Positions 1 to 32,014 of a stretch of DNA of 32,014 nucleotides are shown one piece after another. The position numbers and the translations under genes are program-made. Source of the DNA: an uncultured bacterium. GTDB lineage: Bacteria > Planctomycetota > UBA8108. Positions within the stretch are counted from its first letter, which is position 1. Each line of letters begins with the position of its first letter. Location of the stretch: positions 1 through 32,014 of the forward strand of contig CAJWMA010000008.1 of assembly GCA_913042995.1 (NCBI GenBank), written 5' to 3'. The notes under the pieces were generated by a model. The model made no database searches. It saw only the letters and a list, made by a program, of their open reading frames with translations, and was not told the DNA's origin.

Positions 1-188
1 TTCAGCCGGAATACGACAACAGCACGGCCTTTACCTACTGGGCCGAACAATTCCTGACCCCTGAAGAGGTGGAGCGACTGCACGAGAAATATGGGGAGAG
101 TGAGGACGGGGAAAAGCGGGAAGCCAGGATCGTTCTCAGGGTGGAGGGGGAATCCCAGGAGCCGCCGCCTCCGGCCCCTGGCGAATAA
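1..188 (+). CDS. C-terminal end of an unidentified protein (partial)
   Basis: An open frame runs from the window edge (first full codon at base 3) to a TAA at 186-188, giving the last 61 residues of a protein whose start lies outside. The visible part has an aromatic-rich stretch (TAFTYWAEQFLTPEEVERL), a charged helix and a Pro/Glu-rich tail ending PPPPAPGE. The codon pattern resembles the genes that follow. I do not recognise the family and assign no function. The end is followed by 451 bases without a gene, so it is probably the last gene of its transcript. Confidence 0.55.
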   Translation, partial: QPEYDNSTAFTYWAEQFLTPEEVERLHEKYGESEDGEKREARIVLRVEGESQEPPPPAPGE

Positions 189-639
189 GGCCGTTTTCAG
201 TGCTTTCGCAGGCTCGGGGGCTATTTAGTAGGGCTCGATTTCCTCATTCTTTTGCGTGAACAGTGGCAACGGGATGGGACTGGGAGTCGTCTACCTACAT
301 AGCTCCGTAACAACCTTCAAGTGCTTGAAGGGGGTGTTGTTTGCCATTAAAGTGTTCGAGCATTATACTTTACGGCTTCTCCTCGTTCTGCCGTTTGACC
401 CTGTTCCTTACGGAACTGATTTCTCTGGAGAGTGATCCCGGGAAATCAGTGGTCTTCGGTGGATGGAGTTTTCGGGTGTTTATCTTCTTAACAGGCGAGA
501 ATGAGGCTCGCGAAGAGGTTTGTGTCCTCGATCGTCAGCCTGTTTGAGCCGGCCTGTTTGAACCGGCCTGTTTGAGCCGGGCGCAGGTTTGCCCCGGTAG
601 TTTGTTTTAGTCAGTCTATTATTCTTCAGGAGCCAGGCA
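189..639. other. Intergenic region upstream of the pseudopilin operon
   Basis: No convincing gene is seen in these 451 bases. They contain an 8-bp inverted repeat (CCTTCAAG at 314-321, CTTGAAGG at 324-331) followed by a G/T-rich stretch, which is at best a weak terminator-like hairpin, and a 14-bp tandem repeat at 538-579. A promoter for the following operon should lie here, but I cannot single out a good -35/-10 pair. Confidence 0.5.
538..579. repeat. Three tandem copies of a 14-bp unit
   Basis: The unit GCCTGTTTGAGCCG occurs at 538-551, 552-565 (one mismatch, AACCG for AGCCG) and 566-579, with no spacing. It ends 60 bases before the start codon of the first pseudopilin gene. It could be a slippage-prone tract or a set of protein-binding sites on one face of the DNA; nothing in the sequence decides between these. 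Confidence 0.9.
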
Positions 640-1299
640 ATGGAGCAGAAGTCTTTCACTTTCAGGCGTTTCGCGGTAGTCCCGCGTGGACAGTTGGAGC
701 AGGGCTTCACCCTTGTGGAGGTGCTGATCGTCATCAGCATCATCGCCATCCTCGCCTCGATGAGTTTTGCCGGCATCCGTGTCGTGCAGGAAAAGACCAA
801 GCAGGCCCAGACGCGAACCGAGGTCTCCCAGTTCACCCAGGCGATTGACAGATACCAGACCGATGAGAAGATCTATCCGGGAATCGAGAAGGAAAAGCTT
901 ACCTCGGATGACAACCAGTTCCCGGTTCTCTACAACCGGCTGCTCGGTGACCCGAAACCGAGGGGACCGGGCGGACGAAGCTCGCCTTACCTGAAGCTGA
1001 GCAACGACCGGATCGTTGTCGAGGATGATGACTGGGATGAAGATAACGATGAAGCCCAGGATCGCTGGATCCCCGCGACTCGAGGTGAACGGGACGATCC
1101 CAAGGTTCAGAAGTACTACACTGATGCATGGCGGAACGCCTATATCTACCGCTGCAACCGAGGGAGAAAATCTCAGGCCTGGATGCTGAATTCCCGCAGC
1201 TATGATTTCTATTCCCTGGGTCCGGATGGAGAAGATGGCACGGTCCTGGGCGATGAGGCTGAAGACGAAGAAGACAATGATGACATCTCGAACTCCTGA
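640..1299 (+). CDS. GspG-like pseudopilin (type II secretion)
   Basis: The protein has 219 residues. Its N-terminus is a type III (prepilin) signal: a basic 22-residue leader ending in Gly22, then FTLVEVLIVISIIAIL with Glu at mature position 5, as needed for cleavage and N-methylation by prepilin peptidase. The body resembles GspG: a long N-terminal helix, a region with YPG where GspG carries its loop, then DAWRNAYIYR and YDFYSLGPDGEDG, matching the family's DPWGxPYxY and YDLYSLGADG patterns. GspG is the main subunit of the periplasmic pseudopilus that pushes substrates through the outer-membrane secretin. The tail is strongly acidic (EDEEDNDD). AGGAG lies 7 bases before the ATG. It is the first of five overlapping prepilin genes; no GspD, E or F gene is in the window, so a type IV pilus or transformation role cannot be excluded. 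Confidence 0.85.
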   Translation: MEQKSFTFRRFAVVPRGQLEQGFTLVEVLIVISIIAILASMSFAGIRVVQEKTKQAQTRTEVSQFTQAIDRYQTDEKIYPGIEKEKLTSDDNQFPVLYNRLLGDPKPRGPGGRSSPYLKLSNDRIVVEDDDWDEDNDEAQDRWIPATRGERDDPKVQKYYTDAWRNAYIYRCNRGRKSQAWMLNSRSYDFYSLGPDGEDGTVLGDEAEDEEDNDDISNS

Positions 1300-1951
1300 T
1301 AAAGGCTCGAGTCTCATTTTGAGCCCGGGGCGTAGAAGCTCCGGTTTTACGCTTATAGAGATCCTGATCGTCATGTCGATCATAGGCGTCCTGGCCGGAA
1401 TGGTGCTGATCGCCATGGGCTCGATCCAGAAGGGGGCTAAGGACGAGGCTACAAAGGCTCTTGTCGAGCGGCTGAACCTGTATATCGCCGACTACTATCG
1501 GAAAAAGGGCGCCTTGCCTGAGGATGGACTCGATACGGTGGTGGAGATCAAGGGCCAGGCTCTCAAGGGCTCGGCGGCTCTTTATCAGCAGCTGACCTCC
1601 GATGTGTTTGAGCGAACCTTTATCGCGGGGGAGATGCAGGAGGACAAGCGGGAGCCCGTGGCTCAGTTTGAAAAAGCCGACCTCAGGACGGATGAAGAAG
1701 GCATCACCTACATCATCGATGGGCATGGAGAGCCTATTCACTACGACAACCTGACCGGCAGCAGAAATATCCCCGCGGATGACCCGGCGATCGATCCTGA
1801 CTCCGATTACGCCCGCTGGAGATTTACGGTGGGCTTTGATTCCAATTACGAGATCTGGTCCCTTGGCATGCGGGAAGCCGCTGAAGACGAGGATCTTCGT
1901 GTGGAGGAGGAATCTTCCGAGGAAGAGGAAGAGAGCTACAATGAGTTTTAG
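1277..1951 (+). CDS. Second GspG-like pseudopilin
   Basis: The ATG at 1277 (or the adjacent one at 1280) is preferred over an in-frame ATG at 1202 because it places the prepilin cleavage site (Gly23 before FTLIEILIVMSIIGVLAGM, Glu at +5) after a leader of the same length as in the gene before. The product has 224 residues. After the hydrophobic helix it has an ADYYRKKGALP segment and a GEPIHYDN...YEIWSLG segment, which recall the GspG PxG and YDLYSLG regions, so it is probably a paralogue of the first gene or another PulG-type subunit. It ends in a long acidic tail (EEESSEEEEESYNEF). Its start overlaps the first gene by 23 bases, which suggests translational coupling. Confidence 0.78.
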   Translation: MMTSRTPDKGSSLILSPGRRSSGFTLIEILIVMSIIGVLAGMVLIAMGSIQKGAKDEATKALVERLNLYIADYYRKKGALPEDGLDTVVEIKGQALKGSAALYQQLTSDVFERTFIAGEMQEDKREPVAQFEKADLRTDEEGITYIIDGHGEPIHYDNLTGSRNIPADDPAIDPDSDYARWRFTVGFDSNYEIWSLGMREAAEDEDLRVEEESSEEEEESYNEF

Positions 1952-2813
1952 ACAGCTGAAAAGCGACAACGGGATTCGCTCTCGCGACGGCTTCACGATG
2001 ATTGAATTGATGGTCGTGGTAGCGATCATCATCATGGCCTCGGGAATCATGGGCCCGACGATTGCCGATTTCATGAAGAACCGTCAGCTCGAGGGAGTGA
2101 GAGGCCAGTTTGGTAATATTTTCAATATGGCTCGCCTGCGGGCGGTCAACCAGCGCCGTGATATCAGCGTGGTCTTCTTTCGCGAAGGCCCCCGGGTCTT
2201 TGATGAGCTGCGCAAGGAATTCATCGACTATGATGTCTGGAATCCGGGCAATTCACCTCTAGGCGAGAGCGATCCCACGATGTGGTACGCCCTCGGATTT
2301 GCCAGGGGGACATCGAGTTACAACCCGGAGCATGATAATGCGGGGAAAGCCATCGGCGATGGATTGACCATTCCGCCGTTTGAGAAGTGGGTCTCCAAAG
2401 AGAAGACAACCGCTCCAAAGCCCAAGGGGCGCGCCCGCCGGGGTTCCCGCGCCAGGAGAACAAGCAGCGGGACGACCACCAGGAGCCGCCGCAAGTACAG
2501 GACCACCGGCCTGTTCAAGATTACGTTCAATCGTAACGGCACCCTGGTTTTCAGCGATGGCTGCAGCGACGTCCCCACCTCGGTCTACAATGGGGATAAG
2601 GACGGCAGGCCCAGGACTTCCGATGTGGTCATCCTCCAATTGGATGCGACCCCAGCCTGCTTTATCGATGTGAGGCCAACGGGCCAGATTAGGAGCAAGG
2701 TTGTTCCGCTGGCCGATTTTCCGAGAAAACGCGGAGATGTGAGCACTGTGAACACGTTCGAGGCCAAGGCCAAATCCTCGAGTCGTTCAGGCCGGAGGAA
2801 GTCGAAAAAGTGA
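1941..2813 (+). CDS. GspH-like minor pseudopilin
   Basis: The start at 1941 overlaps the previous gene by 11 bases and follows a GGAAGAG purine run; the frame is open further upstream, but only this start gives a short prepilin leader. The product has 290 residues with the cleavage motif DG/FTMIELMVVVAIIIMASG near residues 17-37. The following FMKNRQLEGVRGQFGNIFNMARLRAVNQ segment is typical of GspH/FimT-type minor pilins, where an N-terminal helix leads to a beta-rich domain. Family members of this kind form or prime the tip of the pseudopilus. The middle (about residues 155-185) is an Arg/Lys/Ser-rich low-complexity insert, and the C-terminus is basic, in contrast to the acidic tails of the first two genes. 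Confidence 0.75.
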   Translation: MSFRQLKSDNGIRSRDGFTMIELMVVVAIIIMASGIMGPTIADFMKNRQLEGVRGQFGNIFNMARLRAVNQRRDISVVFFREGPRVFDELRKEFIDYDVWNPGNSPLGESDPTMWYALGFARGTSSYNPEHDNAGKAIGDGLTIPPFEKWVSKEKTTAPKPKGRARRGSRARRTSSGTTTRSRRKYRTTGLFKITFNRNGTLVFSDGCSDVPTSVYNGDKDGRPRTSDVVILQLDATPACFIDVRPTGQIRSKVVPLADFPRKRGDVSTVNTFEAKAKSSSRSGRRKSKK

Positions 2814-3700
2814 TGTTCAATAAATCGACTGCAGACAGATTCGGCTCTTACGGAGACGGCTTCCGCGAAGCTCGCCAGCATGAGCGGGCGGATGGTTTCA
2901 CCCTGATCGAAATTCTCATCGCCACCTCGATCCTGACTCTTGGCCTGGTGGGGATCCTGGCCCTGTTTCCCGTGGCCATCAAGGCAGGCAGGACGGTGGT
3001 GGAGGCTTCGAATTCGGTGGTGATCGCCCAGTCGGTTGTCGATGCGATTCGAAGTGGAATTCGAAACAGCAAGGGACTTTCGAAGCAGCAGGGCCATGCC
3101 TATTTCATCCTGCGCCACGATGGAGTTACGGATGCGGTCCCCTCGGATCCCAAGCTTCATGACGTCAAGGACGACTATTACATTCTCCTGCCGCGATTCA
3201 AGAGCGGACGGAAGTTCCCGGGGGCCAAGAGGCGGGCCGATTCTCTCAGGCGTGGAAAGCTCTTCCTCTATCCGGAGACCGACAGGAGGGCCAATGGGGG
3301 AGGCAACGCGCTGGCGGCGGATGATGATGGAGATGATTTTCAGAAGGAGGACTCTGACGGAGATGTTCAGCGAACCTTCCGTGTCGAGAAGGTCTACAGG
3401 CTGGGCCAGAAGCTCATTCCCGGCGGCGATCCCAGGGATGCGAATTTTTCTGAGGATTTCCTCCTGGAAAAGCGCGTTCTCAAGGACATGACCATCGAGA
3501 CGCTTCGTCAGTACTCTTTCGCCATCAAGGTCCGAAACAGCTACTACGATGCGGATGCTTCCGAGGACCGCTCCTATCAACCGGCCAATAAGCTTTATCA
3601 TTTCACGGTGTTGATCTACCGGGGGTTCCCCGAGCGCCCGCTGAGAGCGGATGAAACGATCGAACCGATTATGAAGGTGTATTTTGAGGCTGCGATATGA
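2813..3700 (+). CDS. GspI/PilV-like minor pseudopilin
   Basis: The ATG at 2813 shares its A with the TGA of the preceding gene (TGATG); a GTG at 2810 is a possible alternative, with GGAGG at 2794-2798. The product (about 295 residues) has a prepilin motif, ADG/FTLIEILIATSILTLGLVGILALFPVAI, near residue 28. The FTLIEILIATSILTLGLVGILALFP form, with the residues following, is typical of PilV/GspI-type subunits. These are low-abundance subunits expected to sit with GspH, J and K in the pseudopilus tip. The remainder holds a hydrophilic region with a DDDGDDFQKEDSDGD acidic stretch around residues 165-185. Family is assigned from the N-terminus and gene order; the C-terminal part is not recognised. 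Confidence 0.72.
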   Translation: MFNKSTADRFGSYGDGFREARQHERADGFTLIEILIATSILTLGLVGILALFPVAIKAGRTVVEASNSVVIAQSVVDAIRSGIRNSKGLSKQQGHAYFILRHDGVTDAVPSDPKLHDVKDDYYILLPRFKSGRKFPGAKRRADSLRRGKLFLYPETDRRANGGGNALAADDDGDDFQKEDSDGDVQRTFRVEKVYRLGQKLIPGGDPRDANFSEDFLLEKRVLKDMTIETLRQYSFAIKVRNSYYDADASEDRSYQPANKLYHFTVLIYRGFPERPLRADETIEPIMKVYFEAAI

Positions 3701-5082
3701 TGCGTGAAGAGTCAGGTGAAAATATGAGTTCCCGGCCGATGCCGGATCCCAGTCGAAGAGGCGGGCTGGAGCAGGGCTTTACTCTCATCGAGCTGATGGT
3801 CGCCCTCGCCCTCTCGGCTATTCTCTCCATCATGATCATGATGGTGTCGACGAGCGCCCAGGAGACCTACACCAGCACGCTGCAGAAGGTCGAGGTCTAC
3901 AATCGTTTCCGGCTGGCCCTCAATACGGTCAAGAACGATTTCGCGGCCTGGATCCCGACCCAGGAGCTGGAGTTCTATTCCGATGGGAGGGGAGGAGCCG
4001 GCCGGCGGAATTTCCACTTTGAGATGGGTGAGGAAATTGCCGACACCAGGGATGAGTATGGTTTCGGTGTCGTCGATGGCGGGGTGATTAAAGAATACGA
4101 CGAGTTTGCCCACATCATTCAGCGCCACTACGAGAGCCGGGAAAAGCAGCAGTTTATGGATGGAGACAGGTCGGCCAAGGTCCATGATGCCTACCAGGTC
4201 TATTTTCGGGGGATGACCTATATAGAAGGCCAGGTTCGAGAGGCGAACATCGAGTATATGCTTGCAGACCCCGCCAAGCCCTGGAAGAACGGAATCCCCC
4301 AGCCGCCCGACAGCGTCGAGATGGACAAAGTTCGTGACCTTGTGCTCTATAAAATCGTTCGTTTCTTCCGTATCGACAGCAAGCTGGTCACCAACTTCAA
4401 CAAGTATCCCATCACTCGGAGAATCATCGAGGTGGCGACCAACGTTACCGATTTCCGGGTTGAGTATATGAGCGACAACCCTTTCCAGCGAAGCCGCAGG
4501 AAGGGAGCTCCTAAGTTCCGTACGCCTGAAGAGGACTACAAGGATCCCGTAGAGCTCGCCACGCGTCCCAAGAGAACGAAGATCGGCAAGGGCTACATCT
4601 ACACCAAGAAATTCGGCTACGGCAGCGTCAAGATTGCCGAAAAATTTCCTCTGGCGATCGCCCAGACAGCCGTCTGGGGCGACTCCAACGTTGCCCGCAA
4701 CGCCGGCCGCCGGCCGCAGTCTGTCAGGGTCGGTTTTACCGGCAACCCCAACATCAGCTTTGCCGAGCTGGTTCCGGGTGACAGGGTGTACATCTTCACC
4801 GAGGCCGAGCGTGGAGGACAGAAAGCGGGCGGTAATATAGCGGGGCGCCTGGCGGCCTTCCCCGCCGGCGACTATACGGTCAAGACCAACATCAACGGCA
4901 TGCTTGAATTCGTCGAGGATATCGACAGCACCCTGTGGGGGGGGAAAGATCAGCCCGGTGTGCGCTACAAGGCTGCCTACATGCCAGCCGCTCTCAGGTT
5001 GACCATACGAATGGTCGATGACGAGGGTATGAATCCCAAGACTATGCAGCAGGTCGTCTGGCTTCGCAGAAAGTCACGCTGA
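3697..5082 (+). CDS. GspJ/PilW-like minor pseudopilin, unusually long
   Basis: The ATG at 3697 overlaps the previous stop by 4 bases (ATGA). An internal ATG at 3724 with an upstream CAGGTG is possible. The product has 461 residues, about twice the usual GspJ length. The prepilin motif is EQG/FTLIELMVALALSAILSIMIMMV, with Gly27 before the mature Phe. It is followed by YNRFRLALNTVKNDFAAW, like the segment after the helix in GspJ/PilW proteins. A segment reading ATNVTDFRVEYM resembles the GspJ region that describes a beta-strand before the C-terminal part. It is the last gene of the pseudopilin operon and converges on rho with only 15 bases between their ends. No GspK-like gene follows. The function is inferred from the N-terminus and the gene order. 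Confidence 0.72.
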   Translation: MMREESGENMSSRPMPDPSRRGGLEQGFTLIELMVALALSAILSIMIMMVSTSAQETYTSTLQKVEVYNRFRLALNTVKNDFAAWIPTQELEFYSDGRGGAGRRNFHFEMGEEIADTRDEYGFGVVDGGVIKEYDEFAHIIQRHYESREKQQFMDGDRSAKVHDAYQVYFRGMTYIEGQVREANIEYMLADPAKPWKNGIPQPPDSVEMDKVRDLVLYKIVRFFRIDSKLVTNFNKYPITRRIIEVATNVTDFRVEYMSDNPFQRSRRKGAPKFRTPEEDYKDPVELATRPKRTKIGKGYIYTKKFGYGSVKIAEKFPLAIAQTAVWGDSNVARNAGRRPQSVRVGFTGNPNISFAELVPGDRVYIFTEAERGGQKAGGNIAGRLAAFPAGDYTVKTNINGMLEFVEDIDSTLWGGKDQPGVRYKAAYMPAALRLTIRMVDDEGMNPKTMQQVVWLRRKSR

Positions 5083-5097
5083 GCCGGCCTTCCAGCA

Positions 5098-6543
<1,446 letters not shown>

Positions 6544-6550
6544 GTCCTAC

Positions 6551-7156
6551 TCACTCTCTCTCTGTAAAATCGATAGCCAGCAGGCTCTCATAGAGATCTT
6601 CAACCTGCTGACGTGTTTCATCCAGACTGCCTGAATTGTTAATGACGGAATTAGCCAGAATCTTCTTATTGTCTTCGGGGGCCTGGTTTGCCTCTCTGCG
6701 TTTCAGTTCATCAGGAGACCAGCCTCTTACCTTGACCCGGGTTTCTCGAAGCGCCTCGGTTGAGTTCACGAAGAGAATCTCGTCGCAGAAATCGCGGAGG
6801 GTCGAGGAGGCCAGCAGCGGCACATCCAGTACCAGGAACTTTCCGTTGTTGTCTTTGAATTCACTGATCTTCTCTTCAATACGCGCCCTGACCTCGGGGT
6901 GGAGGAGCTTTTCCAGGCGGACAAGCTCCTCTGCATCGGAAAAGACCCGCTCGGCAATCTTCGTTCGGTCGACAGTCCCATCCTCCGAGAGGATCTCATC
7001 TCCCCACCACTGTCGCAGAGTAGACTTCGTATCTTCCCGCTCGATGAGCTCGTGCGCGATCGTGTCCGCATCCAGGGTTTTTGCTCCAAGGTCAGCGAAC
7101 ATGCGGGTCACGGTGCTTTTGCCGGAACCTATACCGCCGAGAATGCCCAGTATCAT
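6551..7156 (-). CDS. coaE: Dephospho-CoA kinase
   Basis: The product (201 residues, the usual length) should phosphorylate the 3' hydroxyl of the ribose of dephospho-CoA, the last step of coenzyme A synthesis in the cytoplasm. Visible motifs are the P-loop GGIGSGKST at residues 7-15, LDADTIAHEL at 28-37 with the paired aspartates 29 and 31, the hydrophobic LVLDVPLL strand around 108-115, and the lid region with RVKVRGW and RREANQ followed by a C-terminal NNSGSLDETRQQVEDL segment typical of CoaE (the family consensus is INNxGxxxxxxxQV). It lies directly upstream of rho with a 7-base gap. Its upstream region is a long gene-poor stretch shared with the divergent gene at 7967. Confidence 0.96.
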   Translation of the reverse strand: MILGILGGIGSGKSTVTRMFADLGAKTLDADTIAHELIEREDTKSTLRQWWGDEILSEDGTVDRTKIAERVFSDAEELVRLEKLLHPEVRARIEEKISEFKDNNGKFLVLDVPLLASSTLRDFCDEILFVNSTEALRETRVKVRGWSPDELKRREANQAPEDNKKILANSVINNSGSLDETRQQVEDLYESLLAIDFTERE

Positions 7157-7811
7157 GTGGAACTCTGCAATCTACCCTTCCCCCGGGCTTCATGCATAAA
7201 GCTGCCGGGGCGGTCCGGGCATTCGCCAATCGAGCCGCTCTTCCCGCAGTTCAGGAACAGTTGCCGGCTGGCAGGATCAAATTGTAGGTATGGAAATAAA
7301 GACTTGGAAAGTGTTCCGAGCCGCGAATCGATCGCCTGCAGAGAGATCCTTCCACCCGTTTCCAGGCGGGGGACCAGGCGTATTCTGCCCCGGCCGGGTG
7401 AGGCCGGTTGGAATACTTGATCCATCAACAACTCGGTTTTCTCTTCAGCTTCTCTTTTCAGCAGCCTTTTCGCTTTCGCTCGAAGACCGCTATATCTGTT
7501 CGGATCCGCCGCTCAGACCGCTTCGGCACCCGAAAATAACCCAACCAGGACAGTCCCGAACAGGATTATCGCTCCTTACTCCCGCCCCTGGTTAGCCGGT
7601 TTAAAAACCCGTAGAAGGTGTTCTGCGGACTCTATTTGCCGGATTGGCCGGTTTCCGAGGCCAGAGTAGAAAGGCGCCTCTGCATATTCTTCTCTGTTAG
7701 GGTATCCTTACCTGTCGTACATCCTCGTGTCAAGGGGTATAGGTGTTTTTTCTCGGAACATGGCGGCCGGCTCCGTTTACGAAACCTTTTGAGCCATCTA
7801 CTGTTCCGTCC
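7157..7811. other. Intergenic region between divergent transcripts
   Basis: This stretch separates the minus-strand coaE-rho pair from the plus-strand gene at 7967. I see no convincing gene in it. It contains a 6-bp inverted repeat, CCGGCC at 7390-7395 and GGCCGG at 7402-7407, with no T-run after it. The promoter of coaE-rho must lie here, but no strong match stands out. A 92-codon frame overlapping the coaE start was considered and not accepted. Confidence 0.5.
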
Positions 7812-7839
7812 TTGACAGCTATTCATGTACCCATAAAAT
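7812..7839 (+). promoter_or_regulatory. Strong sigma-70-type promoter
   Basis: The -35 box is a perfect TTGACA (7812-7817). After a 16-base spacer comes TAAAAT (7834-7839), five of six bases of the -10 consensus. Transcription should begin near 7846, leaving a leader of about 120 bases before the ATG at 7967. It is the best sigma-70 match I found on the + strand. Confidence 0.75.
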
Positions 7840-7898
7840 CGTAAGCTAGGTCTCAGGAATTTTTAGACCCGTTTTAATAGAAGATTACCAAGCAAGTT

Positions 7899-7924
7899 GA
7901 GCGAACAGCCTGCTCGCTCCTTTT
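7899..7924 (+). promoter_or_regulatory. Leader hairpin followed by a short T-run
   Basis: GAGCGA (7899-7904) and TCGCTC (7914-7919) pair across a 9-base loop and are followed by CCTTTTA. The element lies between the promoter at 7812 and the start codon at 7967, so it could act as a weak attenuator or as a leader stem that stabilises the message. The stem is only 6 bp, so terminator activity is uncertain. Confidence 0.35.
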
Positions 7925-7966
7925 ATGGGAGCAGTTTCGGATTGTTTGCATGCAGGAGGAACCTCC

Positions 7967-9211
7967 ATGGCCCAAAGAGAAGGCTCTGTTTATTTATGGC
8001 TGTTTGTTGTTGCGATGATGCTGTTTGTGCTCGTTACGGTTCTCTTTGTCATGAAGAACCAGGAACACGAAGAGATGGGCGGCAAGCTCGTGAAGGCGCA
8101 AAAATCTGTGGCTGAGGCCAACGATGCCAACAAGATGCTTGCCAACGAACTGAGGGCGGTCAAGGGACTCATCGTTGGCGTGAATCTCGTCGATAATTAC
8201 GACGACACCAACGACATGATCGAGAACCTGAAGACCAATCAGCTCACGAGTGTTCTCGCCGCGATCAACCAGGCCAACAAGGATCTCAACCGGAAGCCCC
8301 ATCCCGCATTCACCAACCTGCTTGAGCCCTACGCTCTTTATCCGGGTACCTTCAAGGAATACCAGGGTATTCGTGATGTGGCTGTCCAGGAGCGCGACAA
8401 GGCGGACAAAACCTTTACGGCCGCTATCGCGAGTCGTGAAGGAACGATCAAGACACTCACCCAGGATCTGCAGGAGCAGAGATCCCAGGTGGCCGAGGCA
8501 CAGCAGGTCTCTGAGGACTGCGCAAGTAATCACCTCACGGTTGTCGAACGCCTGAAGCAGGAGTTCGAGGATAAAGAGGAAGAGTGGACCGAGAAAGAAC
8601 TGGGCGCCAACCGCCAGTTGCAGCGCAAGGATTCGGAGATCAGCACGCTTCACATTCTTGTGAAGAAGCTGCAGTCGAAAGACCGTCAACTCCTGACCCT
8701 CGCCGATGCCAAGCCTGATGGAAAACTTGTCCATGTGTCCAATGAGTTGGGCAAGGGCTGGGTGGATATCGGCCGCAGGAACCATCTCAAGAATGGCCTT
8801 ATCTTCAGGGTCTATCGTCCGATTAAGGGCGGCAAGAAGATGTTCAAGGGCCGGGTGGAAGTACGCCAGGTCGACGAGATTTCCGCCGAGGTCAGGGTCA
8901 TTGAGCAGGTCGATGCCGAGAGAAATCCGATCGTCGCCGGCGACCTGATCACGAGCCCCTTCTACGATCAGAAGGAAGAGCCGATCTTCGTCTTTGCCGG
9001 CACCAAGCTTACCAGCCAGGAGATGACCGAGGACTTCCTCAGGGCCAAGCTCAGCGGCTACGGTGTGCAGGTGAAGGGTAACGTGGATATCAACACGAGC
9101 TATCTCGTGGCTCTCGAGGACTACGAGAAGACCACCGAGTTCAAGGTGGCGGAACGTCTTGGAGTTCCGATCCTTCGCGAGAAGGAGCTCATGGAGTTTA
9201 TCGGTTACTGA
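7967..9211 (+). CDS. Membrane-anchored coiled-coil protein with C-terminal BRCT-like domain
   Basis: The ATG at 7967 has a perfect AGGAGG 7 bases upstream; an in-frame ATG at 7925 lacks one. The product has 414 residues. One membrane helix spans about 8-29 (YLWLFVVAMMLFVLVTVLFVM). Residues 35-70 and 130-245 are charged, heptad-like and probably coiled coil. Residues 250-335 form a beta-rich part (KGRVEVRQVDEISAEVRV, then PIVAGDLITSPFYD). Residues 338-414 look like a BRCT domain: IFVFAGT, then GVQVKGNVDINTSYLV, then KVAERLGVPILREKELMEFI, lining up with the end of bacterial NAD-dependent DNA ligase. BRCT domains usually bind DNA or phosphopeptides in the cytoplasm. The charge on the two sides of the helix does not settle the orientation. 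It appears monocistronic. The role is unknown; a link between envelope and chromosome is only speculation. Confidence 0.8.
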   Translation: MAQREGSVYLWLFVVAMMLFVLVTVLFVMKNQEHEEMGGKLVKAQKSVAEANDANKMLANELRAVKGLIVGVNLVDNYDDTNDMIENLKTNQLTSVLAAINQANKDLNRKPHPAFTNLLEPYALYPGTFKEYQGIRDVAVQERDKADKTFTAAIASREGTIKTLTQDLQEQRSQVAEAQQVSEDCASNHLTVVERLKQEFEDKEEEWTEKELGANRQLQRKDSEISTLHILVKKLQSKDRQLLTLADAKPDGKLVHVSNELGKGWVDIGRRNHLKNGLIFRVYRPIKGGKKMFKGRVEVRQVDEISAEVRVIEQVDAERNPIVAGDLITSPFYDQKEEPIFVFAGTKLTSQEMTEDFLRAKLSGYGVQVKGNVDINTSYLVALEDYEKTTEFKVAERLGVPILREKELMEFIGY

Positions 9212-9230
9212 TCAGAGCGAAGCCGGTTCT

Positions 9231-9259
9231 TTGCAGCCCGCCTCGATGTGGGGTAGAAT
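9231..9259 (+). promoter_or_regulatory. Possible sigma-70 promoter for the tatC operon
   Basis: TTGCAG (9231-9236) is separated by 17 bases from TAGAAT (9254-9259), giving four and five matches to the -35 and -10 consensus. If used, the leader before tatC would be about 325 bases. Confidence 0.4.
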
Positions 9260-9533
9260 CTGCTCTCTTTGATAGGCAAGCCTTTGTGGCGTCTGGACAG
9301 ATCTGCCCTGTCGCGTATTCGCTCCTATTGAACGGCCGTGAGGCCGACTCAGCGGGGGCGGAGGCTTTTTCCAAGGGGAAAGGGCCGGATCGCGGCTGCA
9401 GCTGGCAGGACGCGGCGGCGGAGGGCCGGGATGAGCGGAGTTGACACCGCTTTTCCGGCTTGAGCTTCGTCACCAACGGGGTATCGGTCATCCGGGAGTT
9501 GTTTCCTGGAGCGGTCGGATTCGTTCCTCAAGG

Positions 9534-9564
9534 CAGGATAACCCAGGTTTACAAGCTTATCCTG
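9534..9564 (+). promoter_or_regulatory. Inverted repeat just upstream of tatC
   Basis: CAGGATAA (9534-9541) and TTATCCTG (9557-9564) are perfect 8-base complements separated by 15 bases, ending 26 bases before the tatC start. It may be an RNA hairpin in the leader or a dimeric-regulator operator. No T-run follows, so it is not a terminator. Confidence 0.5.
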
Positions 9565-9590
9565 GCAACCCAGGTGACTGAGGCGGTGTT

Positions 9591-10952
9591 ATGCGCGAAG
9601 TCCGCATGACTTTCGGGGAGCATTTAGAGGAACTTCGCAAAAGGATCCTCATCGCTCTTCTCTATGTTGTCGTTGGCGTGGTCGTGGCCGTTTTTTTCGA
9701 GAAGACGCTGATGGAGATTACGCTCCAGCCGCATCAGCGTGCCTTCAGGAACGCCCAGAAGAGCAAGCTGCTCGAGCGTCTCGATACGCAGCTCAAGGAG
9801 CTCCAGGCCCTTGAGGCTTCTCCAGGGGCTCCGGGCGAGGCTGCCCCCGGCTTCAGTCTTACCGATTGGCAGATCCTGTTCAGGGGCGAGGTCAGGCGTC
9901 AGGCCATTATCAGGGAGCTCTCGGAGCCCTTCAGCAATTTTGCTGGCGAGCTCGAACAGCTCCTGCCATCTCTGCCCGAGGCGGAGCGCCTGAGGTTCGA
10001 GGAGTCCTATCGCAGGCAGGGTGAACTCCTCGCCGGAAAGGTCGCGGAGCGTTTTGCGACCCTGGGAGAGCTCGAGCCGGTTTCGGAAATTCCCAGGCGT
10101 TTCAGGGCCCTGGAGGAGAAGTTGAATACCCTGAAAGGGGGGGAGTCGGAAACTGATGATTGGCTCCTCGGCGGCTGGGGCGATGATCTTGATGGTCCGA
10201 TTACCCGCCTGGCGGCCTTTAATGAAATTCTCACACAGCGCAAGGAGGAGGTCCGCGCCAGCACCGCTACGGTAGAGGCTCTCGAACAGAGCAGCCGCGA
10301 CTCCACCATCAAAGCGGATTTTCTCGAGGCGCTGCGAGGATTTGACGAGATTGTCGAGGGCATGCAGGCTACCGAGGAGGCTCGCATCATGGTGATCTCC
10401 TACCTCGAGCAGTTCTATACGCATCTCAAGGTCGCCATCATCTTCGGCCTGCTGTTGACCTTCCCCCTGGTTCTTTACCAGGGGTGGAAGTTTGTGGGCG
10501 CGGGACTCTATAAGAACGAGCAGCGCTATGTGCTGACCTTCCTCCCGTTCTCGATTGTCCTCTTCGCCATCGGAGCCACCTTCGGCTATCTGATCCTGAT
10601 ACCGACCGCGCTTAAATTCCTGGCGACCTGGGGGGGAGCCGATATCGATCTCGCCTTCACCCTGGGGAATTACATCAGCCTGTTCTTCACGCTGACGCTG
10701 GTGCTCGGCCTTGTCTTCCAGACGCCGCTGGTCATGGTCTTTCTAAACAGGACGGGTATCGTGCCCGTCGACGGCTTCCGTAAGGCTCGTCGAATGGCGG
10801 TCCTGATAGGCTTTATCGTTTCGGCTTTTCTTACCCCTCCGGATCCCTTCAGCCTGCTTCTGATGGCCTGCCCTCTGGTGCTGCTCTACGAGATCGGTAT
10901 CATAGTCTGCCGACTGTTGAATATCGGCAAAAGCAAGGAGGACGAAGATTGA
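9591..10952 (+). CDS. tatC: Sec-independent translocase subunit TatC with a large insert in the first periplasmic loop
   Basis: TatC recognises twin-arginine signal peptides and forms the Tat translocase, which exports folded proteins. The N-terminus FGEHLEELRKRIL (residues 8-20) and first helix (about 18-36) are typical, and the later part matches well: FPLVLYQGWKFVGAGLYKNEQR (291-312, with the conserved Glu310), the later membrane helices, FRKARR (396-401) and FLTPPDPFS (413-421). The family is usually about 250 residues; this one has 453. The excess is in the first periplasmic loop, residues about 37-278, which is mainly charged helix and likely coiled coil. GAGG lies 7-10 bases before the ATG. 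The gene overlaps the next by 4 bases. No TatA/B gene is in the window. Confidence 0.93.
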   Translation: MREVRMTFGEHLEELRKRILIALLYVVVGVVVAVFFEKTLMEITLQPHQRAFRNAQKSKLLERLDTQLKELQALEASPGAPGEAAPGFSLTDWQILFRGEVRRQAIIRELSEPFSNFAGELEQLLPSLPEAERLRFEESYRRQGELLAGKVAERFATLGELEPVSEIPRRFRALEEKLNTLKGGESETDDWLLGGWGDDLDGPITRLAAFNEILTQRKEEVRASTATVEALEQSSRDSTIKADFLEALRGFDEIVEGMQATEEARIMVISYLEQFYTHLKVAIIFGLLLTFPLVLYQGWKFVGAGLYKNEQRYVLTFLPFSIVLFAIGATFGYLILIPTALKFLATWGGADIDLAFTLGNYISLFFTLTLVLGLVFQTPLVMVFLNRTGIVPVDGFRKARRMAVLIGFIVSAFLTPPDPFSLLLMACPLVLLYEIGIIVCRLLNIGKSKEDED

Positions 10953-12004
10953 AAATAGGTATCCTGGGGTTGCCGACAAGCGGAAAGACAACTCTGTTCA
11001 ACCTCCTTACTGAGTTTTATGACGAGCCCGACCATGCTCATGGCGGCAACAAGCCCGTCATGCGCTCGGTCAAGGTGGTTGACCCGCGCCTGGAGAGGCT
11101 GCGGGATGACTACGAGCCGCAGAAATACACTCCCGCCTCACTGCAGTTTCTCGACTTTCCCGCCATGTCGAGTGAGAGCTCCAGGGGAGGTCTTGAGGAT
11201 CTGCTGGCTCCCGCCAGGGAGCTGGAGACCCTGATCGTCGTTCTGAGAGATTTTGATTCTCCTGGAGGGGCTGAATCCGATCCGCAGGGCGACCTTGCCG
11301 AGGTTCTCGGAGAGTTCATTATCGCTGACCTGGTTGTCGTAGAGAAGCGCCTTGAAAAGCTCGAGGAGAGAAGCAGGAAGCCGAACTTCGATGACGATGA
11401 CAGGAGGGAGCAGGCGCTTCTGGGCGAGATCAGTGGACACCTCGAGTCGGAGAAGCCGGTTTCGAGTTTTCCGCTCGATGACATCCAGAGAAAGGCGATC
11501 AGCGGCTTTGGTTTTCTCAGCCTGAAGCCCTATCTGGCCGTGATCAACTCTGGCGAGGGCGGCGGCAATGCCGTGGAGGCAGAGCTCAGCTCGGTGGCAG
11601 GCACGGAGGTGTTGTCCTGCAAGGCGCTCAACGAGCTTGAGATTCTCCAACTGTCGCCGGAGGATCAGGCGATCTTTCTCGAGGAATACGGGATTCAGAG
11701 CTTCAGCCGCGAGCCGATTATCGCGGCGGCCTATCAGACGGCCGGGCGGATCAGCTTTTTTACCGCCGGGGAGAAAGAGGTGCGTGCCTGGACGATCCGT
11801 GATGGCACCGTTGCTGTGGATGCGGCGGGTGAGATCCATACCGATATCGCGCGCGGCTTCATCCGGGCCGAGGTAGTCAGCTACGAAGACTACATTGAAA
11901 ACGATGGCATCAAGGGCGCCAAGGAGAAGGGACAGTTCCGGCTCGAGGGCAAGACCTATGTCATGGCCGATGGGGATATTGTTGAGTTCAGGTTTTCAGT
12001 CTGA
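10949..12004 (+). CDS. Divergent YchF/Obg-type P-loop protein with C-terminal TGS-like domain
   Basis: The start is a TTG overlapping the tatC stop (TTGA), supported by AAGGAGG 7 bases upstream. The product (351 residues, near the usual YchF length of about 360) begins with a P-loop, GLPTSGKTT at 7-15. The C-terminal part, about 265-350 (EVRAWTIRDGTVAVDAAGEIHTDI, ending in VMADGDIVEFRF), matches the TGS/YchF C-terminal domain (formerly DUF933). YchF proteins are ribosome-associated ATPases of the Obg family. Here other motifs are degenerate: the switch II position reads FLDFPAMS instead of DIAGLV, and the base-recognition segment reads KPYLAVINSGE where YchF has KPxxYVxNVxE. Nucleotide preference is therefore open. 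Co-translation with tatC is evident from the overlap; a functional link is unproven. Confidence 0.8.
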   Translation: MKIGILGLPTSGKTTLFNLLTEFYDEPDHAHGGNKPVMRSVKVVDPRLERLRDDYEPQKYTPASLQFLDFPAMSSESSRGGLEDLLAPARELETLIVVLRDFDSPGGAESDPQGDLAEVLGEFIIADLVVVEKRLEKLEERSRKPNFDDDDRREQALLGEISGHLESEKPVSSFPLDDIQRKAISGFGFLSLKPYLAVINSGEGGGNAVEAELSSVAGTEVLSCKALNELEILQLSPEDQAIFLEEYGIQSFSREPIIAAAYQTAGRISFFTAGEKEVRAWTIRDGTVAVDAAGEIHTDIARGFIRAEVVSYEDYIENDGIKGAKEKGQFRLEGKTYVMADGDIVEFRFSV

Positions 12005-12080
12005 GGAGGGGAATGCAGGAGACTTGTTCCAGCTTGCTCGGAAGCTTTTGTCTTTCAGGCGGGAGCCGCGGTTTTCGGCG

Positions 12081-12109
12081 TTGACTCACTGGGGGGGCTT
12101 TGCTAATAT
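12081..12109 (+). promoter_or_regulatory. Possible sigma-70 promoter in the pre-dnaA region
   Basis: TTGACT (12081-12086; five of six) and TAATAT (12104-12109; four of six) are 17 bases apart. Transcription would begin around 12116, within a short stem CCCGC (12115-12119) / GCGGG (12128-12132). It lies almost 950 bases from the dnaA start, so it may serve a small RNA instead. Confidence 0.45.
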
Positions 12110-12225
12110 CCGCTCCCGCTTTAAACGGCGGGACGGTTGGAATAAGGAAGAGGAAGCGGACTTTAAGGGCTGGCGCGGCCGGCATGTTCGCCGGGTTTGA
12201 GGGTCTCCCTTCGTGGAGGACGAGT

Positions 12226-12269
12226 CCGGCGGCTGACTCCTGGGTCTCGGTGGAGTACTCAGCGGTCGG
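12226..12269 (+). other. Long imperfect hairpin, possible structured RNA element
   Basis: GCTG (12232-12235) plus ACTCC (12236-12240) pair with GGAGT (12252-12256) and CAGC (12260-12263), with a 3-base bulge. CCG (12226-12228) and CGG (12267-12269) extend the stem across an internal loop. The element lies about 110 bases downstream of the promoter-like pair at 12081-12109. It does not match the conserved cores of tmRNA or SRP RNA that I looked for. Confidence 0.35.
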
Positions 12270-13059
12270 TAGGGTTCGCGGGTTCGACTTAATTTTTCAT
12301 TAAGTGACATAAGGTGGTTTATTTTTTCTCGGGTGGGAGAACTGGTATCGATGACTCTTTAACTGCTGATTGCGGTTGACCTTCATCGTCTTACGAATAA
12401 GTGGACGTAGCGAAGGTGAACTGTTCCCTGCGCCGGTGGTGATACATCGCGGCGAGGCGGGGTGTTCAGCGTCGGAGTCGGCCTTGACGTGAAGGCCGGC
12501 CGGCGGGAACTTCCGCAGGGGAAGAGAGACCCGCCTTCCCGGGCAAGTCCCAGGAGAGACGGGTTGGACAGCATTCAGCTTGCGTTGAGTCGGCAAGGTC
12601 TTTCGTCCTGCTATGGTTGGTGGTACCCGAAACCGCAAGGTGAGCTTGAGCTCCGGAGGGTTCAGGGATGAGCAGGACAGGGATTGAGCAGCGAGCTCTC
12701 CGAAGTTGTTTTTGTCTCCGCGGCCAGGGTGGTCTCGGATTCGCCGGCAGGATTCGTCGGCTGGTCTCCCCCCCGGGAACTTTTATTTTAATGAGGGAGT
12801 GTCTGGAGAGAAACGGGAAGTGAAGAGGCGGGTTTCCTTTTTTGCCTGGCCAGGTGGGCCTGGCGATGGAATCCCAATCGACCATCGAAGCCTGGTCAGA
12901 ACGGTAATGGTTTGAGAAGCGACGTACCGGTCGCATGCGGCAGGAAAGAGCCGCGCGGCCGGCGTCAGAGGAGGCTCCGGCAGTGTCCGGAGATTTCTGA
13001 AACCGTGTCGGGCCTTTCTGATCCTGGCGGATGGACCGAAGGGAAAGTGGAATAGCCTC

Positions 13060-14493
13060 ATGGGAAGTGAACTTCTTGAACATAGCTGGACGGATGCCAG
13101 GGAAGGGCTCCAGGTCAGATTCGGCCAGGAGTGCTTTCAGCGCTGGCTGGCCGACATCACCGTCATCTCCTCCGATGAGGGACATGTACGGCTTGGGGTA
13201 GCCAATCGCTTTCTCCAGGAGTGGATCGAGACCCGTTATCTGGATGGCATCCGGGAAGTGCTGGAGGGGCAGGCAGGCAGAGAGCTGGACCTCGAACTCG
13301 CCATCGATCCGGTGTTGTTCAGGAAGCATCGCAAAGAGCAGGAAAAAGTTTTCGCCCCGGATGGGGGCGCCGCTGTACAGCCGGCCGGGAAAGCGGGGGC
13401 TCCAGCCTGGAGGGGAGGGCGAGTCCGCGGCAACGCCGGAGCGACGCGTTCCGAACGGGGTGAGAGCTACGAGCTGGCGAATTTTGTCCAGGGAGAATCC
13501 AATCGCCTGGCCTACAGGGCCGTTCTCGAAGCAGCCCGTTCGCCCGGAGTTTTTTACAATCCGCTCTTTATCTGGGGAGGCTCGGGGGTTGGAAAAACTC
13601 ATCTTCTTCGCGGAATGGAGCGAGAGGCGGGAGCGAACCTGAAGACCCGCTACGTCAACTCAGAGCGTTTCTTCAATCACTTCGCCGCCAGTATCCAGGA
13701 CGGATCCATCGATAAATTCCGCCGTCTCTATCGCAGCCTGGACCTGTTGCTGATCGATGATGTCCAGGATCTTTCAACGAAGAAGAAGACGCAGGTTGAG
13801 CTATTGCATACGATGGACTATCTCGTCAGCTCCGGGCGCCAGGTGGTGATCACATCCAGCAGGGGGCCCAGGGAACTGGATGAGCTCTCTCCAGCGCTTC
13901 GGGGAAGATTCCTGGGCGGCCTGGTCGCGAGGATCCGGCCGGTGGACCACCAGATGAAACGCAAGATCATTCGCCAGCACTGGGCAAAGCTTGAGCTCAG
14001 GGGAGGACAGGGAGGATTCAGCTCCAGGGGGGAGCTTGATTCCCAGGTTCTCGATATGCTGGCCCATGGTATTCGAGGCGGGATTCATGAGTTGCTTGGA
14101 GCGGTGCTCCAGCTGGATGTCCATGCGCGGGTTCTCGGTCGCCCGCTGGATTCAGCTGAGGCGCGCCGGGTGCTGGCTGACCGGATGGGCGCCGGCGCGC
14201 CCGGGCCGACTCTCGACAGGATCAAGCAGGAGGTCGCTGATTATTTCAACCTGCCCACGGCGGAGTTCTCCTCCTCCAACCGTCTGCGTCCAGTCGCTTT
14301 TGCCCGCCAGGTGGCGATCTACCTTGCCCGCAAGTTTACCCGGATGTCCTTTTCCGAGATCGGCAGGAATTTCGGCAATCGCAACCATACGACAGTAAGA
14401 TGTGCTGTAGGGAAGATCGCCGGTTTGCTTGAAGATGGTGATCCGATGGCCTGCACGCCTGTGTACGCGATCATCGATCGGCTTGAAGGCTGA
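13060..14493 (+). CDS. dnaA: Chromosomal replication initiator DnaA, divergent
   Basis: DnaA binds origin boxes and, with ATP, opens the replication origin. The 477-residue protein shows domain I (1-90), a low-complexity linker (100-135), and an AAA+ domain starting at NFVQGESNRLAYRAV (141-155) with Walker A GGSGVGKT (173-180), Walker B LLLIDDVQ (229-236), sensor 1 VVITSSR (262-268) and LRGRFLGGLV (280-289). The C-terminal DNA-binding domain (about 385-457) ends in IGRNFGNRNHTTVRCAVGKI. Two positions are unusual: the sensor 2 motif, normally VRELEGAL, reads IHELLGAV (342-349), with His for the Arg, and the signature GGRDHTTV reads GNRNHTTV, with Asn442 for Asp. It could be a second, specialised DnaA. 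The upstream SD is weak. recG follows after 39 bases. Confidence 0.9.
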   Translation: MGSELLEHSWTDAREGLQVRFGQECFQRWLADITVISSDEGHVRLGVANRFLQEWIETRYLDGIREVLEGQAGRELDLELAIDPVLFRKHRKEQEKVFAPDGGAAVQPAGKAGAPAWRGGRVRGNAGATRSERGESYELANFVQGESNRLAYRAVLEAARSPGVFYNPLFIWGGSGVGKTHLLRGMEREAGANLKTRYVNSERFFNHFAASIQDGSIDKFRRLYRSLDLLLIDDVQDLSTKKKTQVELLHTMDYLVSSGRQVVITSSRGPRELDELSPALRGRFLGGLVARIRPVDHQMKRKIIRQHWAKLELRGGQGGFSSRGELDSQVLDMLAHGIRGGIHELLGAVLQLDVHARVLGRPLDSAEARRVLADRMGAGAPGPTLDRIKQEVADYFNLPTAEFSSSNRLRPVAFARQVAIYLARKFTRMSFSEIGRNFGNRNHTTVRCAVGKIAGLLEDGDPMACTPVYAIIDRLEG

Positions 14494-14532
14494 GTATCTT
14501 CGCCCGTCCGGCTAACGATTGGGCCCATACTC

Positions 14533-16758
14533 ATGGCAAAGCGGAATAACGAACTGGAGGCGGCGGCGCAGGAATCTCTCCTCGCCTTGCCGGGTGTCAG
14601 CAGGGCGAGAGCTGACGCGCTGAATCGCCTGGGGATTTTCTCTCCCGGCGACCTGCTCCGCCATTATCCCCGGCGGTACCAGGATCGCAGGAACGCGAAG
14701 ACCATCGAGTCTTCCCTGGTAGGAGAGCAAGTGGTCCTGACCGGCCAGTTGGAGAGATGCCGCGGCCGCCGGCTGGGGCCGAGGAGACATATGCTCACGG
14801 CGACTCTTCGCGATGACAGTGGAGACCTGGACCTGGTCTGGTTCAACCAGCCCTATCTTGAAAAGAGTCTCCACCCGGGCGATTTTCTCTGTGTGTTCGG
14901 GAAGGTGGGTGAACATTCGAAACGCCTGCAGATCGTCTCTCCCGAATTCGAGGTGGTGGCCAGCGGGGTAGATGACGAAAGTATCGAGGACAGTATCGAT
15001 CTGAACAGGGTGGTGCCGGTCTACCCCCTCAAGAAGGGGCTTTCCCAGCGGCATCTTCGCCGCCTGGTGGCTGGCGCCCTCGAAGATCTCCACGCAGGCC
15101 GGACCGGGGATGGCTTTCCAGGAGTCGATGAGACGCCTTTTGATTTTTTCCTGGATGAAGGAAGCCTGAGAGAGAAAGGCATCCTGTCCGACAGTGACCT
15201 GGGGCCCGGATTGGCGGAGGCCTGCCAGTGGATTCATTTTCCGCCGGATTCCCCGGCTGGCGCGACGGATGAGGATGGGGCGCTGGAGCTCGACGCCCGT
15301 GAGTATTGGGAGATCTGTCGGGACAGCGCCCGCGCCCGCCTTGCCTTCGAGGAGAGATTCGCTTTCGCGACCAGGCTCTGGCTCAGGGGGCAGCAGTTTC
15401 GCGAATGCGAGACCGAGCCCCTTGAAACCAGCGACTCTCTCGATGAGAAGATCAGGTCCATCTTTCCGTTTAGATTTACCGGGGATCAGGACGAGGTCGT
15501 TTCAGAAATCCGTGAAGACCTGGAATCAGGGCGGCCGATGTATCGGCTGCTGCAGGGAGATGTGGGGACAGGAAAAACCGCGGTGGCGCTTTACGCTCTG
15601 CTGGTCGCTGTTCGAAATGGCCGCCAGGGCGCGATCATGGCTCCAACCGAGGTGCTGGCGCAGCAGCACTATTCGACGATTCGAAAATACCTGGCTGACC
15701 ATCCAGCGGTCAGGGTCGAGCTGCTGACGGGAGCGGTCAAGGCTGCTCAGCGACGCGAGCTTCTCGATGATCTTGCAGAAGGAAAAATACACATCGTGGT
15801 GGGGACCCATGCGCTGGTCCAGAAGCCGGTTGTCATGAAAGACCTCGGGCTGGCCGTCATCGATGAGCAGCACCGTTTTGGAGTCGCGGAGCGGTCGAAG
15901 CTGCGCGATAAGGGACGGGAGCCTCACATCCTCGTCATGACGGCCACCCCGATCCCCAGGTCTCTCAGCATGACTGTTTACGGAGACCTGGAGTTGTCAA
16001 CCATCAAGGAGCGCCCGCCGGGCCGCCAGCCGGTCCAGACCCACCTCGTCAGGCTGGAAAAAAAAGCGGACTCACTAGAATTCGTCCGCAAGGAACTGCA
16101 GGCGGGCCGGCAGGCTTTTTTTGTTTATCCGCTTGTTGAGGAGTCGGAGAAGCTTGATCTGCCCGCGGCGGTGGCGGGGCGCGAGCGCCTGGCCGCGGAG
16201 GTCTTTCCCGAATACCAGGTCGGTCTTGTGCACGGAAGGTTGAGCAGCGAGGAGAAGGACGAGGCTCTTGGAAATTTCCGCAAAGGCCAGACGCAGATCC
16301 TGGTAGCAACCTCGGTTATCGAGGTTGGAATCGATGTTCCGAACGCGACAATCCTCTATATAGAAAATGCCGGGCGTTTCGGGCTGGCCCAGTTGCATCA
16401 ACTGCGCGGCAGGGTTGGCCGCGGAAGCTGCCGCGGCTATTGCCTCGTGAGTCTTGAAGGTTGCGCTGAGGAGGCTCTGAAACGGCTCGAGATCTTCTCC
16501 AGTACCGACGATGGTTTTGAGCTGGCCGAGGAGGATCTTCGCCTGCGAGGTCCCGGAGATTACCTGGGAATTCGCCAGTCGGGAATTCCGCTGGGAGGCC
16601 TGGGTAATCCCCTTCGGGACATCGATGCATTTATGAAGGTCCGAGCACTGGCTGATGACTTCTGGGAACGTCCGGAAAGCGCTGCTTTTATGGGGCGCTG
16701 GGGAAAAATGATGGGACTCGAAGAATCGCCCGAAGAAGCGATTATGGGCCTGGATTAA
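14533..16758 (+). CDS. recG: ATP-dependent DNA helicase RecG
   Basis: RecG is a monomeric helicase that remodels stalled replication forks and Holliday junctions. The 741 residues include the N-terminal wedge domain with an OB fold (about 60-145; VVLTGQLERCRGRR, then ATLRDDSGDLDLVWFNQPYL). The helicase core has Walker A GDVGTGKT (342-349), the DEQH box (444-447) in VIDEQHRFGV, motif III MTATPIPR (469-476), and motif VI QLRGRVGRG (623-631) preceded by the ENAGRFGLAQLHQ segment typical of RecG and Mfd. The C-terminal LRGPGDYLGIRQSG motif is also RecG-specific. Length compares well with the 690-residue E. coli enzyme, with some extra acidic residues before the core. The ATG has no obvious Shine-Dalgarno sequence. 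It follows dnaA by 39 bases and may be co-transcribed. Confidence 0.97.
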   Translation: MAKRNNELEAAAQESLLALPGVSRARADALNRLGIFSPGDLLRHYPRRYQDRRNAKTIESSLVGEQVVLTGQLERCRGRRLGPRRHMLTATLRDDSGDLDLVWFNQPYLEKSLHPGDFLCVFGKVGEHSKRLQIVSPEFEVVASGVDDESIEDSIDLNRVVPVYPLKKGLSQRHLRRLVAGALEDLHAGRTGDGFPGVDETPFDFFLDEGSLREKGILSDSDLGPGLAEACQWIHFPPDSPAGATDEDGALELDAREYWEICRDSARARLAFEERFAFATRLWLRGQQFRECETEPLETSDSLDEKIRSIFPFRFTGDQDEVVSEIREDLESGRPMYRLLQGDVGTGKTAVALYALLVAVRNGRQGAIMAPTEVLAQQHYSTIRKYLADHPAVRVELLTGAVKAAQRRELLDDLAEGKIHIVVGTHALVQKPVVMKDLGLAVIDEQHRFGVAERSKLRDKGREPHILVMTATPIPRSLSMTVYGDLELSTIKERPPGRQPVQTHLVRLEKKADSLEFVRKELQAGRQAFFVYPLVEESEKLDLPAAVAGRERLAAEVFPEYQVGLVHGRLSSEEKDEALGNFRKGQTQILVATSVIEVGIDVPNATILYIENAGRFGLAQLHQLRGRVGRGSCRGYCLVSLEGCAEEALKRLEIFSSTDDGFELAEEDLRLRGPGDYLGIRQSGIPLGGLGNPLRDIDAFMKVRALADDFWERPESAAFMGRWGKMMGLEESPEEAIMGLD

Positions 16759-17123
16759 GCAAAAAAGAGCCCTCAATGGGGTGGTTGGTTTGCTGTTAGG
16801 TGTTATTCTTCTATATGAGTATCCCGATAGTTAACTTTCGCTTGGTTGGTCAATAATCGGTGTGCTAAGATGAAATGTCAGAACTGAATAGCCCTTTTGA
16901 AGGGTTTATAGAGGTTTTCCCCCCGCTTTCTTCCGGTAACGACTCAGCATGCTCAAGTAAAGAGTGTGCCTCGCTTTCGGTATTGCCGAATAGAGTTTAT
17001 AAGGAGTTGCCAATCGTGGAGGACGGGGTCCCGAGGCTGGTTTCGCTCGGGAGTTATGATTGGTAGGAATTGCCGGGATAAGCTTGGTAATTCCAATTAG
17101 GAAAGGAAATTGGGGGTTTATCG
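16759..17123. other. Intergenic region between recG and the small secreted protein
   Basis: No convincing gene is seen. It holds a promoter-like pair at 16842-16871, a short hairpin CCCTT/AAGGG near 16890-16902, and an inverted repeat just before the next gene: CCAATT (17093-17098) and AATTGG (17108-17113) with the purine-rich AGGAAAGGA forming the loop. No good terminator follows recG. Confidence 0.5.
16842..16871 (+). promoter_or_regulatory. Possible extended -10 promoter
   Basis: TTGGTT (16842-16847), an 18-base spacer, then TAAGAT (16866-16871), with a TG one base before the -10 box as in extended -10 promoters. It would give a leader of about 245 bases before the ATG at 17124. Confidence 0.4.
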
Positions 17124-17492
17124 ATGCGTCAAAACATCACCGTGGCAATGTTGGCTATTTGCGCAACTCTTTTGACTGTGAATGTCGTTCAGCAGATGAA
17201 TCGTCCTGCCTTTATGCCGGCCTTTGGCCAGGCGGTAGGAAATACCCAGGGTAATTACGTCCTGGCGACCGGCATGTCGCAGAGCGGCAATGCCAACATG
17301 CTTTTTGTCCTGGAGGTTCCTACGAGGAGACTGGCGGCTTATACCGTCAAGACCAGGGGAGTAGAGTTCATGGGTGTCCGTGAGATTACCTGGGACATGA
17401 AGCCTGAGGAACTGACTCCTAGAAGTGGGAAGCTGTCCGTCAAGGCGGTCAAGGATGCGGTTATGAAGCAGCAGGGTGGTGGAAAGAAATAA
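17124..17492 (+). CDS. Small protein with N-terminal membrane or signal segment, function unknown
   Basis: The 122-residue product starts MRQNITVAMLAICATLLTVNVV, a short basic start and a hydrophobic stretch that acts as a signal peptide or anchor. The rest is hydrophilic: NYVLATGMSQSGNANMLFVLEVPTRRLAAYTV reads as a pair of beta-strands around a turn, followed by VEFMGVREITWDMKPEEL. I do not know a characterised family for it; similar short proteins with a value-reporting beta-hairpin are, from memory, common in planctomycete genomes. The ATG follows GGGGG by 7 bases. The start lies 11 bases after an inverted repeat whose loop is purine-rich, so translation could be structure-controlled. The next gene (HTH protein) follows 65 bases later and may share its transcript. 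Confidence 0.75.
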   Translation: MRQNITVAMLAICATLLTVNVVQQMNRPAFMPAFGQAVGNTQGNYVLATGMSQSGNANMLFVLEVPTRRLAAYTVKTRGVEFMGVREITWDMKPEELTPRSGKLSVKAVKDAVMKQQGGGKK

Positions 17493-17557
17493 CGTACTTA
17501 AAGTAAGTGAAGTGTCTGAGTCTGAAATAAACGAGGAAATGAGCGAGGTTCTGTAAA

Positions 17558-18385
17558 GTGAGTGAAATGAGCTTTGAAGAGGCTGCCAGCGCTCTCGGTA
17601 TCTCCGCGGAGGAGCTCGAGAAACTGGTCGCTTCCGGCGAGATCGCCAGCACGAAGGATGGAGACAATCTACTCTTTAAGAAAGAGGCGATTGACAATTA
17701 CAAGAATCAGGGTGAGGCCGAGATCATTCTTTCCGATGATGATCTCAATCTCCTTGATGATGACGATGACGAGATCGATTTCGGTATAGATCTCTCCGGC
17801 GGTGACGATGCGTCAGCCGATGAAGGCGATGCAGCCGATCTTCCTGATATCGCGGCCGAGGATGGCGGCGATCTGGAGCTTTCGCTGGATGATGACGCAT
17901 CTGTCGGAGATGAGACCGTTCTCGATGTCGAGAGTCTTCTCAGCGACGATGACAGCGAAGGTACCACGCCGATCCCCGGTTCGGATGATTCAGGAGAGGA
18001 GAGTCTCGGAGACGAGACGCTTCTCGACACCGACATCCTGGACCTTGGCGACGATGATGCCGACACCTTCGAGCTTGATACGACGGAGGATACGCTTCTC
18101 GATCCGACCGAGGAAGGTTCCCTTCTTCGCGGCGGTGGAGCTCGCGTCATGCAGATGAAGCGGCGCAAGAGTCATGCGCCCTGGACCGTTCTGCTGTCCT
18201 TTGCCGGTCTCGCTCTGCTGATTCCCCTGGCTGTTCTTCTGGGCACCGTGCACAACGAAGGCCTGACGGTCGGACGTGGAGATTTTGTGGAAGCCCAGCG
18301 TCGTCATTCCCAGGACTGGATTGACGAGTATGGCGGCTATTTCACGGAGATGGTTCACGGCATCGCAGAGATGTTCAGGAAGTAA
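17558..18385 (+). CDS. Membrane protein with N-terminal excisionase-like helix-turn-helix and acidic linker
   Basis: The start is GTG at 17558 with GAGG about 10 bases upstream; an ATG at 17567 is in frame but lacks a site. The 275 residues begin with MSFEEAASALGISAEELEKLVASGEIASTKDGDNLLFKKEAI (4-45), which reads as a MerR/excisionase-type winged-helix DNA-binding module. Residues 55-185 are very rich in Asp, Glu, Ser and Leu with repeated DETLLD and SLLSDD motifs, likely disordered. After a basic patch (KRRKSHA, 201-207) one membrane helix (208-230) leads to a short C-terminal domain, WIDEYGGYFTEMVHGIAEMF. By the positive-inside rule the N-terminal part faces the cytoplasm. A membrane-tethered regulator or DNA-linked anchor is possible; no target is visible. 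Confidence 0.8.
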   Translation: MSEMSFEEAASALGISAEELEKLVASGEIASTKDGDNLLFKKEAIDNYKNQGEAEIILSDDDLNLLDDDDDEIDFGIDLSGGDDASADEGDAADLPDIAAEDGGDLELSLDDDASVGDETVLDVESLLSDDDSEGTTPIPGSDDSGEESLGDETLLDTDILDLGDDDADTFELDTTEDTLLDPTEEGSLLRGGGARVMQMKRRKSHAPWTVLLSFAGLALLIPLAVLLGTVHNEGLTVGRGDFVEAQRRHSQDWIDEYGGYFTEMVHGIAEMFRK

Positions 18386-18456
18386 TTTCCGTATTCGAAC
18401 GATATTGAGCGGCCTGTGGCGGCAAAAAAAGCAGCCAGGGCCTCAAAAAGACTGCC

Positions 18457-18498
18457 AAGAAGGGCTGCTGAGCATAAATGCGAGGCAGCCCTTCTTTT
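18457..18498 (+). terminator. Terminator-like hairpin with competing pairings
   Basis: AAGAAGGGCTGC (18457-18468) and GCAGCCCTTCTT (18485-18496) form a perfect 12-bp stem with a 16-base loop, flanked by A-rich and T-rich ends (TTCTTTTAT). This fits an intrinsic terminator for the transcript of the HTH gene. The loop and flank contain further complementary segments, described in the findings, that would compete with this stem. Confidence 0.7.
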
Positions 18499-18539
18499 AT
18501 GCTCACTTCAGCAGGCGAATAAGTACCGATAAAAGCTCT

Positions 18540-18567
18540 TTGCTTGTTATCGGCAACCTGTTATATA
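18540..18567 (+). promoter_or_regulatory. Probable promoter of the lipoprotein pair
   Basis: TTGCTT (18540-18545), a 16-base spacer, and TATATA (18562-18567) with an upstream TGT (extended -10). The start would be near 18574, about 110 bases before the first lipoprotein start codon. It follows the terminator-like structure, as expected for a new transcription unit. Confidence 0.5.
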
Positions 18568-18682
18568 TTTCTCAACAAGAGTGAACCTTGGGACTCACCC
18601 GGCTTTCCTGCGGGGTGGATCCACCGTACAGGACGGCGTTCAAGCGTTAAGAAGGTGAAGAGAACAGAAGGGAAGTGATGTC

Positions 18683-19378
18683 ATGAGGAGACTCGTGGTA
18701 CGCGGGTTGGTTGTGGTCTGTGTGTTGCCGTTGTTGGTCGGTTGCGTTTCGTACGGCGAATACAACAGGCTCAAAGGGGAGCTCGAGCTTGCTGAGCAGG
18801 CGAATCGGCAGTTGATCGATCAGTACAACAGGTTGCTGGTTAAAACGAATCGACAGGCCGCTGATGGGACTATCTCAGAGGAAGAGCATAAGGCCGCCCT
18901 GGCCCAGCTTGCCGCTTTGCGTGAGCAGCTTAAAAACCAGGAAGGCGCCAGCTTTGCCAAAGAGGATCTCCCCGATGGAGCGAAGATCGAGGAGGGCGGC
19001 ATCAGCCTGGGTTCGGGCCTGCTGTTCAACTCAGGAATGGCCAGCCTGAAGAAGGCAACGCATTTTCCCGCCCTGGATCAACTCGCTGGGAGCCTCAAGG
19101 GCAAGTACTCCGATTACAACATCATCATCGAGGGTCACACAGACAACGAGCCTCTCAAGCAGACCAAGAAGCTTTACGAGTACAATCTCAAGCTTGGTTT
19201 TGAGAGGGCTACGAATGTCTTCAAATACCTCAACCTGAAGCATGGTATTCCCGAGGGACGGGTCACCATTTTCAGCTATGGAATGAGCAAGCCGCTCAAT
19301 CCTGATACGGCAAGCACGAAGGAGGGGCGACGGGATAACCGGCGTGTCGTCTTCCGTCTTGCTCAGAGGATTCAGTAA
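18683..19378 (+). CDS. OmpA-like peptidoglycan-binding lipoprotein (copy 1)
   Basis: The 231-residue product has a lipoprotein signal with lipobox LVGC, lipidated at Cys21. A coiled-coil segment follows (about 30-90; YNRLKGELELAEQANRQLIDQYNRLL), then an OmpA C-terminal-type domain (about 105-231): GLLFNSGMASL, IIIEGHTDNEPLK, LGFERATNVFKYL, IFSYGMSKPLNP and the final DNRRVVFRL. OmpA/Pal domains bind the diaminopimelate of peptidoglycan non-covalently, so it should tether the outer membrane or a lipid-anchored face of the envelope to the cell wall. An AGGG lies about ten bases before the ATG. It is followed by a close paralogue. Confidence 0.92.
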   Translation: MRRLVVRGLVVVCVLPLLVGCVSYGEYNRLKGELELAEQANRQLIDQYNRLLVKTNRQAADGTISEEEHKAALAQLAALREQLKNQEGASFAKEDLPDGAKIEEGGISLGSGLLFNSGMASLKKATHFPALDQLAGSLKGKYSDYNIIIEGHTDNEPLKQTKKLYEYNLKLGFERATNVFKYLNLKHGIPEGRVTIFSYGMSKPLNPDTASTKEGRRDNRRVVFRLAQRIQ

Positions 19379-19418
19379 GTTCCCCGGGCTGAGTTTTTGT
19401 CGAAGAGGGAATGGAGTC

Positions 19419-20027
19419 ATGAGCAGTTCCGTGCTGCGTTTGATGGCTGCTGCCCTGTTTCTTCCCCTCCTGGCTGGCTGTGTCTCCTACGAGAAGCTCA
19501 AGGTGCAGCTGAACCAGGCCGAGAGGGCGAATGAGCAGCTGATTGATCAGTACAACAGGTTGCAGCAGAACAGGAATGCCCAGAGATCGGTGGTCGCCAT
19601 CTCCCAGGGTGATATCGCTGGAATCGATGGTGCCGAGGTTGAAGATGGCGGTCTCAGTCTCGGCGCCGAGTTCCTGTTTAATTCAGGCGATTCTAAGCTC
19701 AAGAGCGAGGAGGTACCTGTTCTTGATGAAGTCGCCAGGATGTTGAAAACCAAGTATTCCGGGCAGAAAATCATCGTTGAAGGACATACCGACAACGAGC
19801 CTGGAAAAGAGACTAACGAGGATCGTCAGTACAATTTGAAGCTTGGTTTTGACAGGGCGAGGAACGTTTTTAAATACCTCAATCTGAAACATGGGATACC
19901 TCAGGACCGGGTCGCGATTTTCAGCTACGGGATGAGCAAACCACTCAATCCTGAGACTGGGCATACGCCGGAAGGACGTAAAAAGAATCGTCGTGTAGTC
20001 TTTCGTCTCAGCGCGCATCACTATTGA
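19419..20027 (+). CDS. OmpA-like peptidoglycan-binding lipoprotein (copy 2)
   Basis: The ATG at 19419 is preferred because it gives a proper lipoprotein signal with lipobox LAGC, Cys21; an in-frame frame extension to 19344 would destroy it. The 202-residue product shares with the preceding gene the block QLIDQYNRL, the OmpA-type motifs FNSG, EGHTDNEP, FKYLNLKHGIP, IFSYGMSKPLNP and the final NRRVVFRLS. Its coiled coil is shorter by about 25 residues. The pair therefore arose by tandem duplication and is separated by only 40 bases. A strong terminator follows 24 bases after the stop, so the two form a bicistronic unit. Confidence 0.92.
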   Translation: MSSSVLRLMAAALFLPLLAGCVSYEKLKVQLNQAERANEQLIDQYNRLQQNRNAQRSVVAISQGDIAGIDGAEVEDGGLSLGAEFLFNSGDSKLKSEEVPVLDEVARMLKTKYSGQKIIVEGHTDNEPGKETNEDRQYNLKLGFDRARNVFKYLNLKHGIPQDRVAIFSYGMSKPLNPETGHTPEGRKKNRRVVFRLSAHHY

Positions 20028-20051
20028 TGATCTTCAGCGGTTTCGGCGTCT

Positions 20052-20096
20052 GGACGTTCGCTTTCCTGGAAACCGGGAAAGCGAACGTCCTTTTTT
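20052..20096 (+). terminator. Strong intrinsic terminator
   Basis: A perfect 15-bp stem (20052-20066 with 20076-20090) with a 9-base loop is followed by six T residues. It closes the lipoprotein operon. Confidence 0.95.
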
Positions 20097-20159
20097 CTAT
20101 AGAATGCCGTGGTTGCGGTAATTTCAGTCGAGTCACGATCAGAGGCTTCAAGGGGCGCG

Positions 20160-21095
20160 ATGAACTCCAGCAAGGATCATGAAGGAATCTCCGGAGGACA
20201 AAAGGGAGTCCTCGGCCGCCTTAAATCGGCAGGATTTGTCCCCCGCAAATCTCTCGGGCAGCATTTTCTTCACGACCCCAGGATTCTTGCTTCGCTGGCG
20301 GAGTCTTCCGAAGTAAATGGTGACTCCAACGTTCTCGAGATTGGAACCGGTCCAGCGACCTTGACCAGGGAACTGGCCGGTCGCAGCGCCAGCGTTCTTA
20401 CCGTCGAGATCGATGAGAGGATGGGCTCCTTTGCGGCCGCGGAGTTGGCTGAATTTGATAATGTTGAGATACTTCAGCTCGATGCTTTAGACGGCAAGAG
20501 GCGGCTTAACCCGCTCCTTTTCGACAGGCTCGTCAAGCTGGGCGATTTTACCTGGGTCTCCAATCTTCCCTACCAGATCGCGACAACGGTCATCATCGCT
20601 TTGCTGGAGGCAGGAGTCGGTTGGCAGAGGGCTGTTCTTACCGTACAGAATGAGGTCGCTGAGCGGATTTGTTCGCCTCCCGTCGTCCAGGGAAAGGGGA
20701 AGCGGGTTCGTGCAAAGGCGCAGAAAAGTATAGGATATGGGCCGGCTTCTCTGCTGGTCGGCTATTGGGCCCGGGCCCGGTACTTGAAAAAAATCAGCCC
20801 GGGATCGTTCTGGCCGCCTCCAAAGGTGGATTCAGCCGTTATTTTGTTGGAACCGCGTTACAAAGTCGTAACAAGCCAAATAGAAAAGGATTACAGATCT
20901 TTTTCAAAATGGGTCCAGGTTCTTTTCCAACAGAGGCGAAAACAGCTGGGCGGATCTTTGCGGGGTATTCTGGGTCAAGATGAAGCGAACAAAGCACTTA
21001 CAGAAAGAAGCCTGGATGCTACCCTGAGGCCTGAAAACCTTCATCTGGAAGATTTTCAGTTTTTTGCGAGGGCTTTTCCTTTCAATAATGGTTGA
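20160..21095 (+). CDS. rsmA: 16S rRNA dimethyladenosine transferase RsmA (KsgA)
   Basis: RsmA dimethylates two adjacent adenines in the 3' end of 16S rRNA late in small-subunit assembly. The ATG at 20160 has AAGGGG close upstream; a GTG at 20109 is an alternative. The 311-residue protein begins RKSLGQHFLHDPRIL (29-43), has SAM motif I NVLEIGTGPATLTREL (57-72), the acidic VEIDERM (82-88) and motif IV NLPYQIAT (135-142). The C-terminal part matches the family (SFWPPPKVDSAVILLEPR, then VLFQQRRKQL). It has a small basic insert at about 175-190 (VVQGKGKRVRAKAQKS) and an N-terminal extension of about 25 residues compared with the 273-residue E. coli enzyme. It follows the terminator at 20052 and so is a separate transcript. 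Confidence 0.95.
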   Translation: MNSSKDHEGISGGQKGVLGRLKSAGFVPRKSLGQHFLHDPRILASLAESSEVNGDSNVLEIGTGPATLTRELAGRSASVLTVEIDERMGSFAAAELAEFDNVEILQLDALDGKRRLNPLLFDRLVKLGDFTWVSNLPYQIATTVIIALLEAGVGWQRAVLTVQNEVAERICSPPVVQGKGKRVRAKAQKSIGYGPASLLVGYWARARYLKKISPGSFWPPPKVDSAVILLEPRYKVVTSQIEKDYRSFSKWVQVLFQQRRKQLGGSLRGILGQDEANKALTERSLDATLRPENLHLEDFQFFARAFPFNNG

Positions 21096-21525
21096 AGCTT
21101 TGCAAAAGCACCCCTAAAATCAAGTCATTGAAGAAGTAATCGCATTGGTATCCCGGAAAAAAGAGGGGATGGCAGCCCGAATCACCCTAGTGTGATTTGG
21201 ACTAGCGCCCTAGCCGGTGGCGCAAATACCCGGGAGTCGCCAAAGGCCGTTACAGGCCGGAGAATTGTACTCGCACGCGTTTCGTGGTTCGGGCGAGGCG
21301 TAGATAGCTGCAGGGATCTGACTTTTCAGGTTGAAGATCCTGGTGCATGTCGACCGCTGTCCTTATGTGCTGATTCTCTGGAAAGCCTTGTATTCAGGGC
21401 CTTTTTGAGCAGCAGGGTCTGAACGGTAGATCTGCTGATTGTAATGAACGTGGAGGGCTGGAAATTCTGTCGGGCTTCGGGCCTTTGTACAGAGACTCAT
21501 CCAGCTTGTTTTAAAGGGGGAAGAT
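21096..21525. other. Intergenic region between rsmA and dnaG
   Basis: No gene is supported in these 430 bases. It contains a hairpin AATCAC (21180-21185) / GTGATT (21192-21197) with a 6-base loop, and GCGCC (21205-21209) / GGCGC (21219-21223) just after it, so the 21180-21223 stretch could fold into two adjacent stems. No T-run follows and no promoter stands out. Confidence 0.45.
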
Positions 21526-23379
21526 TTGGTTACTGCTGAATCTACCAGAGGACTGATACCAGAGGCTGATCTTGCGCTGATTCGCAGCAAGGTCTCCATC
21601 GATGAGCTTCTCAGGGATTACGACCTGCAGCTTGTCGAGGCCGGGGGCGGAAGGCTCAAGGCGTTATGTCCTTTCCACAACGAGAAGACTCCCTCCTTCT
21701 CCGTAAATTTAGATAAGCAATTCTATTATTGTTTTGGCTGCCAGGCCGGCGGCAACATCTTCACCTTCGTCCAGGAATACGAACGGGTTGGCTTCCCTGA
21801 GGCTGCGGAGATGCTTGCGCGTAAAGCTGGGGTCGTCCTGCAGCGTACAGCGAAGCGGGATGATCAGTACCACAAGACCCTCGAGGTCTACGATGCGCTT
21901 GACTACGCCGCAGGTTTTTATCACACCTATCTCCTGGAAGATGCCGGCGCCCAAGGCGCGCGGGAATATCTCGCCGCGCGCGGGATGAACGAGGAGATGC
22001 AGCGGACCTTCCGCCTTGGCTGCTCGCCCCCCGGCTGGGATGAGCTGCTTAAGAAGGCGTCCGCGGCGGGGCACTCGGTCGAAGTTCTCGACAGGGCAGG
22101 TCTCATTCGACAGAACAAGACAGGCAAGGGCAGCGGGTTTTTCGACGAATTCCGCGGCAAATTGATCTTTCCGATCAGCGATGCCCAGGGGAGGACGATC
22201 GGTTTCGGTGCCCGGCGATTGGCTGGCGATGACGACCCGGCCAAGTACCGCAATACCCGGGATACGAACCTGTTCAATAAATCCAAGGTTCTCTACGCCC
22301 TGCCCCAGTCGAAGCAGGGAATTCGCCGGGAAAAGGCCATCGTGGTTGTTGAGGGTTATACCGATGCCATCATGGCCCACCAGGCCGGCCTGGATTTCTT
22401 CGTCGCCAGCCTGGGGACGGCCTTCACGCAGGAAAACACCCAGGCGCTCAAGCGCTATGCCGACAGGGTCTATATGATCTTTGATGGAGATAGCGCCGGG
22501 CTCAAGGCCGCCGAGAGATCCATTGAATTGCTGGTCGGCGAAAACCTGGATGTGCTGATTTACCCGCTCTCAGACGGAAAAGATCCCTGCGATGCGATTG
22601 CCGAGTTGGGAGGCGACGCTTTCTGGAAAAGTGTGCAGGCGGATTCGGTCGACATTTTCGATTTCAAATGGAATCGGACCATCGAGACCGGCGAGGCGGC
22701 TGCCAGTCCACAGATGCTTTCCAAGGGGGTCAAGGATTTCCTCTCCCTGGTCGCCAGGATATCGGACAAGGTAGCTCGCCGGGTAGTTTTGAATAAATAT
22801 GTCGAGAGGTTTGAAATCCTCGGTATCGCTATGGAGGATCTCCCGCTGGAAGAGATGGGTCTTTTCTCGCCAGAGCGGGAGAGGGAAGAGGTTCCGAGCC
22901 AGGAGCCCGTTTTAAATGAAGGGCGCATCAAGCTTCTCGAGTCGATTTTATTTGTCATGATTTCAGCTCCCATCCAGGCGGAGGCTCTCTGGCAGGAGGT
23001 TCCCCAGGGCTTGGTGGCTGATGCAGCCGGACAGGCTGTCGAGTCCTATGTGAAGGACCAGTTCGCAAGGGGAGGATTTTCGAATGACGGGAGACTTTTA
23101 CACGAGGGCCTGAACGGGATGGTTGAGAGGCTCGTATTTAAAATCCTCAACCAGATAGACGAGAATTCTGAATTGCCTGGGGGCGACCAGGCCGAGCAGT
23201 TGGAAAAATGCAGACGGGACCTCCGTCGCTGGACCATCCAGGACAAGATTGCCACTTTGAAGGCGGATCGCGCCGTAGCCAGGAACTCGGGTGATACCGA
23301 ACGGGCTATGGCCCTGCGTATGGAAATTATTGCTTTGCGGCGGGAGTTGACTCAACTGCTCAAGGAAACGGACGAATAG
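21526..23379 (+). CDS. dnaG: DNA primase DnaG
   Basis: DnaG makes RNA primers for replication. The start is TTG at 21526, backed by AAAGGGGGA immediately upstream. The 617-residue protein has the N-terminal zinc ribbon with Cys48, His51, Cys69 and Cys72 (LCPFHNEKTPSFSV, then YYCFGCQAGGN), a core with GFRGK-type segment DEFRGKLIFPISDAQGRTIGFGAR (207-230), and the TOPRIM site: VVVEGYTDA (273-281, Glu276) and MIFDGDSAG (317-325, Asp320, Asp322). The C-terminal region (about 450-617) is the DnaB-interacting part. All catalytic residues are present. A 6-bp hairpin, GCCGGG (23386-23391) / CCCGGC (23402-23407), follows the stop but lacks a T-run. rpoD follows 138 bases later, the order of the macromolecular synthesis operon. 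Confidence 0.97.
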   Translation: MVTAESTRGLIPEADLALIRSKVSIDELLRDYDLQLVEAGGGRLKALCPFHNEKTPSFSVNLDKQFYYCFGCQAGGNIFTFVQEYERVGFPEAAEMLARKAGVVLQRTAKRDDQYHKTLEVYDALDYAAGFYHTYLLEDAGAQGAREYLAARGMNEEMQRTFRLGCSPPGWDELLKKASAAGHSVEVLDRAGLIRQNKTGKGSGFFDEFRGKLIFPISDAQGRTIGFGARRLAGDDDPAKYRNTRDTNLFNKSKVLYALPQSKQGIRREKAIVVVEGYTDAIMAHQAGLDFFVASLGTAFTQENTQALKRYADRVYMIFDGDSAGLKAAERSIELLVGENLDVLIYPLSDGKDPCDAIAELGGDAFWKSVQADSVDIFDFKWNRTIETGEAAASPQMLSKGVKDFLSLVARISDKVARRVVLNKYVERFEILGIAMEDLPLEEMGLFSPEREREEVPSQEPVLNEGRIKLLESILFVMISAPIQAEALWQEVPQGLVADAAGQAVESYVKDQFARGGFSNDGRLLHEGLNGMVERLVFKILNQIDENSELPGGDQAEQLEKCRRDLRRWTIQDKIATLKADRAVARNSGDTERAMALRMEIIALRRELTQLLKETDE

Positions 23380-23517
23380 CCAGGGGCCGGGTAATCAATC
23401 TCCCGGCAGATAAACCACTTATATATTGATCACCACAAACATTAGTTTTTCCGCCCGGGACCAGGCTCTTGTGTTTACAGCCAGGTTTTCCAGGGGGGTA
23501 ATTTTCGGAGTATAGAA

Positions 23518-25146
23518 ATGGAAGACAAGCTCAAGCTGCTAATCGAGGAAGGTAAACGCGAGGGCGGTATCACCTACCAGCGTTTTAACGAGATCTTTCC
23601 GGATGATTGCAATTCTCCCCAGAGGATTGACGAGATCTTCGCGATTCTCGATGCCCATGACATCGAGATGCGTGACAACAAGGTCGCCGATCCTTCTGAG
23701 AATTCGGATTCCGGCACCAGTGAGTTACCGGAAAAGATTGATGACCCGGTTCGAATGTATCTCACCCAGATGGGAGAGATTCCTCTTCTGAAGCGTGCCG
23801 AGGAGCTTCTCCTTGCCAAGAAGATTGAGATCTCACGGCATCGCTACCAGAAGTATGTCTTCGGCAGCGGTCTTGCCCTGGGGGTCACGGTGAAGGTCAT
23901 CGACGATGTCATGCGTGGCGAGATGGCCCTCGATAAGGTTGTCAAGGTGACGCCTTCCAACAATGAAGAGATCACCAAGGAAGATGTTTTCCGTCTCGTC
24001 AAGACGAACCAGGCGACCCTGAGACTGATCCACATCGAGACATCCAGGGACTTTTCAAAGTTGCTCGGAGAAGAGCTTTCGGCAAAGGTCAGCGAGAAGA
24101 TTAGTTCCAGGGTTCGCAGCCGCAATGGAAAGGGCTCGGTTCTGCTGAATGAACTTATTCTCAAGAAGCCCGTGGTGAATCAGCTTCGTCATGAATTGAA
24201 GACGCTCCATCGAAAGATGAACAGCATCGAGAATGAAAAGGCGAAGATTGAGCAGGCCCGCAGGAGGGGCAAGCGGAAGCTCCGGAGCTGTGAAAAGAAT
24301 CGAATGGCCGAGTTGGATGCACGACTCCAGGAATACGAACTCCACGCTCTCGAGCCAATGACTGAGTTGGAAAAGCGTATGGTGAAGATCGATAAGTGGC
24401 ACACAGAGTACGAGATTGCCAAGAGAAAGCTCTCAGGCGGCAACCTGCGGCTCGTGGTGAGTATCGCCAAGCGCTATCGAAACAGGGGACTCACCTTCCT
24501 CGACCTGATCCAGGAAGGGAACACGGGTCTCATGAAGGCGGTTGAGAAATACGAGTACAGGCGGGGTTATAAGTTCTCCACCTACGCCACCTGGTGGATT
24601 CGCCAGGCGATCACTCGCTCGATTGCCGACCAGGCGCGTACCATCAGGATCCCTGTACATATGATTGAGACGATGAGCAAGGTTCGCAACGCGACAAAGG
24701 AGCTCATTCAGAAGAATGGACGTGAACCGACGATCAAGGAGATCTCGCAGAAGCTTGATATCACCGAGGAGGATACCCGCAAGGTCATCAAGATCTCGAA
24801 GCATCCGATCTCGTTAGACAGGCCGATCGGGGATTCCGATGATGGGTTCTTCGGTGATTTCATCGAGGACAAGGGAACCGTCTCTCCCGTCAACGCCGCG
24901 ACCCATGAGATGTTGAAGGAAAAGCTTGGAGATGTCCTTGGTACGCTGACCTACAGGGAACGTGAGATTATCAAGCTCCGCTACGGCCTTGGAGATGGGT
25001 ATACCTATACTCTCGAGGAGGTGGGCAAGATCTTCAAGGTGACCCGTGAGCGGGTTCGTCAAATCGAGGCAAAGGCCATCCGCAAGCTGCAGCACCCGAT
25101 TCGTTCCAGGCTGCTGGAGGGTTTTGTTGAGACGATTTCCGTCTGA
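23518..25146 (+). CDS. rpoD: Primary sigma factor RpoD (sigma-70)
   Basis: The ATG at 23518 has GGAG 7 bases upstream. The 542-residue protein has a short region 1.1 (1-60), region 1.2 ([22 protein letters not shown], about 75-96), a large non-conserved helical region (110-290) and region 2 (308-380: [27 protein letters not shown], then [22 protein letters not shown]), which holds the core-binding and -10 recognition elements. Regions 3 (380-450) and 4 (470-535; [17 protein letters not shown], then [17 protein letters not shown], the -35 helix-turn-helix) are complete. This is the housekeeping sigma factor, consistent with the TTGACA/TATAAT-type promoters seen elsewhere in the window. dnaG lies upstream. 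A structured element and strong terminator follow. Confidence 0.97.
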
Positions 25147-25238
25147 GGAAGGCGCGCCAGCGCAGGTCTGATAACGTTCGAAGAAGTAATTAATGACAAT
25201 ACCGATCAGGATCGAGATGAGGCTTAAGCGGGTTCCAG

Positions 25239-25337
25239 CCGCGGCGGGACCGGCGCGAGCCGGTGTCTGCCGGGAGGTTGTCACGCTTGCCGGGCGATCC
25301 TTTACGCGGCAACAACCGCTCCTGCCTGTCGCCGCGG
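25239..25337 (+). ncRNA. Candidate structured RNA or rpoD 3' untranslated element
   Basis: CCGCGGCG (25239-25246) pairs with CGCCGCGG (25330-25337), closing a 99-base domain. Inside are a 6-bp hairpin with a GCGA tetraloop (ACCGGC 25249-25254, GCCGGT 25259-25264) and a second arm in which GGTTG (25276-25280) pairs with CAACC (25313-25317) and TTGCC (25287-25291) with GGCAA (25308-25312). The domain sits 92 bases after the rpoD stop and 12 bases before a strong terminator. It could be the 3' end of the rpoD message or an independent small RNA; no strong promoter was seen. It matches no RNA family I know. Confidence 0.4.
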
Positions 25338-25349
25338 GATAATATTTGG

Positions 25350-25379
25350 GCCGGTCACGAAAGTGACCGGCTTTTTTTT
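25350..25379 (+). terminator. Strong intrinsic terminator after rpoD
   Basis: GCCGGTCAC (25350-25358) and GTGACCGGC (25363-25371) form a 9-bp stem with a GAAA tetraloop followed by eight T residues. Confidence 0.95.
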
Positions 25380-25439
25380 ATTGCCAATCGAGGCGAATAA
25401 AGAGAAGTTGTTCTGCTCAATAGAGGCCGAGAGACACGA

Positions 25440-26165
25440 ATGCATCATTCGATAGAAAAACTGCTAGGTGTTCAGAAGTTCGATCGAGAGATCAGTCTTC
25501 TTGAAGAGGCCAAGATCCGTCGCCCGATGGAGCTCAGCGATGATCTTCGCAAGGTGAACGCCGGCAAGGCGTCCGTTAGCGCTGTTGAGGAGGTCATCAA
25601 ATCCTGCAGGATGGATATCGATAAGGGCGAGCTCCAGGTCAAGGAGTTGGATGGCGAGATCGAAAAGTCGAAGATCGCGATGAATGGCTCCAAGACCAAT
25701 GAGGAGTTCTCCATCTGCAAAGGCCAGATCGAGAAGCACGAGGAGAGCCAGGGGACTCTCGAGGAGAATGTTCTCGAGTTGATGAGTCATCTCGATACGC
25801 TTCAGGGCAAGAAAGAGGAAGCTGAGCGGGAGCTCGCCGATATCGAGAAGGCCTATCAGCGGAAAGAATCCGAGGTCAATGGCCTGGTGTCAGGTCTCGA
25901 ATCCAGGATCGGCGGACTCAAAGAAGAACGTGGAGAGCTGTCAGTGGATATCGACCAGGATCACCTGGATATCTATGAGCGGGTCAGGAGCAAGGTCGAT
26001 GCCGACAGCGTTGTTCCTGTACATAAAAAAGATGAAGGAGAGGGTGTTTTCTTCTGCCAGGGCTGCTATATGCGGGTCACTAAGCAGGAACTCACCCAGC
26101 TCGCTCTCGCGCAGGAGCTTCTCACCTGTAGAAGCTGTTCGCGCCTGCTCTACCTCGAAGACTGA
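25440..26165 (+). CDS. Coiled-coil protein with C4-type zinc ribbon (DUF164 family)
   Basis: The 241-residue protein is nearly all charged heptad-like helix (about 1-185), then a C-terminal zinc ribbon: FFCQGCYMRVTKQELTQL (Cys206, Cys209) and LLTCRSCSRLLYLED (Cys230, Cys233). This is the architecture of the widespread bacterial family with a C4 zinc-ribbon domain (zf-RING_7, DUF164), whose role is not established; a link to nucleic-acid binding or transcription is often assumed from the zinc ribbon. It begins 61 bases after the rpoD terminator, so it must have its own promoter. The ATG has only a weak upstream GAGAGA. No catalytic motif is visible. Confidence 0.88.
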   Translation: MHHSIEKLLGVQKFDREISLLEEAKIRRPMELSDDLRKVNAGKASVSAVEEVIKSCRMDIDKGELQVKELDGEIEKSKIAMNGSKTNEEFSICKGQIEKHEESQGTLEENVLELMSHLDTLQGKKEEAERELADIEKAYQRKESEVNGLVSGLESRIGGLKEERGELSVDIDQDHLDIYERVRSKVDADSVVPVHKKDEGEGVFFCQGCYMRVTKQELTQLALAQELLTCRSCSRLLYLED

Positions 26166-26242
26166 AAACCTATCTTTTGGGTTTTTTATGCTTTAAGCTT
26201 GTTGATGACAGACAGGGGACAGGGGCGTTTCGAGGTTTTTCT

Positions 26243-29200
26243 ATGCCGGTTAAAAGGCAACTGGTCGTTTCAGGCCGATGCATTCTCTTATTCTGCGCGG
26301 GGTTACTCGTCCCCTGTGTTCTTTGGGCGGGAGTTGTGGAGCCCCTGAACGGCTGGATCTTCACTCCTGACAATCTTGTCGGCGATTCGGTGAGGGCATC
26401 TTTCGGTGACCTTGATGGGAGGATCTTCGGGGGGGCGCGCGTCGAGTCCTCTCCTCCTGCCCTGGTGTTCGATGGAAACGACGACCGGGTGGTCATCGAA
26501 GCGGCCGGTTCATCAGATCTTCCTGTCCGGCAGCTTTCCGTCGAGTCCTGGGTGCGACTGGATTCCTCCACGAGGTGGGGCGGCATCTGCGGCTATATCC
26601 AGGATAACGGCAGCTTTGAGCGGGGCTGGTTGCTGGGCTACAACGACTCTTCCTTCAGCATGGCTCTGGCCACCTCCAATACCCTCACCTACCTGGAAGC
26701 CTCCGACAGCTTTGAGCTGGGAAGCTGGTATCACGTTGTTGGTACCTACAATGGGTCTGAGCTCAAGATCTACGTGAACGGTCAGCTCGAGGGCTCCTCG
26801 CGGTCGCGATCGGGGGATATCGATTACGCAGATGCGAGCCTGGTCGTGGGAGCCTATGTCGATGATAACGAGCTCTGGCCTCTTGAAGGACAGGTTCACG
26901 AGGCGCAGATTTATAACACCGTCCTGAGCCAGGCGGACGCGCGCGAGCGCTATCTTGCCAAGCGTGGACTCTTTGGCGGGGACCTGGTCCCAGGGCCGGA
27001 CCCTGCGGGGGAGACGGGAATCGTCGCTCAATGGACCTTTGACAATGAGCACGTAAACGGCCGCCTTGTGAGCGACCGTGTCGGGAGCTTCGATGGAACG
27101 ATCCAGGGCGAGTATGAGCTGCTTTCCAGTCCGGCGGCCCTTGCGCTTGATGGTTCATCCACCTTCGTTCGGATGGGACTCCCGGGGGGCTCCGCGGCTC
27201 TGCCGCGCAGGGAGCTGACCGCCGAGGCGTGGGTCCAGATCAACGAGGGAACCACCTGGGGAGGGATCCTCGGTTATATGCAGGACAACGGGAATTTTGA
27301 GAGGGGCTGGGTCCTGGGCTACGATGATTCGCATTTCAGCATGGCGTTGTCATCCGGGCAGTTGACCTATCTTGCTGGTGATACGGAGTTCCAGCAGGGT
27401 ACCTGGTACCACGTAGCGGGAACCTATGACGGAGAGACCTTGCGGCTCTACGTGAACGGCCGGCTTGATGCCAGCTCGTCCGCTCAATCCGGAGATATCG
27501 CCTACGCGGACTCTACCTTCGTCGCGGGGGCGTACGAAGATGACAACGAATTCTATCCTCTAGATGGAGCGCTGCATGAGCTCAGACTCTACGATGAGGC
27601 CTTGAGCGAGGCTCGGCTCAGGGAAAAATATGAGTCAGGACGCGAGCGGTTTCCTGTACTCGAACCCGTTCTCATGGGGCCAACGGTGAGGTTTACCTCG
27701 GTTGATACGGCCCTGGTCTCCTGGAAGACAACGGCTCCCTCGCGGTCGGTCGTCGACTTCGGCACAAGCAGGGCTCTTGGCAGGACGGCTCGCGATGAAA
27801 ACCTGGCTGTGGATCACGCGGTCTACCTGGAGGGCCTCGAGCCCGGTACGCCCTATTTCTACCAGGTCAGGAGCCAGGCAGGAGGCCAGGAATCGAGAAC
27901 CCAGGTCTATGAATTTTCGACCGAGTTTAATTTCTCTGTGCCGTCCGCTGAGCGGATCGAGTCGCCGTTTGGCGAGGATGCGGATTCAGCCGTCTACGCC
28001 CAAGCGGCCGAGAGGATCCTTGCTCTCACCGGCATCGAGAGGGGCTATTGTCTCGACCTCGACTGTGGCCGGGGGAGACTTGCCGTAGAGCTGGCGAAGC
28101 GTTCAAAGCTGAGAATCATCGGAGTGAGCCCGGACCGGGAGGAGGTCTCGGCTGGGCGGACGCTCCTGCGGGAGTCGGGGCTCTACGGTTCACGGATCAC
28201 GCTCCATCTGCGGCTGCTTCAGGATCTTCCCTATGCTGAAAAATCGTTTAACCTGATCGTCTCCGACCGGATTGTCCGGGGCTTCCTCCCGCGCGCCGAG
28301 GCGGGTGAGATGTTCCGGCTGCTGAAGCCTTCAGGCGGGGCCGCGGTCTTTGGTCAGCCCCCGGGCGCGCGCAACGATGTAACCCCGGAAACTCTCCGAG
28401 GCTGGCTGGCTGATCTGCCTGTGGCTTCCGAGGAGCTCGAAGCGCCTGGCGCCTGGGCCGCAGTGGTACGGGGCGCCCTCGAGGGCGCCGGTGAGTGGAG
28501 CCATATGTACGGCTCGCCGGACAATTCCGCCACCAGCCGCGATGAGCTGATTGCGCCCGCCAGCATGAGAATCCAATGGTATGGCCGTCCCGGTCCGAGA
28601 GGAATGATTGACCGCCAGCCCCGGCAGCAGTCGCCTCTCTATGTGAATGGCCGGCTCTACAGCCAGGGTAACGACAGGGTCTACGCCCTTGATGCCTACA
28701 ACGGAACGGTGCTCTGGTCCCTCGATGTACCTGGCATGAGGCGTGTCAATATACCCAGGGACACCGGCAATATGTGCGCCGATGCAGATGCCCTGTTCAT
28801 CACGGTCAAGAACGCCTGCTGGCGTCTCGGCGGCCGGACAGGGCAGCTCGAGATGGTCTATCCCGCCGGCGACGGGATCGCCGACAAGACGGCGCATTGG
28901 GGCTATGCCGCGGTGCTGGGTGATCAGCTGGTGGGCACCAGGGTAACGCCCGATTCGAGCTACAGCTCATTCAGCGGACCCGACAAATGGTACGACGAGA
29001 CCTCGGGAGGCTTCGGTACTTCACAGATCATCAGCCGCTCCCTGTTTTCTGTCGCCAGGGAGGATGGGCTCGCTCGCTGGGATCGCGCTGCGGGCGCGAT
29101 CCTCAACTCAACGATAACGATTGGCGGTGGGCGGTTGTATTACATCGAGTCGCGTTCGAACTCGGTATTGAACGCGGGAACGGGTCGAACAGGCTCCTCC

Positions 29201-29785
29201 GATCTATGGCGGAATAATTTTCTCGTGGCCCTGGATGTCGACAGCGGCGATGTGCTCTGGCGCCAGCCGGTTACGCTTCCCTCTTCTCCGGCTCCGGTGG
29301 TGGCCTTCCTGCTCTATTCAGAGGAGAGGCTGATCACCTCCATCGCCAACAGCAGGTATCACGTCACCTGTTATTCGGCGGCCAATGGCAGCCGGCAGTG
29401 GTCGCAGGACCATTCCTGGAATCGCAACCATCATGGAGGCCACATGTATCATCCTGTGGTGGTGGGCGACACGGTCATCGTGGAGCCCCGCGGTTACGAT
29501 CTCTTCAGCGGCGGCTCGGTGTTCAATTCGCTGCCCTCGCGCGGCGGCTGCAGCACGATGAGCGCCGCGGCGCGAACCGTCGTTTACGTCGACTGGGACT
29601 ACGATAACGGCTCCTTCGGCTTCTGGGATGTGGACAGCGGGGCGCGGGTCCAGAAGGCCGGTTCGCGGGGCAGCTGCTGGCTGGGCCTGATCTCGGGCGG
29701 CGGTATGGTCTTCAGTCCTACCTCCAGCTCAGGTTGCGTATGCCGTTACCCGCTACAGACTTCGATAGGCTATTCATCATGGTGA
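26243..29785 (+). CDS. Large exported protein: two LamG-like domains, FN3-like, methyltransferase-like and PQQ-propeller domains
   Basis: The ATG at 26243 follows GAGG by 7 bases and starts a signal peptide (MPVKRQLVVSGRCILLFCAG, then LLVPCVLWA) cut near residue 29; an upstream in-frame ATG at 26177 would disturb it. The 1180-residue product then has two LamG-like jellyroll domains (about 34-235 and 255-460, each with WGGI-GY-QDNG, ERGW-LGY, GTWYHVAGTYDG and YVNG motifs), an FN3/purple-acid-phosphatase-type domain (about 482-560, ALVSWKTTAPSRSVVDFG), a SAM-methyltransferase-like domain (about 585-745, motif I LDLDCGRGRL near 600, then LPYAEKSFNLIVSD) and a PQQ-type beta-propeller (about 750-1180). 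The family recalls large planctomycete propeller proteins of unknown role. Whether the methyltransferase part is active outside the cytoplasm is doubtful. It overlaps the next gene by 7 bases. Confidence 0.85.
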   Translation: MPVKRQLVVSGRCILLFCAGLLVPCVLWAGVVEPLNGWIFTPDNLVGDSVRASFGDLDGRIFGGARVESSPPALVFDGNDDRVVIEAAGSSDLPVRQLSVESWVRLDSSTRWGGICGYIQDNGSFERGWLLGYNDSSFSMALATSNTLTYLEASDSFELGSWYHVVGTYNGSELKIYVNGQLEGSSRSRSGDIDYADASLVVGAYVDDNELWPLEGQVHEAQIYNTVLSQADARERYLAKRGLFGGDLVPGPDPAGETGIVAQWTFDNEHVNGRLVSDRVGSFDGTIQGEYELLSSPAALALDGSSTFVRMGLPGGSAALPRRELTAEAWVQINEGTTWGGILGYMQDNGNFERGWVLGYDDSHFSMALSSGQLTYLAGDTEFQQGTWYHVAGTYDGETLRLYVNGRLDASSSAQSGDIAYADSTFVAGAYEDDNEFYPLDGALHELRLYDEALSEARLREKYESGRERFPVLEPVLMGPTVRFTSVDTALVSWKTTAPSRSVVDFGTSRALGRTARDENLAVDHAVYLEGLEPGTPYFYQVRSQAGGQESRTQVYEFSTEFNFSVPSAERIESPFGEDADSAVYAQAAERILALTGIERGYCLDLDCGRGRLAVELAKRSKLRIIGVSPDREEVSAGRTLLRESGLYGSRITLHLRLLQDLPYAEKSFNLIVSDRIVRGFLPRAEAGEMFRLLKPSGGAAVFGQPPGARNDVTPETLRGWLADLPVASEELEAPGAWAAVVRGALEGAGEWSHMYGSPDNSATSRDELIAPASMRIQWYGRPGPRGMIDRQPRQQSPLYVNGRLYSQGNDRVYALDAYNGTVLWSLDVPGMRRVNIPRDTGNMCADADALFITVKNACWRLGGRTGQLEMVYPAGDGIADKTAHWGYAAVLGDQLVGTRVTPDSSYSSFSGPDKWYDETSGGFGTSQIISRSLFSVAREDGLARWDRAAGAILNSTITIGGGRLYYIESRSNSVLNAGTGRTGSSDLWRNNFLVALDVDSGDVLWRQPVTLPSSPAPVVAFLLYSEERLITSIANSRYHVTCYSAANGSRQWSQDHSWNRNHHGGHMYHPVVVGDTVIVEPRGYDLFSGGSVFNSLPSRGGCSTMSAAARTVVYVDWDYDNGSFGFWDVDSGARVQKAGSRGSCWLGLISGGGMVFSPTSSSGCVCRYPLQTSIGYSSW

Positions 29786-31356
29786 TATTCCAAACCCGGA
29801 AAAACTACGCGGTGCCGGGTAGGCGGCAAGAGGGAACACTGTGGCGGATTCTTTTTGTCTTCGGGCTCCTTCCGGCTTTCGCGCCGGGGGTGTTGCCTGC
29901 GGATGACTGGCCTACTCATCGCCGTGACCTTCAGCGCAGCGGTGTCTCTCCGGAGCAGCTGGAGCTCCCCCTGACCCAGACCTGGGTCTATCGCTCGGCG
30001 AACCCGCCCGCTCCCGCCTGGACCGGTCCCGCGAAGAAGAACTATTACGCCACCAACCAGGTACTCCTGAAGCCGCGGCTCGCTTTTGACCGAGCCTTCC
30101 ATGTGGCGGTCGCGGGGAACGGGCTCTATTTCGGTTCATCTGTCGATGATACGGTCTACCGACTGAACACGGCCAATGGAAGGCAGCAATGGGCTTTTAC
30201 CACCGATGGTCCTGTGCGCTTCGCGCCGACGCTTGAGGGTGAAAACGTGTATTTCGGCTCCGAGGATGGGACGGTCTACTGTCTTGGCCAGGACAACGGC
30301 GCGCTTCGGTGGAGCTACACGGCCTCTGGCTCGGAGCAGAACCGCCTGGTGCCCAGCAACGGGCGTTATGTATCGGTCTGGCCGGTTCGCAGCGGTGTCC
30401 TCGTCAACGGCGGCGTGGCCTATTTCAGCGCCGGTATTTTTCCCGGGGAGGGAGTCTATGTTTGCGCGGTTGACGCGCTCACCGGCTCCGATCGAGGCGC
30501 TAATCACTGGCGCCGGCTGCGCCGGAATGACGTATCCCTGCAGGGCTACGCTCTTCTGTCCGGCAGCAATCTTTATTTCCCGGCGGGAAGAAGCTCTCCC
30601 TATATCTTCAGCCGCTCTTCGGGAAGCCTGCAGGGGCGTTTTGGGGGAGATGTCATGGGCACCTTCGCGTTGCTGGCCGGCAATTCCCTCATCAACGGTC
30701 CAAGCTCCCGGGAGGGAGCCAGCCTGGAGGAGTTCAACGCCAGCAGCCGCGACAGCATCGCTGTTTTTGAGGGAGGCAACTCCATGGTTGTCACCTCGAC
30801 GGTATCCTATCTCCTCGCTGATGATTACCTGACAGCTCTGAATCGCGGCACCCGGCGGGTGATCTGGCGCCGGGAGGTGAGCTATCCCTACGAGCTGATT
30901 CGCTCCGGAGCTACGCTCTTCGCCGGCGGGCGGGATGAGGTCGCCGCCTTCGACAGCTCTACCGGGGAGACCCTCTGGACCGCCCCGGTAGAGGGGCGCG
31001 CCTACGGCCTTGCGGTTGCGGGAGGAAGGCTCTTTGTCAGCACCGACAAGGGAACCATCCATTCTTTCAGCGCCGGGATCGAGGGCCGTCCGGCGTTCGT
31101 CAGGGGAGATGCTAACCGGGATGGCATTGTCGACATCTCCGATCCCGTCACCCTGCTCTTCCATCTTTTCAGGGGAGCTTCGGTTCTCGATTGCGAGGAT
31201 CATGGAGACGCGGATGACAACGGCAGGCTCGAGCTGACGGACGCGGTCTTCCTGCTTGATTTCCTCTTCCGCCGCGGCGTTCAGCCCCAGCCTCCTTATC
31301 CGGCCCCCGGCCTCGACACCAGCGCTGATCCCTTTGAATGTGGGGATTCCAGCTGA
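29779..31356 (+). CDS. Exported PQQ-like beta-propeller protein with C-terminal dockerin-like domain
   Basis: The start at 29779 overlaps the previous stop by 7 bases; an earlier in-frame ATG (29734) is less likely because it lies further inside the previous gene. The 525-residue product has a long basic n-region then a signal segment (WRILFVFGLLPAFAPGVLPA). Residues about 50-435 are repeated PQQ-propeller blades (YRLNTANGRQQWAF, YCLGQDNGALRWSY, AAFDSSTGETLWTA). The last 85 residues carry two EF-hand-like calcium loops, GDANRDGIVDISD and GDADDNGRLELTD, separated by LLFHLFRG/LLDFLFRRG, like the dockerin-type tail of many planctomycete exported proteins. No cohesin gene is seen. With the preceding gene it forms a two-gene unit that probably acts at the cell surface, perhaps in binding or enzymatic use of a substrate; none is indicated. 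Confidence 0.85.
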   Translation: MVIFQTRKNYAVPGRRQEGTLWRILFVFGLLPAFAPGVLPADDWPTHRRDLQRSGVSPEQLELPLTQTWVYRSANPPAPAWTGPAKKNYYATNQVLLKPRLAFDRAFHVAVAGNGLYFGSSVDDTVYRLNTANGRQQWAFTTDGPVRFAPTLEGENVYFGSEDGTVYCLGQDNGALRWSYTASGSEQNRLVPSNGRYVSVWPVRSGVLVNGGVAYFSAGIFPGEGVYVCAVDALTGSDRGANHWRRLRRNDVSLQGYALLSGSNLYFPAGRSSPYIFSRSSGSLQGRFGGDVMGTFALLAGNSLINGPSSREGASLEEFNASSRDSIAVFEGGNSMVVTSTVSYLLADDYLTALNRGTRRVIWRREVSYPYELIRSGATLFAGGRDEVAAFDSSTGETLWTAPVEGRAYGLAVAGGRLFVSTDKGTIHSFSAGIEGRPAFVRGDANRDGIVDISDPVTLLFHLFRGASVLDCEDHGDADDNGRLELTDAVFLLDFLFRRGVQPQPPYPAPGLDTSADPFECGDSS

Positions 31357-31370
31357 GGGGGGAACGTCTC

Positions 31371-31400
31371 AAAAAAAACGGCCGGCCCGAAGGCCGGCCG
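31371..31400 (-). terminator. Intrinsic terminator of rnpB
   Basis: On the minus strand a 9-bp G/C stem (31392-31400 with 31379-31387) with a TTCG tetraloop is followed by eight T residues (31371-31378). It lies right at the 3' end of RNase P RNA. Confidence 0.93.
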
Positions 31401-31785
31401 GTCAGCAGGTTGTAAGCCGGATTCTGTTGACTGGACCTGGGTCCAGCCCGAGACCATTCATCTTTGCGACCTACCCGGGAGTTATGCGGACGAGTCCGCG
31501 CGAAACGAGCAGCCTCTGCTCCCCTATTCGGTCTTGCTCCGTGTGGGGTTTACCTTGCCGAGAAGTGTCACCACTCTCGCGGTGAGCTCTTACCTCACCA
31601 TTTCACCCTTACCGATTCTCTCTCGAGGTCGGCGGTATATTTTCTGTGGCACTTTCCCTGGGATCGCTCCCGGTGGAGTTATCCACCACACCGCCCTGCG
31701 GAGTCCGGACTTTCCTCGGCCCTGATTCAATGAGCCGGCCCGAAGGCCGTCAACTGCGGGCCGCGGCCTCGACCTCTACTGACCC
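31400..31785 (-). ncRNA. rnpB: RNase P RNA (catalytic subunit)
   Basis: This RNA cleaves the 5' leader from tRNA precursors. Read on the minus strand it contains the conserved 5' P4 segment GAGGAAAGTCCGGACTCC (about 31701-31718), GGTAAGGGTGAAA (near 31601-31613), GGTAAACCCC (near 31549-31558), AAGATGAATG (near 31456-31465) and the 3' ACAGAATCCGGCTTA (near 31414-31428), all as in bacterial class A RNase P RNA. The ends GGTCAGTAGAGGT and ACCTGCTGACC pair to make P1. The size, about 386 bases, is normal. It has its own -10 box and terminator. Ends are set by P1 and may be off by a few bases. Confidence 0.95.
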
Positions 31786-31789
31786 GGCG

Positions 31790-31817
31790 ATTATAGCAGC
31801 GGACGAATGAATATCCA
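31790..31817 (-). promoter_or_regulatory. rnpB promoter
   Basis: A perfect TATAAT (-10) lies at 31795-31790 on the minus strand, five bases before the predicted rnpB 5' end. A -35 candidate, TGGATA (31817-31812), is 16 bases upstream. The -10 box contains the TAA stop codon of the upstream 66-residue gene. Confidence 0.8.
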
Positions 31818-31991
31818 CTCCAGGCAGCCAATTACTGCGCAGAGGATCAGGGTTATCCCTGTGAGCAGGAAAAAATAATGCAGGCTCAGGCGCAGGACGC
31901 GCCGTGGCTCGCCAAGGTCGCTCATGATGCTCACCAGCGGAATGATAAAGCCGAGGGCCAGGAGGGCCAGTATTTCGATCTCGAGCCTCAT
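31791..31991 (-). CDS. Small membrane protein with two predicted helices
   Basis: The 66-residue product has two hydrophobic segments, about 6-22 (EILALLALGFIIPLVSI) and 38-62 (HYFFLLTGITLILCAVIG and following), joined by a short basic loop (EPRRVLRL). The loop between the helices is basic, which suggests that both ends point outward. AAAGGA lies 3 bases upstream of the ATG. It overlaps the preceding partial frame by 4 bases (ATGA). The TAA stop lies in the -10 box of rnpB. I do not recognise the family. Confidence 0.7.
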   Translation of the reverse strand: MRLEIEILALLALGFIIPLVSIMSDLGEPRRVLRLSLHYFFLLTGITLILCAVIGCLEWIFIRPLL

Positions 31992-32014
31992 TCGTCCTTT
32001 CCTTCATCTTCACC
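31988..32014 (-). CDS. Possible C-terminal end of an upstream gene (partial)
   Basis: A minus-strand frame from the window edge reads GEDEGKDE and then TGA, whose ATGA overlap with the next start is typical of translational coupling. Only eight codons are visible, so nothing can be said about the protein. The acidic composition and the overlap are the only evidence. Confidence 0.35.
   Translation of the reverse strand, partial: GEDEGKDE

Follow-up and report, generated by a model that had tools for sequence, protein, structure and literature searches.

BRCT domains have, to our knowledge, been described in cytoplasmic or nuclear proteins of DNA replication and repair, and we know of no BRCT domain in either FlgT, which builds the H ring of Vibrio, or TsaP, which carries a LysM domain. 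Scaffolds of the MreC and GspB kind possess a single N-terminal helix, a helical or extended stalk, and a beta domain situated outside the membrane. The 5' phosphate site of the yeast Rfc1 BRCT domain is formed by Thr166, Gly167, Arg174, and Lys209, and in BRCT domains of this type the 5' phosphate is bound by the Thr-Gly motif together with the conserved Lys (PMC9359705). FlgT is a protein of the flagellar H ring (PMC6504787), and TsaP is associated with the PilQ secretin and with peptidoglycan (PMC7545093).

We examined a stretch of 32,014 nucleotides from an uncultured member of the Planctomycetota (the window) containing a gene whose product was initially annotated as a membrane-anchored coiled-coil protein with a BRCT-like C terminus. 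The protein consists of a single N-terminal membrane helix followed by a helical stalk, a FlgT_C-like domain, and a BRCT domain. The gene, its signals and domains, and its conserved neighbors are as follows.

5098..6543, reverse strand: rho, adjoining coaE (Pfam Rho domains; synteny)
6551..7156, reverse strand: coaE-like gene, conserved divergent neighbor (named from sequence reading; synteny)
7812..7839, forward strand: sigma-70-like promoter, TTGACA-16-TAAAAT (11/12 consensus matches)
7954..7959, forward strand: ribosome-binding site AGGAGG, 7 nt before the ATG (sequence reading)
7967..9211, forward strand: gene for the membrane-anchored FlgT_C-BRCT protein (414 aa)
7982..8053, forward strand: single membrane helix, residues ~6-29 (hydropathy 2.98 over 19 residues; conserved)
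8054..8701, forward strand: helical stalk, residues 30-245 (heptad and composition scan; alignment)
8702..8971, forward strand: FlgT_C/TsaP-like beta domain, residues 246-335 (Foldseek, Pfam in relatives, TsaP profile)
8978..9208, forward strand: BRCT domain, residues 338-414 (Pfam, family profile, AlphaFold, Foldseek)
9591..10952, forward strand: tatC, 453 aa, conserved downstream neighbor (Pfam TatC; synteny)

Domain architecture of the protein

The protein ends in a genuine BRCT domain, far above chance. Pfam BRCT (PF00533) matched residues 341-411 with 24.8 bits (E 2.6e-5; curated cutoff, 21.3), the isolated domain scored 28.6 bits against the same model, and matches at E<=0.1 were obtained for 31 of 46 diverse family members. 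The profile of the relatives reached the LigA BRCT in the PDB at 8.6e-9, a value that improved to 3.6e-14 with a wider, more diverse set. When an AlphaFold model of residues 241-414 (pLDDT 92.3) was compared with the PDB by Foldseek, the top match was the single BRCT of Rfc1 (RFC p140; 2ebu, 1.9e-5, rmsd 1.9 A), followed by DnlJ/LigA (9a6z). Both profile and structure therefore uphold the assignment of residues 338-414 made in the initial annotation. The LigA BRCT, the best sequence match of solved structure, shares the fold and the pattern FVxxG, G-V, T-Y/F-L/V-V, A-x-x-L/F-G-V, E-L; unlike LigA, however, the protein is membrane anchored and has no ligase domains, and the whole-protein LigA model TIGR00575 gave only 18.4 bits against a cutoff of 444. 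BRCT sequences were found in two places genome-wide, in this gene and, with a stronger match, on contig C105; this second one is probably a LigA truncated where the contig stops.

Among the remaining features claimed for the protein, the single membrane helix was borne out and is conserved among relatives. Coiled coil is likewise present, but not as the some 200 continuous residues first described: the stalk comprises two coiled-coil-like segments (~34-66 and 150-243) around a conserved stretch containing Pro and Gly. The beta domain that separates the stalk from the BRCT domain had been overlooked. Foldseek matched it to FlgT (8z5n, 7.4e-5; 3w1e, 3.5e-4), Pfam FlgT_C (PF16538) was detected in 14 of the 46 diverse members at E<=0.1 (best, 2.2e-7), and the family profile matched TsaP at 1.7e-5; a scan of the window protein itself with PF16538 gave no match. 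Likeness to MreC and GspB is a matter of analogy, the only profile match being a weak one to MreC (0.071; 46 members).

The annotated start is supported by the alignment of relatives beginning MAQREGS or MAR.QGG. The promoter proposed upstream is a good one, its -35 and -10 hexamers being identical in two close relatives, which also keep the AGGAGG. The accompanying leader hairpin, considered as a control element, was rejected: folding of the leader was no better than that of shuffled sequence (z = -0.11), and the hairpin is therefore given no weight.

The BRCT phosphate site

Although Rfc1 and LigA provide the closest structural matches, the family differs from both at the site of phosphate contact. 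Residue 344 of the window protein is Ala, so that the Thr-Gly motif of Rfc1/LigA-type domains reads Ala-Gly, and the basic residues of the phosphate site known from LigA are replaced. In the closer set of relatives (n = 23), no sequence has Thr or Ser at the Thr position (0/23) and 16 have Ala, while Pro, Glu, Thr, or Asp stands where the conserved Lys would align; in the wider set, Thr or Ser occurs at the former position in 6 of 46 sequences. The family thus departs from Rfc1 in having neither the Thr of the motif nor the conserved Lys that binds the 5' phosphate (PMC9359705), and the combination of Thr-Gly and Lys seen in the DNA- or phosphate-binding single BRCT domains of Rfc1, LigA, and PARP1 was not found. 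By these alignments, the Rfc1-type phosphate- and DNA-contact residues have been lost from the family. The domain of the window protein is, in addition, net acidic (10 K/R versus 14 D/E).

In divergent relatives that we label Planctomycetia-type (L050-L074), the same loop, which follows the first BRCT strand, is a calcium-type DxDxDG or DxDxDGxxD sequence. Strict DxDxDG is found in 12 of the 46 sequences, where shuffling predicts 0.2, and always at the position of the Thr-Gly motif. Calcium-type loops are commoner outside the cytoplasm. A structural model of one divergent relative of the DxDxDG type still matched FlgT and DnlJ.

Distribution and gene neighborhood

Of 59 genomes sampled around the window, 53 contained relatives, many with full-length matches. 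In a sample of 392 Planctomycetota genomes, defined from the record titles of the nearest matches, about 321 (counted by eye) contained a match stronger than 1e-12; weaker hits were mostly LigA BRCT, judged by their position on the profile, and a figure of 390/392 was rejected as inflated by them. An uncharacterized family is therefore common to most of the phylum. Searches for it on plasmids or phages gave no match, and the literature searched, outside which most subscription papers lie, yielded no account of a BRCT protein that is periplasmic or from a planctomycete. The domains themselves are known; what is new is their combination, the membrane anchoring, and the phylum-wide loss of the phosphate site.

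In several genomes the gene is present twice in tandem (L079, L080, L089, and L090). By sequence reading, one member (L048) has an apparent second BRCT and two (L061 and L073) have none. Short paralogues of ~290-300 aa were also seen, lacking BRCT and made up of the helix, the coiled coil, and the FlgT_C-like domain (L077:295-1161 and L078:331-1233); that of L078 lies two open reading frames (ORFs) upstream of an ORF whose start reads like mreB. A MurC-like ORF in L093 was rejected as a relative, since its match was weak and confined to the BRCT region.

The gene sits between the divergent coaE-rho pair and tatC. Family members elsewhere are often found beside coaE-rho as well, and tatC is the adjacent downstream gene in ~15 family-level groups. 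In L080, the family gene and tatC overlap by 4 nt, an arrangement suggestive of translational coupling. Those Planctomycetia-type genomes that were examined with long loci have the family gene apart from tatC; polA adjoins the family gene in some genomes of this type (L082 and L083) and lies beside two family copies in L090. Only LigA-type hits, and no FlgT_C-BRCT protein, were found in the genomes tested from families f47, f69, f78, and f80. Where TatC was read in these genomes (L096, L097, L099, L100, L102, L104, and L105), it has a C-terminal extension of ~200 aa, resembling the TatC-FecR fusion of Kuenenia, of which the FecR domain is predicted to be noncytoplasmic (PMC2881027). Absence of the family and extension of TatC may represent a single event in one clade. 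Genomes of f84, which also lack the family, have TatC without a C-terminal extension.

Some further features of the region were recorded. The window TatC has ~200 extra charged residues, probably helical, between its first membrane helix and the rest, which would place them in the first periplasmic loop; the TatC of L080 (G040, 250 aa) is without them. A YchF-like ORF at 10949-12004 shares its first 4 nt with the end of tatC, and Pfam sees C-terminal YchF and TGS domains in it but reports no GTPase domain. Three pilin-like ORFs in succession, with methylation motifs at their N termini, occupy 1779-5082, and a 1202-aa ORF at 26177-29785 combines laminin-G/concanavalin, purple-acid-phosphatase N-terminal, and SAM methyltransferase domains with PQQ/BamB repeats.

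Topology and candidate roles

The side of the membrane on which the BRCT domain lies was left open in the initial annotation, which considered both a cytoplasmic tether and a periplasmic domain put to another use. Of 63 relatives, 48 carry more positive charge on the N-terminal side of the helix than in the 15 residues after it, 12 show no difference, and 3 show the reverse; the N-terminal tails are short (mean, 1.4 K/R) and the bias is modest, but by the positive-inside rule it favors an N terminus inside and a C terminus in the periplasm. A periplasmic C terminus is favored because of this charge bias at the anchor and because the FlgT_C-like domain is of a type known from envelope structures.

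We consider it fairly probable that the protein is a periplasmic scaffold or strut anchored in the inner membrane, with BRCT reused for protein contacts and a plausible link to Tat. The short N terminus would stay in the cytoplasm and the helix would anchor the protein, while the stalk would probably dimerize and reach into the periplasm, and the distal FlgT_C-like and BRCT domains would make the contacts. A single BRCT of the LigA/Rfc1 type is the probable source of the fold, which, with loss of its phosphate and DNA site, may have become a protein-binding module of the envelope; the Tat translocase, whose tatC gene is often downstream, is a plausible partner. The Planctomycetia-type loci in which the gene is apart from tatC, in some cases beside polA, count against this reading. 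Of the two possibilities raised at the outset, periplasmic reuse thus accords better with the charge bias, the FlgT_C-like domain, and the altered phosphate site. The opposite orientation, with the N terminus outside and the stalk and BRCT inside, holding DNA or a repair factor such as Pol I or ligase, would suit a module that is typically one of DNA repair, a single BRCT closest to the DNA-binding LigA/Rfc1 type, and the occurrence of polA among the divergent neighbors in some genomes. We regard such a tether as unlikely because the Thr-Gly motif is replaced, relatives have a calcium-type loop, the anchor is biased in charge toward an internal N terminus, and the neighboring domain is FlgT_C-like; the loss of the Lys and the acidity of the window domain also count against it.

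A narrower form of the scaffold reading, in which the protein is a planctomycete-specific partner of TatC in the periplasm, either as a subunit or in substrate handling, draws on the constancy of tatC as the downstream neighbor, on the overlap in L080, and on the extended TatC of genomes lacking the family. We are inclined to doubt it: the protein is kept away from tatC in several lineages, the absences may amount to one event, the f84 genomes lack family and extension alike, and an interaction cannot be concluded from neighborhood alone. More improbable still is a ring- or secretin-associated strut of a pilus, secretion, or flagellar machine, in the manner of FlgT or TsaP. The FlgT_C/TsaP-like domain and the pilin-like ORFs upstream in the window are compatible with this role, but, unlike the situation for FlgT and TsaP, no conserved secretin, pilus, or flagellar neighbor was noticed in the loci examined, of whose neighbors a part was scanned.

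Returning to the inner-membrane scaffold, a more far-reaching version of it, an extracytoplasmic BRCT devoid of its phosphate site, bearing DxDxDG in one lineage, and serving throughout the phylum as the protein-binding tip of a Tat-associated strut, is put forward tentatively, as a possibility against which the balance presently leans. If the domain is periplasmic, the BRCT fold would be shown to be fully detachable from nucleic acid. The envelope biology of the Planctomycetota is debated, and the phylum gains a conserved, unstudied, and probable envelope protein that is often encoded beside tatC.
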